Assembly (NCBI RefSeq): GCF_002188635.1
Contig: NZ_NINX01000051.1
Span: 124,001 to 188,000, forward strand
Source: Pigmentiphaga sp. NML030171
GTDB taxonomy: Bacteria; Pseudomonadota; Gammaproteobacteria; Burkholderiales; Burkholderiaceae_B
Direction: 5' to 3'
Length of the DNA stretch: 64,000 nucleotides
The notes under the pieces are model-generated. The model saw only the letters and a program-made list of their open reading frames with translations. It had not been told where the DNA came from and made no database searches. Numbering within the stretch: position 1 is the stretch's first letter; each line of letters starts with the position of its first letter. Made by a program: the position numbers and the translations under genes. Of the stretch, positions 1-64,000 are shown in pieces.

Positions 1-1203
1 CACGTCCGAGGTCACGAAGGCCTCGCCGCGGGTGATCTCGCACAGCTTCTCGATCACGAACTGCGGCTTGATGACGTCATTGGAGGACGTGTACTTCAGG
101 CACTCGCGCTCGCGCCAGGCGCCGATCTGCTTCCACCATCCGGCGATCTGCTCGGGATTGCGCCGGGTTTCCTTGAGCGAGGCCTCGACCTGCGCCAGGA
201 AGTCCACCAGCACGTCCTTGACGTCGCCCACGATGGGCACGTCGACCTTCACGCGCTTGGAGATCGACGACGGGTCGATGTCGATGTGGACGATCTTGCG
301 GGCGTTCTGCGCGAAATGCTTGGGATTGCCGATGACGCGGTCGTCGAAGCGGGCGCCGATGGCCACCAGCACGTCGCAGTGCTGCATCGCCATGTTGGCT
401 TCGTAGGTGCCGTGCATGCCGGGCATCCCCACGAAGCGCCGGTCGTCCGCCGGGAACGCGCCCAGGCCCATCAGCGTGTTGGTGCAGGGCATGTCCAGCA
501 TCTGCACGAGCTTGGTCAGCTCGGGCGCAGCGTCGGACAGGATCACGCCGCCGCCGGTGTAGATCATGGGGCGCTCGGCCTGCAGCAGCAGCTGGACCGC
601 CTTCTTGATCTGGCCCTGGTGCCCCTTCACGACGGGCGAGTAGGAACGCATCTTGATCTCGCCCGTCGGCGGGGTGTACTTCCCGCGGGCGATCGTGATG
701 TCCTTGGGGATGTCGACCAGCACGGGGCCGGGACGGCCGGTGCGGGCGATGTAGAAGGCCTTGCGGATGACGTCCGCGAGGTCCTTGACGTCCTTGACCA
801 GGAAGTTGTGCTTGACGCACGGCCGGGTGATGCCGACCGTGTCGGCTTCCTGGAAGGCATCCTGGCCGATGGCCGAGGTGGGCACCTGGCCGGTCAGCAC
901 CACCATGGGGATGGAGTCCATGTAGGCGGTGGCGATGCCGGTGACCGCGTTGGTCACGCCGGGACCGCTGGTGACCAGCGCCACGCCGACGCGGTTCGAT
1001 ACGCGCGAATACGCGTCCGCGGCGTGCACGGCTGCCTGCTCGTGACGCACCAGGATGTGCTTGAATCTGTCTTGCTTGAAGATCTCGTCGTAGATGTACA
1101 AGACCGAGCCGCCCGGATAGCCGAACACATGTTCGACCCCTTCGTCGGCCAGGGCGCGCACGACGATCTCTGCGCCTGTGAGTTCCATTAGATTTTCGTC
1201 CAT
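1..1203 (-). CDS. ilvB: Acetolactate synthase large subunit, biosynthetic type (partial)
   Basis: Thiamine-diphosphate enzyme for the first common step of valine, leucine and isoleucine synthesis, condensing pyruvate with pyruvate or 2-oxobutyrate. The visible 401 codons stay open to the left edge, so the C-terminal third is outside the window. The start gives MDENLMELTGAEIVVRALA, followed by the FGYPGG stretch, the catalytic Glu at residue 55 in RHEQAAVHAADAY, and TSGPGVTNAVTGIATAYMDS, all typical of the AHAS catalytic subunit. A second in-frame ATG at 1188 (MELTGAE) is an alternative start. The small subunit ilvH and ilvC probably follow to the left, which is known for relatives but not visible here. 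Confidence 0.96.
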   Translation of the reverse strand, partial: MDENLMELTGAEIVVRALADEGVEHVFGYPGGSVLYIYDEIFKQDRFKHILVRHEQAAVHAADAYSRVSNRVGVALVTSGPGVTNAVTGIATAYMDSIPMVVLTGQVPTSAIGQDAFQEADTVGITRPCVKHNFLVKDVKDLADVIRKAFYIARTGRPGPVLVDIPKDITIARGKYTPPTGEIKMRSYSPVVKGHQGQIKKAVQLLLQAERPMIYTGGGVILSDAAPELTKLVQMLDMPCTNTLMGLGAFPADDRRFVGMPGMHGTYEANMAMQHCDVLVAIGARFDDRVIGNPKHFAQNARKIVHIDIDPSSISKRVKVDVPIVGDVKDVLVDFLAQVEASLKETRRNPEQIAGWWKQIGAWRERECLKYTSSNDVIKPQFVIEKLCEITRGEAFVTSDV

Positions 1204-1645
1204 TCAAGTTCGCGCTGACGCCCCGGGCGGTACTGCCTCAGGCAGGGAAACCAAACCTGCGCGGGCACCGGCAACATGCGGCGACGCTTCACGGTTCACG
1301 GAACCGTTCCACTCGCCCACCTTGCCGACCTCGCGCACGTTCACCGGAACGAGCACTGAAGGTTGAAACGGAAGGCCGGGACCGGACTGCCTTCGCCCTG
1401 GGGCTAAGGCCGCCACAACGCTTTTGGCGCGGGCCAGGCTTGGTTGACTGCACTGCATGACGCCGAAGGGTGCCTGGCGTCAGATGAAGCTCTCTGCCGT
1501 CGACTTTTGTAACGCTTTCGGCGAGCCCGCTAGGCTATCAGGAATGTTGCGATGCGGTCAAGGCTCACCGCAGTGACTGGGATTTTCCCCCGGGTCGCGG
1601 CCACGGGCGGACGGAGCCGGCCATGCTCGGTTATCGTAGCGCCCC
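1204..1645. other. Divergent intergenic region between ilvB and the RDD gene
   Basis: This 442-base stretch separates two divergent genes and must hold both promoters, but I cannot place a convincing -35/-10 pair. It contains short hairpins: ACGGTTC/GAACCGT near 1295-1315 and CTGCC/GGCAG near 1230-1245, as well as the inverted repeat listed separately. A minus-strand reading frame through it (1204-1458) is not rich in Val, Leu or Ile runs, so a classical ilv attenuator peptide is not supported. Confidence 0.5.
1458..1482. promoter_or_regulatory. Inverted repeat upstream of ilvB
   Basis: TGACGCC (1458-1464) and GGCGTCA (1476-1482) form perfect 7-base arms around an 11-base centre. It lies 255 bases upstream of the ilvB start in the divergent region. 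There is no T-tract, so an operator or leader hairpin is more likely than a terminator. Function is inferred only. Confidence 0.35.
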
Positions 1646-2083
1646 ATGAACGACACCCCTTCCGCCTCTCCCGCCCTCCAGGCCGCGCCGGGCCGCTGGC
1701 GCCGGTTCGCCTGCATGATGTATGAAGCCATCCTGCTGTTCGGGGTGGTGTTCGTGGCCGACTATCTGTTCGATACCCTGACCCAGAGCCGGCATGCGCT
1801 CATGCTGCGGCACGAGCGGCAGGCGTGGCTGTTCTGCGTCATCGGCGTCTATTTCGTGCTGTGCTGGCGGCTGGGTGGACAGACCCTGCCCATGAAGACC
1901 TGGCACATCCGGCTGATCGACGCCGGCGGCGGCCGCCCGCCGGTCTGGAAAGCCGTGCTGCGCTACGTCCTGGCCTGGCCCTTCACGCTGACCGGACTGG
2001 GTTTCGTCTGGACCTTCTTCGACCGCGACCGCCAGTTCCCCCACGATCGCATCGTCGGCACCCGGCTCGTCTCCACGCGGTGA
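1646..2083 (+). CDS. RDD family integral membrane protein
   Basis: A 145-residue inner-membrane protein of the RDD family (PF06271). The sequence shows an amphipathic N-terminus, then the RRFACMMYEAILLFGVVFVA helix (about residues 20-40), a second helix WLFCVIGVYFVLCWRLGG (about 65-82), the QTLPMKTWHIRLID segment that marks RDD proteins after helix two, and a third helix LRYVLAWPFTLTGLGFVW (about 108-125), followed by the RDRQFPHDRIVGTRLV end. The canonical R-D-D residues appear in modified form (MYEA at the first site). The precise role of the family is poorly known; some members act in ion exchange. The gene is divergent from ilvB and is closed by its own terminator. Confidence 0.85.
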   Translation: MNDTPSASPALQAAPGRWRRFACMMYEAILLFGVVFVADYLFDTLTQSRHALMLRHERQAWLFCVIGVYFVLCWRLGGQTLPMKTWHIRLIDAGGGRPPVWKAVLRYVLAWPFTLTGLGFVWTFFDRDRQFPHDRIVGTRLVSTR

Positions 2084-2094
2084 TCCGTCCCCGG

Positions 2095-2132
2095 CCAGGC
2101 GCCGGAAATCCGGCGCCTGGTGTTGCATTTTT
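2095..2132 (+). terminator. Rho-independent terminator of the RDD gene
   Basis: Eleven-base perfect stem CCAGGCGCCGG (2095-2105) / CCGGCGCCTGG (2110-2120) with loop AAAT, followed by TGTTGCATTTTTC. It lies 12 bases after the RDD stop codon and insulates it from the TonB receptor gene. Confidence 0.85.
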
Positions 2133-2201
2133 CACGAAATCCCCGGCTTGCCGGCCACTGTTCAGCTATCTGTAAGCTCACGGCGCCTATCTTCCCTGGT
2201 C

Positions 2202-2228
2202 AACGAAGAATGCGAATCATTCTTCGTT
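2202..2228. promoter_or_regulatory. Fur box within a perfect 27-bp palindrome
   Basis: AACGAAGAATG (2202-2212) and CATTCTTCGTT (2218-2228) are perfect 11-base arms around CGAAT. The central AATGCGAATCATT matches 11 of 13 bases of the Fur core AATGATAATCATT, and the 19-mer matches 13 of 19. It lies about 90 bases before the receptor start, as expected for iron-repressed transcription. No T-run follows, so a terminator is less likely. Confidence 0.75.
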
Positions 2229-2318
2229 AGAGTTTCATCTCATCTCACGAGGGCGGGGGCCAGACACCCCGCCCCGCATCCATGACGGGCCTCGCGCCCA
2301 CCTTCGGGGGATTTCACG

Positions 2319-4577
2319 GTGATATCTACGAACCAGTTCCGGTTCAATACCCTGGCGGCCGCCATCAGCGCGCTCACGTTCGTGCCCGCCGCCCAGGCCC
2401 AGGCGCAGAGCGCCAACTCGGCCGACGCGCCCCGCACCAGCGGCCAGCTCGCGCCCATCACGGTGCGCGGCGAGGCCGAATCGGCGTACAAGGCCGACCA
2501 GTCCGCCTCGCAGAAATTCACCGCGCCGCTGCTGGACACGCCCAAGAGCGTCACCGTCATCCCTCAGGAAATCATCGAGAACACCGCGTCCACCACGCTG
2601 ACCGAAGCGCTGCGCCTGACACCGGGCATCTCGTTCGGGGCCGGTGAAGGCGGCAACCCGCTGGGCGACCGGCCTTTCATCCGCGGCTACGACGCGCAAT
2701 CGAGCACGTACATCGACGGCATGCGCGATATCGGCGCCGTGACGCGTGAAGTCTTCAACCTCGAACAGATCGAGGTCATCAAGGGACCGGACGGCGCCTA
2801 CGGCGGCCGCGGCGGCGCGGGCGGCAGCATCAACCTGATCACCAAGACCCCCAAGGCCGAGAAGTTCACCAATGCCACGCTGGGCCTGGGCACGGACAAC
2901 TACAAGCGCGCCACGGTCGACGGCAACTGGTTGCTGGGCGACAGCATGGCCTTCCGCCTGAATGCCATGGCGCACGACGCCGACGTCGCAGGCCGCAACG
3001 GCGTGGACGTATCCCGCTGGGGTATCGCGCCGTCGTTTACCTGGGGCTTGAACACCCCCACCCGCGTCACCCTCAGCTATTCGCACATCCAGACCGACGA
3101 TACGCCGGACTCCGGCATCCCGTTCATGTACGGCAACCGGGTCCCGGCCGGCGTGACGGCGATCCGCCCCGTCACCGTCAACATGGACAACTTCTACGGC
3201 CTGAAAAGCGACTTCTACAAGACCCGCTCGGACGTTGCCACCGCCCGCGTCGAACACGACATCAGCAGCAACCTCACGGTACGCAACACGCTGCGCTACA
3301 CGTCCGTGGACCAGCGCTACGTGTGGACCAACCCCGATGACAGCCAGGGCAACGTGAACGACGGCCGCGTCTGGCGCAACGCGAAGTCCCGCACCGGCGG
3401 CGTGCACACCATCGCCAACCAGACCGAACTGTTCGGCAAGGCCAACCTGGGCGGCTACGAGCACAGCTTCAACACCGGCATCGAGATCTCGCGCGAGAAA
3501 TCGGACACCGGCTCGTACACCGTCGCGCGCACGCTGCCGAGCCCCAACAATACCGGAGCCGCGACTTGCGCTGCGGGCGTGGGCGCGCCGTCCGGCTACA
3601 ACTGCACGGACCTCTACAACCCCAACCCCAACGATCCGTGGAACGGCTCGACGGTCGAAGGCCAGCGCAACAATCACTTCAAGGCCACCACCTTCTCGGT
3701 CTACGGCTTCGACACCATCAAGCTGAGCGAGAAGTGGCTGACCAACCTCGGCGCGCGCGTGGACAACTACAAGACCGGCCTGGTCAGCCCGACCGCCGAC
3801 GTGGGCCGCAGCGACACGCTGTTCAACTACCAGCTGGGCCTGATCTACAAGCCGGCCAAGAACGGCAGCGTCTACGTGTCGTACGGCACGTCGTCGACGC
3901 CGGCGAACTCCACCCTGGGCCAGGGCTCGGAATCCCAGGGCATCGTCCCGGGACGCAACGGCGTGGGCGTCAACGCCAAGGACATGGCTCCGGAGAAGAA
4001 CCGTTCGCTGGAAGTCGGCACCAAGTGGAACGTGCTGGACAACCGCCTGGCGCTGTCCGGGGCGATCTTCCGCATCGACACCACCAACGCCCGCGTGACC
4101 CAGCCCGACGGCACCTACGCCATGGCCGGCAACCGCCGCATCAACGGCTTCGAAATCGGTGCCTCGGGCAACATCACCAAGGCCTGGCAAGTGTTCGGCG
4201 GCTACACGTTCCTGGACAGCGAAGTCCGCGACCTGGGCCGGGACACCGCCGCCGCCAGCGGCCAGGCGTTCCCCAACACGCCCAAGCACACGGCCACGCT
4301 GTGGACCACGTATGCCATCAACAGCGACTTCTCGATCGGCGGCGGCGTGTTCATCTCCAGCAAGCAATACGGTTCTAACGCGGCGGTGCGCCGCTACATC
4401 CCCGGCTACACCCGCTTCGACGCGATGGCGGCCTACCGGATCAACCGCAACGTCAGCCTGCAGCTGAACCTGATGAACCTGACCGACAAGCGCTACTTCA
4501 CCACGACCTACTCGACCCACTACGCGTCGGTCGGCGCCGGCCGCGCCGCGATCCTGAACCTCAACTTGAAGTATTGA
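2319..4577 (+). CDS. TonB-dependent siderophore receptor (catecholate/Fiu-BfrD-like)
   Basis: Outer-membrane gated channel that imports ferric siderophores using TonB-ExbBD energy. The 752-residue protein starts with GTG (GGGGG 8 bases upstream) and has a signal peptide ending near residue 28 (VPAAQA). A TonB-box-like segment around residue 45 (LAPITVRGEAES) is followed by the plug domain, with DTPKSVTVIPQEII, LTEALRLTPGISFG, FIRGYDAQ and QIEVIKGPDGAYGGRGGAGG, and then a long beta-barrel ending in NLNLKY with a terminal aromatic residue. The plug resembles the Fiu/BfrD/BfrE catecholate group. The upstream Fur box predicts iron repression. No ECF sigma or surface regulator gene lies nearby. 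The cognate siderophore cannot be read from the sequence. Confidence 0.92.
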   Translation: MISTNQFRFNTLAAAISALTFVPAAQAQAQSANSADAPRTSGQLAPITVRGEAESAYKADQSASQKFTAPLLDTPKSVTVIPQEIIENTASTTLTEALRLTPGISFGAGEGGNPLGDRPFIRGYDAQSSTYIDGMRDIGAVTREVFNLEQIEVIKGPDGAYGGRGGAGGSINLITKTPKAEKFTNATLGLGTDNYKRATVDGNWLLGDSMAFRLNAMAHDADVAGRNGVDVSRWGIAPSFTWGLNTPTRVTLSYSHIQTDDTPDSGIPFMYGNRVPAGVTAIRPVTVNMDNFYGLKSDFYKTRSDVATARVEHDISSNLTVRNTLRYTSVDQRYVWTNPDDSQGNVNDGRVWRNAKSRTGGVHTIANQTELFGKANLGGYEHSFNTGIEISREKSDTGSYTVARTLPSPNNTGAATCAAGVGAPSGYNCTDLYNPNPNDPWNGSTVEGQRNNHFKATTFSVYGFDTIKLSEKWLTNLGARVDNYKTGLVSPTADVGRSDTLFNYQLGLIYKPAKNGSVYVSYGTSSTPANSTLGQGSESQGIVPGRNGVGVNAKDMAPEKNRSLEVGTKWNVLDNRLALSGAIFRIDTTNARVTQPDGTYAMAGNRRINGFEIGASGNITKAWQVFGGYTFLDSEVRDLGRDTAAASGQAFPNTPKHTATLWTTYAINSDFSIGGGVFISSKQYGSNAAVRRYIPGYTRFDAMAAYRINRNVSLQLNLMNLTDKRYFTTTYSTHYASVGAGRAAILNLNLKY

Positions 4578-4657
4578 CCCCCCCTACGCGCTTACGCGCG
4601 CCCCCCAGGGGGCGGCACTGGCGGACCGGCAGAGCCGGATCCGCTGTGCCCTGGGGG
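4578..4657 (+). repeat. Dispersed 3' hairpin repeat, copy R1
   Basis: Begins right after the receptor stop codon with a C-run plus TACGCGCTTACGCGCG, then CCCCCCAGGGGGC and a stem in which GGCAC (4614-4618) and GCGGA (4621-4625) pair with TCCGC (4640-4644) and GTGCC (4646-4650), capped by CCGG/CCGG. Near-identical copies lie at 24448-24527 and 30777-30856, a covariant copy at 25506-25584, and a minus-strand copy at 17316-17476. Confidence 0.9.
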
Positions 4658-4790
4658 ACTAATAGGCTGGCGGGGGGCGGCTATTCTGCGTGTCCTGGTT
4701 GGCCTGTGGGAGGTGCCTTGCGTGAGCAAGGCGCCTCTTTTCTTTTCCGCCCTACCCCGCTCCATGTGAGCCACGCTTCGCGACGTTGCA

Positions 4791-5030
4791 GGCCGTGTCC
4801 GGGGGCGCGGGGCCGGATGGGGCGCATTGGAGCCGCCGGCGTTCAGGTGCTTGGCGGGGAAGCAAGGGCGCAGCTGTCTGAGCGCGGCAGTAGGCACAGT
4901 CCGGGGGACTGTGCCCGCCCGAGTTCTGCGCCCGCCCCGCCAAGCACCTGAACGCCGGGAAGTCCTGGCCAAAGGCCAGGACCGGCTCCGTTGCGCCCCA
5001 TGCGGCCCCGCGCCTCCGGACACGGCCGTG
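4791..5030. repeat. Long nested imperfect palindrome
   Basis: About 240 bases that can fold as one large cruciform. CCGGCGTTCAGGTGCTTGGC and the next four bases (4836-4859) have a perfect 24-base inverted partner at 4935-4958. Outer arms starting GGCCGTGTCCGG (4791) and ending CCGGACACGGCC (5027) pair with few mismatches. Inside are GGGCGCAG/CTGCGCCC (4866-4873, 4926-4933) and the hairpin GGCACAGTCC-GGG-GGACTGTGCC (4893-4915). The right arm carries an extra hairpin GTCCTGGCC-AAA-GGCCAGGAC. With R1 it fills the 470-base gap before the Sel1 gene. There is no transposase. Confidence 0.8.
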
Positions 5031-5049
5031 TTTGGAACCCAAGTTCTTG

Positions 5050-5850
5050 ATGCACAATCCCATGAGTCCCATCAACACCCTAAAAAACATGGAGCCCATC
5101 TCTCCACAGCAACTGAACGCCGCCACCGCCGACGACCTGGCCGAGATCCTGCGCGGCCCGCGCGAGCGCGCCGCGGCCTGGGTGCGGGCGGCGGCTGAAG
5201 GCGGTGTCGTCGAGGCGCAGGCGGTGTTCGGACAGATGCTGCTGGACGGCCAGGGCCTGCCCGTCGATCGGAAACAGGCCGTGTACTGGTTCAAGCGTGC
5301 CGCCGACGCCGACCACCCCATGGCCATGAACATGCTCGGCCAATGCCACCACCACGGCTGGGGCGTGCCCGTCAACCTCGTGCTGGCGGCCTACTGGTAC
5401 CGGCTGGCCGCGCAACAGGGGCTGGACTGGGGCATGTACAACTATGCGACCGCCCTGGCGCTGGGCGAGGGTGTTGCCGCGGACCGGGCGCAGGCGCTGG
5501 CGTGGTTCGAAAAGGCGGCGGCCCTGGGCCATGCCAAGTCGATCAATATCATCGGCGGCTTCCACGAGGACGGCTGGGAAGTGCCCGTCGACAGGCAACA
5601 GGCGTTCGAACACTACCGGCGCGCGGCCGAGGGCGGCGACTTCCGCGGACAGTTCAACTATGCGCGCCTGCTGATCGAGCGTGGCCAGATCGACGCCGCG
5701 CTGCCCTGGCTGGATCGTGTGCCCGAGACCGCCACGGCGGCCTTTCTCGCCAAGGCCTGCGCTTTCCTGGAACAGGCGGCCGATGCGCGGGTACGCGCCA
5801 AGGCCGCCGAACTGGCCGCGCGCGCGGCCACGCGAGGTCCGGCCGCATGA
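5050..5850 (+). CDS. Sel1-like repeat protein
   Basis: A 266-residue protein built of helical Sel1-like (TPR-related) repeats, which usually mediate protein-protein contacts. At least four units are visible, each with an A-x-x-x-(L/Y)-G-x(7)-G-V-x(2)-D-x(2)-A-x(2)-W-(Y/F) pattern: DGQGLPVDRKQAVYWFKRAA, HHGWGVPVNLVLAAYWYRLA, LGEGVAADRAQALAWFEKAA and EDGWEVPVDRQQAFEHYRRA. There is no signal peptide or membrane segment, so it is probably cytoplasmic. The start is uncertain: ATG 5050 is chosen, but ATG 5062, ATG 5089 (MEPISPQQLN) and TTG 5032 are possible and none has a strong ribosome site. The stop overlaps the next start by ATGA, implying translational coupling with the hydrolase. Confidence 0.85.
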   Translation: MHNPMSPINTLKNMEPISPQQLNAATADDLAEILRGPRERAAAWVRAAAEGGVVEAQAVFGQMLLDGQGLPVDRKQAVYWFKRAADADHPMAMNMLGQCHHHGWGVPVNLVLAAYWYRLAAQQGLDWGMYNYATALALGEGVAADRAQALAWFEKAAALGHAKSINIIGGFHEDGWEVPVDRQQAFEHYRRAAEGGDFRGQFNYARLLIERGQIDAALPWLDRVPETATAAFLAKACAFLEQAADARVRAKAAELAARAATRGPAA

Positions 5851-6770
5851 TGGCATGGGCCATGCGCGGGTTCACGCTCGGCGTGGCGATCCTGGTGGCC
5901 CTGACCTCCTGGGCGCTGTCGGCATGGCTGCCCTGGCCCGCGGCCCTGCTGACCGCGCTCCTGCTGGCCGTCGTCATCCACGCGGCGATCGTCGCCCTGG
6001 GCTTCGCGCTGGCCCGGCTGCTGACCGATCGCACCGGCCCCGCCGGCCCGCCCGGCTGGCTGGCCGCCATGCCCGAGGAAATCTACCTGTCCCTGCGCAA
6101 CATGTACCTCGACATCCCGTGGCGGCACCGCTGGCCCATCCGCGTGCCGGCCCGCCCCCGGGGCGCCGTGCTGCTGGTGCACGGCTACGGCTGCAATCGG
6201 GGCATCTGGCGCGACTTCGATACCTGGCTGGCCGCGCGCGGCTGGATCGTCGCCGCGCTGGACCTGGAACCTCCGCGGGCCGGCATAGACGGATTCGGCG
6301 CGCAGGTGGCCGCCGAGGCCGCCGCGCTGGCGCTGCGCGCGGGCCACGAGCGCGTGACCGTGATCGCCCACAGCATGGGCGGCCTCGCGGCGCGGGCCGC
6401 GCTGCGCATCGCGCCCGACGCGCCCATCGGCCACGTCATCACGCTGGGCACGCCGCACCGGGGTACCTGGCACGCGCGCTTCGGACGCGGCTTGTGCGCG
6501 GCCCAGATGCTGCCCGACAGCCCGTGGCTGTGCGACCTGCAGACCGCCGAGACACCGGCCGTGGCCAGCCGCTGCACCTGCATCGCCTCGCACCACGACA
6601 ACATCGTCTGCCCGGTCGACCGCGCCCTGCTGCCGGGTGCAGCGGCCTATCTCGTGGTCGCCCGCGTCGGGCACATGGCCCTTGCCCATGACGCCGGTGT
6701 GCGGGCCTTCGTCGAAGAGCGCCTGGACGCCCTGCACGCTTCGGACACGGCGAAAAGCGACGCGGCCTGA
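5847..6770 (+). CDS. Alpha/beta hydrolase, lipase/triacylglycerol-esterase-like, membrane-anchored
   Basis: 307 residues starting at the ATGA overlap with the Sel1 gene. Two N-terminal hydrophobic helices (about residues 8-30 and 32-55) should anchor it in the inner membrane. The hydrolase domain follows, with the oxyanion-hole region LLVHGYGCNRGIWRDF, the nucleophile elbow VIAHSMGGLAARAAL (Ser of HSMGG), the ITLGTPHRGTWHA segment typical of lipase class 2/PGAP1-like enzymes, a late Asp in SHHDNIVCP and a His in RVGHMALAHD, giving a Ser-Asp-His triad. The substrate is unknown; lipids or polyester oligomers are plausible. Coupling to the Sel1 protein suggests a joint role. Confidence 0.85.
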   Translation: MMAWAMRGFTLGVAILVALTSWALSAWLPWPAALLTALLLAVVIHAAIVALGFALARLLTDRTGPAGPPGWLAAMPEEIYLSLRNMYLDIPWRHRWPIRVPARPRGAVLLVHGYGCNRGIWRDFDTWLAARGWIVAALDLEPPRAGIDGFGAQVAAEAAALALRAGHERVTVIAHSMGGLAARAALRIAPDAPIGHVITLGTPHRGTWHARFGRGLCAAQMLPDSPWLCDLQTAETPAVASRCTCIASHHDNIVCPVDRALLPGAAAYLVVARVGHMALAHDAGVRAFVEERLDALHASDTAKSDAA

Positions 6771-6807
6771 CAACGGTCCCGCACCGTCACAAACACGTCA
6801 TCGCGGC

Positions 6808-6834
6808 ATGTTTCCATTCATTCCATGGAAACAT
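6808..6834. promoter_or_regulatory. Perfect inverted repeat before the metallophosphoesterase start
   Basis: ATGTTTCCAT (6808-6817) and ATGGAAACAT (6825-6834) are perfect 10-base arms around TCATTCC, ending 13 bases before the GTG start at 6848. It could be a protein operator or an RNA hairpin next to the ribosome site. It is AT-rich relative to its surroundings. Confidence 0.5.
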
Positions 6835-6847
6835 CCTCCCGGCCAGC

Positions 6848-7735
6848 GTGACGACATCGCCCTCCACCCAATGGCGCACCATCTGGATCTCGGATCTGCA
6901 TCTGGGAACCGCCGGCTGCAACGCCAGCCACTTGCTGGACTTCCTCAAGCACAACGAGGCCGAGACCCTCTACCTGGTCGGCGACATCATCGACGGCTGG
7001 CAGCTTCGCAAAAGCTGGACCTGGCCGCAGGCCCACAACGACGTGGTGCAGAAAGTATTGCGCAAGGCGCGCAAGGGCACGCGGGTCATCTTCATTCCCG
7101 GCAACCACGATGAATTCGCCCGCCAGTTCATCGGCTACGCCTTCGGCGACATCCAGGTCCAGGAAGACGCGGTCCACGTCACGGCCGACGGCAAGCGCCT
7201 GTGGGTCACCCACGGCGACCAGTTCGACGGCGTGATCCAGCACAGCAAGTGGCTGGCCCACCTGGGCGATACGCTCTACACCTTCGCGCTATGGCTCAAC
7301 CTGCACTTCAACCGCGTGCGCCGCCGGCTGGGGCTGCACTACTGGTCGCTGTCGCAATACCTGAAGCACAAGGTGAAGAACGCCGTGTCCTTCATCACCA
7401 ACTTCGAGGACGTGCTGGTCAACGAGGCCAGGCGCCAGGGCTACGATGGCGTCGTGTGCGGCCACATCCACAAGCCGGAAATCCGGCATGTGGACGGGGT
7501 GCTGTACTGCAATGACGGGGATTGGGTGGAAAGCCTGTCGGCCCTGGTCGAGGACGAGCACGGCCAGTTGCGGCTCGTGTACTGGACCCACCTGACCGAC
7601 GCGGGCGAGCCGGCGGCGGTGAAGTCCAAGCGGCGCCGGCCGCTGGAGCTGCCTGCGCTTCCTTCGGCGCTGGCGCCCCGCCCCGCTTCCCAGCCGGCGC
7701 GCGAAAGCTCGCAGACCGAGACGGCCGACGTCTGA
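6848..7735 (+). CDS. UDP-2,3-diacylglucosamine diphosphatase-like metallophosphoesterase
   Basis: 295-residue calcineurin-like phosphoesterase. The metal-binding blocks are all present: ISDLHLGT (D-x-H, about residue 15), VGDIIDGW (GD), IPGNHDE (GNHD), VTHGDQFDG (GDxFD) and CGHIHKPE (GHxH). The WTWPQAHNDVVQKVLRKA and YCNDGDWVESLSAL stretches are typical of the LpxH-like/YbbF group found beside lipid or cell-wall genes. The start is GTG 6848; no ATG start fits the conserved N-terminus. An acidic/Pro-rich tail of about 40 residues is low complexity. It may cleave UDP-diacylglucosamine in lipid A synthesis, but paralogues with other substrates exist. Confidence 0.85.
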   Translation: MTTSPSTQWRTIWISDLHLGTAGCNASHLLDFLKHNEAETLYLVGDIIDGWQLRKSWTWPQAHNDVVQKVLRKARKGTRVIFIPGNHDEFARQFIGYAFGDIQVQEDAVHVTADGKRLWVTHGDQFDGVIQHSKWLAHLGDTLYTFALWLNLHFNRVRRRLGLHYWSLSQYLKHKVKNAVSFITNFEDVLVNEARRQGYDGVVCGHIHKPEIRHVDGVLYCNDGDWVESLSALVEDEHGQLRLVYWTHLTDAGEPAAVKSKRRRPLELPALPSALAPRPASQPARESSQTETADV

Positions 7736-7753
7736 GCCGCCCGGGCGCGGCGG

Positions 7754-7972
7754 CTAGCGCCGGCGTCCCAGCACGATCACCGCGGCGCCGACCACGATGG
7801 CGGCCACGCCGGCCCAGGTGGGAATGGGAACCGTCTTACGGGTATCGGCCGTGGCCTCGACCGGACCGACCTTGAGCAGCGTTTCTTCCGACGTGTACGA
7901 AAAACTCTTGTAGCCCAGCGCGACCACGCCCAGCACGATCAGCAGCAGGCCGATGATGACGGATGCCTTCAT
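7754..7972 (-). CDS. Small two-helix membrane protein
   Basis: 72 residues with an N-terminal helix (VIIGLLLIVLGVVALGY, about residues 5-22), a periplasmic or cytoplasmic loop of about 28 polar residues, and a C-terminal helix (WAGVAAIVVGAAVIVLG) ending in RRR. ATG follows GGGGGAGAT, a good ribosome site. The helix-loop-helix form resembles DUF3185-like small proteins; no function is known. It is convergent with the metallophosphoesterase gene and divergent from feoA. Confidence 0.7.
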   Translation of the reverse strand: MKASVIIGLLLIVLGVVALGYKSFSYTSEETLLKVGPVEATADTRKTVPIPTWAGVAAIVVGAAVIVLGRRR

Positions 7973-8120
7973 ATCTCCCCCTTCGGTGATGTGACGGCAT
8001 CAAGATAACCGATGCCCGGCCGCCACGGTGGAGCGGCTAGCAATTCCTTACCTCTGGCCGCCCGCTTCCCCTGCCCTTGTCGATATGGCGGCTATTCGCC
8101 CCGGATCGGTGCAAAACTTT

Positions 8121-8141
8121 TATAATTAGTAATCGTTTTCA
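8121..8141 (+). promoter_or_regulatory. feo promoter -10 with overlapping Fur-like site
   Basis: TATAAT (8121-8126) is a perfect -10 hexamer, 38 bases before feoA. The adjoining TAATTAGTAATCGTTTTC matches 11 of 19 bases of the Fur consensus, with a good right half (TAATCGTTTTC) and a poor left half. No strong -35 is visible. Iron repression of feoAB is the expected regulation. Confidence 0.5.
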
Positions 8142-8163
8142 TTTTCTTCTACCAACCGAGCAC

Positions 8164-8412
8164 ATGGCTATCCGCCTCTCCGAGCTACCTTATGGCCATG
8201 ACGCCGCCGTCAACGCCGTCGAAGACGCCGCCCCGGCGGACCCCATCGCCGTGCGCCTGCGCGACCTGGGCTTCGTGGCGGGCGAGCGCGTGCGCATCGT
8301 GGCGCGCGGCCCGATCGGGGCCGATCCCCTGCTGATCCAGATCGGTTTCACCCGTTTCGCCCTGCGCCGCTCCGAAGCCGCGCGGGTCCTGGTCGAACCG
8401 CTCGCCTCCTGA
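8164..8412 (+). CDS. feoA: Ferrous iron transport protein A
   Basis: 82-residue SH3-like cytoplasmic protein that assists FeoB. It shows the family pattern: LRDLGFVAGERVRIVARGPIGADPLLIQIGFTRFALRRSEAARVLV, in other words LxDLGxxxGxxVxVxxxxPxGDPxxxxxxGxxxAxRxxEAxxVxV. ATG 8164 is preferred because upstream codons do not extend the fold. feoB starts 7 bases after its stop, so they form one operon. Confidence 0.95.
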   Translation: MAIRLSELPYGHDAAVNAVEDAAPADPIAVRLRDLGFVAGERVRIVARGPIGADPLLIQIGFTRFALRRSEAARVLVEPLAS

Positions 8413-8418
8413 ATCCCG

Positions 8419-10266
<1,848 letters not shown>

Positions 10267-10281
10267 TTCCGGGAGGCTTCC

Positions 10282-10560
10282 GTGAGCGCCTATTCCCTGT
10301 TCGAAATGACGCTGGTGGCGCTGATCGTCGCCGCCTGCGTGATCAAGGCCTTCGGCCGGTTCGCGCCCAAGACGCGCATGCGCATGCAGTCCTGGCTCGC
10401 GCGCCGCATGGACCGTCCGGGCCAGGCCGCCTGGGTGCGGAAGCTGGGCAGGAGCCTGGGCGCCGCGACGCCCGATGCGGGATGCGGCAGCGGCTGCGGA
10501 ACATGCGGAACCTGCGGCCCCGGCGAAACCAAGACCATCCAGGTCCACGCCAGGAAATAA
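10282..10560 (+). CDS. Small Cys-rich membrane protein, feoC-position partner (DUF6587-like)
   Basis: 92 residues from GTG 10282 with GGGAGG just upstream, 15 bases after feoB. An N-terminal membrane helix (FEMTLVALIVAACVIKAFG) is followed by a basic region and a short cluster CGSGCGTCGTC near the C-terminus, four cysteines in eleven residues, suited to bind iron or an Fe-S centre. It occupies the place of feoC but has no winged-helix domain. I infer a membrane-bound accessory to FeoB. Confidence 0.75.
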   Translation: MSAYSLFEMTLVALIVAACVIKAFGRFAPKTRMRMQSWLARRMDRPGQAAWVRKLGRSLGAATPDAGCGSGCGTCGTCGPGETKTIQVHARK

Positions 10561-10580
10561 GGCCGCGACGAAGCCGGGCG

Positions 10581-11033
10581 TCAGCCTCGCGGCGCCTCGA
10601 GCTTCAGGTCGAACAGGCTCGTGGCCGTCAACTCCAGGACCTCCTTGCCGTCCTGGTTCAACAGATGCCAGCGCCACCGCAGCACGCCCAGTTCGGGCCG
10701 GCTGCGCGAAGTCCGCACTTCCAGCACCTCGGCGCGCAGTCGCAATTCGTCTCCCGACATGACCGGATGGGGCCAGCGGACCTCCTCCACGCCCGGCGAC
10801 GCGAACGACTCGGAGTCGTGCAGCACGGCCCTGACCGCCAGCTCCATCGCGATGCCGCAGGTCTGCCATCCGCTGGCGATCAGCGCCCCGAACCGGCCCT
10901 TGCCCGCCGCCTTGCCGTCCACATGGAACCACTGCGGATCGTAGCTGCGCGCGAACGCCAGCATCTCCGTTTCCTCGATCCGCCGGGGGCCGGCTTCGAT
11001 GATCATGCCGGGCTGGAAATCGGCAAACTTCAT
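10581..11033 (-). CDS. MaoC-family (R)-specific enoyl-CoA hydratase-like protein
   Basis: 150-residue single hot-dog domain. The hydratase-2 motif is visible as [13 protein letters not shown] (Asp and His five residues apart, about residues 31-36), followed by [18 protein letters not shown], the conserved G-W segment. The start overlaps the upstream crotonase stop (ATGA), so it is the last gene of the box operon arm. Likely substrates are enoyl-CoA intermediates downstream of ring opening; side roles in PHA precursor supply are possible. Confidence 0.85.
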
Positions 11034-11854
11034 TGGGTCGTTCTCCTGGTCGTGGACGCGCCGAAACGCGGCGGCCGCTTTTCGCTCAATGCCGCGAGCC
11101 CCTCGCGCGCGTCGGCCCCCGCGAATCCCATGATCTCCATCGCCAGGGAATGCTCGAAGGCCGGCCAGGCGGCGCGCAGCCAGTGATTCAGGCTGCGCTT
11201 GGTCCAGGCCAGCGCGGTAGGGCTGCCAGCGGCGAGTTGCGCGGCGATGCCCCGCGCCGTGGACAGCAGCTCGGCATCGTCCACGCACAGGCTGACCAGC
11301 CCGATGCGTTCGGCCGCTTCGCCGTCCAGGGGCGCGCAGGTCAGCAGATGGTACTTGGCCTTGGCCATGCCGCAAAGCAGCGGCCAGATGATGGCCGCGT
11401 GATCGCCCGCCGCCACGCCCAGCTTGGTGTGGCCGTCGATCAGCTTGGCTCTTCTGGCTGCGACGGACACGTCGGCCAGCAGGGCCAGCACGGCGCCGGC
11501 CCCCACCGCCGCGCCGTTGATGGCGGACACCACGGGCAGGTCGCAGTCGATCATGCCCTGGACGATGTCGCGCGCCTCGCGCATGACGCGCAGCCGGTCG
11601 CTCTCGTGTTCCAGCATGCCCTGCACCAGTTCCATGTGTCCGCCGGCGCAGAACCCCTTGCCCTCGCTGCGTACCAGGACACAGCGCACGCCCGGTTCGC
11701 GCGCCAGGCGCGGCCAGACGGCGGCGAGTTCGGCGTGGCCGTCGGCGCCCAGCGCCGGCATGCCGCCCGCCGGCCCCAGCACGAGTTCGGCCACGCCGTC
11801 GTCGGCGAGGTCGATGCGGAAATCCTGGGTTTCTACGGCTAGGGAACGAGGCAT
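11030..11854 (-). CDS. Enoyl-CoA hydratase/isomerase family protein lacking both catalytic Glu
   Basis: 274-residue crotonase-fold protein. Oxyanion-hole blocks are present ([12 protein letters not shown] and [20 protein letters not shown]), but the two catalytic glutamates of rat enoyl-CoA hydratase are Val (GAGAV) and His ([20 protein letters not shown]). The [15 protein letters not shown] stretch marks a crotonase subgroup with an unusual active site. ATG 11854 is chosen because TCCAAGGAGA lies just upstream; ATG 11890 would add 12 poorly conserved residues. It is transcribed with boxCBA, so a step after BoxC is likely (isomerase or hydratase on dehydroadipyl-CoA), but this is inferred. 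Confidence 0.85.
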
Positions 11855-11945
11855 CGCGGCTCTCCTTGGAGACGGTGGGATCGTGGACATGCAAGAACGG
11901 CGGTCCGGCGGACCGCCGTGCGCGGAAGCTGGCGGCCCTGCCTGA

Positions 11946-12731
11946 CTATTGCCGGATCCAGGCCGCGGGCCGTTTGGCCAGGAAGGCGGCGAATCCCTCG
12001 CGCGCCTCGTCCGTGCCCCGCACCCGGCTGATCGTGCGAGCCGTCAGCTCGCGCACCTCGGGGGTGACGGGACCGACCTCCAGCCGTCCGAACAAGGCCT
12101 TGATCTCGGCCAGCGCATGCGGACCATTGGCCAGCAGTTCGGCCACGATCGCCTGCACCGCGGCATCCAGGCCGGCGGCGTCGACCACCTGCTGCACCAT
12201 ACCCATGTGCAGCGCCGTCTGCGCGTCGATGCGCGCGGCGGTCAGCGCCAGGCGCAAGGCATGGCGCTTGCCCACCGCATTGACGAGATAGGGGCTGATG
12301 ACGGCGGGCAGGATGCCGAAGCGGGCCTCGCTGGCGGCAAAACGGGCATCGCTGCTGGCCACCGCCATGTCGCACGCGCAGGCCAGCCCCACGCCGCCGC
12401 CCAGCGCCACGCCATGGACGCGGGCGATCGTCGGCTTGGGACAGGAGGCGATGGCATCGAGCATGGCGGCGAAGCGCCGCGCGTCCTCCAGGTTCCATTC
12501 CTCGCTGGCCTGGCTGGCGCGCTGCATCCACTGCAGGTCCGCGCCCGCGCTGAACGCCTTGCCTTCCCCGGAAAGCACGATCGCGCGCGTGGACGGATCG
12601 CCGCCCAGTTCGGCGAAGGCCTGCGCCAGTTCTTCGATCATCCGTTCGTCGAAGGCGTTGAAGACCTCGGGCCGCGCCATGCGCACATCGACCACGCCCG
12701 ATTCGTTCCTGGTTATCCGAAGAGTATCCAT
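11946..12731 (-). CDS. Enoyl-CoA hydratase, methylglutaconyl-CoA hydratase (LiuC)-like
   Basis: 261-residue crotonase. The fold blocks are [30 protein letters not shown] (oxyanion hole), [17 protein letters not shown] and [20 protein letters not shown]. The second catalytic Glu (ASEARFG) is kept and the first site is Gly, as in LiuC/AUH-type hydratases. In this operon it probably hydrates the enoyl-CoA formed from 3,4-dehydroadipyl-CoA, although leucine breakdown enzymes look similar. The start at 12731 lies 5 bases past the boxA stop, so translation is coupled. Confidence 0.88.
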
Positions 12732-12736
12732 GGGCG

Positions 12737-14008
12737 TTAGTAGGTTTCGAGATGCAGGCGGCCTTCGCGCTTGAGCGAACCCGAGATGGCCTCCCAGTTC
12801 AGCCCGGCCTGCAAGGCCACGTCGCGCAATGCGAGGACGACGCCCTCTTCCATGCTCTTGAGTCCACAGACATAGAAATGCGTATTGGCATCCTGCAGCA
12901 GCCCCGCCAGGTCGGCGGCGCGCTCGCGCATCAGATCCTGGACATAGCGCTTGGGCGCACCCGGCGCGCGCGAGAACGCCAGGTTGATGTCGATGAAATC
13001 CTTGGGCAGGCTCATCAGGGGACCGAAATAAGGCAGTTCTTCCTTGGTGCGGGCGCCGAAGAACAGCATCAGCTTGCCGCTCTCGAACCGCCCCTTTCCG
13101 CGCAGGCGGCGGCGCCACTCGGTCATGGCCCGCATGGGCGCGCTGCCGGTCCCGGTACAGATCATCACGATGTGCGAACGCGGATGGTTGGGCATCAGGA
13201 ACGACGCGCCGAAGGGGCCGATGACCTGGACCTTGTCCCCCACCTTCAGGTCGCACACGTAATTCGAACAGAGGCCCTGCACCGGATTGCCTTGATGATC
13301 GGCCGTCACGCGCTTGACCGTCAGGGAAATGTTGTTGTAGCCGGGCCGCTCGCCGTTGCGGGGACTGGCGATGGAGTACTGGCGCGCGTGGTGCGCCTTG
13401 CCCTGGCCGTCGGTCCCCGGCGGCACGATGCCGATGGACTGCCCTTCCAGCACCGGAAACGGCAGCGAGCCGAAATCCAGCACGATGTGATGGGTCTCGT
13501 TCTGCGTGCCGGGCTCGTTGACGCGCACGTTGCCGACCACGGTGGCCGTGATCGGATTGCGCGGGCCATAAAGGTTCGTATAGGCATGGGCGGCCGACCA
13601 CGGAGGCGTGGTGGCGCCATAGGCGCCCGAATTGAACGCCTCGTCGGCGCCAGGCGCAACGGGAAGCGGCGCCGCTTCCTGGACGGCCTCTTCCTCGATC
13701 GCTTCCGCGCCCGCCGCCGCCAGTTGATCGGGGGTAAGTTTGCCGGGCAGCTCGTCCCACGTGAACTGGTCCTCGATGCTGTAGGCGGCGGATTTCGGAA
13801 CGGAACGCCAGTTGTCGATCGCCCCCGTGGGGCACGGCGGCACACAGGCCATGCAACTGTTGCATACGTCGGCCCGCACGACGTAGTTGTTGTCGTCGTG
13901 CGTGATGGCCCCGACGGGACACGTCGCTTCGCACGTGTTGCAGCGTATGCAGATTTCCGGGTCGATCAGGTGCTGCTTGATGACGACCGTCTGGACTGGC
14001 GTATCCAT
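12737..14008 (-). CDS. boxA: Benzoyl-CoA 2,3-epoxidase, reductase subunit BoxA
   Basis: 423-residue FAD/iron-sulfur reductase that passes NADPH electrons to BoxB. Two [4Fe-4S] motifs sit at the N-terminus (Cys 20, 23, 26, 30 and Cys 49, 52, 55, 59). A linker rich in Ala and Glu follows, then a ferredoxin-NADP-reductase module with the FAD motif [19 protein letters not shown], the [21 protein letters not shown] segment, the nucleotide site [14 protein letters not shown] and a C-terminal [13 protein letters not shown]. Length and order match BoxA of Azoarcus. It lies 13 bases after boxB. Confidence 0.96.
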
Positions 14009-14021
14009 GATGGGGGCTTGC

Positions 14022-15449
<1,428 letters not shown>

Positions 15450-15482
15450 GTCTCGACTCCGTTGGTCCGGACTGCGGGATGG

Positions 15483-17162
15483 TTACACTCGATTCAGATC
15501 GAAGGCCGCTTTCTCGCCCTTGCCGTACACCTTCAGGGCGCCCTTTTCCCCCACCGCGTTCGGACGGTTGAAGATCCAGTTCTGCCACGCGCTCAAACGG
15601 CCGAAAATCCGGGTTTCCATGGTTTCCTGGCTGGCGAAGCGCAGGTTGGCCTCCAGCCCGGTCAGGGCATCCGGCGACATGGCGGCGCGCTCCTCGATGG
15701 CGATGCGGATCTCGTCGGCCCAGTCGATGTCGTCCGGCGCCGCCGTCACCAGGCCCAGCGCGTAGGCCGCGTCCGCGTCCAGCGCCTGGCCGGCCCGGGC
15801 GCGCGCGGCGGCGAGCGGCTCGGCCTCTTCGTAGAACCGGCGGGCCAGGCGCGACTGGCCGTTGACCATCGGGTAGGTGCCGAAATTCAGTTCCGACAGC
15901 GTCAGCCGCGGCGCGCGGCCGGGTTCGTCGGGCAGCGCCAGCATGTAGGCGCGGTCGGCGGCGAAGGCCAGTTCGGCCAGCGTGCCGGCAAAGCATGAAC
16001 CGGGTTCGATCAGCGCGAACAGCGAGCGGGACGAAACGTCCAGCCGAGCCAGCGTACGCCGCAGCAGGCCCGTGACCTCGCGCACGAACCAGTTCCCGGC
16101 ATGCCGCTGGAGCGTGGCGTCGCAGGCCAGCACCCGGTCGGCATCGCCCTGGGTCTTGAGCAGCCAGGTGCCGATGTCCAGTTCGTTGGTGCGCATGTGC
16201 AGGATGGCGTCATCCAGTTCGCGCGCCATCGCCATCGGCCACCAATCCGCGCCGGCCGCCACGATGCCGTCCACGTCCTCGGGCTGCGCGGCATCCGGCG
16301 CCTTCACGGTGAACACGGCGCTGCGGTTGGCGCGGTCGATGCGCACGTCCACGTAGCGATAGCCCAGCGCATCGGCCTCCTCGGTGCGCTCGATGCGGGC
16401 CAGGGGCACACCGCGGGCGCCCGCAGGGCGATCGCTGGACTCGGCCAGCCGTTGCGCGCGCTCCTGTACCACCTGGGCGAACTGCGAAGGCTTGGGCGCG
16501 CAATCGACCAGCCGCCATTCCACCGCGCGCTGGCCCCGCACGCCTTCGCTGGTCGTGCAGAAAATGTCCGCCAGGTCATGGCGCACGTGGCGCTTGTCGG
16601 TGACGCGGGTCAGGCCGCCCGTACCGGGCAGCACGCCCAGCAGCGGCACCTCGGGCAGCGACACCGACGAGGACTTGTCGTCGATCAGCACCAGGTCGTC
16701 GCAAGCCAGCGCCAGTTCATAACCGCCGCCGGCGCAGGCGCCGTTGATGGCGGCCAGGAACTTCAACCCGGAATGGCGGCTGGAGTCCTCGATGCCGTTG
16801 CGGGTCTCGTTGGTGAACTTGCAGAAATTCACCTTCCAGGCGTGGCTCGACAGGCCCAGCATGAAGATGTTGGCGCCCGAACAGAAAATCCGGTCTTTCA
16901 TGCTGGTAACCACCACCGTGCGCACTTCGGGATGCTCGAAACGGATACGGTTCAGGGCGTCGTGCAGCTCGATGTCCACGCCCAGGTCGTAGGAATTGAG
17001 CTTGAGCCGATACCCCGGCCGCAACCCGCCATCCTCGGCGATATCCAGGCCCAGCGTCGCCACCGGCCCCTCGAAACTCAGCTTCCAATGCCGGTACTGG
17101 GACGGATCCGTGCGGTAGTCCACCTTCCCGGCAGCCTGATCGGCCTGAACGACGTTGCTCAT
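15483..17162 (-). CDS. boxC: 2,3-epoxybenzoyl-CoA dihydrolase BoxC
   Basis: 559-residue double-crotonase enzyme that opens the epoxybenzoyl-CoA ring with two waters, giving 3,4-dehydroadipyl-CoA semialdehyde and formate. The N-terminal half carries DRIFCSGANIFMLG and AAINGACAGGGYELALACDDLVLI, then SLPEVPLLGVLPGTGGLTRV. The C-terminal half is the second, diverged crotonase-like domain. ATG 17162 follows GAGGAG and is preferred to the upstream ATG at 17186. It is the first gene of the leftward box operon; the promoter region carries TGCATC repeats probably bound by BoxR. Confidence 0.96.
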   Translation of the reverse strand: MSNVVQADQAAGKVDYRTDPSQYRHWKLSFEGPVATLGLDIAEDGGLRPGYRLKLNSYDLGVDIELHDALNRIRFEHPEVRTVVVTSMKDRIFCSGANIFMLGLSSHAWKVNFCKFTNETRNGIEDSSRHSGLKFLAAINGACAGGGYELALACDDLVLIDDKSSSVSLPEVPLLGVLPGTGGLTRVTDKRHVRHDLADIFCTTSEGVRGQRAVEWRLVDCAPKPSQFAQVVQERAQRLAESSDRPAGARGVPLARIERTEEADALGYRYVDVRIDRANRSAVFTVKAPDAAQPEDVDGIVAAGADWWPMAMARELDDAILHMRTNELDIGTWLLKTQGDADRVLACDATLQRHAGNWFVREVTGLLRRTLARLDVSSRSLFALIEPGSCFAGTLAELAFAADRAYMLALPDEPGRAPRLTLSELNFGTYPMVNGQSRLARRFYEEAEPLAAARARAGQALDADAAYALGLVTAAPDDIDWADEIRIAIEERAAMSPDALTGLEANLRFASQETMETRIFGRLSAWQNWIFNRPNAVGEKGALKVYGKGEKAAFDLNRV

Positions 17163-17181
17163 GACATCTCCTCGACGTTTA

Positions 17182-17197
17182 TGCATCTTAGTGCATC
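17182..17197. promoter_or_regulatory. Putative BoxR operator upstream of boxC
   Basis: TGCATC occurs twice (17182-17187, 17192-17197), spaced ten bases start to start, on one face of the helix. BzdR/BoxR regulators are known to bind TGCA-containing direct repeats in promoters they repress. The repeats lie 20-35 bases upstream of boxC and overlap a plausible leftward -10 (TAAGAT). A further palindrome GTTCATGAAC is at 17221-17230. Binding is inferred. Confidence 0.55.
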
Positions 17198-17315
17198 AAC
17201 CAGCTATTGAATGAAAGATAGTTCATGAACCCAAGCGCGTCAAGCCTCCGCCAACTAGGATCAACCCTGACGATTCAGAAAACCGAACCTCCCAAACCCA
17301 GACAACCGCCCCAGA

Positions 17316-17476
17316 CCCAGGAAACCGCGGATCCGGCTCCGCCGGTCCACCGGTTTCGCCCCTACGGGGCCCGGCGCCGGGCCGACCCAAGGCGGGCCCC
17401 GGCCCCCCCTCGGGGGGCTGCCGCGTAGCGGCTGGGGGCTCACCATGCCGGGCGCGCGTCAGCGCGTAGGGGGGCT
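17316..17476 (-). repeat. Dispersed 3' hairpin repeat, copy R5 (minus strand, enlarged)
   Basis: Read on the minus strand it starts 3 bases after the boxR stop with CCCCCCTACGCGCTGACGCG, as in the other copies. It then carries about 80 extra bases with their own G/C palindromes (GCCGCTACGCGGC, GGCCCGGCGCCGGGCC) before the core hairpin. Here GAAACCG/CGGTTTC (17351-17357 paired with 17321-17327) replaces the GGCAC/GTGCC arm of R1 while the GGA-CCGG-CGGAG-CCGG-ATCC cap is kept. It fills most of the 317-base gap between boxR and boxC. Confidence 0.8.
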
Positions 17477-17479
17477 CTA

Positions 17480-18409
17480 CTACATACTCCAGTCCACCAT
17501 GCCCGCCGCATTGCGCACCAGCGAACGCAGGCCGGCAAAAGCCTCTTCAAGCGAATGGCCGCTGGTGTTGTAGCGGGCGTCGGCCTTGGCATAGAACGCC
17601 GCCCGCCCCGCCAGGATGCGCTTGAGGTCGTCCATGGCCTCGCGGCTGCCCGACATCGGGCGGAAATCGCCCTGCGCCACGACCCGGCGCATGTGGTCCT
17701 CGGGGTCGGCCTGCAGCCAGACCGTATAGCAGTGCGACAGCAGCAGATTGAAGGTCGAGACGTCCGACACCAGGCCGCCCGGCGTGGCGATCACGACCTC
17801 GGGATGGATCTGCACGGTCTCCTCCAGCGCCCGCCGCTCGTAGCGGCGATAGGCGTTGGCGCCGTACAGCGAATGGATCTCGACGATGCTGCAGCCGGCC
17901 ACTTTCTCGATTTCCCGGCTCAGCTCGATGAAGGTGTAGCCCAGGTCCTCGGCCAGCATCCGCCCCAGCGTGGACTTGCCCGCCCCCCGCAGGCCGACCA
18001 GGGCGATGCGGGACAGGCGGGAATGATTGTCCCCGCGCGAGCCGAACATTTCCGTCAAGGTATTGCGGGCGCGATGCAGGTCCGCCTCGGAGCGGCCTTC
18101 CAGCAACTCGCGGATCAACAGCCATTCCGGACTGGTGGTGGTGACATCGCCCAGGATTTCGGCCAGCGAGCACTGCAAGGCCTGGGAAACCTGCAGCAGG
18201 ATCAGGATGGAGGCGTTGCCCGTGCCCAGCTCCAGGTTGGCGAGATGCCTCTCGGAAATCCCGGCTGCCGAGGCCGTGGCCTTGCGGGTCAGGCCTCGCC
18301 TGGCCCGCAGCGTCCGTATTCGTTCTCCCAGCGTCACCAGAAAAGGCTCCTTGGCCGGCGCGTCGTTGGCCGCGGCCTGCCCCGCTTCGGAAACTGCCTC
18401 TTCTTTCAT
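17480..18409 (-). CDS. boxR: Benzoate/benzoyl-CoA-responsive repressor BoxR
   Basis: 309-residue fusion. Residues 23-88 form a XRE-type helix-turn-helix (LGERIRTLRARRGLTRKATA, SAAGISERHLANLELG), and residues 130-309 form a shikimate-kinase-like domain with the P-loop GLRGAGKST (139-147). This exact architecture defines the BzdR/BoxR family, in which the kinase-like part senses benzoyl-CoA rather than phosphorylating shikimate. It lies between the two box transcription units and should control both and itself. TGCA elements near the boxC and DUF4863 promoters are probable targets. Confidence 0.95.
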   Translation of the reverse strand: MKEEAVSEAGQAAANDAPAKEPFLVTLGERIRTLRARRGLTRKATASAAGISERHLANLELGTGNASILILLQVSQALQCSLAEILGDVTTTSPEWLLIRELLEGRSEADLHRARNTLTEMFGSRGDNHSRLSRIALVGLRGAGKSTLGRMLAEDLGYTFIELSREIEKVAGCSIVEIHSLYGANAYRRYERRALEETVQIHPEVVIATPGGLVSDVSTFNLLLSHCYTVWLQADPEDHMRRVVAQGDFRPMSGSREAMDDLKRILAGRAAFYAKADARYNTSGHSLEEAFAGLRSLVRNAAGMVDWSM

Positions 18410-18470
18410 CGGACCTCACCCGCAAGATGATGCGCACCCCTGGGATTTACCCGCAGGATGCAGATTCTTT

Positions 18471-18500
18471 TTGACACGACCCAAGCATGCCGCGTATTGT
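18471..18500 (+). promoter_or_regulatory. Sigma-70-type promoter of the rightward box operon
   Basis: TTGACA (18471-18476), 18-base spacer, TATTGT (18495-18500), about 80 bases before the DUF4863 gene. TGCA tetramers lie just upstream (18459-18462, in GGATGCAGATTC) and downstream (18516-18519, in ACATGCACG), which could be BoxR half-sites. Confidence 0.6.
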
Positions 18501-18580
18501 CTCGACACATGAACATGCACGATACTTCATGATCAAGAATGCGGCGACATGAAGTTCAGTATGCCTGAGGAGACGAGTTC

Positions 18581-19045
18581 ATGCGCGATTCATTTGAATC
18601 CCTGGTAAAGACGATAACCCAGTCCATTGCCGGCCGCCCCGTGGACGCCGCGCTCGAGGCCTACCTCAACCGCCAGCACGGCCCCGGCTCGGACTGGTTC
18701 CGCGACATGACCCGCGCCTGTGAAGCCGGCGTGGACGAGGGCTGGCTGTGCAACCGGGAAGCCGGCGGCGTGCGCTACGGCCGGGTGGTCAAGCCCGGGC
18801 CCGGCTCCGCCGGCTTCTCGGTGGACGTGGTCGACATGACCGACCTGGCCGGCCCCCACCACGTCCATCCCAACGGCGAAATAGACATGGTCATGCCCCA
18901 GACGGCCGGCGCCCGCTTCGACGGCACGCCGGCGGGCTGGAAGGTCTATCCGCCCGGCAGCGCCCATCGCCCCACCGTCGCGGGCGGCCGCGCGCTGGTC
19001 CTGTATCTGCTGCCCGACGGCGCCATCGAATTCACCCGATCATGA
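18581..19045 (+). CDS. DUF4863 family protein of the box cluster
   Basis: 154-residue small protein of the DUF4863 family, which includes 4-hydroxylaminobenzoate lyase (PnbB). It ends in a cupin-like part: HHVHPNGEIDMVMPQT and WKVYPPGSAHRPTVAGGRAL, with histidines suited to bind a metal. Its role in benzoyl-CoA metabolism is not established; it often accompanies boxD. ATG 18581 follows GAGGAGACGAGTTC. The stop overlaps the boxD start (ATGA), so the two proteins are made together, suggesting a role close to the aldehyde step. Confidence 0.8.
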   Translation: MRDSFESLVKTITQSIAGRPVDAALEAYLNRQHGPGSDWFRDMTRACEAGVDEGWLCNREAGGVRYGRVVKPGPGSAGFSVDVVDMTDLAGPHHVHPNGEIDMVMPQTAGARFDGTPAGWKVYPPGSAHRPTVAGGRALVLYLLPDGAIEFTRS

Positions 19046-20619
19046 GCGAACTTCTTCCCAACCACCTGGCGGGCCGCTGGCAGACCGGCGGCGGCCCCGG
19101 CACACCGCTCTTCGACCCGGTGCTGGGCACCGAGCTGGTCCGCGTCTCGAACGCCGGACTGGACCTGGAAGCAGCCTATGCCTACGCCCGCGACGAAGGC
19201 GGCGCCGCGCTGCGCGCCCTGACCTATGCGCAGCGCGCGGGCCTGCTGTCCGGCATCGTGGACGTGCTCAAGGCCAACCGCGATCGCTACTTCGACATCG
19301 CGCTGGCCAACTCCGGCACCACGAGGCAGGACTCCGCCGTCGACATCGACGGCGCCATCTTCACGCTGGGCCAATACGCCCGCTGGGGCGCGTCGCTGGG
19401 CGGCACGCACTGGTTGCCGGATGGCGAGACCGTTCCCCTGGCCAAGGACGGCGCGTTCCGCAGCCGCCACGTGCAGGTGCCGACGCGCGGCCTCGCCCTG
19501 TTCATCAACGCCTTCAATTTCCCCGCCTGGGGCCTGTGGGAGAAAGCCGCGCCGGCGCTGCTCTCGGGAGTACCTGTCGTCGCCAAGCCGGCCACCGCCA
19601 CCGCGTGGCTGACGCAGGCGATGGTCGCCGACGTGATCGCCGCGGGCATTCTGCCGGCCGGCGCCTTGTCCGTCGTCTGCGGCAGCGCGCAAGGGCTGCT
19701 GTCGCCCCTGCAGCCGTTCGACGTGGTGTCGTTCACCGGCTCGGCCGAGACCGCCTCGGCGATACGCTCGCACGATGCCGTCGTGCGCCGCTCGGTGCGA
19801 GTCAACATCGAGGCCGACAGCCTGAACAGCGCCCTGCTGCTGCCCGACGCGCAGCCCGGCTCCGAGGCCTTCGATCTGCTGGTACGCGAAGTGGTGCGTG
19901 AAATGACGGTCAAGTCGGGGCAGAAATGCACGGCCATCCGGCGCATCTTCGTTCCCGCGTCCTGTTACGCGGCAGCGGGCGAGGCCATCGCCGCGAAACT
20001 GTCGCGCATCACCGTGGGCAATCCGCGCAACGAAACGGTCCGCATGGGCGCGCTGGCCAGCCGCCAGCAATGGGAGAGCGTGCGGGCTGGCACCGCGGCC
20101 CTGCGCCGGCACGCGGACGTCCTGCACGACGGTTCGGCGGCCCCGCTGGTGGATGCCGACCCGGCCGTGGCCGCCTGTGTCGGCCCGACGCTGCTGGGCG
20201 CCGGCCGCCGCGAGGCCGCCTGCATCGTGCACGACACCGAGGTGTTCGGTCCGGTCGCCACGCTGCTGCCTTATGACGGATGGTCCGACGCGCTGGCCCA
20301 GATACGCCTGGGGCAGGGATCGCTGGTGGCCTCCCTCTACACGGCCGATACCGCGCGGGCCGCCGATGCGGCGCTGGCGCTGGCCGACAGCCATGGACGC
20401 GTGCACGTCGTGACTCCCGAGGTGGCAGCCGTCCATACCGGCCACGGCAACGTCATGCCCATGTCGCTGCACGGCGGCCCCGGCCGGGCCGGCGGCGGCG
20501 AGGAACTGGGCGGCTTGCGGGCCCTCGGCTTCTATCACCGCCGCGCCGCCGTCCAGGCCGCCGCCGCCGTGACGGACCTTCTGGACGGCACCGCGCCGGA
20601 GGGCGTCCCAGGACATTGA
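19042..20619 (+). CDS. boxD: 3,4-dehydroadipyl-CoA semialdehyde dehydrogenase BoxD
   Basis: 525-residue aldehyde dehydrogenase that oxidises the ring-opened semialdehyde to 3,4-dehydroadipyl-CoA with NADP+. It shows LFINAFNFPAWGLWEKAAPA (cofactor-binding start), PVVAKPATATAWL, FTGSAETA, the general base Glu257 (NIEADSLN) and the nucleophile Cys296 (SGQKCTAIRR). The N-domain FNFPxWGxWEK and extended C-terminus match PaaZ/BoxD-type aldehyde dehydrogenases. The start is the ATGA overlap with the DUF4863 gene. Confidence 0.95.
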   Translation: MSELLPNHLAGRWQTGGGPGTPLFDPVLGTELVRVSNAGLDLEAAYAYARDEGGAALRALTYAQRAGLLSGIVDVLKANRDRYFDIALANSGTTRQDSAVDIDGAIFTLGQYARWGASLGGTHWLPDGETVPLAKDGAFRSRHVQVPTRGLALFINAFNFPAWGLWEKAAPALLSGVPVVAKPATATAWLTQAMVADVIAAGILPAGALSVVCGSAQGLLSPLQPFDVVSFTGSAETASAIRSHDAVVRRSVRVNIEADSLNSALLLPDAQPGSEAFDLLVREVVREMTVKSGQKCTAIRRIFVPASCYAAAGEAIAAKLSRITVGNPRNETVRMGALASRQQWESVRAGTAALRRHADVLHDGSAAPLVDADPAVAACVGPTLLGAGRREAACIVHDTEVFGPVATLLPYDGWSDALAQIRLGQGSLVASLYTADTARAADAALALADSHGRVHVVTPEVAAVHTGHGNVMPMSLHGGPGRAGGGEELGGLRALGFYHRRAAVQAAAAVTDLLDGTAPEGVPGH

Positions 20620-20698
20620 CACGAGAGCCCGCCGGCGCCAGGCCCGACCAGAGGCCGCCGGCGATTTCGCGCCTTATTGCATGAACGAGGAGACCATC

Positions 20699-22284
<1,586 letters not shown>

Positions 22285-22288
<4 letters not shown>

Positions 22289-23136
22289 ACTCGCGCGCCC
22301 CGTTGAACGCCGCCGTCTCGGGCATCGCCGAGGATCTGCCCGTACGGTTCGCCGACGTCTCCTGGGACGGCATGCGGCACGACATCGAGTACGTGCTCAT
22401 CGCCCCCCAGCGAACCCGGCAGCCCCTGCTCGTGTTCCTGCACGAAGGCCTGGGATCGGTCACGATGTGGAAGGACTTCCCCTATGCGCTGTGCGAGGCC
22501 GCCGGCTGCCGGGGACTGGTCCTGTCGCGCTGGGGCTACGGCCGGTCCAGCCCGCGTCCCGCGCACGAAAAATGGCCGGTCGATTTCATGCACCGCCAGG
22601 CGCGCGACTTCCTGCCGGCCTTCTTCGAGGCCGTCGGCCACGACACCCGGGCCGATCCGCCCTGGCTGTACGGGCACAGCGACGGCGGATCGATCGCGCT
22701 GCTGCACGCGGCGGCCTGGCCCGGCCGCGTGGGCGGATTGATCGTGGCCGCGCCCCACCTGTTCGTCGAACCCGTCACGCTGGCCAGCATCCAGCAGGCA
22801 CGCGACGGCTACGTAACGACGGACCTGCGCAGCAAGCTCGCGCGCTACCACGCCGACCCGGACTCGGCCTTCTGGGGCTGGAACGACGTCTGGCTGAACC
22901 CGGAATTCAAGCACTGGAACATCCAGGCGCTGCTGTCCGCCATACGCTGTCCCGTACTGGCGGTGCAGGGCCATGACGACGAATACGGCTCCATGGCCCA
23001 GATAGACGGCATCGCCCAGGAGGTTCCCCATGCCGAACTGCTCAAGCTGGACGACTGCGGCCACTCGCCGCACCGCGACCAGCCCGCCCGATTGATCGAG
23101 GCAAGCGTGGCGTTCATGCGGCGCCACCGCACGTAG
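22285..23136 (+). CDS. Alpha/beta hydrolase of the box cluster
   Basis: 283 residues, cytoplasmic. It has the oxyanion segment LVFLHEGLGSVTMWKDFP, the elbow LYGHSDGGSIALLHAA (nucleophile Ser in GHSDG), an Asp in VQGHDDEYGS and a His in DDCGHSPHRDQP: a full triad. Homologues occur in many box clusters, and a thioesterase or lactone/epoxide salvage role has been suggested for such neighbours, but the substrate is unknown. It is translationally coupled to the ligase. Confidence 0.8.
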
Positions 23137-23142
23137 CACCCT

Positions 23143-23196
23143 GTCCGGCTTGCCGGACGCCGCAACGATGCGCATCCGCATGGCGCATCGGCCTTT
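23143..23196 (+). terminator. Tandem hairpins with T-tract between box genes and transporter
   Basis: GTCCGG-CTTG-CCGGAC (23143-23158) is followed by CGATGCGC (23166-23173) pairing with GCGCATCG (23183-23190), then GCCTTTT. This looks like a terminator or partial terminator. The transporter genes continue in the same direction 60 bases later, so it may set their expression relative to the catabolic genes. Confidence 0.55.
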
Positions 23197-23253
23197 TCCA
23201 CCAAGAACAGGGCAGCCGACCACGCAGCATGGCCGCCCACCAGGAGACTCGCG

Positions 23254-24435
23254 ATGAACGCTTCCAAACGCAAATTCACCGTCCTCGCCGCCGCCATGAT
23301 GGCTGCCTCGTGCCTGGCGGTGCCCGCCGGCGCCCAGGCGCCCGGCAAGGTCAAGGTCGGCCTCATGCTGCCCTACACCGGCACCTATTCCGCCCTGGGC
23401 ACCGCCATCGAGAACGGCTTCCGGCTGTACGTGCAGGAACAGGGCGGCAAACTGGCCGGGCGCGAGATCGAGTACTTCAAGGTGGACGACGAATCCGATC
23501 CGGCCAAGGGCTCGGACAACGCCAACAAGCTGGTCAAGCGCGACCAGGTCGACGTGCTGGTGGGCACCGTCCACTCCGGCGTCGCGATGGCCATGGCCAA
23601 GGTCGCCAAGGACAACAAGACGCTGCTCATCATCCCGAACGCCGGCGCCGACGACGTCACCGGCCCGCTGTGCGCGCCCAACATCTTCCGCTCGTCTTTC
23701 AGCAACTGGCAGCCGGCCTACGCCATGGGCCTGGTCGCCGCCACCCAGCTCAAGCACAAGACCGCCGTCACGCTCAGCTGGAAATACGCGGCCGGCGACG
23801 AATCCACCAACGGTTTCAAGGAGGGGTTCGAATCCAAGGGGGGCAAGGTCATCAAGCAATTGAACCTGCCCTTCCCCAACGTGGAATTCCAGGCGCTGCT
23901 GACCGAGATCGCCGCGCTCAAGCCCGACGCGGTCTACGTGTTCTTCGCCGGCGGCGGCGCGGTCAAGTTCGTCAAGGACTACGCCGCGGCGGGCCTGAAG
24001 GACAAGATCCCCCTGTACGGCGCCGGCTTCCTGACCGACGGCACGCTGGAGGCCCAGGGCGCGGCAGCCGACGGCCTGCTGACCACGCTGCACTACGCCG
24101 ACGGCCTGACCCTGCCCAAGGACAAGGCCTTCCGCACGGACTACGCCAAGACCTACAAGCTGCAGCCGGACGTCTACGCCGTGCAGGGCTATGACGCCGC
24201 CCAGTTGCTGGACGCCGGGCTGAAGGCCGCGGGCGGCGACATCAGCAAGCGCGACGCCGTCGTCAAAGGCATGGAGCAGGCCAAGATTGACAGCCCGCGC
24301 GGCCCGTTCACGATGTCCAAGGCCCACAACCCCATCCAGGACATCTACCTGCGCAAGGTCGAGAACAAGACCAACCAGCTGGTGGGCGTGGCGGTGAAGG
24401 CGCTGGCCGATCCGGCGCGGGGCTGCAGGATGTAA
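23254..24435 (+). CDS. ABC transporter substrate-binding protein, Liv type (probable aromatic acid)
   Basis: 393-residue periplasmic binding protein of the branched-chain amino acid/aromatic acid family (Peripla_BP_6). Signal peptide of about 28 residues (ending PAGAQA), then KVKVGLMLPYTGTYSALG, VDVLVGTVHSGVAMAMAKV, NWQPAYAMGLVAATQLKHK, SWKYAAGDESTNGFKEGF and YAVQGYDAAQLLDAGLKA, the usual two-lobed fold. Its place next to benzoyl-CoA genes makes benzoate or a related aromatic acid the likely ligand (inference). AGGAGA precedes the ATG. Confidence 0.92.
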   Translation: MNASKRKFTVLAAAMMAASCLAVPAGAQAPGKVKVGLMLPYTGTYSALGTAIENGFRLYVQEQGGKLAGREIEYFKVDDESDPAKGSDNANKLVKRDQVDVLVGTVHSGVAMAMAKVAKDNKTLLIIPNAGADDVTGPLCAPNIFRSSFSNWQPAYAMGLVAATQLKHKTAVTLSWKYAAGDESTNGFKEGFESKGGKVIKQLNLPFPNVEFQALLTEIAALKPDAVYVFFAGGGAVKFVKDYAAAGLKDKIPLYGAGFLTDGTLEAQGAAADGLLTTLHYADGLTLPKDKAFRTDYAKTYKLQPDVYAVQGYDAAQLLDAGLKAAGGDISKRDAVVKGMEQAKIDSPRGPFTMSKAHNPIQDIYLRKVENKTNQLVGVAVKALADPARGCRM

Positions 24436-24447
24436 CCCAAGGGAATG

Positions 24448-24527
24448 CCCCCCCCTACGCGCTTACGCGCGCCCCCCAGGGGGCGGCACTGGCGGACCGG
24501 CGGAGCCGGATCCGCTGTGCCCTGGGG
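24448..24527 (+). repeat. Dispersed 3' hairpin repeat, copy R2
   Basis: Starts 12 bases after the binding-protein stop. Apart from CGGAG for CAGAG in the loop it matches R1 base for base over the core hairpin, including the flanking C-run and CCCTGGGG end. It lies inside the transporter operon, so it does not need to be a full terminator. Confidence 0.9.
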
Positions 24528-24632
24528 AAAAACCAGGCTAGCGGGGGGTGGCGTGTTTTGGTTCCATGTGGGAAAGCCGAGCATGCCGTTCGACGCTGGC
24601 CTGGTTGTCGTATCTAGATGGCGGAGTGTGGG

Positions 24633-25502
24633 ATGGATTTGACGACGTTTCTTATTCAGTGTTTGAACAGCGTGCAGTATGGATTGCTGCTGTTCCTGAT
24701 CGCCAGCGGGCTGACGCTGATCTTCGGGATCATGGGCGTGATCAATCTGGCGCATGGCAGTTTCTACATGATCGGCGCCTACATGGCGTTCTCGCTGTCG
24801 TCGCTGACGGGCAATTTCGTGGCGGCGCTGGTGCTGGGCGTGGTGCTGGCGGTGGCGTTCGGGTATGTGCTGGAGTGGTGCTTCTTCAGCTTCCTGTATG
24901 AACGCGAGCACCTGCAGCAGGTATTGATGACCTACGGGCTGATCCTGGTGTTCGAGGAAATGCGCAGCATCCTGGTGGGCGACGACGTCCACGGGGTGCC
25001 GGTGCCCGACTGGCTGGCCGGCGGCATTGCCATCGGCAACGACATGACGTACCCGATCTACCGGCTGTTCATTTCCGGCGTGTGCGTGCTGCTGGCCGTG
25101 GCCATGTATGCCGCGCTCAAGAAGACACGGCTCGGCATGATGGTGCGCGCCGGGGCGACCAACCGCGAAATGGTGCAGTCGCTCGGCATCAACATCTCGC
25201 TGCTGTATCGCATCGTCTTCGCCGTGGGCGTGGCCATCGCGGTGCTGGCCGGCATGATCGCGGCGCCGGTGTCCTCGGTGTATCCGGGCATGGGGGGATC
25301 GGTGCTGATCATCTGTTTCGTCGTCGTGGTCATCGGCGGCATCGGCTCGATCAAGGGCGCGCTGGTGGCCTCGCTGCTGATCGGCTTCGTCGACACCTTC
25401 GGCAAGGTGTTCTGGCAGCAGGCCGCCGGCGCGCTGATCTACGTGCTGATGGCCGCCATCCTGCTGTGGAAACCGGAAGGCCTCTTCAAACAAGGGACTT
25501 AG
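24633..25502 (+). CDS. ABC transporter permease, LivH type
   Basis: 289-residue inner-membrane permease with about eight helices. Family marks: IASGLTLIFGIMGVINLAHG near the N-terminus, MVRAGATNREMVQSLGINIS (the cytoplasmic coupling loop to the ATPases) and VVVIGGIGSIKGALVASLLI near the C-terminus. ATG 24633 follows GGAG by six bases; an in-frame ATG at 24618 is less likely. It forms the channel together with the LivM-type protein. Confidence 0.93.
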   Translation: MDLTTFLIQCLNSVQYGLLLFLIASGLTLIFGIMGVINLAHGSFYMIGAYMAFSLSSLTGNFVAALVLGVVLAVAFGYVLEWCFFSFLYEREHLQQVLMTYGLILVFEEMRSILVGDDVHGVPVPDWLAGGIAIGNDMTYPIYRLFISGVCVLLAVAMYAALKKTRLGMMVRAGATNREMVQSLGINISLLYRIVFAVGVAIAVLAGMIAAPVSSVYPGMGGSVLIICFVVVVIGGIGSIKGALVASLLIGFVDTFGKVFWQQAAGALIYVLMAAILLWKPEGLFKQGT

Positions 25503-25505
25503 AGG

Positions 25506-25584
25506 CCCCCCCCCTACGCGCTTCGCGCGCCCCCCAGGGGGCGATGCGAGAGGACCGGCAGAGCCGGATCCTCCGCATCCTGGG
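25506..25584 (+). repeat. Dispersed 3' hairpin repeat, copy R3 (covariant stem)
   Basis: Starts 3 bases after the permease stop. The same C-run, CGCGCTTCGCGCG and CCCCCAGGGGGC lead in. The stem is GATGCG (25543-25548) with CGCATC (25574-25579) and GAGGA (25550-25554) with TCCTC (25569-25573), where R1 has GGCAC/GTGCC and GCGGA/TCCGC. Both arms changed together while pairing and the CCGG-CAGAG-CCGG cap stayed. Confidence 0.9.
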
Positions 25585-25656
25585 TCTAGTGCTTTTATTT
25601 TGGGTTGTGGCAGCGGCGCTTCGCTGGCTGCCAACGGGAGCAACGGTGGATATGGA

Positions 25657-26703
25657 ATGAAAGCTTCTTCTCTTCTTGCCTGGATCGTGGCGCTGGCGGT
25701 GCTGGCCTTGCTGCCGGTGCTGCCCGAGCCGGTCGGCACGCCGTTCCACGTCGAGCTCGGCGCCAAGGTGCTGATCATGGCGATCTTCGCGCTGAGCCTG
25801 CAGCTGCTGGTGGGCTACACGGGACTGGTCAGCCTGGGGCACGCGGCCTACTTCGGCGCCGCGGCGTATGCGGTCGCGATGTTGACGCCGCGCTACGAGG
25901 CGGGCAACGGCTGGCTGCTGCTCCTGGCCGCCGTCGGATGCGCCGCCTTGCTGGCGCTCCTGATCGGCCTGCTGGTGATGCGCACGCGCGGCATCTATTT
26001 CATCATGGTCACGCTGGCCTTCGGACAACTGGTGTACTTCGTGTTCCACGACGTCGAGGCCTTCGGCGGCAGCGACGGCACCTACATCTACAACAAGCCG
26101 GCCTTCACGCTGGCCGGGCGCGCCCTGGTGGACCTGGACCAGGCGCCGCAGTTCTACTGGTTCACGCTGGCCGGGCTGGCCCTGACACTGGCCGTGCTGG
26201 GGCTGGTGCTGCGGTCGCGCCTGGGCCACGCGCTGGTGGGCATCAAGCACAACGAGCCGCGCATGCGGGCGGCCGGCTACAACACCCTTGCCTACAAGCT
26301 CGCCAGCTTCACCCTGGGCGGCGCGCTGGCGGGGCTGGCGGGCTTCCTGTATGCCACCCAGCACGGCTACGTCAATCCCGAACTGGTGTCCTGGCACCAG
26401 TCCGGCAACGCGCTGCTGATGATCATCCTGGGTGGGCTGGGCAGTCTGGCGGGCGCGGTGATCGGAGCCTTCGCCTTCGTCCTGCTGGCGGAGTGGTTCC
26501 AGGATCTGACCAAGCACTGGCAATTGCTCATGGGCGGCTTCATCATCCTCGCCGTCGCCTGGATGCCGCAGGGCCTGGCGGGAGGTTTCTCGCGCCTGCG
26601 CATGCCGCGCCGGGGACGGCCCCGCGCCCTGCCCCCCGCCGCCACGGCAGCCGGCGACAAGGCTTCCCCCACCCCGACCCCCGCTACGGAGCAGAGGACA
26701 TGA
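25657..26703 (+). CDS. ABC transporter permease, LivM type
   Basis: 348-residue inner-membrane permease. It shows AIFALSLQLLVGYTGLVSLG, then HAAYFGAAAYAVAML, the RGIYFIMVTLAFGQLVYFVF block, the coupling segment GIKHNEPRMRAAGYNTLAYK and MIILGGLGSLAGAVIGAFAF. The C-terminal 35 residues are Pro/Ala-rich and probably disordered. The start ATG 25657 has only a weak ribosome site. The stop overlaps the ATPase start. Confidence 0.93.
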   Translation: MKASSLLAWIVALAVLALLPVLPEPVGTPFHVELGAKVLIMAIFALSLQLLVGYTGLVSLGHAAYFGAAAYAVAMLTPRYEAGNGWLLLLAAVGCAALLALLIGLLVMRTRGIYFIMVTLAFGQLVYFVFHDVEAFGGSDGTYIYNKPAFTLAGRALVDLDQAPQFYWFTLAGLALTLAVLGLVLRSRLGHALVGIKHNEPRMRAAGYNTLAYKLASFTLGGALAGLAGFLYATQHGYVNPELVSWHQSGNALLMIILGGLGSLAGAVIGAFAFVLLAEWFQDLTKHWQLLMGGFIILAVAWMPQGLAGGFSRLRMPRRGRPRALPPAATAAGDKASPTPTPATEQRT

Positions 26704-27446
26704 CGGCAGTGCTCCAAGCCCAGGGCCTGAGCCGCCACTTCGGCGCGCTCAGGGCCATCGACAACGTCTCGCTGTCGCTCGCCCCCGACCGCATCCATGC
26801 CGTAATCGGCACCAACGGCGCGGGCAAGTCGACCCTCATCCACCTGCTGTCCGGCGAGTTGCCGCCCACGGCCGGCCACGTCCGCCTGCATGGACGGGAA
26901 ATCACCAACTGGTCGCAACCCCGCCGCGCGCAGGCGGGCATCGGGCGCAGCTATCAGCGCAACACGATCTTCCTGCCGCTGACGGTGCGCGAGAACTGCC
27001 GGCTGGCCGCGCAGGCTCGGACGCAGCGTCCCTGGCATTTCTGGCAATCGGCCCAAGCCTGCCGCGCCAGTCTGGACCGCGCCGATGAAGTCATGGAGCG
27101 TGCCGGGCTGGCCGCGGTGGCGGGCAAGATGGCCGCCAGCCTGTCGCACGGCCAGAAGCGCCAGTTGGAAGTGGCGATGTGCCTGGCTACCTCGCCCACG
27201 GTGCTATTGCTGGACGAGCCGCTGGCCGGCATGGGCGCGGAAGAGTCCGAACGCATGCTGGAGCTGCTGCGGCGGCTGCGGCAGGGCCATGCCATCCTGC
27301 TGGTCGAGCACGACATGGACGCGGTATTCGCGGTGGCGGACGACATCACCGTGATGGTCAACGGCAGCCCCATCGCCAGCGGGCTGCCGGCCGACGTGCG
27401 CAACAACCCGGACGTCCAGGAAGCCTACCTGGGCGCGGCCCACTGA
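26700..27446 (+). CDS. ABC transporter ATP-binding protein, LivG type
   Basis: 248-residue ATPase. Walker A GTNGAGKST, Q-loop region RSYQRNTIFLPLTVRENCRL, signature LSHGQKRQLEVAMCLA, Walker B VLLLDEPLAGM and H-loop LLVEHDMDAVF are all intact. The long insertion around QARTQRPWHFWQSA matches the LivG subgroup. ATGA overlap with the permease gene. Confidence 0.94.
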   Translation: MTAVLQAQGLSRHFGALRAIDNVSLSLAPDRIHAVIGTNGAGKSTLIHLLSGELPPTAGHVRLHGREITNWSQPRRAQAGIGRSYQRNTIFLPLTVRENCRLAAQARTQRPWHFWQSAQACRASLDRADEVMERAGLAAVAGKMAASLSHGQKRQLEVAMCLATSPTVLLLDEPLAGMGAEESERMLELLRRLRQGHAILLVEHDMDAVFAVADDITVMVNGSPIASGLPADVRNNPDVQEAYLGAAH

Positions 27447-27474
27447 CCCCGGCGGCCGGAGAAAAGGAAGACAG

Positions 27475-28185
27475 ATGGAAGCGCTCATCGACGCCAGCCA
27501 GGTGCACGCCTGGTACGGCAGCAGCCATATCCTGCACGGGGTGGATTTCCGCCTGGGACGCGGGGAAACCGTCGGCCTGCTGGGCCGCAACGGCATGGGG
27601 AAATCCACCCTTATCCGCACCCTGCTGGGCCACGTCAAGCAGCGCGACGGACGCATTTCGATAGGCGGCCGCGACCTGTCGCGCGGCAAGCCCTACGAAG
27701 CCGCCAAGGCCGGCATCGCCTACGTGCCCGAGGGGCGGGGCATCTTCCCCAACCTGACCGTGAAGGAAAACCTCGTCATGGCCGCGCGCCGCGGCGTCGA
27801 CGGCCAGGCCGACTGGACGCTGGAACGCGTGCTGACTACCTTTCCCCGGCTGACCGAACGCATGGGCAACCTGGGCTGGCAGCTCTCGGGCGGCGAACAG
27901 CAGATGCTGTCCATCGGCCGCGCGCTGATGACCAATCCCAGCGCCGTCATCCTGGACGAAGCCACCGAAGGACTGGCGCCGCTGATCGTGGCCGAGATCT
28001 GGCGGGTGATCGGCGACATCCGGCGCAGCGGCCTGGCCACCCTGGTGGTGGACCGCAACTACCGGATGGTCATGGCCAATTCCGACCGGCTGGTCGTGAT
28101 GGAGAAGGGCCGCATGGTGCTGGAAGGCCAGGCCGGGGATCTCGCCCACCGGCCCGAGGCGCTCAGCCGCTACCTGGGGGTGTAG
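27475..28185 (+). CDS. ABC transporter ATP-binding protein, LivF type
   Basis: 236-residue ATPase, the second motor subunit of the transporter. Walker A GRNGMGKST, signature LSGGEQQMLSIGRALM and Walker B AVILDEATEGLAP are present. The usual switch His sits in an altered context (LVVDRNYRMVMANSD, with Arg/Asn where LivF normally has EQN or EH), a possible sign of lower hydrolytic activity at that site. Last gene of the rightward benzoate unit; convergent with pncB. Confidence 0.92.
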   Translation: MEALIDASQVHAWYGSSHILHGVDFRLGRGETVGLLGRNGMGKSTLIRTLLGHVKQRDGRISIGGRDLSRGKPYEAAKAGIAYVPEGRGIFPNLTVKENLVMAARRGVDGQADWTLERVLTTFPRLTERMGNLGWQLSGGEQQMLSIGRALMTNPSAVILDEATEGLAPLIVAEIWRVIGDIRRSGLATLVVDRNYRMVMANSDRLVVMEKGRMVLEGQAGDLAHRPEALSRYLGV

Positions 28186-28205
28186 CCCCGGGCGAGCCGC
28201 CCCGC

Positions 28206-29405
28206 TCAATCGTCGGCGGTCTCGCCCACCTGCTCCGGCGGGATCTCGAACACCTGGCGCAGGTAGGCCAGGTAGGCCTTGTCCTCGCACATGGTCTTCT
28301 CGGGCGTGTCGGACACCTTGGCCACCGGCTGGCCGTTGCACTTGACCATCTTCATCACCACCTGCAGGGGCTGGTAGCTCAGGTCGTTGGTCAGGTTGGT
28401 GCCGATGCCGAAGGCGGTGATGCAACGCCCCGCGAAGTGCTTGGCCAGGCTGATCGCCAGCGGGAAAGTCAGGCCGTCCGAGAACACCAGCGTCTTGGTG
28501 CGGGGATCCACCCGGTTCTGCTTGTAGTGCTCCAGCAGCCGCTCGCCCCAGTTGAAGGGATCGCCCGAGTCGTGCCGCGCGCCGTCGAACAGCTTGCAGA
28601 AATACATGTCGAAATCGCGCAGGAAGGCGCTCATGCCGTAGACGTCGGACAGCGCGATGCCCAGGTCGCCGCGGTATTCGCGCGCCCACACCTCGAAGCC
28701 GTAGATCTGCGAGTCGCGCAGGCGCGGCCCCAGGCCCTGGCAAGCCTGCAGGTATTCGTGCGCCATGGTGCCCAGCGGCGTCAACCCGTGCTTCATCGCG
28801 AAATACACGTTGCTGGTGCCCGCGAAATGCTCGCGCATCTGGTCCTTGAGCGTGATGATGACTTCCTCGTGCCAGGCCTTGGAGAAGCGGCGGCGCGTGC
28901 CGTAGTCGGCGATATGGAAGTCGCGCAGGTCGGGGTCGCCGCGCACCAGTTCCACCTTGCTCATCAGGCGCTGGCGGCCCTCGGCATAGGCCGGCACCAG
29001 GTGGTTGTTGCGGAAATAGACCTCGTTGACGATGGCCAGCACCGGGATCTCGAACAGGATGGTGTGAAGCCAGGGCCCCTGCACGATGATGTCGAGCTCG
29101 CCCGGCGACTGCGACCTGGACACCGAGATGCACCGCCGGGGCAGGTGGAACAGCCTCAGGAAGTCGACGAAATCGCTCTTGATGAAGCGCATGCCGCCAA
29201 GGTAGTCCAGCTCCTCCTGGGTGAAGCGCAGTTCGCACAGCGCCTCGATTTCTTCGCGGATCTCGTCCACATAGGGATGCAAGTCTATCCCCGGGGTACG
29301 GCACTTGTACTTGTACTCGACCTGCGCCGCGGGGAACTGATGCAGGACGACCTGCATCATCGTGAACTTGTAGAGGTCGGTATCCAGCAAAGACGTGATG
29401 ATCAT
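28206..29405 (-). CDS. pncB: Nicotinate phosphoribosyltransferase
   Basis: 399-residue enzyme of NAD salvage joining nicotinate and PRPP with ATP hydrolysis. The start [18 protein letters not shown] is the family hallmark. Also visible are [54 protein letters not shown] (with the autophosphorylated His region), [41 protein letters not shown] and [10 protein letters not shown]. Length is typical of the proteobacterial enzyme. It starts 2 bases after panB ends, so both share a transcript. Confidence 0.97.
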
Positions 29406-29407
29406 GG

Positions 29408-30259
29408 CTAAGAACCGCTCTGGTTGCCGTAGGGGGTGCCGATGTTGCCGGCGGTCATGCCGTAGACGTGCTCCACGCCGGGAAACGCGCCGGTCTCCAC
29501 TTCCTGGGCATAGCGCCGGAAAGCCTGCAGGACCGCATCGCCGCCGGCGGGCGCCCCCACCATGTAGTTCTTGACGAACTTGGCGGGCGTGGCCGTGAGG
29601 CCCAGCATGTCGTGCAGGACGAGCACCTGGCCGGAACACGCCACCGAGGCGCCGATGCCGATGGTGATCAGTTGCACCGCCTCGCATACCTGGCGGGCGA
29701 CGGGGTCGGGAACCGCCTCGATCACCATCATGGCCGCGCCAGCCGCCTCGACCGCGCGGGCATCGGCGACGATGCGGCGCGCCTCGGCGTCTTCCTTGCC
29801 CTGCACGCGGTAGCCGCCCAGGGCATGCACGTGGGATGGCAGGAGGCCGATGTGGCCGCAGACGGGAATGCCGCTGCGGGTCAGCAGTTCGATGGTGGGC
29901 GCCAGTTCGGCCCCGCCCTCGATCTTGACCATCTGCGCGCCGGCCTGCATCAGCGTCACGGCGTTGCGCAGGGCCTGCTGCGGGCTTTCCTGGTAGGTGC
30001 CGAAGGGCATGTCCGCCAGCAGGAACGGACGCCGGGTGCCACGCGCGACGCAGGAGACGTGATAGGCGATGTCCTGCAACAGGACCGGCAGCGTCGAATC
30101 CCTGCCCTGCACGAGCATGCCCAGCGTGTCGCCCACCAGGATGCAATCGACCTCCGCGTCCTCCATGACCTTGGCGAAACCGGCGTCGTAGCACGTCAGC
30201 ATGGAAATCTTCCGCCCCGCGGCAAGCTTCTTGCGCAGGACGTTCAGGGTGGATCGCAT
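29408..30259 (-). CDS. panB: 3-methyl-2-oxobutanoate hydroxymethyltransferase
   Basis: 283-residue TIM-barrel enzyme adding a hydroxymethyl group from methylene-THF to 2-oxoisovalerate in pantothenate synthesis. Motifs: [40 protein letters not shown] (Mg ligand Asp), [21 protein letters not shown] (catalytic Lys and Glu region), [20 protein letters not shown] and [20 protein letters not shown]. panC is not adjacent. Together with pncB it forms a small cofactor-supply unit. Confidence 0.97.
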
Positions 30260-30451
30260 CGTACGGTCTCCGGGGATGCCTGTTGTGTAACCGAAGAAAA
30301 TAGCACAAGAGAGGACTTACCCCCGCCCAAGACCGCCCCTCCACCGCCCACTCCCATGGCCCTTCAAGGGGAATGGCCGGCCGAACCGCCCGAGTCCGGT
30401 AAAATCATGGGCTGACCTGAACTTTTATCCAGCATCGTCCTGGAGCCGCCT

Positions 30452-30775
30452 ATGACTCACGTCGTGACCGAGAACTGCATCAAGTGCAAATACACCGATT
30501 GCGTGGATGTCTGCCCGGTCGACTGCTTTCGCGAAGGCCCGAACTTCCTGGTGATCGATCCCGACGAGTGCATCGACTGCGCCGTCTGTATCCCCGAATG
30601 CCCGGCCAATGCCATCCTGGCCGAGGAAGACGTCCCCGCCAACCAGATGCATTTCATCCAGATCAACGCCGACCTGTCGCAAAGCTGGCCCAGCATCACG
30701 CGCACCAAGCCGCCCCTGCCCGACGCCGACGAGTGGAAGGACAAGGAAGGCAAGCTGGATCTCCTAGAGAGGTAG
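30452..30775 (+). CDS. fdxA: 7Fe ferredoxin FdxA
   Basis: 107-residue ferredoxin with a [3Fe-4S] and a [4Fe-4S] cluster. [18 protein letters not shown] lacks one of the usual Cys spacings (the 3Fe site), whereas [16 protein letters not shown] is a full 4Fe motif. The C-terminal part ([20 protein letters not shown]) is the extension typical of proteobacterial FdxA. A TAAAAT -10 candidate lies at 30400-30405. It stands just before a ferredoxin-NADP reductase gene, its probable partner. Confidence 0.96.
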
Positions 30776-30776
30776 G

Positions 30777-30856
30777 CCCCCCCCTACGCGCTGACGCGCG
30801 CCCCCCAGGGGGCGGCACTGGCGGACCGGCGGAGCCGGATCCGCTGTGCCCTGGGG
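30777..30856 (+). repeat. Dispersed 3' hairpin repeat, copy R4
   Basis: Starts one base after the fdxA stop, with CTGACG in place of CTTACG of R1 and CGGAG in the loop, otherwise as R1/R2 through GTGCCCTGGGG. It separates fdxA from the reductase gene and leaves only 28 bases to the next start. Confidence 0.9.
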
Positions 30857-30884
30857 TAACCCGCCGCCCGGAATTAATGGATTG

Positions 30885-31691
30885 ATGTCGGACAAGTACA
30901 CCGTCGAGACGGTTACCTGGGTCAAGACCTGGGTGCCGCACAAGCTCTTCTCGTTCCGCACCACGCGCTCGCCCGGCTTCCGGTTCGTGCCGGGGCAGTT
31001 CGCGCGGCTGGGCATCGAGCGCCCGGATCCGGACGCCGAGGACGGGTCGGGCCGCCGCATCGTCTGGCGGGCCTATTCGATCGTGTCGGCGCCCTACGAC
31101 GATTTCCTGGAGTTCTTCTCCATCGTCGTGCCCGACGGCGAGTTCACCAGCGCGCTCGAGCACCTGCGCGAAGGCGACAAGCTTTACGTCGACAAGACCA
31201 ATTTCGGCTTCCTGACCACCGCCGCGTTCCCCAGCGGCAAGGATCTGTGGATGCTGGCCTCCGGCACGGGGCTCGCCCCGTTCGTTTCCGTCCTGCAGGA
31301 CCTGGAGGTGTGGGAGACCTACGATCATCTGATCGTGGTCCACAGCGTGCGCACGGCCGAGGAACTGGTCTACCGGGACACCATAGAAGGGCTGCGCGAC
31401 CACGAGGTCTTCGGCGAATTCTGCCGGGAACAGCCGGGCAAGCTGATCTACCTGCCCTCGGTCACGCGCGAGCGGGTCGAGGGCGCCATGGATGCCCGCA
31501 TCACGGCGCTGATCGCCAGCGGCGAGCTGGAACGCCGGGCCGGCGTCACGCTGGATCCGTCGCGTTCGCGCATCATGTTGTGCGGCAACCCCGAAATGGT
31601 GTCTGATTTGCGCAAATTGCTGGCGGAACGCGGTTTCGGGGCCTCCCGGCGGGGTAAACCAGGCAATCTGGCCGTGGAAAACTATTGGTGA
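30885..31691 (+). CDS. fpr: Ferredoxin-NADP reductase
   Basis: 268-residue flavoprotein exchanging electrons between NADPH and ferredoxin or flavodoxin. FAD site RAYSIVSAPYDDFLEFFSIV (RxYS), GEFTSALEHLREGDKLYVDK, nucleotide site MLASGTGLAPFVSVLQDL, VVHSVRTAEELVYRD, MLCGNPEMVSDLRKLLAERG, and a C-terminus ending ENYW, as in bacterial subclass I FNRs. ATG 30885 is chosen; an upstream in-frame ATG (30846) falls inside repeat R4. Confidence 0.94.
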   Translation: MSDKYTVETVTWVKTWVPHKLFSFRTTRSPGFRFVPGQFARLGIERPDPDAEDGSGRRIVWRAYSIVSAPYDDFLEFFSIVVPDGEFTSALEHLREGDKLYVDKTNFGFLTTAAFPSGKDLWMLASGTGLAPFVSVLQDLEVWETYDHLIVVHSVRTAEELVYRDTIEGLRDHEVFGEFCREQPGKLIYLPSVTRERVEGAMDARITALIASGELERRAGVTLDPSRSRIMLCGNPEMVSDLRKLLAERGFGASRRGKPGNLAVENYW

Positions 31692-31711
31692 CACCGAGTT
31701 GCGCGGCCGGC

Positions 31712-31742
31712 GTGACACACCGATTGTGCAATGCAATATAAT
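31712..31742 (+). promoter_or_regulatory. Sigma-70-type promoter of phaZ
   Basis: GTGACA (31712-31717, 5 of 6) and a perfect TATAAT (31737-31742) separated by 19 bases, 46 bases upstream of the phaZ start. The spacer is slightly long. Confidence 0.55.
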
Positions 31743-31788
31743 CGGTTTACTGGTGAATCGATTGCCCACCCCGTGGTCTGGAGCAAGG

Positions 31789-33042
31789 ATGCTGTACCAA
31801 TTACATGAATGGCAGCGCGCCCTGTTGACGCCCTTTGCCCACTTCGCCGATGCGTCGGCCCAGTTGTTCTCGAATCCCTATAGCCCGCTTGCCTACACCC
31901 CGCTGTCGCGGCGGCTGGCGGCCGGCTACGAGCTGCTGTACCGGCTGGGCAAGGACTACGAGAAACCGGCCTGGGATCTGCCCACCACCACGCTCGACGG
32001 CGCCGAGGCCACCGTCACGGAACAGATCGCGGCGGCCCGGCCCTTCTGTAACCTGGTGCATTTCGTGCGCACCCCGGTGTCGCCCCGCAAGGCCGCGGCC
32101 CGGCGCAAGCCCGACCCCACGGTGCTGCTGGTGGCGCCGCTGTCCGGCCACCACGCCACGCTGCTGCGCGATACCGTGCGCGCCCTGCTGCCCGAACACG
32201 ACGTCTACGTCACCGACTGGATCGACGCCCGCATGGTGCCGCAGTCGGCCGGCCCCTTCCACCTGGCCGACTACGTCGACTACATCCGCGACTTCATCGG
32301 CCAGCTGGGCCCGGACGTCCATGTCATCTCGGTGTGCCAGCCCACGGTGCCGGTGCTGGCGGCGGTATCGCTGATGGCTTCGGACAACGACCCCAAGCTG
32401 CCGCGCAGCATGATCATGATGGGCGGCCCCATCGACCCGCGCAAGTCCCCCACGCAGGTCAACAACCTCGCCAAGACCAAGCCTTACTCCTGGTTCGAGA
32501 ACACCCTCATCCACCGGGTGCCGCCGCGCTTCCCCGGCTCGGGGCGCAAGGTCTATCCCGGCTTCCTGCAGCACGCGGGCTTCGTCAGCATGAATCCCGA
32601 CCGCCACCTCAAATCGCACTACGACTTCTATCTGGACCTGGTGCGCGGCGACGATGATGATGCCGAGGCCCACCGCCGCTTCTACGACGAGTACAACGCG
32701 GTCCTGGACATGCCCGCCGAATACTACCTGGACACGATACGCACCGTGTTCCAGGACTTCGAGCTGCCGCGCGGCGTCTGGAAGGTGAACGGCCACCTGG
32801 TCAAGCCTTCCGACATCCGCTCGGTGGCGCTGTTCACGATCGAAGGCGAGCTGGACGACATCTCGGGGTCGGGCCAGACCCAGGCCGCGCAGGACCTGTG
32901 CAGCGGCATCCCGGCGGATCGCAAGCGCCATTTCACCGCCCCGCGCTGCGGGCACTACGGCATTTTCTCGGGCCGGCGCTGGCGCGAAGTCATCTGTCCC
33001 CAGATCGCCGAGTTCATCCGCCAGCACCGGGACGCGGCTTGA
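31789..33042 (+). CDS. phaZ: Intracellular poly(3-hydroxybutyrate) depolymerase
   Basis: 417-residue cytoplasmic enzyme mobilising PHB granules. The start [20 protein letters not shown] is the family N-terminus. The nucleophile is Cys183 in [18 protein letters not shown] instead of the usual lipase-box Ser, as in Ralstonia PhaZa1. Later [16 protein letters not shown] provides the Asp and [17 protein letters not shown] the His. GGAGCAAGG precedes the ATG. PHA synthase genes are not in the window. Confidence 0.95.
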
Positions 33043-33055
33043 CCGGAAGCCAGCC

Positions 33056-33700
33056 GTGAATCGGGTCGATCTCGTCGATGCGCAACTGCCGCAGACCCAG
33101 TGTACCAAGTGCGGCTATGACGGCTGCCGGCCCTATGCGCAGGCGCTGGTCGATGACGAGGTACCCATCAACCGCTGTCCGCCCGGAGGCGATGTCGGCA
33201 TCGCCAGGCTGGCGGCGGTGCTCGGCAAGCCCATCCTGCCCCTGGACGAGACGCGGGGCCGGCATCTTCCCCTGCAGGTAGCCCGTATCGACGAGCAGCA
33301 TTGCATAGGCTGCACGCTGTGCATCCAGGCCTGCCCGGTGGATGCCATCGTGGGCGCCAACAAGGCCATGCATACCGTGCTGGCGGCCCTGTGCACGGGC
33401 TGCGACTTGTGCGTGGCCCCCTGTCCCGTCGATTGCATCAGCATGGAGCCCGTCGAACCGGCGCGCGCCTGGACCGACGGCGACGCCGCCGCGGCCCGCG
33501 CCCGCCACCAGCGTCGCCAGGCGCGGCTGGACCGCGAGAGCCGCGAGGACCAGGAGCGGCTGCGCGCCCGTTCGGCCGTGGCAGAGCCTGCGTCCCCCGC
33601 CCTGCCGGCCGAAGCGCAGGCCGGCGATCAGGCGGCCGAGCGCAAGCGTGCCATACTGGAGGCCGCTCTCGCCCGGGCCCGTTCCCGGCGCGCGCACTGA
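33056..33700 (+). CDS. rsxB: RnfB/RsxB-type electron transport ferredoxin
   Basis: 214 residues from GTG 33056 (GGAAG upstream). Segment [16 protein letters not shown] with a following CPPGG is the Rnf-type [4Fe-4S] site, then two full ferredoxin motifs [16 protein letters not shown] and [15 protein letters not shown], then a long charged helix ([20 protein letters not shown]), probably coiled coil. The N-terminal membrane anchor of standard RnfB is missing. No other rnf/rsx genes are adjacent, yet nth follows directly, as in the enterobacterial rsx operon. It may reduce SoxR or another partner; this is inferred. Confidence 0.88.
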
Positions 33701-33740
33701 CCTCGTCCTTCATCACAACAACGGCCCAAGCCGTGTCCGC

Positions 33741-34382
33741 ATGAACACCGCCAAACGACTAGCGATCTTCGAGCGCCTGCGCGCCGCCAATCCCTCCCCC
33801 CAGACCGAACTCGAATACGGGTCGACCTTCCAGTTGCTGATCGCCGTCATGCTGTCGGCGCAGGCCACGGACAAGTCGGTCAACCTGGCCACGCGGCGCT
33901 TCTTCCCCGAACACGGCACGCCCGAGCGGCTGCTGGCCCTGGGCGAAGAGGGGCTGAGCCAGTACATACGCACCATAGGCCTGTACAAGACCAAGGCCAA
34001 GAACGTGATCGCCACCTGTCGCATCCTGCTGGAACAGCACGGCGGGGAAGTACCCGCCGACCGCGACGCGCTGGAGGCCCTGCCGGGCGTGGGCCGCAAG
34101 ACCGCCAACGTGGTGCTCAACACCGCCTTCCGGCAGGTGGCCATGGCGGTCGATACGCACATCTTCCGGGTCTCCAACCGCACCGGCATCGCGCCGGGCA
34201 AGACCGTGCGCCAGGTCGAGGACAAGCTGCTCAAGGTCGTGCCCAAGGAGTTCCTGCTGGACGCCCACCACTGGCTGATTCTGCATGGACGCTACATCTG
34301 CGTCGCGCGCAAGCCCAAATGTCCGCAATGCGGCATCGCCGACCTGTGCGAATACAAGGACAAGACGCCGGCCACCGCCTAG
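33741..34382 (+). CDS. nth: Endonuclease III
   Basis: 213-residue bifunctional DNA glycosylase/AP lyase removing oxidised pyrimidines. Helix-hairpin-helix LPGVGRKTANVVL with catalytic Lys120, and Asp138 in AVDTHIFRVSNR, match the E. coli numbering exactly. The C-terminal [4Fe-4S] loop C-x6-C-x2-C-x5-C is intact (CVARKPKCPQCGIADLC). The start is ATG 33741, 40 bases after rsxB. Confidence 0.97.
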   Translation: MNTAKRLAIFERLRAANPSPQTELEYGSTFQLLIAVMLSAQATDKSVNLATRRFFPEHGTPERLLALGEEGLSQYIRTIGLYKTKAKNVIATCRILLEQHGGEVPADRDALEALPGVGRKTANVVLNTAFRQVAMAVDTHIFRVSNRTGIAPGKTVRQVEDKLLKVVPKEFLLDAHHWLILHGRYICVARKPKCPQCGIADLCEYKDKTPATA

Positions 34383-34396
34383 GGCGGCTCGCGGCC

Positions 34397-34412
34397 GGGT
34401 ACGCGGTTTGCG
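34397..34412 (+). promoter_or_regulatory. Sigma-54 -24/-12 promoter of the 95-aa acidic protein gene
   Basis: GGGTACG-CGGT-TTGCG against TGGCACG-N4-TTGCW: GG and GC are ten bases apart as required, and 9 of 12 consensus positions match. It lies 72 bases upstream of the start at 34484, in the sigma-54 island. Confidence 0.55.
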
Positions 34413-34483
34413 TCGGCAGGCTTGAGCGGGGATGTCGCGCGGCGCGACAATTCCCCTGCCAAGCTTGTGAAAAGGAGCACACC

Positions 34484-34771
34484 ATGTCCAACAGTACCTT
34501 GCTAGGCACGGGCGAAAGCCTGCCGGAAGACAGCAGCAAGAACGGCAAACTCGGTCCCAGCGATACCTCCGACTCCGGCAGCGATCTGGCCGGGCTGCCC
34601 GAGGACGAGGCCGGCACGGATTCGAGCAGGACGGGAGAACGGCTCTCCGTCGACCCCGACGAGGAAGAACGTACCGGCGCCGACGTGCTGCCCGACGAGG
34701 TGGTGGACGAGGAACGCCTGGCCCGCTCGCACCCCGGCGACGACGAAGACGACGCGACCCGCGCCCGTTGA
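34484..34771 (+). CDS. Small acidic, disordered protein
   Basis: 95 residues, very rich in Asp, Glu, Ser and Gly, with no hydrophobic core. It has stretches such as SDTSDSGSDLAGLPEDEAGT and SVDPDEEERTGADVLPDEVV. AAAGGAG sits 8 bases before the ATG, a strong ribosome site, so it is likely expressed. I do not recognise a family. It probably belongs to the sigma-54 island, given the -24/-12 element upstream. A stress-protectant or counter-ion role is conceivable but not shown. Confidence 0.65.
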   Translation: MSNSTLLGTGESLPEDSSKNGKLGPSDTSDSGSDLAGLPEDEAGTDSSRTGERLSVDPDEEERTGADVLPDEVVDEERLARSHPGDDEDDATRAR

Positions 34772-34792
34772 CATCCCGGGTAGCGCTCGGGG

Positions 34793-35410
34793 TCAGTGCT
34801 GCATGGCGCGGGATTCCCGGGAATCCATGGCATCGGACGGCCTGGCCTGCACCTTGTCGCTCAGGACGGGAGCGGCCACGGGGTCGAAGTCCACCCAGTC
34901 GCCGTCGCGCCACCGGCCCTCGGCCTGCTCCACGTCCTTGCCGCCGCAGTCCCTGAGCACCTGCGCGGCGGCGGCTTCGGTGGCAACGGTGACGTGGACG
35001 GCCGTCAGGACGCCGGCGCGCCGCATTCCCGTGCTGTGGCCGGCCCGGTAGGCGCGCGAAGCGCTGCGGGTGGCCACCAGTGCGCCGCCCAGCGAGCCGA
35101 TGTAGGCGCCGACACCCACCGCGATGATCAGCGCGAGCACGGAGCCGGCGGCATACAGCCAGACGATGGAGCCGATGACGGCTCCGAGCAGGCCCAGCAG
35201 GGCAGCGCCCGCCACGGCGCCGCGCCGGGTCTTGCGCGCGCCCGGGTCGGCGGCCTGGTCTCCGCCCAGGGGATAGCGGTCATGCTGGCCGGCGGGATTG
35301 ACGAAGAAGATGGAGACGTCCTCATGGGCAAAGCCGGCGGCGAACAGTTTGCGGCCGGCCTCCTCGGCCTCGGGAAAGGAGTCGAAACGGGCAGCGACGA
35401 TGAGCGACAC
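34793..35410 (-). CDS. Glycine-zipper membrane protein with general-stress-protein-like N-terminus
   Basis: 205 residues. The N-terminal 35 (SLIVAARFDSFPEAEEAGRK, LFAAGFAHEDVSIFFVNPAG) resemble a ferredoxin-like regulatory fold seen in general stress protein 17M relatives and DUF1269-type proteins. The centre is a glycine-rich membrane hairpin (GAVAGAALLGLLGAVIGSIV and AVGVGAYIGSLGGALVA). The tail contains a second ferredoxin-like half (VHVTVATEAAAAQVLRDCGG). A sigma-54 promoter match lies 35 bases upstream. A role in envelope or osmotic stress is inferred. Confidence 0.7.
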   Translation of the reverse strand: MSLIVAARFDSFPEAEEAGRKLFAAGFAHEDVSIFFVNPAGQHDRYPLGGDQAADPGARKTRRGAVAGAALLGLLGAVIGSIVWLYAAGSVLALIIAVGVGAYIGSLGGALVATRSASRAYRAGHSTGMRRAGVLTAVHVTVATEAAAAQVLRDCGGKDVEQAEGRWRDGDWVDFDPVAAPVLSDKVQARPSDAMDSRESRAMQH

Positions 35411-35444
35411 GGCAATCTCCTCGAATCACGGATGAGGAGTTGCC

Positions 35445-35460
35445 AGCACGTAGCGTGCCG
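35445..35460 (-). promoter_or_regulatory. Sigma-54 -24/-12 promoter of the glycine-zipper gene
   Basis: On the minus strand CGGCACG-CTAC-GTGCT compares with TGGCACG-N4-TTGCW. Ten of twelve consensus bases match and the GG/GC spacing is ten. It ends 35 bases before the start codon at 35410. Confidence 0.6.
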
Positions 35461-35464
35461 CGCC

Positions 35465-35638
35465 TTATTCGCCCGGCGGCGCGGGAGGCGGAGGAGGCAG
35501 CTCGGGATCGATGGGATCGGGCTGCTGGGCCGGCGGCACCGGCGGATCCCCCACCGGCTGGTTGGGGGGATCGCCGACCGGTGGCGGATCCTTGACGGGA
35601 GGATCCGGGGGAACGGAATGCGCGTACGACGGGGACAT
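35465..35638 (-). CDS. Very small proline-rich protein
   Basis: 57 residues, MSPSYAHSVPPDPPVKDPPP at the start and PELPPPPPAPPGE at the end. Nearly half the residues are Pro, and Asp-Pro-Pro units repeat (DPPVKD, DPPPVGDPPN, GDPPVP). GGAG lies 10 bases before the ATG, and codon use is GC-rich like its neighbours. It follows the sigma-54 response regulator gene by 49 bases on the same strand. No membrane or signal segment. Similar tiny Pro-rich proteins exist in Burkholderiales but have no known function; the gene is easily missed because of its size. Confidence 0.55.
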   Translation of the reverse strand: MSPSYAHSVPPDPPVKDPPPVGDPPNQPVGDPPVPPAQQPDPIDPELPPPPPAPPGE

Positions 35639-35687
35639 ATCAGGGCTCCATGGCGCTTGGCGCCTTTCGCGACGGCAGCAGGCGCGC

Positions 35688-37073
35688 TCAAGAAACCGGC
35701 ACGTCCTGCATGTCCGCCTCGCGGGCGTCGTCTGCGGCGTAATCCTCCAGCCGGTTGTAGAGCGTCTTCAGGCTGATGCCCAACACTTCGGCCGCGTGCT
35801 TCTTGACTCCCCCGCAGTGCTGCAGGGTGGCGAAGATCAGCCGCCGGTCCGCCTCAGCAAGCGATGTACCCACGGGTATGGTGACGATGGGCTCGCTTTC
35901 CGTCTTGCCGGCAGGCGCCAGTTGAATGGGCGCCGCCACCGTGTCGATCAGGCCGCCATCGGTCATGATGAAGGCACGATGCACGTAGTTCTTCAGTTCG
36001 CGCACGTTGCCGGGCCAGGCATGCGAGGCCATGTCGGCCAGCATGGCGGGCGAGAAGGCCTTGGCCGACTTGTGCGTCTCGTTGAGCATGTCGAGGAAAC
36101 TCTGGGCCAGGAGTTCGACGTCCTTGGCCCGCTCGCGCAAGGGCGGAAGATGGATGGGAAAGACGTTCAGGCGGTGATAGAGATCTTCCCGCAGCTTGCC
36201 GTCGGCCACCGCTTCCTGCGGGTTGCGGTTGGTGGCGGCAATGATGCGCACGTCGCATTCGGTTTCCTGGTTGGTACCGACGCGCATGAACAATCCGGTC
36301 TCGAGCACGCGCAGCAGCTTGACCTGGAGCTCGATGGGCATCTCCGTGATCTCGTCCAGGAACAGCGTGCCGCCGTGCGAACGTTCGAAATAGCCCTTGT
36401 GCTGGCGCTCGGCGCCGGTGAAGCTGCCGCGCTCGTGGCCGAACATCTCGCTCTCGATCAGGTTGGGCGAAATCGCGCCGCAGTTCACCGCCAGGAACGG
36501 GCGCTTGCGCCTCAGGCTCAGGTCGTGCAGCGTCTGGGCCGCCAGCTCCTTGCCCGTGCCGCTTTCGCCGATCAGCAGCACGGTCGCCTCGGTGGGCGCG
36601 ACCTTGCCGATCTGGTCGTACAGGTCCTGCATGGCGGGAGAACCGCCCAGCATGCGGCCGAAGCGGCCGAAGCGGCGCAGCTCGCCGCGCAGCGAACCGA
36701 TCTCGGCCTTCAGGTCGCCCGCCCGCGGAATGCGGTCCAGGATGGCCTTGAGGCGCTGCATGTTGATCGGCTTGATGAGATAGTCGGCCGCGCCCAGGCG
36801 AAGGGCGTCGACCGCGCTCTCCACGCTGGCGTGGCCGGTGATCAGGATGACCTCCACGGGGATGGACGGGTCCAGCTCCTTGAACAGGTCCATCCCGCTG
36901 CCGTCCGGCAGCTTCAGGTCGGTCAGCACGACGTCGGGACTCTGGCGCACGATCTGAATGCGGGCCTCCCGGAGGTCGCCCGCAACGGCGTTGGTGAACC
37001 CCTCGGCGCTGACGATTTCCGCCAGGGCTGCCCGGGTATTCGGTTCGTCGTCCACGATCAGGACATGCGGCAT
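35688..37073 (-). CDS. NtrC-family sigma-54 response regulator
   Basis: 461 residues: receiver domain 1-115 with phospho-acceptor Asp52 (VVLTDLKLPDG) and Lys101, AAA+ domain 140-380 with Walker A GESGTGKE (169-176), the sigma-54 contact loop GSFTGA (216-221; Ser replaces Ala of GAFTGA), Walker B GTLFLDEITEM and sensor II WPGNVRELKN, and a Fis-type HTH at the C-terminus (KKHAAEVLGISLKTLYNRL). No sensor kinase gene is adjacent, so it is an orphan here. The target genes may include the small stress-type genes around it. Confidence 0.94.
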   Translation of the reverse strand: MPHVLIVDDEPNTRAALAEIVSAEGFTNAVAGDLREARIQIVRQSPDVVLTDLKLPDGSGMDLFKELDPSIPVEVILITGHASVESAVDALRLGAADYLIKPINMQRLKAILDRIPRAGDLKAEIGSLRGELRRFGRFGRMLGGSPAMQDLYDQIGKVAPTEATVLLIGESGTGKELAAQTLHDLSLRRKRPFLAVNCGAISPNLIESEMFGHERGSFTGAERQHKGYFERSHGGTLFLDEITEMPIELQVKLLRVLETGLFMRVGTNQETECDVRIIAATNRNPQEAVADGKLREDLYHRLNVFPIHLPPLRERAKDVELLAQSFLDMLNETHKSAKAFSPAMLADMASHAWPGNVRELKNYVHRAFIMTDGGLIDTVAAPIQLAPAGKTESEPIVTIPVGTSLAEADRRLIFATLQHCGGVKKHAAEVLGISLKTLYNRLEDYAADDAREADMQDVPVS

Positions 37074-37127
37074 GCAGTCAGGCTCCTCGATACGATGAGG
37101 TTGGAAACGGGGGGACGGAAACGGCGG

Positions 37128-37448
37128 CTAGCGCCTGGGCGCGAGCAGGCCTATGACGACGCCCACCGCGATGGCGATGCCCACCGCCCGCCAGGGATTG
37201 TCATGGACATAGGCATCGGTCTGGGCGGACGCCTGCCGGTAGGACTCGGCGGCGCTGCGGCGCGCGTCCTGGAACAGGTCCTGGGCCCGGTCCAACTGGT
37301 CGCGCAGCCGCGCCCGCGCCGCCTCGAGTTCGCCGCCCGCGTGGCCGGCGGTGTTCCGCAGGAGCGCCTCGGCATCCTCGACCAGGCTCCGAACCTGGCC
37401 GATGGCGCCCTCCACGTCGCGCAGTCCCGCAACCCGATACTTGCCCAT
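37128..37448 (-). CDS. DUF883 family (ElaB/YqjD-like) membrane protein
   Basis: 106 residues: a long amphipathic, Ala/Glu/Arg-rich helix (VEGAIGQVRSLVEDAEALLR through LRDQLDRAQDLFQDARRSAA) and a C-terminal membrane anchor (AVGIAIAVGVVIGLLAPRR). ElaB/YqjD relatives are inner-membrane proteins that bind ribosomes in stationary phase or stress. AAAAGGAG lies before the ATG at 37448. It sits between the response regulator and a DUF1328 gene in the sigma-54 island. Confidence 0.85.
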   Translation of the reverse strand: MGKYRVAGLRDVEGAIGQVRSLVEDAEALLRNTAGHAGGELEAARARLRDQLDRAQDLFQDARRSAAESYRQASAQTDAYVHDNPWRAVGIAIAVGVVIGLLAPRR

Positions 37449-37480
37449 ATTCGCTCCTTTTGACGTTCCAGACGCCATCC

Positions 37481-37642
37481 CTATCGTCGGAACGCTCCAA
37501 GCAGGAGCGTGACCACGAAGACGATGACGAAAATATAAAACAGGATCTTCGCGATCTCCGCCGCTCCGGAGGCGATCCCGCCAAACCCGAATAATGCGGC
37601 AATCAAGGCAATTACGAAGAAAATGGCTGCCCATCGCAACAT
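37481..37642 (-). CDS. DUF1328/UPF0391 (YtjA-like) small membrane protein
   Basis: 53 residues, too short for many gene callers. [20 protein letters not shown] then [19 protein letters not shown] and LLLGAF closely follows the two-helix YtjA/DUF1328 pattern. AAGGAG lies 6 bases before the ATG. It is usually found among envelope or osmotic stress genes. Transcribed toward the DUF883 gene, 32 bases away, probably one operon. Confidence 0.85.
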
Positions 37643-37856
37643 TGCTTACTCCTTGTATAGACTGCCCCAGGGGCCGCGGGGACGGATCCGGCGCGGTGTT
37701 CGGCCCCATGCCGCCGCAGTTTCCGTTCCGCCCCGCGCTCCCCTGGCCCAAGTGCAAGCAATAGGTAAGAATTACATGAAAACTTGTAAATTCCCCCGAC
37801 CCGCGCGGGGCTTGCGACAGCCCGTTACCATACCCCCCGCGACCGCCTTCCTGGAC

Positions 37857-37872
37857 GGGGGACGCCTTGCTT
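37857..37872 (+). promoter_or_regulatory. Weak sigma-54-like element before the second activator gene
   Basis: GG (37857-37858) and GC (37869-37870) are ten bases apart in GGGGGACGCCTTGCTT. The -12 part TTGCT is perfect, the -24 part is poor. It lies 58 bases before the start at 37931. Could be chance in G-rich DNA. Confidence 0.3.
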
Positions 37873-37930
37873 AGAATGGGACTCCCGCCCTGCCGTGGGC
37901 ACTCCCGCCCCGGCCCCACCCTGGAGACTC

Positions 37931-39007
37931 ATGCGGAAGGAACAGGCGATGCGCCCTGACGAAGCCTTGGCACCGATCCTGGACACCGATACGCCCTACG
38001 AGGCGTCCGGCCCCGCCGCCCCGATCGCGGCCGAACCCGTGCGCCCGGCTCCGCCGCCCCAGCACTACGGGCTGCTGTACGGCGCCTCGATACCCATGCG
38101 GGAGCTGTACCAGCAGATCGACAAAGTGGCGCCCACCGCGCTGACGGTGCTTATCGTGGGCGAAAGCGGCACGGGCAAGGAATTGGTCGCGCGCACCCTG
38201 CACGAGAAGAGCCCGCGCGATACCGGCCCCTTCATCCCGGTCAACTGCGGTGCCATCCCCTCGACGCTGATCGAGGGAGAACTGTTCGGACACGAGAAAG
38301 GCAGCTTCACCGGCGCCATCCAGCAGCACGTGGGATATTTCGAACGTGCGGCCGGCGGCACCATCTTCCTGGACGAGATCACGGAAATGGCCCCGGAGAT
38401 GCAGATCAAGCTGCTGCGCGTGCTGGAGACCTCGGCCTTCCACCGTGTCGGCGGAACGGAACAGATTTCCGCGGACGTCCGGGTCATCGCCGCGACCAAC
38501 CGCGATCCCCAGGTGGCGGTGCGGGAAGGACGCTTCCGCGAAGACCTGCTCTATCGGCTGGCGGTGTTCCCGCTGCGGGTCCCGCCGCTGCGCGAGCGTC
38601 CCGCCGACATCGAACTGCTGGCCCAGCGCTTCCTCGACCAGCTCAACGCAACCGAGAAGACCCGCAAGCGTTTCGCCCGCGGCACCCTGGACGGCCTGCG
38701 CCAGTACCACTGGCCGGGCAACGTCCGGGAACTGAAGAACGCCGTGCACCGGGCGTTCATTCTGGCCGACGACGAGGTCGAGGTGCAGAATCCCGAACCC
38801 GCTCCGCGCAATCGCCGGGTGGTCCGGCGCGAGGGCAGCCTGGAACTGGCGGTGGGGATACCGCTGCCCGACGCGCAGCGGGAGCTGATCCTCGCGACGC
38901 TGGCCCACTTCGGCGGCGACAAGCGCCAGGCTGCCAGCACGCTGGGCATCAGCCTCAAGACGCTCTACAACCGGCTGGACACCTACAAGCACGGCGGCGA
39001 CGCCTAG
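37931..39007 (+). CDS. Sigma-54-dependent activator without receiver domain
   Basis: 358 residues: a short Pro/Ala-rich N-terminus of about 45 residues in place of a receiver, AAA+ domain with Walker A GESGTGKE (77-84), GSFTGA loop (124-129), GTIFLDEITEM and WPGNVRELKN, and a C-terminal Fis-type HTH (KRQAASTLGISLKTLYNRLD). Lacking a sensory domain it may be constitutively active or controlled by a partner protein, as with HrpR/PspF-type activators. It is similar to the response regulator at 35688-37073, so the two probably arose by duplication. Start ATG 37931 or 37949. Confidence 0.93.
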   Translation: MRKEQAMRPDEALAPILDTDTPYEASGPAAPIAAEPVRPAPPPQHYGLLYGASIPMRELYQQIDKVAPTALTVLIVGESGTGKELVARTLHEKSPRDTGPFIPVNCGAIPSTLIEGELFGHEKGSFTGAIQQHVGYFERAAGGTIFLDEITEMAPEMQIKLLRVLETSAFHRVGGTEQISADVRVIAATNRDPQVAVREGRFREDLLYRLAVFPLRVPPLRERPADIELLAQRFLDQLNATEKTRKRFARGTLDGLRQYHWPGNVRELKNAVHRAFILADDEVEVQNPEPAPRNRRVVRREGSLELAVGIPLPDAQRELILATLAHFGGDKRQAASTLGISLKTLYNRLDTYKHGGDA

Positions 39008-39015
39008 AACCGCCG

Positions 39016-40407
39016 CTACAGCCACCGCTCCAGCAGGCGCGACATGAATTCCTTGAGCCTGTCCGTCAGCGGCCGCCGCTTCCACTGCTCCAGTGACACC
39101 GGTTCGGACGCCTGCCTGTCGCGCTCGAACAGGGCTTCCATCTGGGCGCCGAAATCGGCGCCCAGGATCACCGCGTTGATCTCGTGGTTCAAGGTGAAGC
39201 TGCGCCAATCGAGATTGCTGGATCCGGCCGTGGACCAGACGCCGTCCACCACGGCGGTCTTGGCGTGCAGCAGCGCATCCTTGCGCTCGTAGATCTTCAC
39301 GCCGGCCTCGAGCAGTTCTTCGTAGTGGGATCTGCCGGCATGCAGCACGATCGAGAAATCGCTGAATCCCGGCAGCAGCAGCGTCACGTCGACACCACGG
39401 CGCGCGGCATCGGCCAGGGCCTCGATGAAGCCCGGATCGGGCACGAAATAGGCCATGGTGATGTGCACGGACCGTTGCGAGCTGTTGATGGCGGACAGCA
39501 GCGTCAGGTAGATGGCGTGGTTGTCCGCCGAACCCGGGCGGTTGACCAGGATACGGACCACGTGCGGCCCGCGCCGGGGCTGCTGCGGCAGAAAATCGAG
39601 ATCGCCCAGCGGCGGCCCGCCCTGGCTGCGCCACCCCTCCAGGAACACCCGCTCCACGTCGGGCACGGCGGGACCGCGGATGCTGATGTGCGTGTCCCGC
39701 CAGGGCGCGTCCTGCTGGCTGCCGGCGTCGTGGGCCCGGGCCGAACCGGCCACCGGCCGGGACGCGTACACGTCGCTCAGGTTGATGCCGCCCACGAAGG
39801 CGATCTCGCCATCAACCACCAGGATCTTGCGATGGCTGCGCTCGTTGATGGACCATCCGCCCCGGCTCTTGAGCGGGTTGACGGGATTGAAGAAGACCAC
39901 CTGGACGCCGGCCTGCCGCATGCGGTCGAAAAGATCGGGCGGCACGGACAAGGTGCCGATGTCATCGACCATGACGGCCACGGCGACCCCCTGCGCACGC
40001 TTGGCGATGAGCATCTCGGCGATGCGGTTGCCGATCTGGTCGTCCTCGAAGATGTAGCTTTCCAGGTGTATGAAGCGGCGAGCGGCGCCTATGGCCTCTT
40101 CCATGGCGCGGTAGGTGCTGGGCCCGTCGCCGAAGAGCCGCACTTCGTTGCCGACGACCAGCGGCGCATCGGCCACGGCTTCCTCGACCTGCAGGTGCCG
40201 CGCCAGGAAATCACCCGCCTGGGCCCGCGCGTCCAGTTGCTGGATGATGCGGCGGCTCTCGCGGTAGGTCAGCAGCCCCGCGTCGCTGGAGATGCGTACC
40301 TTGCGGCGCGGCTCCACGCCGCTGGCCGGATCGGGAAGCGGACTGGCGCAGTGGCACAACAGCGCCGCGCACAGGCCGTACAGGAGGACGCGCAGGAAGC
40401 TTCGCAT
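39016..40407 (-). CDS. Phospholipase D family protein (cardiolipin synthase-like)
   Basis: 463 residues with two HKD motifs: His192/Lys194/Asp199 (SHRKILVVDG) and His381/Lys383/Asp388 (LHAKTAVVDG), each followed by the GG/GS-N block (GGINLSDVY, GSSNLDWRS). This is the layout of cardiolipin synthases ClsB/ClsC. The N-terminus RVLLYGLCAALLCHC is a hydrophobic signal ending in Cys20, possibly a lipoprotein site but not a canonical lipobox. It lacks the two N-terminal membrane helices of ClsA. Divergent from rpoN. Confidence 0.88.
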   Translation of the reverse strand: MRSFLRVLLYGLCAALLCHCASPLPDPASGVEPRRKVRISSDAGLLTYRESRRIIQQLDARAQAGDFLARHLQVEEAVADAPLVVGNEVRLFGDGPSTYRAMEEAIGAARRFIHLESYIFEDDQIGNRIAEMLIAKRAQGVAVAVMVDDIGTLSVPPDLFDRMRQAGVQVVFFNPVNPLKSRGGWSINERSHRKILVVDGEIAFVGGINLSDVYASRPVAGSARAHDAGSQQDAPWRDTHISIRGPAVPDVERVFLEGWRSQGGPPLGDLDFLPQQPRRGPHVVRILVNRPGSADNHAIYLTLLSAINSSQRSVHITMAYFVPDPGFIEALADAARRGVDVTLLLPGFSDFSIVLHAGRSHYEELLEAGVKIYERKDALLHAKTAVVDGVWSTAGSSNLDWRSFTLNHEINAVILGADFGAQMEALFERDRQASEPVSLEQWKRRPLTDRLKEFMSRLLERWL

Positions 40408-40475
40408 GTTCTTCTCATTCTGTTACGAGACAGACCCGTTTCGTCGAGCATGGACCCTGGCCGCCGGCGACCGCA

Positions 40476-40492
40476 CCGGTAAAACTTACCGG
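40476..40492. promoter_or_regulatory. Palindrome CCGGTAA-N3-TTACCGG between divergent genes
   Basis: Perfect seven-base arms around AAC, midway between the phospholipase D gene (start 40407) and rpoN (start 40625), 60 bases upstream of the sigma-54 promoter. Position and symmetry suit an activator or repressor site, possibly for one of the neighbouring Fis-type activators. Inference only. Confidence 0.45.
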
Positions 40493-40552
40493 ACCGGCAA
40501 GAGCTGCACGCTATTTTCCACCGTCCGGCGCGCCGTGCCTACGTCTTCGCAT

Positions 40553-40568
40553 TGGCACGAAGCTTGCA
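40553..40568 (+). promoter_or_regulatory. Consensus sigma-54 promoter of rpoN
   Basis: TGGCACG-AAGC-TTGCA is a full match to TGGCACG-N4-TTGCW with GG and GC ten bases apart. It lies 56 bases before the rpoN start codon, so this sigma factor gene is probably transcribed by sigma-54 polymerase. Confidence 0.8.
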
Positions 40569-40624
40569 AGTAGGGGGATTGCGACATCAACGGCCGACCC
40601 TCCGGCCAAGCATGGGAGACAGCA

Positions 40625-42067
40625 TTGGTTCAAGCTACTTACGACATGCGTGTGCGGCAGCAACTGTCCTTGACGCCCAGGCTCCAGCAGTCCGTCAAGT
40701 TGTTGCAGATGTCCGCGCTCGAGTTCACACAGGAGCTGCAGCAAGCCATCGCGAACAATCCCTTCCTGGAGGAAGACGACCAGGAAGCCTCTTCGGGGGC
40801 GCAAGCCGGCGATTCGATCCTTTCCGTGGACCGCAACACCACCGGCTCCGCCGAGGCCGACGATGCCCAGGAACCCCCACCGCCCACGTTCGACCCGGAA
40901 CCCTATGGCGGCAGCTACGCCGGCACCCGGACGCGCGACGACGATGGCGAGAATCGTCCCGACATCGGGCAGTGGACGCACAGTTCCATGGGGCTGCACG
41001 ACCACCTGCACCAGCAGTTGTGCGGCTACCGGCTCGGGGACCGCGACCGGCTGCTGGCCGAGATCATCATCGAGGCGCTGGACGAGGACGGCTATCTGCG
41101 CCAGGACTTCGACGATCTGGCGGCCACGCTCGCCGTACAACCCGCCCCCACGCACGACGAATGGATGGTCGCCCTGACCCTGGTCCAGCACCTGGACGCT
41201 CCGGGGCTTGCCGCGCGCAACCTGGGAGAATGCCTGCGCCTGCAGCTGGCAGCGCTGGCCGAGACGACGCCGGGGCGCGCGCTGGCGATGGCGATCGCCG
41301 ACCGCTACCTGGACCTGATGGCGCGCCGCGAGACGGCCGAACTGCGCCGCCGGCTGGGATGCAACGACGAAGACCTGGCGGTGGCCTGCCGCCTTATTCG
41401 CAGCCTGACGCCCCGGCCGGGCCTGGCGTTCTCGGAAGAAGGCACCGACCATATCGTGCCGGACGTGATCGTGCGCAAGGTCCGGAACAAATGGGTGATC
41501 TCCACCAATCCCGCGGTCATGCCCAAGGCTCGCCTGCACCACGCCTATGCCAACCTGTTCCGCAAGGCGCGCTGCGACGACCGCGCCCCGCTCGCGCAGG
41601 AACTGCAGGAAGCACGCTGGCTGATACGCAACGTCGAACAGCGCTTCACCACCATCCAGCGCGTGGCCGAGGCCATCGTCGCGCACCAGCGCACCTTCTT
41701 CGATTATGGCGAGATCGCGCTCAAGCCGCTGGTGCTGCGCAAGGTGGCCGAAGAACTGGACCTGCATGAATCCACGGTGTCGCGGGCGACGAACAACAAG
41801 TACATGGCCACGCCGCGCGGCGTGTTCGAGTTCAAGCATTTCTTCTCGCGCGAACTGGCCACCGAAACCGGCGGCCGATGTTCGGCCGCCGCCGTGCGGG
41901 CGCTGATCCGCGACATGATCGCCGCCGAGGATCGCCGCGACCCCCTGTCCGACGTCTCGTTGACCAGGATGCTGGCCGAACAGGGCGTGGTGGTGGCACG
42001 GCGCACCGTCACCAAGTACCGCGACCTGATGAAGCTGCCGCCCGCGGAATTGCGCAAACAGCCGTGA
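40625..42067 (+). CDS. rpoN: RNA polymerase sigma-54 factor RpoN (paralogue in stress-gene context)
   Basis: 480 residues. Region I RQQLSLTPRLQQSVKLLQMS and LQQAIANNPFLEE, an acidic region II (about residues 45-110), the core-binding domain, an HTH region (LDLHESTVSRATNNKYMATP) and the RpoN box ARRTVTKYRD (458-467) give a complete sigma-54. Start is TTG 40625 with GGGAG 6 bases upstream; no ATG fits the conserved N-terminus. The usual rpoN neighbours (lptB, hpf, ptsN) are absent. It carries its own -24/-12 promoter. Confidence 0.95.
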   Translation: MVQATYDMRVRQQLSLTPRLQQSVKLLQMSALEFTQELQQAIANNPFLEEDDQEASSGAQAGDSILSVDRNTTGSAEADDAQEPPPPTFDPEPYGGSYAGTRTRDDDGENRPDIGQWTHSSMGLHDHLHQQLCGYRLGDRDRLLAEIIIEALDEDGYLRQDFDDLAATLAVQPAPTHDEWMVALTLVQHLDAPGLAARNLGECLRLQLAALAETTPGRALAMAIADRYLDLMARRETAELRRRLGCNDEDLAVACRLIRSLTPRPGLAFSEEGTDHIVPDVIVRKVRNKWVISTNPAVMPKARLHHAYANLFRKARCDDRAPLAQELQEARWLIRNVEQRFTTIQRVAEAIVAHQRTFFDYGEIALKPLVLRKVAEELDLHESTVSRATNNKYMATPRGVFEFKHFFSRELATETGGRCSAAAVRALIRDMIAAEDRRDPLSDVSLTRMLAEQGVVVARRTVTKYRDLMKLPPAELRKQP

Positions 42068-42116
42068 GCCGTTAAAACGCGGGGACAGGGGTATCCCCCA
42101 CTCGCGGAACCTGCCG

Positions 42117-44066
42117 ATGCGAACAAAAGGAATCCTTGCCGCCGTTGCTGGAGTCGTCGTCCTTCTGGTTGTCGCCGCCTTGCTGACCGACTGGCGCTTC
42201 CTGCGGGGGCCGGTGGAAAGACTGGCCACCGAAAGGCTGGGGCGGCAAGTGGTGCTCGAGGACTTCCGCATGCGGCTGCGGCCCGTCACCCGCATCCGCC
42301 TGCACGGGCTGGCCGTGAACAACATTCCCGGCGCCAAGCCCGAGCGCATGCTGCAGGCCGAATCCATCGAGGTCCAGGTCCGGCTGCTGCCCCTGCTGCG
42401 GCACGCCGTCGTGCTGGACCTGCTGTCGGTGGACGGCGCCCAGGCCCATCTGGCCCGCGATGCGTCGGGCGCCAACAACTGGACCCTGGCCCGGCAGGAC
42501 GATGGCGGACCGCCCCCCGACGTGGTGGTGCGCGCGCTGTCCTTGAACCGCGTGAAGGTGAACTACGACGACCGCGTGCTGAAGGCCGATGCCTACTTGC
42601 AGGCCGACAGCATGGAGACGCCCGCCTCCGGGCCGGCCTACGGGATGAAGCTGGAATTCGGCGGCCACTACCATGACGCCGCCTTCGGCGGCGTGGCGCG
42701 CACCGGCGGCATCCTGACGCTGCGCGATTCGGGTACGCCCTTTCCGTTCTTCATCGATGCCAAGGGCGGCCCCACCCGCATCCGGGCCGAGGGCCAGGTG
42801 GGCGATCCGTTCGGCGATGCCTCCGTGGACGTGGCGCTGGACATCGCCGGGCCGACCCTGTCCACGCTGTATCCGTACATCAACCTGCCCCTGCCCACCA
42901 CCCCGCCCTACCGCATCAAGGGCCGATTGAAGCGCGACGGCATGAACTTCGGCCTGACGGGCATGGACGGCAGGATAGGCTCGACCGACATCTCCGGCGA
43001 CGCCAGCTACGAGATGCGCCGCGACAAGCCCATGCTGCGCGCCAAGCTCAAGAGCCGCGTGCTGGACATGAAGGATCTCGGCCCCCTGATCGGCGTGCGC
43101 GACGATGCCACGGCGCAGAAGGAGCAGGCCGCGCCCCGGCCGGCGGCCGACCGCCGCATCCTGCCCGACGCCGAGTTCAGGCTGGAGCGGCTCAACGCCA
43201 TCGACGCCGACGTCACGCTGGACGCGGGCGACGTGCGCGTGCGAGGCCCCTGGGCCTTCGACGATTTCTCGGCCCACCTCGTGCTGCAGGACGGCGTGCT
43301 CAAGCTGGTGCCGCTGAATTTCGGCTATGCGGGCGGCGAGCTGCGCTCGGACATCACGCTGGACGCACGCCAGCCGGTGATACGCACCGACGCCCATATC
43401 GGCGTGCGGCGGGCCCGGCTGAACCGGCTGTTCCCCGACGTGAAACTGATGCAGAAAAGCGAGGGTACGCTGGGCGCCGACGTGAAGCTCAAGACCGCCG
43501 GCAACTCGATACGGGCCATGCTGGGGCGTGCCGACGGCACCGTGGGCGTGGCCGTGACCGGCGGCGAGATCTCCAACCTGCTGGTCGAGGCCATCGGCCT
43601 GGACGCCTCCCAGGCGCTGGGATTCCTGATCGGCGGAGACAAGGACACGCGGCTGCGCTGCGCGGTCGCCACCTTCGGGGTCAAGGACGGCATCGCCACT
43701 TCGCAGGCCCTGGTCGTCGACACCGACGACACGCGCATCGACGGCCATGGGACCATAGACCTGCGCAACGAACGCCTGGGGCTGCGCTTCGAACCCCGGC
43801 CCAAGGACAAGAGCATACTGGTGGCCCGCTCGCCCATCGACATCGTCGGCACTTTCGGCGCCCCCGACTTCAAGATCGACAAAGCCTCGCTGTTCGCGCG
43901 CGCGGGCGCTTCCGTCGCGCTGGCATTCATCAATCCGCTGGCCGCGCTGATCCCGCTGATCGAGACCGGCCCCGGCACCGACGCCGACTGCCAGGGCCTG
44001 CTGGCCAACCTGCGCGAGGCCCGCCGCAACGCCGATACCGCCGCCCCCAAGGGCAAGGCGCGCTAA
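42117..44066 (+). CDS. AsmA family protein
   Basis: 649-residue envelope protein anchored by an N-terminal helix (ILAAVAGVVVLLVVAALL). The AsmA_2/DUF3971-type repeated beta structure runs through most of the length: LRPVTRIRLHGLAVNNIPGA, IRAEGQVGDPFGDASVDVAL, MNFGLTGMDGRIGSTDISGD and VTGGEISNLLVEAIGLDAS near the C-terminus, which is the conserved end block. Family members form lipid-transfer bridges between inner and outer membranes. It starts 49 bases after rpoN on the same strand and may be co-transcribed. Confidence 0.9.
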   Translation: MRTKGILAAVAGVVVLLVVAALLTDWRFLRGPVERLATERLGRQVVLEDFRMRLRPVTRIRLHGLAVNNIPGAKPERMLQAESIEVQVRLLPLLRHAVVLDLLSVDGAQAHLARDASGANNWTLARQDDGGPPPDVVVRALSLNRVKVNYDDRVLKADAYLQADSMETPASGPAYGMKLEFGGHYHDAAFGGVARTGGILTLRDSGTPFPFFIDAKGGPTRIRAEGQVGDPFGDASVDVALDIAGPTLSTLYPYINLPLPTTPPYRIKGRLKRDGMNFGLTGMDGRIGSTDISGDASYEMRRDKPMLRAKLKSRVLDMKDLGPLIGVRDDATAQKEQAAPRPAADRRILPDAEFRLERLNAIDADVTLDAGDVRVRGPWAFDDFSAHLVLQDGVLKLVPLNFGYAGGELRSDITLDARQPVIRTDAHIGVRRARLNRLFPDVKLMQKSEGTLGADVKLKTAGNSIRAMLGRADGTVGVAVTGGEISNLLVEAIGLDASQALGFLIGGDKDTRLRCAVATFGVKDGIATSQALVVDTDDTRIDGHGTIDLRNERLGLRFEPRPKDKSILVARSPIDIVGTFGAPDFKIDKASLFARAGASVALAFINPLAALIPLIETGPGTDADCQGLLANLREARRNADTAAPKGKAR

Positions 44067-44081
44067 ACGGCCCCGCCCGCT

Positions 44082-44312
44082 TCAGCGTTCGTTGCGCGGC
44101 ACGCTCGGCTCGCGCCGGCCTCCGCTGGAGCGCAGGTCGGTGTCTTCCTGGCCCGATTGCACATCCTCGTAGGCCTGCTCGATCACCTTGCGCGGCGCGC
44201 TTTCCTGGCTGTCGTGCGATTCGTCGTGCTCGTGGGGCAGCCGCGGCTCGCCCCGGCCCATGTCGTCCTGGGCCCGGGTCCGTTCCGGCCGCCGCTTCTC
44301 GGGTTCCTTCAT
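44082..44312 (-). CDS. Small hydrophilic protein after egtB
   Basis: 76 residues, charged and disordered (MKEPEKRRPERTRAQDDMGR, HDESHDSQESAPRKVIEQAY). AAGGAG lies 8 bases before ATG 44312; the longer frame to 44393 would overlap egtB and is less likely. It follows egtB by 10 bases. Not recognised. The style is like the acidic small protein at 34484. Confidence 0.55.
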   Translation of the reverse strand: MKEPEKRRPERTRAQDDMGRGEPRLPHEHDESHDSQESAPRKVIEQAYEDVQSGQEDTDLRSSGGRREPSVPRNER

Positions 44313-44322
44313 GCTCGGCTCC

Positions 44323-45594
44323 TTATCGCGCCAGCCGCAGGCCGGCGTACTGCCAGCGCGAGCCAGGCGCAAAGAAATTGCGGTACGTGACACGGATGTG
44401 ACTGCGAGGCGTGGCGCAGGACCCGCCCCGCAGCACCATCTGGTTGATCATGAACTTGCCGTTGTATTCCCCCACCGCGCCGGCGGCGGGACGAAAACCC
44501 GGATACGGCAGGTAGGCGCTTTGCGTCCACTCCCAGACACCGCCCAGGAAACCGGGCGCATCGGCGCGCAGCCGCGCTGGATGCAGCAGCCCCGACTCGG
44601 CGAAGTCCCCATCGGCCGGCAGGCCGGCGCCTTCGGCCATGGCCCGCGCGGCCGCGATTTCCCATTCCTGTTCCGTCGGCAGCCGGGCGCCCGCCCACCG
44701 GGCATAGGCATCGGCCTCGTAATAGCTCAAGTGGCAGACGGGCTCGGCCGGGTCCATGGGGAGCGGCCCGGCCACCGTATGGCACATCCATCGGCCGTCG
44801 CGCCGCATCCAGTACAGCGGCATGTCCCATCCACCGCGCACGCGCGCATCCCAGCCGTCGGACAACCACAAGTCCGGCCGGCGATAGCCGTCGTCCTCGA
44901 TGAAGGCCAGGTATTCCGCATTCGAGACCGGGCGCTGCGCCAGTTCGAACGCATCGACCCACACGCGGTGCCGCGGCGCCTCGTTGTCGAAGGCAAAGCC
45001 TTCGCCCGCATGCCCCACGTCCGCCAGTCCCTCGTCATAGCGCAGGAATGCCGCCGGCCCGGGTTCCGACGGCGGTTCCTTGGCCCGGGCCGGCCGCCAC
45101 GCGGGCAGCAGAGGGTTGTGCCAGAAGTGGTGCTTCAGGTCGGTCGCGATCAGTTCCTGGTGCTGCTGTTCGTGATGCAGGCCGAGCTCGACCAGCGCCA
45201 GCGCCCGCGGCGGCGCGTCATCGTCCATCCAGGCCAGCAGGCGTTCCAGCACCGACTGCTGGTAGGCCATGACCCGGTCCAGCGACGGACGCGAGAGCAG
45301 CCCCCGCTGGCCGCGCGGATGCCGCTCGCCGACGCCCACGTAGTAGGAGTTGAACAGCTCGCGGAAGGCGGGATCGAAGGGCCTGAAGCCCGGCTGCCAC
45401 GGTTCGAGCACGAAGGTCTCGAAGAACCACGCGACGTGGCCGACGTGCCACTTGACCGGACTGGCCTCGGGCATGGACTGCAGCATGCAGTCCTCGGGCG
45501 TCAACCCGTCCAGGAGGGCCAGCGTCGCCTCGCGCACGGCCGCCACGCGGCGGGCCAGCAACTCGGGAACGAACACATCGTCGCGCGCGTTCAT
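44323..45594 (-). CDS. egtB: Ergothioneine biosynthesis sulfoxide synthase EgtB
   Basis: 423-residue non-haem iron enzyme joining hercynine to a thiol donor. DinB-like N-domain with iron ligands: KWHVGHVAWFFE and the HX3HXE motif HEQQHQE. The C-terminal formylglycine-generating-enzyme-like domain includes RLPTEQEWEIAAARAM, LGGVWEWTQSAYLPYPGF and MVLRGGSCATPRSHIRVTYR. The start overlaps the egtD stop (ATGA). egtC and egtE are absent, so the thiol donor may be cysteine or glutathione-derived; this cannot be read from sequence. Confidence 0.94.
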   Translation of the reverse strand: MNARDDVFVPELLARRVAAVREATLALLDGLTPEDCMLQSMPEASPVKWHVGHVAWFFETFVLEPWQPGFRPFDPAFRELFNSYYVGVGERHPRGQRGLLSRPSLDRVMAYQQSVLERLLAWMDDDAPPRALALVELGLHHEQQHQELIATDLKHHFWHNPLLPAWRPARAKEPPSEPGPAAFLRYDEGLADVGHAGEGFAFDNEAPRHRVWVDAFELAQRPVSNAEYLAFIEDDGYRRPDLWLSDGWDARVRGGWDMPLYWMRRDGRWMCHTVAGPLPMDPAEPVCHLSYYEADAYARWAGARLPTEQEWEIAAARAMAEGAGLPADGDFAESGLLHPARLRADAPGFLGGVWEWTQSAYLPYPGFRPAAGAVGEYNGKFMINQMVLRGGSCATPRSHIRVTYRNFFAPGSRWQYAGLRLAR

Positions 45595-46610
45595 CGCTGG
45601 GCCAGGAAAACGCCGAACCACGAACGGGGATCGGTCCACATGTTGCGCACCGAAAAACCCGCCTGCGCCAGCATGGCATCGAACTGCGCCGGCGTGTACT
45701 TGTAGGAATGCTCGGTCACGATGTCCTCGCCTGCCTCGAATATCCGCTCCGACGTCCCCCAGCATACGCGCTGCCGCTGCCGGGCCCGCAGCCGCATCTC
45801 GATACGGCCGTGGCCATCGTCGAAGCGCGACTCATGGTCGAACTCGGCCGGCTGGAAGTCGCTGCCCAGCACCCGGTTGCATACGCGCAGCACGTTGCGG
45901 TTGAATGCCGCCGTCACGCCCAGGTCGTCGGCATAGGCGCGCTCCATCACGCGCCTGTCCTTGCGCAGGTCGGCGCTGATCAACAGACTGCCGCGCGGAC
46001 CGGCCTGGCGGCAGATCGCGGCCATCAGCGCGACGGCTCGCTCCGGATCGAAGTTGCCGATGGACGATCCGGGGTAGAAAAACACCGGCGGATGCTCCTC
46101 GATATCGACCAGGTGGCGGCGCAGGTCCAGGTCGCCCGAGAAGTCCGCCTCCACGGCCACGCAGGCGATCTGGGGGAATTTGCGCCCCAGCGCCGCCACC
46201 TCGTGCCGCAGGCAGTCGGCGGCGATGTCCACGCCCAGATATCGGCAGGCGTCCACGTGGGCCAGCCAGGAACGGGACTTCGCGCAATCTCCGCAGCCCA
46301 GGTCCACCCACTGGATGCGGCGCGGCAGGGACCGGGCGATGGCCGGACGATGGGCCTCGAAGATGGCCCGCTCGGTGCGGGTCGGGTAGTACTCCTCGAG
46401 TTCGCAGATGGCGTTGAACAGGACGCACCCTTGCGCGTCGTAAAGAAACTTCGGATCGATATGGGCCTGCGCATCCCGCAGGCCGGCGGCCAGTTCCGCC
46501 GCGCGATTGTCGAGCGGCGCCGTATCGGCGCGCCGCCCGGGGGACGGCGCGCCTTCCATCGAAAAGGCGGTGTCGTTCCCGGCCATTCTGTGCGCGGGAC
46601 CTCGAAGCAT
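45591..46610 (-). CDS. egtD: L-histidine N(alpha)-methyltransferase EgtD
   Basis: SAM-dependent trimethylation of histidine to hercynine, first step of ergothioneine synthesis. 339 residues from ATG 46610. IDPKFLYDAQGCVLFNAICE, ELEEYYPTRTERAIFEAH, VDLGCGDCAKSRSWLA (SAM site), FFYPGSSIGNFDPE, AADLRKD-like ISADLRKDRRVM and FDHESRFDDGHGRIEMRL are EgtD signatures. AAGGAG stands 15 bases before ATG 46610 but 6 before an in-frame TTG at 46619, so translation may begin at TTG. Co-transcribed with egtB. Confidence 0.94.
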   Translation of the reverse strand: MLRGPAHRMAGNDTAFSMEGAPSPGRRADTAPLDNRAAELAAGLRDAQAHIDPKFLYDAQGCVLFNAICELEEYYPTRTERAIFEAHRPAIARSLPRRIQWVDLGCGDCAKSRSWLAHVDACRYLGVDIAADCLRHEVAALGRKFPQIACVAVEADFSGDLDLRRHLVDIEEHPPVFFYPGSSIGNFDPERAVALMAAICRQAGPRGSLLISADLRKDRRVMERAYADDLGVTAAFNRNVLRVCNRVLGSDFQPAEFDHESRFDDGHGRIEMRLRARQRQRVCWGTSERIFEAGEDIVTEHSYKYTPAQFDAMLAQAGFSVRNMWTDPRSWFGVFLAQR

Positions 46611-46904
46611 GGTGGTCAATATGGGCTCCTTGGGGGACAGCGGCAGAGTGTCCGCCCCGGGCCGTAGCAAGCGCAATGCCCGGCCGCGGCCGTCGGACAT
46701 GGGCCCTATCTATACGCTTGTCGCTTCCCGGGGAACAGGAATGGGATGTAACCCTTGCCTACGACGCTGCGAAAGGAGCCCGCATTTGACCGTAAACCGA
46801 AACAAACTATGGCGGCCACCCCTGTTTTTCCCTCATGGAACAGCCCCTAAGCTGATGGCTGTCGCGACGGTTTCCCTCCGTCCCCCCACCATCAAGGAGT
46901 TTCC
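46611..46904. other. Divergent intergenic region egtD / NAD-binding protein
   Basis: 294 bases with no gene that I can support. It should hold the egtD promoter (a leftward GTATAGAT near 46708-46715 is a possible -10) and a rightward promoter. It contains moderately AT-rich runs but no clear palindrome or terminator. Confidence 0.4.
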
Positions 46905-47516
46905 ATGAACATCGCCATCCTCGGCGCCACCGGCAACGTCGGCAGCCGCCTCGTCAACGAAGCCCTGGCCCGCGGCCACCACGTCACTGCCCTCGCCCGC
47001 CACGCCTCGAAGCTCGCCGCACGCCCCGGCCTGGAGACCCTGGACGTCGACCTGGCCGACGGCGCGAAGCTGGCCGACGCCCTGCGCGGCAAGGACGCGG
47101 TCATCAGCAGTGTGCGCTTCGCCACCTCGCCTCTGGCCGCCGTCCTCGGCCCCGTCAGGCAGGCCGGCGTGCGGCGACTGCTGGTAGTGGGCGGCGCCGG
47201 CAGCCTGGAGGTGGCTCCCGGAATCGCGCTGGTGGACACGCCGACGTTCCCGGCCGAGTACAAGCCCGAGGCGCTGGCCGGGCGTGACTGGCTGAACGCC
47301 CTGCGGACCGAGAAGGACCTGGATTGGACGTTCCTGTCGCCCTCGGCGCTGTTCACGCCGGGCGAGCGCACGGGCACGTTCCGCCTGGGCGGCGATACGC
47401 TGCTGACCGCGGCGGACGGCCGCAGCTGGATCTCCATGGAAGACTTCGCCATCGCGATGCTGGACGAAGTGGAAAAGCCCGCGCATACGGGGCGGCGCTT
47501 CACCGTCGGATACTGA
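46905..47516 (+). CDS. NAD(P)-binding Rossmann protein, NmrA/BLVRB-like
   Basis: 203 residues. [15 protein letters not shown] is the nucleotide-binding loop. [51 protein letters not shown] and [17 protein letters not shown] follow the SDR a5/YwnB-like pattern (atypical short-chain dehydrogenase without Tyr-x3-Lys). AAGGAGTTTCC precedes the ATG. Such proteins reduce quinones or flavins or act as redox sensors; substrate unknown. Confidence 0.85.
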
Positions 47517-47654
47517 TGGCGTCGCGGCGGGGCAACGCGAACCGCGACGCCCGCCCCGGGGCCGTTACATGTAGCGACGATTGCAACAGCCCGCACAAAC
47601 CGCCGGCCGGAAATCGCCCCTACAGTCGGACTATCGCAGTTTCGGAGAATCTGT

Positions 47655-47966
47655 ATGAAACGGCTGGCAATGGCAGGGCTGATGGCCGCGGCCCTCTTGG
47701 CCGTCAGCGCGACGGCCCAGGCCCGCGTGAGCGTATCCATAGGCATCGGCATACCAGGTATCGTCTATGGCCCGCCACCGGTCTACGTGGCCCCCGCGCC
47801 GGTCTACGTGCCCCCGCCTCCCCCCGTCATGGTGATCCCCGGGCCGGTCGGCTACGTGCCCTACGACCCGTACTGGCGGGAAAGGCGCTGGGAACAGGAG
47901 CGGCGCTGGGAGCGCGAGCGCTACCGCGAAGAGCGCCACTACCGGCGCCACGGCTACCGCGATTGA
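47655..47966 (+). CDS. Secreted Pro- and Arg-rich small protein
   Basis: 103 residues. Signal peptide of 23 residues ([23 protein letters not shown]), then a VSIGIGIPG stretch, a Pro/Val/Tyr repeat part ([20 protein letters not shown]) and a strongly basic end with repeated R-(R/E)-W/Y-E-R units. Similar short PXV-rich exported proteins are common in Burkholderiales, with no known function. Own terminator directly after the stop. Confidence 0.75.
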
Positions 47967-47969
47967 ACG

Positions 47970-47998
47970 ACGGCCCCTAGACGGGGCCGTTTCTTTTT
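47970..47998 (+). terminator. Rho-independent terminator
   Basis: ACGGCCCC (47970-47977), loop TAGAC, GGGGCCGT (47983-47990), then TTCTTTTT. Three bases after the stop of the small secreted protein gene. Confidence 0.9.
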
Positions 47999-48038
47999 GC
48001 CGCCGGCCGCCCCCGAAGGCGCGACCGAATGTCGCGAC

Positions 48039-48052
48039 TTGACGTAGATCAT
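48039..48052. promoter_or_regulatory. FNR/ANR-type site before cydD
   Basis: TTGAC-GTAG-ATCAT matches the FNR consensus TTGAT-N4-ATCAA at 8 of 10 positions and has the CTTGACGTAGATCA form common before microaerobic genes in betaproteobacteria. It lies 63 bases before the inferred cydD start and points to induction at low oxygen. Confidence 0.65.
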
Positions 48053-48114
48053 TGTCACGTACGGCCGAGCACTGATACCTTAGGCGTAGCCCAACGTACA
48101 ACGGGAGTACGCCC

Positions 48115-49842
48115 CTGTCCCGCCCTGCCTGCGCGCGCTCCGGCGACGCGCTTCGCCCCTCCCCCGGCGACTGGCTGCAACTGGCCGGATCGCTGACGTG
48201 GCTGGCCCAGGCCGGCATCCTGGCCGCGGCGGTGCAGCGCATGGCGGCGGATCCCGGCGACGTGGCCGCAGGCCTGGTGTCCGCCGCGGCCTTCCTGCTT
48301 GCCGGCGCCCTGCGCGCGGCGTGCGATGCGTGGGGAACGCGCCTGAGCTTCCAGGTCGCAAGGAGCCGCCTGTCGGCGCTGCGTGCCGCCGCGGTCGACG
48401 CGCTGGCAAGCGGTTCCCCGCTGGACAAGCGCCGCCCCGCCGCCGGCCACGCGGCCAGCGTGCTGGCCGAACAGGCCGATGCCGCGCTGCCCTACCTGGC
48501 CCGCTATCCCGCCATCCAGTTGAAGATACTGGTCGTGCCGCTGGCCATCCTGGCGGCCGTCGCGCCGCTGTCGTGGGTCGCGGCGCTGGTCCTGCTGGCC
48601 TCGGCCCCGCTGATCCCGGTCTTCATGGCGCTGGTGGGCTGGCGCGCCCAGCGCGCCAGCCAGGCCCACCTGGCGGAGATGGGCACGCTGAACGCCTTCC
48701 TGCTGGATCGCCTGCGCGGGCTGGCCACGCTGCGGGCGCTTGACGCCGTCGACGCCACCACCGGACGGCTGGCATACGTTGCACAAACACTGCATACGCG
48801 TACCATGGCGGTACTGCGCATCGCCTTCCTGTCCTCGGCGGTGCTGGAATTGTTTTCCGCCATCGGGGTCGCCATGGTCGCGGTCTACGTAGGATTCCAC
48901 CTGCTGGGCACCTTGCCCTTCGGCACCTGGGGCAGTCCGCTCTCCCTCGGCCAGGGGCTCTTCGTCCTGCTGCTGGCCCCCAGTTTCTTCGAACCGCTGC
49001 GCGACCTTTCCACGGCCTGGCATGACCGGGCCGCGGGCCGGGCGGCGCTGGAGGCGCTGCGGGCGCTCGCCGCCGCGCCCACGAAGCTGGTGGGCGGCAT
49101 CCTCCCCTTGCCCTCGCCGGACGACGCGCCCGCCCGTCGCCCTCCCCCCGCCGTCGAACTCGTCCAATTGCGCTTCGCGCACGCCGATTCGGCGCCACCG
49201 GTCATCGACGGCCTGGACCTGCGCGTGGCCCCGGGCGAGCGGGTAGCCATCGTCGGACCGAGCGGCGCGGGCAAGTCGACGCTGCTGGCGTTGATCGCCG
49301 GCCTCGTGCCGGCCCAGTCCGGCGCCGTCCTCATCGACGGCGTGGCGCTGGATGACCAGAACGCGCCGCGTCTGCGGGCACGCATGGCCTGGATAGGGCA
49401 GAAGCCGCATGTCTTTGCCGGTACGCTGGCCGCCAACGTCGCCCTGGGCCGCCCGGACGTGGACCCGCGGGCGGTGGACCGCGCCCTGCGGGCCGCGACC
49501 CTGGAGCTGCTCGCGGGACGCGAAGCCGGACGCCCGCTGGGCGAAGCCGGCACCGGCCTGTCCGGCGGAGAATGCCTGCGCCTGGCAATGGCCAGGGCAG
49601 TCGCCGCGCCCGGCAGCGACCTGTGGCTGGCCGACGAACCCACCGCCCACCTGGACGCCGCCACGGCCCGGGAGCTGACCCGCCGGCTGCTGGCGCAGTC
49701 CGCGGGCAAGACCCTGATCGTCGCCACGCACGACCCCGAACTGGCCTCGCGCATGGACCGGGTGATCGACCTGGCCCCCCCGCGCGCGGCGCCGGCCGGC
49801 ACGGACCTGGCCGCGCAGGACGTCATGGAGGCCGCGTCATGA
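48115..49842 (+). CDS. cydD: Thiol reductant ABC exporter subunit CydD
   Basis: Half of the CydDC exporter needed for cytochrome bd assembly. About 575 residues: six-helix membrane domain, then ATPase with Walker A GPSGAGKST, signature LSGGECLRLAMA and Walker B LWLADEPTAHLD. The first membrane helix (WLQLAGSLTWLAQAGILAAA) lies upstream of the first conventional start (GTG 48232). Between the in-frame stop at 48073 and that GTG there is no ATG, GTG or TTG. CTG 48115, 8 bases after GGGAG, is therefore chosen as start. Overlaps cydC by ATGA. Confidence 0.88.
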   Translation: MSRPACARSGDALRPSPGDWLQLAGSLTWLAQAGILAAAVQRMAADPGDVAAGLVSAAAFLLAGALRAACDAWGTRLSFQVARSRLSALRAAAVDALASGSPLDKRRPAAGHAASVLAEQADAALPYLARYPAIQLKILVVPLAILAAVAPLSWVAALVLLASAPLIPVFMALVGWRAQRASQAHLAEMGTLNAFLLDRLRGLATLRALDAVDATTGRLAYVAQTLHTRTMAVLRIAFLSSAVLELFSAIGVAMVAVYVGFHLLGTLPFGTWGSPLSLGQGLFVLLLAPSFFEPLRDLSTAWHDRAAGRAALEALRALAAAPTKLVGGILPLPSPDDAPARRPPPAVELVQLRFAHADSAPPVIDGLDLRVAPGERVAIVGPSGAGKSTLLALIAGLVPAQSGAVLIDGVALDDQNAPRLRARMAWIGQKPHVFAGTLAANVALGRPDVDPRAVDRALRAATLELLAGREAGRPLGEAGTGLSGGECLRLAMARAVAAPGSDLWLADEPTAHLDAATARELTRRLLAQSAGKTLIVATHDPELASRMDRVIDLAPPRAAPAGTDLAAQDVMEAAS

Positions 49843-51524
49843 AGGCCTCCATTGGCGCCGTCTTGCGGCTGTTCTTCGCCGGTCGGCGGCGCCTGTTGTG
49901 GAGCGGCATCGCGCTGGCCGCGCTGACGGTCTTCGCCGGCATGGGGCTGCTGGGCCTGTCCGGATGGTTCATCACCGCCACCGCGCTGGCAGGACTGGCC
50001 GCCGGCACCGCCCTGGCGTTCGACGTGTTCACTCCCGGCGCCGGCATACGGCTGCTGGCCCTGGTCCGCACGGCGGCCCGCTATGGCGAGCGGGTCGTCA
50101 CCCACGATGCGGCGCTGGCGGTCATCGCCGCGCTGCGTCCCCGGCTGTTCGCGGGCTGGGCCCGGCCCGAGGCCGCGCGCAAGCTGCTCGCCCGGCCGGC
50201 CCGGCTGCTGTTCCGCCTGACCGCCGACGCCGACGCGCTGGACGCGCTGTACCTGCGCGTGCTGGTTCCCGCCGGGGCCGCCTGTGCCGCCATCGCGCTG
50301 GCCGGCGTCGCGCTGGGCGTGATCAGCCTGCCGCTGGGCCTGGCAATGGCCGGCTGGCTGCTGGCCGCCGGCGCCGGCATACTGGCCTGGACCATGCGCC
50401 GCAGCCGCCGCGCCGCCTGCCGCCGCGCCCATGCGCTCGAAGCCCTGCGTGCGCAGGCCATCGACCTCGTCTCCGGCCAGACCGAACTGGCCATGGCCGG
50501 CCAATTGGCGCAGCGATGCCGGCTGCTGGCACGGACCGAACACCGGCTGGCCGCCGCCGACGACACCATCAACCGCGCCGACACGCAAGGCGGATTCCTG
50601 CAGGCCATGGCGGGCACGCTTGCCATGGGCGCCACGCTGGCGGCCTGTGTCCTGCTGGTGGCCGGCTCGGCCATCGGCGCCCCCGTGGCGGCGCTGGCGC
50701 TGCTGCTCGTGCTGGCAAGCGCCGAACCGCTCACGCCGCTGCGGCGGGGAATCCTGGAGCTGGGCCGCACCCTCTTGGCCATCCGCCGCCTGGCGCCAAG
50801 ACTGGACGCACCCGCCGCGCCCCCGCCCCGCGCCGCCTCCGGCGACATCCGGCTCGAACACGCCAGCCTGGGCCACGAAAGCCGGCCCGGCCTGCCCGCC
50901 GGCCTGGCACTGGCGGACGTCACGCTCGTGGTCCGGCCCGGCGAGCGAGTCGCGGTGGTCGGCCCCAGCGGCGCGGGCAAGTCGACGCTGCTAGCCCTGG
51001 TGGCGGGCGAACGGCTGCCCTCCGGCGGGCGGGTCCAGGCCCCCGCCTCCTGTCTGCTGACCCAGCGCACCGAGCTGTTCCAGGACAGCGTGCGCGACAA
51101 CCTGCGCCTGGCCCGCCCCGATGCCAGCGACGACGAGCTGTGGGCCGCGCTGCGGGCCGCGGGCCTGGACCAGGCCATCGCCGCCCTGCCCGCCGGCCTG
51201 GATACGCGGCTGGGCGAAGGCGGCCTGGGGCTGTCCGCCGGACAGGCACGCCGGCTCGCGCTGGCGCGGCTGTTCCTGCGCCCCACGCGGCTGTGGCTGC
51301 TGGACGAACCCACGGAAGGGCTGGACGCGCCGACCGCGCGCGACGTGGTCGACCGATTGGCCGGACAGGCCCATGGCCGGACCCTCCTCATCGCCACCCA
51401 TATCAGGCGGGAGGCCGCCCTGGCGGACCGCATCGTCGTGCTGGCCGCCGGCATCGTGGCCGCCGACCTGCGCCGCGGCACTCCCGCCTTCGATCATCAA
51501 CTTCACACCCTGCGCCCGGACTGA
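49839..51524 (+). CDS. cydC: Thiol reductant ABC exporter subunit CydC
   Basis: 561-residue partner of CydD exporting cysteine/glutathione to the periplasm. Membrane domain starts LLWSGIALAALTVFAGMGLL; the MGLLGLSGWFITATALAGL block is the CydC hallmark. ATPase domain: GPSGAGKST, LSAGQARRLALARLF, LWLLDEPTEGLD, and switch His in LLIATHIRRE. The start overlaps the cydD stop. Confidence 0.94.
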   Translation: MKASIGAVLRLFFAGRRRLLWSGIALAALTVFAGMGLLGLSGWFITATALAGLAAGTALAFDVFTPGAGIRLLALVRTAARYGERVVTHDAALAVIAALRPRLFAGWARPEAARKLLARPARLLFRLTADADALDALYLRVLVPAGAACAAIALAGVALGVISLPLGLAMAGWLLAAGAGILAWTMRRSRRAACRRAHALEALRAQAIDLVSGQTELAMAGQLAQRCRLLARTEHRLAAADDTINRADTQGGFLQAMAGTLAMGATLAACVLLVAGSAIGAPVAALALLLVLASAEPLTPLRRGILELGRTLLAIRRLAPRLDAPAAPPPRAASGDIRLEHASLGHESRPGLPAGLALADVTLVVRPGERVAVVGPSGAGKSTLLALVAGERLPSGGRVQAPASCLLTQRTELFQDSVRDNLRLARPDASDDELWAALRAAGLDQAIAALPAGLDTRLGEGGLGLSAGQARRLALARLFLRPTRLWLLDEPTEGLDAPTARDVVDRLAGQAHGRTLLIATHIRREAALADRIVVLAAGIVAADLRRGTPAFDHQLHTLRPD

Positions 51525-51540
51525 GGAGGAAGCTGGCACC

Positions 51541-53130
51541 ATGGACCTCGACATCGTTTCACTCTCGCGCCTGCAGTTCGCATTGACGGCGCTCTACCAC
51601 TTCCTTTTCGTCCCGCTCACGCTGGGCCTGTCGGTCGTCATCGCCATCATGGAGACGGTCTACGTCATGACCGGGCGCAAGATCTGGCGGCAGATGACCA
51701 AATTCTGGGGCACGCTGTTCGGCATCAACTTCGTGCTGGGCGTGGCCACCGGCCTGGTGATGGAGTTCCAGTTCGGCATGAACTGGAGCTACTACAGCCA
51801 CTACGTTGGCGACATCTTCGGCGCGCCGCTGGCGCTGGAAGGCCTGATGGCCTTCTTCCTGGAAGCGACCTTCGTCGGCCTGTTCTTCTTCGGCTGGAAC
51901 AAGCTGTCGCGCGTCGGCCACCTGGTGGCGACCTGGTGCGTGGCGCTGGGATCGAACTTCTCGGCGCTGTGGATCCTGATCGCCAACGGGTGGATGCAGA
52001 ACCCCGTCGGCTCGGCCTTCAATCCCGAGACCATGCGCATGGAAGTCAGCGACTTCTTCGCCGTCCTGACGAACCCGGTGGCACAGGCCAAGTTCGTCCA
52101 CACGGTATCGGCCGGCTACGTGACCGCCTCGGTGTTCGTGCTGGGCGTATCGGCCTGGTACCTGCTGAAGGGCCGGCACATCGACGTGGCCAAGCGCTCG
52201 ATGACGGTGGCCGCCTCGTTCGGGCTGGCCTCGGCGCTGTCGGTGGTGGTCCTGGGCGACGAAAGCGGCTACCTGTCGACCGAGCACCAGAAGATGAAGC
52301 TGGCCGCCATCGAAGGCATGTGGGAAACCGAGCCCGCGCCCGCTCCCTTCACCATCGTCGGCATCCCGGACCAGCAGGCGCGCGAGACCCACTACGCCAT
52401 CCGCATCCCGGCCGTCATGGGCCTGATCGGCACGCGCTCGCTCACCACCGAGATCCCCGGCATCACCACGCTGGTCGACCACGCACGGGACCGCATACGC
52501 AGCGGCATCGTGGCCTTCGACGCCTTGCAGCGCATACGCGCGGCGGGAAGCTCCGCCGCCATCGCGCCTGCCGACCGCGACGCGTTCGAGGAGCACGGCC
52601 GCGACCTCGGCTACGCCCTGCTGCTCAAGCGCTACCTGGACGACCCGCGCCAGGCCACGGCCGCGCAGATCGACCAGGCCGCCTGGGACACCGTGCCCAT
52701 GGTCCTGCCGCTGTTCTGGTCCTTCCGCATCATGGTCGGCCTGGGTTTCTTCTTCATCCTGCTGACGGCCACGTTCTTCATCCTGTCGGCCCGCCGCCGG
52801 CTCGACGCGCACCGCTGGCTGCTCAAGGTCGCGGTGTTCTCGATCCCGCTGCCCTGGATCGCCGCCGAGATGGGCTGGATCGTGGCCGAGTTCGGCCGTC
52901 AGCCGTGGGTCATCGAAGGCGTGCTGCCCACCGCCGCCGCCGTCTCCGACCTGGGCGTGGAGACGGTACTGCTGACCATCCTGGGTTTCACCGCGCTCTA
53001 TACCGTGCTGTTCATCGTCGAGATGAGCCTGATGCTGCGCGCCATTCGCAAGGGCGTGGAACCCGACCCCGATCCGGAAGTCCGGCTCGTGGCCCCGCAC
53101 CTGTCCCAACGCCTTACCGCCCAGGAGTAA
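51541..53130 (+). CDS. cydA: Cytochrome bd ubiquinol oxidase subunit I
   Basis: 529-residue membrane subunit with haems b558, b595 and d. DIVSLSRLQFALTALYHFLF carries the axial His20 (His19 in E. coli). EFQFGMNWSYYSHYVGDIFG, EGLMAFFLEATFVGLFFFGW, KFVHTVSAGYVTASVFVLG (second His ligand) and WIVAEFGRQPWVIEGVLPT (GRQPW motif) are typical. The long periplasmic Q-loop (about residues 255-385) places it in the L-type, E. coli-like quinol oxidases. GAGGAAG precedes ATG 51541, 16 bases after cydC. Confidence 0.97.
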   Translation: MDLDIVSLSRLQFALTALYHFLFVPLTLGLSVVIAIMETVYVMTGRKIWRQMTKFWGTLFGINFVLGVATGLVMEFQFGMNWSYYSHYVGDIFGAPLALEGLMAFFLEATFVGLFFFGWNKLSRVGHLVATWCVALGSNFSALWILIANGWMQNPVGSAFNPETMRMEVSDFFAVLTNPVAQAKFVHTVSAGYVTASVFVLGVSAWYLLKGRHIDVAKRSMTVAASFGLASALSVVVLGDESGYLSTEHQKMKLAAIEGMWETEPAPAPFTIVGIPDQQARETHYAIRIPAVMGLIGTRSLTTEIPGITTLVDHARDRIRSGIVAFDALQRIRAAGSSAAIAPADRDAFEEHGRDLGYALLLKRYLDDPRQATAAQIDQAAWDTVPMVLPLFWSFRIMVGLGFFFILLTATFFILSARRRLDAHRWLLKVAVFSIPLPWIAAEMGWIVAEFGRQPWVIEGVLPTAAAVSDLGVETVLLTILGFTALYTVLFIVEMSLMLRAIRKGVEPDPDPEVRLVAPHLSQRLTAQE

Positions 53131-53133
53131 GCC

Positions 53134-54288
53134 ATGATTCTGCACACACTCATCGACTACGACGTGCTGCGCCTGATCTGGTGGGCGCTGCTGGGCATCC
53201 TGCTGATCGCATTCGCGCTGACCGACGGCTTCGACCTGGGCACGGGCATGCTGCTGCCCTTCGTTGGCCGCACCGACATCGAGCGCCGCGTGGTCATCAA
53301 TACCATCGGCCCCGTGTGGGAAGGCAACCAGGTGTGGCTGATCCTGGGAGGCGGCGCCATCTTCGCCGCCTGGCCGCCGCTGTATGCGGTGTCCTTCTCG
53401 AGCTTCTATCTCGCGATGTTCGCCATCCTGTTCGCGCTGATCCTGCGGCCGGTGGGCTTCAAGTACCGCAGCAAGCGCGAAGGCACGCGCTGGCGCGCGG
53501 TCTGGGACTGGGCGCTGTTCGCCGGCGGCCTGGTGCCCTCGCTGATCCTGGGCGTGGCGGTGGGCAACGTGCTGCTGGGCGTGCCCTTCAGGCTCGACGG
53601 CGATCTGCGCATCTTCTACGACGGCAGCTTTTTCGGACTGCTGTCGCCCTTCGCCCTGCTGTGCGGCCTGGTATCGGTGGCCATGCTGGCCACGCAAGGC
53701 GCGTGCTGGCTGGTCCTGAAGACCAGCGGCGAGGTGGCCGAGCGCGCGCGCCGCTACGGCAGCGCGGCGGCGTTCCTGACGCTGCTGCTGTTCGCGCTGG
53801 GCGGCATCGCGCTGTGGGCATGGGTGGACGGGTACCGGATCACGAGCGCCATCGATCCCCTGGGCGCCTCCAATCCGCTGCGCAAGACGGCGGAAACCGC
53901 GACGGGCGCCTGGTTCGACAACTATGCGGCCCATCCGTGGCTGATGCTCGCACCGGCCGCCGGCCTGGCCGGCTCCGCGCTGGCCCTGCTGCTGCTCCGG
54001 GTGCGCAGCGAGGTCGGTGCGCTGCTGGCCAGCTCGCTGGCCATACTGGGCATCATCCTGACCGTGGGCGTCTCGATCTTCCCGTTCCTGCTGCCGTCGT
54101 CCGCCGACCCGCGGGCCAGCCTGACCGTCTGGGATGCCTCCTCCAGCCACCTGACGCTGTTCATCATGCTGGTGGCATCGGCCATCTTCGTCCCGATCAT
54201 CGTCGCCTACACGTCCTGGGTCTACCGGGTCCTGTGGGGCAAGGTCGACGAAGCGTCCCTGAAAGAACCCGGCAACCACGCCTACTGA
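53134..54288 (+). CDS. cydB: Cytochrome bd ubiquinol oxidase subunit II
   Basis: 384 residues, about eight to nine helices. LIWWALLGILLIAFALTDGF then DLGTGMLLPF, NTIGPVWEGNQVWLILGGGA, FAAWPPLYAVSFSSFYLAM and ILRPVGFKYRSKREGTRW are the conserved N-half. The C-half ends FIMLVASAIFVPIIVAYTSW. It starts 3 bases after cydA. Confidence 0.97.
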   Translation: MILHTLIDYDVLRLIWWALLGILLIAFALTDGFDLGTGMLLPFVGRTDIERRVVINTIGPVWEGNQVWLILGGGAIFAAWPPLYAVSFSSFYLAMFAILFALILRPVGFKYRSKREGTRWRAVWDWALFAGGLVPSLILGVAVGNVLLGVPFRLDGDLRIFYDGSFFGLLSPFALLCGLVSVAMLATQGACWLVLKTSGEVAERARRYGSAAAFLTLLLFALGGIALWAWVDGYRITSAIDPLGASNPLRKTAETATGAWFDNYAAHPWLMLAPAAGLAGSALALLLLRVRSEVGALLASSLAILGIILTVGVSIFPFLLPSSADPRASLTVWDASSSHLTLFIMLVASAIFVPIIVAYTSWVYRVLWGKVDEASLKEPGNHAY

Positions 54289-54308
54289 CACACCTGGGAG
54301 GAACGAGC

Positions 54309-54404
54309 ATGTGGTACTTTTCCTGGATACTGGGGTTGGGCCTGGCGGCGACCTTCGCCGTCCTGAACGCCATGTGGTACGAACTCAGGGAACAAGACGA
54401 GTAA
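54309..54404 (+). CDS. cydX: Cytochrome bd small subunit CydX/CbdX
   Basis: 31-residue single-helix protein, MWYFSWILGLGLAATFAVLN then AMWYELREQDE. The WYFSWILG start and the following hydrophobic helix match the CydX/YbgT family that stabilises the bd oxidase. GGGAGGA precedes the ATG, 20 bases after cydB. Confidence 0.94.
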   Translation: MWYFSWILGLGLAATFAVLNAMWYELREQDE

Positions 54405-54431
54405 GTCCCCCTATCGGAGATATCGAGCGGT

Positions 54432-55034
54432 ATGAAGACTTGGGATCAACGCTTTTCCGAACCTGGCTACAAGTACGGAACCGCGCCCAACCGCTTCCTG
54501 GCCGAGCAGGAACCCCGCCTGCCGGCCGGTAGCCGGGTGCTGCTGCCCGGCGATGGCGAGGGCCGCAACAGCGTGTGGCTGGCCGAGCGCGGACACCAAG
54601 TGCTGGCGGTCGACAATTCGCATGTCGGACTGGACAAGGCGCTGGCCCTGGCGTCGAACCGCGGCGTCACCATCACCACGCTGAACGCGGACCTGGCCGC
54701 CTGGACACCGCCGCCGGCCACCTGTGCAGCGGTCGTGCTGATCTATGTCCACCTGCCCAGCGGCTTCCGGGCCGACGCCCACCGTCGCCTGGCGGGCGCG
54801 CTGGCTCCCGGCGGCTGGCTGGTCCTGGAATCCTTCCACCCGCGCCAGCTGGCCTACCGGAGCGGCGGTCCCCGTGACGTCGACATGCTGAGCGACCTGG
54901 CCACGATACGCGCGGACTTCGCCGGCCTGCTCGAGGAAGTGCACGGCTGGGAAGGCGAGGTGGAACTGGACGAAGGAGACGGGCACCGCGGGCCGGCCTT
55001 CGTTACCCGCTACGTGGGCCGGCGCGCGGCCTAG
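54432..55034 (+). CDS. Class I SAM-dependent methyltransferase, TehB-like
   Basis: 200 residues. WDQRFSEPGYKYGTAPNRFL at the start, then the SAM motif VLLPGDGEGRNSVWLAERGH, VLAVDNSHVGLDKALALA (acidic residue binding ribose), LNADLAAWTPPPATCAAVV and LAPGGWLVLESFHPRQL. Similar to tellurite-resistance methyltransferases, which methylate small molecules. It follows cydX by 27 bases and may be the last gene of the cyd transcript. Confidence 0.85.
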   Translation: MKTWDQRFSEPGYKYGTAPNRFLAEQEPRLPAGSRVLLPGDGEGRNSVWLAERGHQVLAVDNSHVGLDKALALASNRGVTITTLNADLAAWTPPPATCAAVVLIYVHLPSGFRADAHRRLAGALAPGGWLVLESFHPRQLAYRSGGPRDVDMLSDLATIRADFAGLLEEVHGWEGEVELDEGDGHRGPAFVTRYVGRRAA

Positions 55035-55120
55035 CCTGCGGCACGCCGGCCCATGCCAGCCGCCCCATGCCTGGCGGCATATCCGCTATAGTTGTTGCAC
55101 CAAGCCTGGCTGCCGCGCGC

Positions 55121-55867
55121 ATGTCCCCTACTTCGAAATCTTCGTCCGTACCGACGCTCTCGTCCGATACGTATTCGCTGTCCTCCGATCTGACCACGCG
55201 GGCCCCGTCCGTCCAGCAAGCCTACGCTTACGTGCGGGACGGCATCATCTCGGGCCGGTTTCCCGAGGGCGCGCGCATCACGGAAAAGGAAGTTTCGGAA
55301 GCACTGGGGTTATCGCGCACGCCGGTACGCGAAGGGCTCAGGCTGCTCGTGGCCGATGGCCTGCTGATCTTGCGCGCCAACGCGGGGGCCACCGTGCGAA
55401 CCTGGACCACCCAGGAAATCCGGGATCTCTACGCGGTGCGCATCCTGATCGAATCGGAACTGGCCGCCCTGGCCGCGACCCGCATGAGCCCGGCCACGCT
55501 GGCCGAGCTGCACGAGATCCAGGACGAGATGGAATCACGCGGCCCGGACATCAGTCCCGCCAACCTCGACCGCATCGCCCCGCTGAACCGGAACTTCCAC
55601 GCGCGCATCTCCGAATCCGCCGGCAACCCGCGGCTGCTGGCCATGCGCACCAAGGGCGTGGACATCAAGATCATCCTGCTGACGCGGCGCAGCTACGACC
55701 GCTCGCGCCTGGCGCGTACCTTCCAGCATCATCGTGAACTGATCGATGCATTCACCGCGCGCGACCCCGAATGGGCACGCGCGGTCATGCATGGCCACCT
55801 GCGGTCGGCCCAGTTCGCGCTGCTCGAACGCGCCTCGTCCCCCGTGGATCAGAACGCCGCTCGATAG
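55121..55867 (+). CDS. GntR family regulator with FCD domain
   Basis: 248 residues. Winged HTH around residues 40-100: VQQAYAYVRDGIISGRFPEG, ITEKEVSEALGLSRTPVREG, LRLLVADGLLILRANAGATV. The FCD ligand domain follows, with RILIESELAALAATRMS, NRNFHARISESAGNPRL and HHRELIDAFTARDPEWARAV, whose Asp/His residues usually bind a metal next to a carboxylate effector. The gene converges on the catabolic operon and its last 19 bases overlap the end of the alcohol dehydrogenase gene, so it is the likely regulator. ATG 55121 chosen over 55067. Confidence 0.9.
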   Translation: MSPTSKSSSVPTLSSDTYSLSSDLTTRAPSVQQAYAYVRDGIISGRFPEGARITEKEVSEALGLSRTPVREGLRLLVADGLLILRANAGATVRTWTTQEIRDLYAVRILIESELAALAATRMSPATLAELHEIQDEMESRGPDISPANLDRIAPLNRNFHARISESAGNPRLLAMRTKGVDIKIILLTRRSYDRSRLARTFQHHRELIDAFTARDPEWARAVMHGHLRSAQFALLERASSPVDQNAAR

Positions 55868-57006
55868 ATCGCCAACGCGTCCTCTTCCGACACCGGCCGC
55901 GGATTGTTGACCAACAATCGCTGCTGCATCATGGCATCGCGCGCGAGCATGGGAAGATCGGCCTGCGCCACGCCCACTTCGCGCAACGAACGGGGAATGC
56001 CGGTTGCGCGCACCAGCTCTTCCATGTAGCGGATGAAGCCATCCGCCGCCGCCAGATCATCGGCGCCGGCATACTCTGCCTGCACCACGCGTGCCAAGTC
56101 GGCGTACAGCGGCCGCGCGGCAGGGAGATTGAAACGCAGCACGTGGTTCAGGACCAGGGCATTGGACAGTCCATGCGGCACGTGAAAATGCCCACCCAGG
56201 GGATAGGCCAATGCATGAACCGCCGCGACGGGCGCATTGGAAAACGCCTGCCCGGCCAGCATGGCCCCGAGCAGCATGGCCTCGCGCGCATCCAGATTCG
56301 AGGGTTCGCGGCAGGCCTGCAGCAGATTCCTCGACAGCCATTGCATGGCGCGCCGGGCCAGCATGTCGGACAAGGGGTTCTTCAATCGCGCCGACGTATA
56401 GGCCTCGATCGCATGGACCATGGCGTCTATGCCCGTCGCTGCCGTGGCGGCGGCCGGAAGTGCCACGGTCAGTTCGGCATCCAGGATGGCCAGGTCTGCC
56501 ATCAGCAACGGCGAGACGACCCCGCTCTTGCTGGTCTCGCCCGTCGTCACGATCGAGATCGCCGTCACCTCGGAACCCGTGCCCGCCGTGGTGGGCATCA
56601 GGATCAACGGCAGGCGCGGACCGGCGACCTTGCCTATGCCATACATCTCGGCCAGAGGCTGGGCCGAGCCGCAAAGCACGGCGATGAGCTTGGCCACGTC
56701 CATCGAAGACCCGCCGCCCATGCCCAGCACGACTTGCGCCCTGGCATCGCGCGCGCGATCGGCCGCTTTCGCCACCACATGATCGGGTGGATCCGCCACC
56801 ACGTCGTCGATGACGGTGACCTCCCAGCCGTGGTCCCGCAAATCGGCCAGCGCGGGCGCCAGCAGTCCGCTGGCATGCAGGAACCGGTCCGTGACCAGGC
56901 ACAGGCGCATGGCGGAATGACGGTCCCGCAGCAGCCGGCCCAAGCGACGCGCGGCGCCCCGCTCCACGATCAGCTGCGGTACGGTGGAAAATTCGAACCT
57001 GTCCAC
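55849..57006 (-). CDS. Iron-type alcohol dehydrogenase (maleylacetate reductase-like)
   Basis: 385 residues. Cofactor site GMGGGSSMDVAKLIAVL, MPTTAGTGSEVTAISIV, and iron ligands Asp and His in GIDAMVHAIEAYTS and ALAYPLGGHFHVPHGLSNAL, the class III ADH pattern; GTGSE is shared with maleylacetate reductases. GTG 57006 with GGGAG 7 bases upstream is taken as start; the upstream ATG at 57060 lies inside the preceding gene. Last gene of the eight-gene operon, probably reducing or oxidising an aldehyde/alcohol intermediate. Confidence 0.88.
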   Translation of the reverse strand: MDRFEFSTVPQLIVERGAARRLGRLLRDRHSAMRLCLVTDRFLHASGLLAPALADLRDHGWEVTVIDDVVADPPDHVVAKAADRARDARAQVVLGMGGGSSMDVAKLIAVLCGSAQPLAEMYGIGKVAGPRLPLILMPTTAGTGSEVTAISIVTTGETSKSGVVSPLLMADLAILDAELTVALPAAATAATGIDAMVHAIEAYTSARLKNPLSDMLARRAMQWLSRNLLQACREPSNLDAREAMLLGAMLAGQAFSNAPVAAVHALAYPLGGHFHVPHGLSNALVLNHVLRFNLPAARPLYADLARVVQAEYAGADDLAAADGFIRYMEELVRATGIPRSLREVGVAQADLPMLARDAMMQQRLLVNNPRPVSEEDALAIYRAAF

Positions 57007-57025
57007 GTTCGGGCTCCCGAATACG

Positions 57026-57889
57026 TCAACGCGCCCAGCGCTTCTCGAAATCCCACACATCCCCGAAGCCGATCAGTTCGCAGAACTCCCTGAAATCGGC
57101 CATGGGAATGTCGGGCGACAGACTGGTGCCCGTCTCCTTGAGGTGGCGCAGCGCCTTTTCCATCGCCGCGGCCGCGACCAGGCTGGTCATGGCCGGAAAG
57201 ATCGCGAGCGAGAAACCAATTTCCTTGAGCACATGAGCCGGCAGGATCGGGGTCTTGCCGCCGTCGGCCATGTTGGCGATCATGGGCAGGTCGAAGGCCT
57301 CGCAAACGCGGCGCATTTCCTCTTCGCTCTGGGGGGCCTCGAAGAACAGGATATCGGCGCCGGCTTTCGCATAGGCTTCCATGCGGCGCATGGCGTCATC
57401 CACGCCCAGGCTGGCGCGCGCATCGGTGCGGGCGATGATGAGGAAGTTTTCCTTGTCTTGCCGGGCATCGCAGGCAACCTTGATCTTGTCGACCATGTCC
57501 TCGATCGGTACGCAACGCTTGTTGGGCGTATGGCCGCACTTCTTGGGAAACTCCTGGTCTTCCAGCTGGATGGCGGTGACGCCGGCTTCCTCGTAGCCGC
57601 GTACGGTGTGGTGCACATTGAGCAAGCCGCCATAGCCCGTATCCGCGTCGGCGATCAGTGCCGCCGAGGTCGTGCGCGTGATGGTGCGCATGCGATCCAC
57701 CATCTGGGTATAGGTGGCGATGCCGGCGTCCGGCAACCCCAGGTTGGAGGCCGTGAGCCAATAGCCCGAACCGTAGACGATGTCGAAACCGACCTTGGTG
57801 GTCATGATGGTGGCGATCATGTCCTGCACGCCCGGGATGACGATGAATTCGCCGCTGGAGAGTTTTTGTCTGAGAATCGGGTTGGCCAT
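57026..57889 (-). CDS. Isocitrate lyase/PEP mutase family C-C lyase
   Basis: 287-residue TIM-barrel enzyme. Metal and substrate sites: FDIVYGSGYWLTASNLGLPD (YGSG), ALIADADTGYGG (DxD Mg ligands), IQLEDQEFPKKCGH with the catalytic Cys of KKCGH, and LIIARTDARASLGVDDAMRR. KKCGH places it with 2-methylisocitrate lyase, 2,3-dimethylmalate lyase and oxaloacetate hydrolase rather than PEP mutase. In this operon it would cleave the malate-type product of the LeuCD-like hydratase to pyruvate plus an acid or aldehyde (inferred). GGAGG precedes ATG 57889. Confidence 0.88.
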   Translation of the reverse strand: MANPILRQKLSSGEFIVIPGVQDMIATIMTTKVGFDIVYGSGYWLTASNLGLPDAGIATYTQMVDRMRTITRTTSAALIADADTGYGGLLNVHHTVRGYEEAGVTAIQLEDQEFPKKCGHTPNKRCVPIEDMVDKIKVACDARQDKENFLIIARTDARASLGVDDAMRRMEAYAKAGADILFFEAPQSEEEMRRVCEAFDLPMIANMADGGKTPILPAHVLKEIGFSLAIFPAMTSLVAAAAMEKALRHLKETGTSLSPDIPMADFREFCELIGFGDVWDFEKRWAR

Positions 57890-57922
57890 GCGGCCTCCAC
57901 TAAGCGAAGAAAAGGGAACCAT

Positions 57923-58528
57923 TCAGTCCATGGACGCCAGCCAGGGCCGGTCGCGCTGGATACGCCCTTCATAGGCGCGCAGCGCCGCGTCGTGACGCAA
58001 TGTGCGGTCTATCTCGTCCTCGGCCGAAAGCAGTTGTTCCGCATGGCCGTCGGCCAGTGTGATCGGGATGGCGCCGCCATCCGGGAGCGTGAGAGTCCGC
58101 TGCGCCACCCTCAGGCGCAGCATGGGCTGGGCCGGCCCCGCCCATGCCCGTACCAGGCGTTCGTGGTCGGCCGGCGTCACCGTGGCAGGCACCAGGCCGT
58201 TCTTCACGCAGTTGTTGCGGAAGATATCGCCGAAGGAAAGGGCCACGACCGCCCGTACGCCATAGTCCGCCAACGCCCACACCGCATGTTCGCGCGACGA
58301 TCCGCAGCCGAAGTTGGAAAGCGCCACCAGCACGCTGGGCGGCTCGGCCTGTTCCATGAAGGCCACCTCGGGCCGGCCTTCGGCCCGCCAGTCGGCGAAA
58401 AGGTGCGCCCCCAGGCCCGTGCGGTGCACCGCGCGCAGGAAGCGGCCGGGAAACAGGGCGTCGGTATCGATATCGTCGCGCGGCAGCAGGACGGCGCGGC
58501 CGTGGACTTCCGCAATGACTGCTTTCAT
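57923..58528 (-). CDS. Aconitase-family hydratase, small (LeuD-like) subunit
   Basis: 201 residues. GRAVLLPRDDIDTDALFPGR (substrate-loop start), then VLVALSNFGCGSSREHAVWA (GxGSSREHA hallmark) and FGDIFRNNCVKNGLVPATV are LeuD-type swivel-domain blocks. Its start overlaps the large-subunit stop. It closes the active site of the partner below. The genuine leucine pathway gene is usually linked to leuB, which is absent, so a catabolic role is more likely. Confidence 0.9.
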   Translation of the reverse strand: MKAVIAEVHGRAVLLPRDDIDTDALFPGRFLRAVHRTGLGAHLFADWRAEGRPEVAFMEQAEPPSVLVALSNFGCGSSREHAVWALADYGVRAVVALSFGDIFRNNCVKNGLVPATVTPADHERLVRAWAGPAQPMLRLRVAQRTLTLPDGGAIPITLADGHAEQLLSAEDEIDRTLRHDAALRAYEGRIQRDRPWLASMD

Positions 58529-59928
58529 GCCAGGTACTCCCGGGGATCGGCCAGGCGGCCCCGAAGGGCGGATGCCGCCACCGCGGCGGGACTCATCAGG
58601 TGGGTGCGCCCCCCCTGCCCCTGCCGGTTCTCGAAATTGCGGTTGGAGGTGGATGCGCAGCGCTGGCCCGGCATCAGGCTGTCGCCGTTCATGCCTATGC
58701 ACATGGAACAGCCGGACTCTCGCCACTCGAAGCCGGCGTCGACGAAAACCTGCGCCAGGCCTTCGGTCTCGGCCGCGCGCCTGACGCTGGTCGAGCCCGG
58801 CACCACCAGCGCGCGCACGCCCGCGGCGACACGACGGCCGCGCACCACTTGCGCGGCGGCGCGCAGGTCTTCCAGGCGGCCGTTGGTGCACGAGCCGATG
58901 AAAGCCACGTCGATGGGCACCGAAGCGAGCGGCTGGCCGTGTTCGAGACCCATATAGGCCAGGCTCTCCCGCAGGCGGTCGCGGTCGGCGTCGTCCCTGG
59001 GCACGATCCCGTCGCCCACGCGGCCCGAGAACGGGGCGCTGTCGGCCGGCGTCGTGCCCCAGGTCACGAGCGGCATGATCCCGTCGGCGTCGAACTCGAC
59101 GTAACGGTCATAGTCGGCCGTCTCGTCGGTGCGCAGCGCGGCCCAGGCCTGTGCCGCCTGTTCGAAATGTTCGCGCGCCGCCCCCTGGACCCGTTCGCGC
59201 AGGTAGGCCAGCGTGATGGCGTCGGGCGCAATCAGGCCGAAGCGCGAGCCGGCCTCGATGGTCATGTTGCACAGCGTGAGCCGCGCCTCCATCGAGAGCG
59301 CCTGCACCAGCGGGCCCAGGTATTCGATGCCATGGCCGGTCCCGCCGCTGGTGCCGATGTGGTGGATCAGGGCCAGCGCGAGATCCTTGGCATAGACTCC
59401 CGCGGACAACTGCCCCGAGATCCGGACACCCATCGTCTTCGGCTTGCGCATCCAGAGGCTCTGGGTGCTCATCACATGGCCCACTTCCGAGGTGCCTATG
59501 CCCCAGGCCAGCGCCCCCAGCGCGCCCAGCGTGGCACTGTGCGAATCGCCGCAGACCACGGTGCTGCCCGGCAGCACGTAGCCCAGCTCCGGCGCGATGA
59601 CGTGCACGATGCCTTGCAGCGGATGGTCGAGGTCGAACAGGCGCATGCCCGTGCGCCGGGTATTGCGCCGCAGCGTGGCGATCTGCTCCCGGCTTTCCGC
59701 ATTGGGAATGTTCGACAGCCGGTCGGCCGTGGTGGGTACATTGTGGTCCTGCACCGCGATGTGCCGCCGCGGCGAACGCAGCGAGCGGCCGGCCTCGGCC
59801 ATGCTGGCGAAGGCTTGCGGGCTGGATACCTCCTGCACCAGATGCCGGTCGATATAGATCAGGTCTTCGCCGGAATCATTGCGGGCGACCGAGTGTTCCG
59901 CCCAGATCTTGTCGAATAGCGTGGTCAT
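58525..59928 (-). CDS. Aconitase-family hydratase, large (LeuC-like) subunit
   Basis: 467 residues with a [4Fe-4S] cluster: Cys in [18 protein letters not shown] and two in [64 protein letters not shown] and [19 protein letters not shown] also match isopropylmalate isomerase. With the small subunit it should add water to a substituted maleate (citraconate, dimethylmaleate or isopropylmaleate type). The start overlaps the HisD-like gene (ATGA). Confidence 0.9.
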
Positions 59929-61247
59929 GGCTGCGAGGCCGCCACTGGCTCGTACCACGGCAGTTCCGGCCGGTTGCCGTAGCGACGCACGCGGATGTTG
60001 GCCTGCTCGCCATGCCCCGCGAAATTCTCCATATGGCACAGGCGCGAGCAGTATTCGCCGATCTCGGCACTGGCCGCGTCGGTCGTCACGCGCTGGAAGG
60101 TGCAGGTCTTCAGGAACTTGCCGACCCACAAGCCGCCGGTGTAGCGCGCCGCCTTGTTGGTGGGCAACGTGTGGTTGGTGCCGATCACCTTGTCGCCGAA
60201 GGCGACGTTCGTGCGCGGCCCCAGGAACAGCGCGCCGTAGTTGGTCATGTTTTGCAGGAACCAGTCCGGATCGCGGGTCATCACCTGCACGTGCTCCGAG
60301 GCCAGCTCATCCGCCTTCTGCAGCATTTCTTCCCGCGTATCGCAGACGATGACCTCGCCGAACTCCGCCCACGAACGAGCCGCGATCTCGGCGGTGGGCA
60401 GGATCTTGAGCTGCCGTTCCACTTCGGCCATGGTGGCGTGCGCCAGCGCTTCGCTGTCGGTCAGCAGCACGGCCGGCGAAGTCGGCCCATGTTCCGCCTG
60501 TCCAAGCAGGTCGACCGCGCAGATTTCGCCATCCACCGACTCGTCCGCGATGACCAGCGTTTCGGTAGGGCCGGCAAACAGGTCGATTCCCACGCGGCCG
60601 AACAGCTGGCGCTTGGCTTCCGCCACGAACATGTTGCCCGGACCGACCAGCATGTCCACCGGTGCGATCGAAGACGTGCCGACCGCCATCGCCACCACGG
60701 CCTGCACGCCGCCCAGGACCAGGATCTCGTCCGCGCCCGCCATGTGCATCGCGGCGACGATGGCCGGGTGGGGTTCCCCGTGGAAAGGAGGCGCGGTAGC
60801 CACCACCCGCTTCACGCCCGCCACCTTCGCGGTCAGCACGCTCATGTGCGCCGACGCCAGCAGCGGATACTTGCCCCCGGGGATGTAGCAGCCGACCGCG
60901 TTGAGGGGAATATGGCGGTGCCCCAGGAAAACGCCGGGACGGGTCTCGACCTCCACGTCCAGCATGGATTCGCGCTGGATCCGGGCGAAGTTGCGCACCT
61001 GCGCCTGGGCGAAGCGGATGTCGTCCAGTTCGCCGGACGAGAGGCTCTTCATCGCCCGCTCGATGGCCGGCCGCGACAGGCGGAAGTCCTGCGGATCCCA
61101 GTTGTCGAATTTCCTGCTGTACTCGCGGACGGCCTCGTCGCCGCGAGCCTCGATGTCGCGGATGATGCCCTCGACGGTGTTGCGGACGGCGACGTCGTCG
61201 TTGGCACGGGCCTGGACATCACGGCCGCGCTTGAGATAGCGAATCAT
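59925..61247 (-). CDS. HisD-like alcohol dehydrogenase (sulfopropanediol dehydrogenase-like)
   Basis: 440-residue histidinol dehydrogenase homologue. Zinc ligands and catalytic residues are kept: [15 protein letters not shown] (Gln, His), ASEHVQVM (catalytic Glu-His), [20 protein letters not shown] (Asp) and [14 protein letters not shown] (His). [20 protein letters not shown] and [20 protein letters not shown] follow. The his operon is not near, and the N-terminus is like HpsN-type enzymes that oxidise a primary alcohol to a carboxylate in two steps. I infer oxidation of a hydroxymethyl group in this pathway. Confidence 0.88.
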
Positions 61248-61265
61248 GGCGTCTCCTGATCGTGT

Positions 61266-62006
61266 TCAGTAGTGCGACAACAGGCGCCCCAGCCCCTGGA
61301 CCTTGTCCTGGATGCCGCACTGGCGCAGCGCGTGCCAGTACGTGGCCGTGTTGATCGCGATGACGGGCTTGTCCAGGAAGAGTTCGGCGGCGGCGGCCAG
61401 CCGGACCATGGAGAGATTGGTACCGAGTTGCACGATGGCGTCGACGTCATCGCCATTGAGCTCGTTTATCGCGTCGCGGCACATCTGGTCGGTGGTATGC
61501 GCGATCTGGACCGGGCTCGGGCGGCGCAGGCAGATGTCGCGCACGACCGTGAAGCCGCAGTCCTCGAAAAACTGCCGCGCTTCCGCATTCGCCACGGGGT
61601 AGTAGGGAGAAAGAAAGGCAATCCTGCGCGCGCCGTAGGCATTCAACGCTGCCTCCAGCGCGAACGAACCGCAGCTCACATCCACGCCCACGTGCTCGCG
61701 CATCTTTTCCAGATACGCCTGAGCCCCTTTCTTGCCCCCCCAGAACATTACCGCCGACATGCCCATGATCAGGTATTGCATCTCGCAGGTCTTGAGCACA
61801 CTGGCCGCCTGCATGGTGTTGCCCGAAATCGACTCCATCATGTGCACGAAGCTCTCGTCACTGTCGACCTTGAAGTCGGGAATCTCGATGCGGCTGTAGT
61901 GGTTGGTGACGCCTACCGGGCGCATGTCGTCGAAATCCGGTTGCACGATGGTATTGGTCGACGGCCCAATCACGCCGAACTTCATCCGATAACCCAGGTG
62001 ATCCAT
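61266..62006 (-). CDS. Asp/Glu racemase-superfamily protein (maleate isomerase-like) without active-site Cys pair
   Basis: 246 residues, the fold of maleate isomerase and arylmalonate decarboxylase: MKFGVIGPSTNTIVQPDFDD at the start, FALEAALNAYGARRIAFLSP, VVRDICLRRPSPVQI and AIVQLGTNLSMVRLAAAAEL. The two catalytic cysteines of maleate isomerase should fall near LIMGMSAVMFWGG and VQLGTNLS; Ser/Met and Gly are there instead. It may be a decarboxylase, an isomerase with other chemistry, or a binding protein. Its place between the amidohydrolase and the HisD-like dehydrogenase suggests a maleate-type intermediate. Confidence 0.82.
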   Translation of the reverse strand: MDHLGYRMKFGVIGPSTNTIVQPDFDDMRPVGVTNHYSRIEIPDFKVDSDESFVHMMESISGNTMQAASVLKTCEMQYLIMGMSAVMFWGGKKGAQAYLEKMREHVGVDVSCGSFALEAALNAYGARRIAFLSPYYPVANAEARQFFEDCGFTVVRDICLRRPSPVQIAHTTDQMCRDAINELNGDDVDAIVQLGTNLSMVRLAAAAELFLDKPVIAINTATYWHALRQCGIQDKVQGLGRLLSHY

Positions 62007-62016
62007 GGCTTGCTCC

Positions 62017-62631
62017 TCAAGAAAAAAGTGAAATCAGTTCGTCGCGATCCATCACGTCCGCATACTTCTGCCCCATGTCGAACAGGCTGGCCTGGTGCGG
62101 ACCCATCGCGCGGTCGCCCACGCAATCGGCCACCACCACGGTCAGGAAGTTGTGCTGCATGGCGTCAAGCGCAGTTGCGCGTACGCAGCCGCTGGTGGTG
62201 CAACCCACCACCACCGCGGTGTCCACGCCCTTGCCGCGCAGCCAGTCGGCCAGGCCTGTCGCGAAGAAAGCCGAGGCGCCCTGCTTGCGCACGATGTACT
62301 CGCCGGCGGTTGGCGCGAGCCCCGGGACGATCTGCGAACACTCGGCTGTTTCGGTAAATCGGGTCAGGCTCGGTGTCTTGCGGCAGAAAACGTTGTGATC
62401 GCTGCCATCCTCGGCATACACCATGCGCGCATGCGCGATTGGCCAGTTGCGCTGACGGAAGGCATGCAGCAGGCCTTGCGTGCGTTGCGCCGCCTCGCTC
62501 ACATGCGCGCCTCCCAACAGCGCCGGATCGACGAAACCGTTGATGAAATCGACCAGCACCAGCCCGCACTGGCGTCCCACGCCGCTTGCATGTCCCAGGC
62601 CCTGGCGCTGGTAGACATCCAGTTCATCCAT
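62017..62631 (-). CDS. Isochorismatase-family cysteine amidohydrolase (maleamate/N-carbamoylsarcosine type)
   Basis: 204 residues. The catalytic triad Asp28 (LVLVDFINGF), Lys116 (EYIVRKQGASAFFATGL) and Cys149 (VVGCTTSGCVRATALDA) is complete. GCTTSGCVRA resembles N-carbamoylsarcosine amidase and NicF maleamate amidohydrolase rather than isochorismatase proper. ATG 62631 follows GGGGAAGG. It lies between a flavin monooxygenase and a maleate-isomerase-like protein, as in pyridine catabolic clusters. Confidence 0.88.
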   Translation of the reverse strand: MDELDVYQRQGLGHASGVGRQCGLVLVDFINGFVDPALLGGAHVSEAAQRTQGLLHAFRQRNWPIAHARMVYAEDGSDHNVFCRKTPSLTRFTETAECSQIVPGLAPTAGEYIVRKQGASAFFATGLADWLRGKGVDTAVVVGCTTSGCVRATALDAMQHNFLTVVVADCVGDRAMGPHQASLFDMGQKYADVMDRDELISLFS

Positions 62632-62647
62632 GTCCTTCCCCTTCAGG

Positions 62648-63844
62648 TCACGCAATTTCCGCCGCGCGCTCCAGCGCGTCGAACATCGAGGTCTTGCGGA
62701 TATAGTCCAGCGACGCGACCGGGTCGGTCGCGGTGGCGCGCAGCTCATCGTGGATGCGGGAGCGCACGGCCTCGTCGCGTTCTTCGATCATCTTCTTGTT
62801 GCGCGCGGTGTTGGCGTTGATGTATTCGATGGCGACGGTGCGGCGCTGGCGTTCGTACAGGTCGAGCAGTTCGATGGGCGCGCGTCCGGCCAGGACCTCG
62901 ATCAGCTTGCCGGTCAGGTTGAAGGCGTCATGCACGCCGCCATTCATGCCCATGCCGCCCAGCGGGTTGTTGATGTGCGCGGAGTCTCCCGCCAGCAGTA
63001 CCCGACCCTTGCGAAACTGCGCGGCCACGCGCTGGTGCACCTTGTACAGCGTGCGATGAACGATCTGGTAGGGCCGCGGCTGGGGCAACAGGCCTTGCAG
63101 GCGTCGCTCGATGACGGCATCCGAGAGGACCCGCTCGTCGGACTCGTGCTCGGGCGTGGGAAACAGCACGCGCCACAGCGACGGCACCTTGAGCAGCACG
63201 CACCATTCCTCCGGATCCGAGATGTAGTTCACCAGTGACAGGTTCTCGAAGTGCTGCTCGAACGGGAACTGCGTCGACACCACCAGGAAACGCTCGGGAT
63301 AGGTGTAGCCCTCGAATTCGATGCCGACGCTGTTGCGCACCGCGCTCCAGGCGCCATCCGCGCCGATGAGAAAGTCGCCGCAGGCGGTCTCGATGCCGTC
63401 GGCCGTGCGCAATTGCACCGTGACGCCGCCTTCGTCCTGCTGCACCGACTCGACCGCGCAGCCGAACCGCACTCTGGCATTCGGATAACTGGCCAGTTTC
63501 TTGACCAGCTCGTCGTTCAGCTTCCACTGCTCGCATTGCAACCGGAAGGGATACTTGGTGCTGCCGGCCAGCCGAGCCAGATCGAACTCGGCGATCAGTC
63601 CCTTGCGACGGTCCCGCTGCTGGGTATAGCGCGCCTTCAGGCCGGCCTCGACCAGGGGGTCGGCAATACCGTAGCGATCGAGCATATCGAGCGTGGGCGG
63701 ATGAAAGGTCGAGGCACGCAGGTCCTCCATCACGCTGGCATTGCGCTCGAATAACTCAACTTCGATCCCGGCATCGGCCAGCACCATGGCACTGACCAGG
63801 CCCACCGGGCCGGCCCCGGCCACCAGAACTCTTGCTTTGGGCAT
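62648..63844 (-). CDS. FAD-dependent aromatic/heteroaromatic monooxygenase
   Basis: 398-residue group A flavoprotein hydroxylase. Dinucleotide site VLVAGAGPVGLVSAMVLADA, residues 6-25, the DG fingerprint FLIGADGAWSAVRNSVGI and the GD motif GRVLLAGDSAHINNPLGGMG, then MNGGVHDAFNLTGKLIEVL. This is the PHBH/PheA/NicC fold. NAD(P)H drives hydroxylation of an activated ring, or oxygenative ring cleavage as in MHPCO. First gene of the operon, behind its own promoter. Confidence 0.92.
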   Translation of the reverse strand: MPKARVLVAGAGPVGLVSAMVLADAGIEVELFERNASVMEDLRASTFHPPTLDMLDRYGIADPLVEAGLKARYTQQRDRRKGLIAEFDLARLAGSTKYPFRLQCEQWKLNDELVKKLASYPNARVRFGCAVESVQQDEGGVTVQLRTADGIETACGDFLIGADGAWSAVRNSVGIEFEGYTYPERFLVVSTQFPFEQHFENLSLVNYISDPEEWCVLLKVPSLWRVLFPTPEHESDERVLSDAVIERRLQGLLPQPRPYQIVHRTLYKVHQRVAAQFRKGRVLLAGDSAHINNPLGGMGMNGGVHDAFNLTGKLIEVLAGRAPIELLDLYERQRRTVAIEYINANTARNKKMIEERDEAVRSRIHDELRATATDPVASLDYIRKTSMFDALERAAEIA

Positions 63845-63856
63845 CTCTTTCTCGCT

Positions 63857-63866
63857 TTGTACACAA
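63857..63866. promoter_or_regulatory. Putative GntR-type operator of the catabolic operon
   Basis: TTGT-AC-ACAA, four-base inverted arms, 12 bases before the monooxygenase start and just downstream of the predicted -10. FadR/VanR-type GntR proteins recognise TTGTNNACAA-like or TnGTnnnACnA palindromes, and the convergent FCD-type regulator gene at 55121 would suit. Binding is inferred. Confidence 0.45.
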
Positions 63867-63876
63867 TCTGAGAAAA

Positions 63877-63905
63877 ATTATGAGCCAAAGAAAACCGCCA
63901 GTCCA
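63877..63905 (-). promoter_or_regulatory. Promoter of the eight-gene catabolic operon
   Basis: On the minus strand TGGACT (63900-63905) and CATAAT (63877-63882) are separated by 17 bases, with 4 of 6 and 5 of 6 matches to sigma-70 hexamers. The region 63845-64000 is clearly more AT-rich than the rest, with A/T runs up to the window edge and no gene. Confidence 0.55.
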
Positions 63906-64000
63906 GCGCTTAGTTCCTTTTCAAACTTTCCCGCCTATGCACCAATCAAGCGCAAACTGGCGAAAACAAACGCCAAAATGGTGAATTCGAAAATTTTCTC

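Follow-up and report, generated by a model that had tools for sequence, protein, structure and literature searches.

Which form of RNA polymerase transcribes the rpoN gene of this Pigmentiphaga locus, and which activator opens its promoter? The window, i.e. the whole stretch of 64,000 nucleotides that was analysed (Pigmentiphaga sp. NML030171, contig NZ_NINX01000051.1, positions 124,001 to 188,000), contains an rpoN gene beside two genes for predicted sigma-54 activators. An earlier note on this DNA had proposed that the gene has a sigma-54 promoter of its own and takes part in a positive feedback loop gated by an adjacent activator, which might bind a palindrome upstream of the promoter. The note had also implied that the gene is the primary rpoN.

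Identity of the window rpoN gene

40625..42067, plus strand: rpoN2, RNA polymerase sigma-54 factor, TTG start (PF00309, PF04963, PF04552; NCBIfam PRK12469)

All three sigma-54 domains are present in the predicted protein, which scored 658.6 bits against PRK12469, the RpoN2 subfamily model with a curated cut-off of 396. The source genome has two sigma-54 genes, as have 11 of the 11 genus genomes searched. Its other copy (rpoN1) encodes a product with 46% identity to that of the window gene and is located elsewhere in the genome, after lptA- and lptB-like genes (read by eye in translation); the primary rpoN usually lies in the lptA/lptB neighbourhood. A tree was computed from 27 RpoN2 sequences (the window's and those of 26 of the 80 named loci described below) and RpoN1 from 10 of the 11 genus genomes, and a single branch with a support of 100/100 separated the RpoN2 from the RpoN1 rows. 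The implied primary identity is ruled out by the position of the lptA-lptB-linked copy and by this split; judged from its sequence, the window gene is rpoN2, the second sigma-54 factor. The RpoN box is nearly identical in RpoN1 and RpoN2 (ARRTVAKYRE vs ARRTVTKYRD). The nearest named relatives of the locus are Pigmentiphaga.

Two overlapping ORFs lie on the minus strand of the window at 44323-46700, one with DinB_2 and FGE-sulfatase domains and the other with a histidine-specific methyltransferase domain, which we take to be domains of the kind seen in ergothioneine-type enzymes. Some Achromobacter, Bordetella and Schauerella loci also have related genes close to rpoN2.

The promoter element upstream of rpoN2

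40553..40568, plus strand: sigma-54 −24/−12 promoter box predicted for rpoN2, TGGCACGAAGCTTGCA (exact consensus, conserved)

The box is a full match to the consensus TGGCACNNNNNTTGCW, with GG and GC 10 bases apart and flanks close to consensus, and the TTG at 40625 follows after 56 bases (40569-40624), as the earlier note had described. It was the single exact match in the 64-kb window, where 0.07 were expected, and at least one match arose in 7 of 100 shuffles; thus, the box as a bare motif is not significant. Across the genome we found 11 exact matches, and a one-mismatch pattern occurred 148 times vs 133 for the reversed-pattern control, which is near background. The case for an rpoN2 promoter rests on the position and conservation of the box.

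Conservation was examined in three sets of loci. A strand-corrected alignment of the genus showed that GG, GC, their spacing and the TTGCA end were kept in all 11 genomes. The named loci, the best 80 of 516 confirmed candidates, came from Pigmentiphaga, Verticiella, Achromobacter, Bordetella, Caballeronia, Paraburkholderia, Ralstonia and others; in each of these 80, a box with at most two mismatches preceded the start of the rpoN2 match by 57-115 bases, compared to about 1.2 loci expected from the background of the same loci (0.0155 per locus). The third set consisted of 40 loci fetched by place, hand-chosen from the 106 RpoN2 carriers described below for wider genus coverage, and the box was present in 37 of them (19/20 and 18/20). 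Six of the named loci are genus genomes (L062-L067) and five of the carriers are named loci (L068, L071, L072, L102 and L116). With these overlaps removed, 120 distinct related loci remain, and 117 of them have the box at rpoN2.

The three carriers missing the box (G083, G084 and G094; loci L153, L169 and L172) all have one genus label, g8, as do three other carriers in which the box was retained (G086, G091 and G093). The rpoN2 start in the former lies 45, 45 and 53 bases, respectively, past the stop of the activator gene Ebp2. As the box is absent and the gap is this short, rpoN2 may be co-transcribed with Ebp2 in these carriers, i.e. joined to the activator transcript.

A simple scan of 40380-40660 found no sigma-70-like site. 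The best GG-N10-GC matches upstream of rpoN1 carry 2-4 mismatches in the 11 genus genomes. The conservation of the box, the result of the sigma-70 scan and reporter data from Ralstonia solanacearum (PMC4371752) support the proposal that the window rpoN has a sigma-54 promoter.

Candidate activators encoded beside rpoN2

35688..37073, minus strand: EbpRR, predicted response-regulator sigma-54 activator (PF00072, PF00158, HTH_8; GSFTGA)
37895..39007, plus strand: Ebp2, predicted sigma-54 activator without a receiver domain (PF00158, HTH_8; GSFTGA, Walker A)

EbpRR and Ebp2 have the features of sigma-54 enhancer-binding proteins (EBPs), namely an AAA+ domain with Walker A, a GAFTGA-type loop, which here reads GSFTGA, and a Fis-type HTH. 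Both score under the NifA cut-off. The two are 58% identical over 310 aa and have the recognition helix LGISLKTLYNRL of the HTH in common. As the helix is identical, a common DNA site is expected for both. Among the matches from other loci, LGISLKTLYNRL was present in 56 of 64 EbpRR-type and 16 of 35 Ebp2-type rows, and close variants were present in many others.

We also asked how often such activators accompany RpoN2 in the family. An RpoN2-type match of at least 52% identity was found in 106 of 229 family genomes, among the matches listed, a count that could miss RpoN2 fragments. An activator match at E < 1e-103 was found in 108 genomes; by hand count among the matches listed, these were 106 of the 106 RpoN2 carriers vs 2 of the 123 others, where the search covers EbpRR and Ebp2 jointly and cannot separate them. 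Of the two genomes with an activator match only, G121 is assembled in 340 contigs and G131 in 300, both at 92% completeness. For the other 121 genomes, activator matches were absent or had E values of 2.6e-89 or higher. Together with the shared helix and the palindrome-box pairing described below, this co-occurrence lends support to the suggestion that the adjacent activators may control rpoN2.

The palindrome upstream of the box

40476..40492, no strand: 17-bp palindrome CCGGTAAAACTTACCGG, proposed upstream activator site (core kept in the genus and paired with the box)
37765..37775, no strand: second GTAA-N3-TTAC core, preceding Ebp2 on one side and DUF1328-DUF883-EbpRR on the other

The palindrome CCGGTAAAACTTACCGG sits 60 bases before the box, with its centre about 70 bp before the GG of the −24 element. 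The window contains two copies of the palindrome core, GTAA-N3-TTAC (40479-40489 and 37765-37775), where 0.00 were expected. The whole genome contains seven core sites vs 15 for the reversed-pattern control, indicating that the core as such is not enriched. A core upstream of rpoN2 was kept in 10 of 11 Pigmentiphaga genomes, and the gap between core and box was 63-67 bases in 10 of 11. Most loci outside Pigmentiphaga lack the palindrome at rpoN2: a core was found upstream of rpoN2 in 7 of the 80 named loci (the best 80 of 516 candidates), six of which are Pigmentiphaga-type, and among the fetched carriers in 1 of 20 in the first set and 0 of 16 readable rows in the second. An alignment of 12 Caballeronia and Paraburkholderia loci showed another conserved element with TGTAAA at a similar place.

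The second core of the window lies in the spacer between the divergent EbpRR and Ebp2 genes. The divergent gene pair was in view in 23 named loci (among the best 80 of 516); 13 of these contained a core in the same spacer, including 8 of 8 Ralstonia-type loci. In the window, only a weak box with four mismatches follows this core; in G004 and G005 a one-mismatch box follows the core in the activator spacer. A third core of the source genome, C12:94796, is followed 87 bases on by a box with two mismatches, and a small membrane-protein gene begins 85 bases further. This site overturned a reading in which a sigma-54 box accompanies the palindrome at rpoN2 only. The four remaining core sites of the genome are inside ORFs or at a gene start (by eye).

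A further GTAA-N3-TTAC palindrome was seen about 4.3-5.4 kb after rpoN2 in six Ralstonia-type loci (L101, L115, L124, L127, L128 and L132).

Pairing of palindrome and box in Pigmentiphaga

The arrangement of core and box was searched for in the genus with a paired pattern in which a TGGYAY-N6-TGCW box follows the core after 60-90 bases. The pattern was derived from two sites of the source genome, so those two match by construction. We obtained 19 matches in 10 of the 11 Pigmentiphaga genomes and none with the reversed-pattern control; the pattern was not matched in the eleventh genome, G001. Ten of the 19 matches precede rpoN2 with a gap of 63-67 bases. Five (in G000, G003, G006, G008 and G009) precede a gene for a 64-residue membrane protein, with a gap of 87-89 bases:

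L189, 1224-1415, minus strand: small membrane-protein gene with the palindrome and box arrangement (also in L191, L194, L197 and L204)

The one copy of this protein that was scanned (L189) had no Pfam hit. Two matches run from the rpoN2 palindrome towards the divergent cls gene in G004 and G005, with a gap of 84 bases. The cls gene beside rpoN2 is 61-62% identical over a long match in G005; in G004 only short pieces match. The last two matches, from G004 and G005, fall between the activator genes, where, with a gap of 89-90 bases, they precede a DUF883 gene followed by EbpRR. The corresponding spacer of the window has the order DUF1328 gene, DUF883 gene, EbpRR. Box pairing at four kinds of gene, the second core between the activator genes and the shared recognition helix are consistent with the earlier view of the palindrome as a candidate activator site.

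Two further observations concern cls. The copy in G004 (L192 and L201) looks decayed. In the window, a weaker −24/−12-like element, TGGAAAATAGCGTGCA, faces the divergent cls gene on the minus strand (40505-40520); it has three mismatches and keeps GG and GC. Among the 11 genus genomes, seven carry this element unaltered and one, G010, has a disrupted GG.

Discussion

In the circuit that we propose, sigma-54 polymerase loaded with RpoN1 would wait at the box at 40553-40568 until EbpRR and/or Ebp2, bound at the GTAA-N3-TTAC palindrome, opens the rpoN2 promoter. The RpoN2 so made would contribute further sigma-54 activity, possibly at the rpoN2 promoter. Taken as a whole, i.e. rpoN2 on a −24/−12 promoter served first by RpoN1, EbpRR and/or Ebp2 acting at the palindrome, and possible feedback by RpoN2, this proposal is probably correct. 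Counting against it are the absence of the box in 3 of 40 carriers, the rarity of the palindrome at rpoN2 outside Pigmentiphaga, and the appearance of NtrC in a list of candidate activators for R. solanacearum (PMC4676750).

The locus resembles that of rpoN2 (RSp1671) in R. solanacearum, where a second rpoN has an upstream sigma-54 box (TGGCACAGCCTTTGCA, 63 bp upstream) and the EBPs Rsp1667 and Rsp1668, which contain GSFTGA, were proposed for it (PMC4371752, PMC4676750). According to Table 3 of the latter report, two EBPs are predicted to target rpoN2 and one EBP gene. The promoter and the guess at the activators are already in print for that organism. Judging from GSFTGA, from how the genes are numbered and from the way other Ralstonia loci are arranged, Rsp1667 and Rsp1668 are probably the counterparts of EbpRR and Ebp2. 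RSp1671 is likewise probably orthologous to the rpoN2 loci described here, as judged from other Ralstonia, R. solanacearum itself being outside the loci compared. Unlike R. solanacearum rpoN2, which is on a megaplasmid, the window rpoN2 adjoins a divergent cls gene and has a GTAA-N3-TTAC palindrome upstream; in the eight Ralstonia-type loci this motif is in the activator spacer and not at rpoN2.

Reporter studies in R. solanacearum found that rpoN2::lacZ was silent in complete medium and induced in minimal medium, and that the expression in minimal medium was lost completely when rpoN1 was mutated (PMC4371752). The step shown experimentally is RpoN1 to RpoN2. These data also suit a cascade in which RpoN1 drives rpoN2 and RpoN2 is inactive at its own promoter through another promoter or activator preference, and RpoN1 and RpoN2 of R. 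solanacearum were reported not to be interchangeable (PMC4676750). However, the loss of expression in the rpoN1 mutant is also compatible with feedback that needs RpoN1 to start, and the near-identical RpoN boxes and the full-consensus promoter argue against such a cascade. It is a serious contender, although we would not bet on it.

Feedback by RpoN2 at its own promoter is plausible because of the near-identical RpoN boxes and a fit with data from Mesorhizobium loti, in which a strain with rpoN2::lacZ but no active rpoN2 reached about 17% of the activity seen in the strain with an intact operon, a result consistent with feedback (PMC3538637). The prxS-rpoN2 genes of Rhizobium etli and M. loti resemble the window locus in that a second rpoN is under a sigma-54 promoter. 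They form an operon with prxS and are activated by NifA in nodules, whereas the window has a divergent cls upstream and activators under the NifA cut-off; these neighbours and scores rule out assignment to the rhizobial type. A cross-class survey from 2025 found that genes transcribed by sigma-54 are enriched for rpoN in several classes, beta-Proteobacteria among them, and inferred autoregulation (PMC12316311). This is a class-level prediction, and the passages concerned neither separate rpoN1 from rpoN2 in beta-Proteobacteria nor link dedicated activators to them.

A general activator such as NtrC could act in place of EbpRR and Ebp2, with the palindrome belonging to another regulator. NtrC is a listed candidate for R. 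solanacearum rpoN2 (PMC4676750), induction there occurs in minimal medium (PMC4371752), and few loci outside Pigmentiphaga have the palindrome at rpoN2. We nevertheless regard this alternative as unlikely, given the near-strict co-occurrence of RpoN2 with the Ebp pair, the presence of the same core in the EbpRR-Ebp2 spacer, and the pairing of the core with sigma-54 boxes, including those that precede DUF883 and EbpRR in G004 and G005. Finally, a chance box with rpoN2 on an unrecognised sigma-70 promoter, which the 7 of 100 shuffles with an exact match would allow, is highly improbable and was rejected because the position and sequence of the box are conserved, with 80 of 80 named loci (the best 80 of 516) vs about 1.2 expected, and the simple scan found no sigma-70-like site.

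Returning to control of rpoN2 by EbpRR and/or Ebp2, a broader but tentative reading is that rpoN2, EbpRR and Ebp2 might form a self-contained, jointly inherited switch. One shared site would then govern the rpoN2 promoter, the operon of the activators and a few membrane or envelope genes (cls and DUF883/DUF1328-type), with RpoN1 starting the switch and RpoN2 sustaining it. In the literature searched, with most subscription journals outside its range, we found no report of the wide conservation of the box, the co-occurrence of RpoN2 with the activators or the shared palindrome.

The locus represents a clearly marked case of a circuit type already known, part of which has been shown experimentally in one relative. 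The role of RpoN2 is unsettled in this group. A Burkholderia pseudomallei rpoN2 mutant is without catalase E activity (PMC4745423); the passages of the R. solanacearum report cited here tie no phenotype to the rpoN2 mutant and call the role enigmatic (PMC4371752). The co-occurrence with activators, the conserved promoter and the palindrome-box pairs point to the signal of the activators, to a hand-over from RpoN1 to RpoN2 and to a few candidate membrane or envelope targets.
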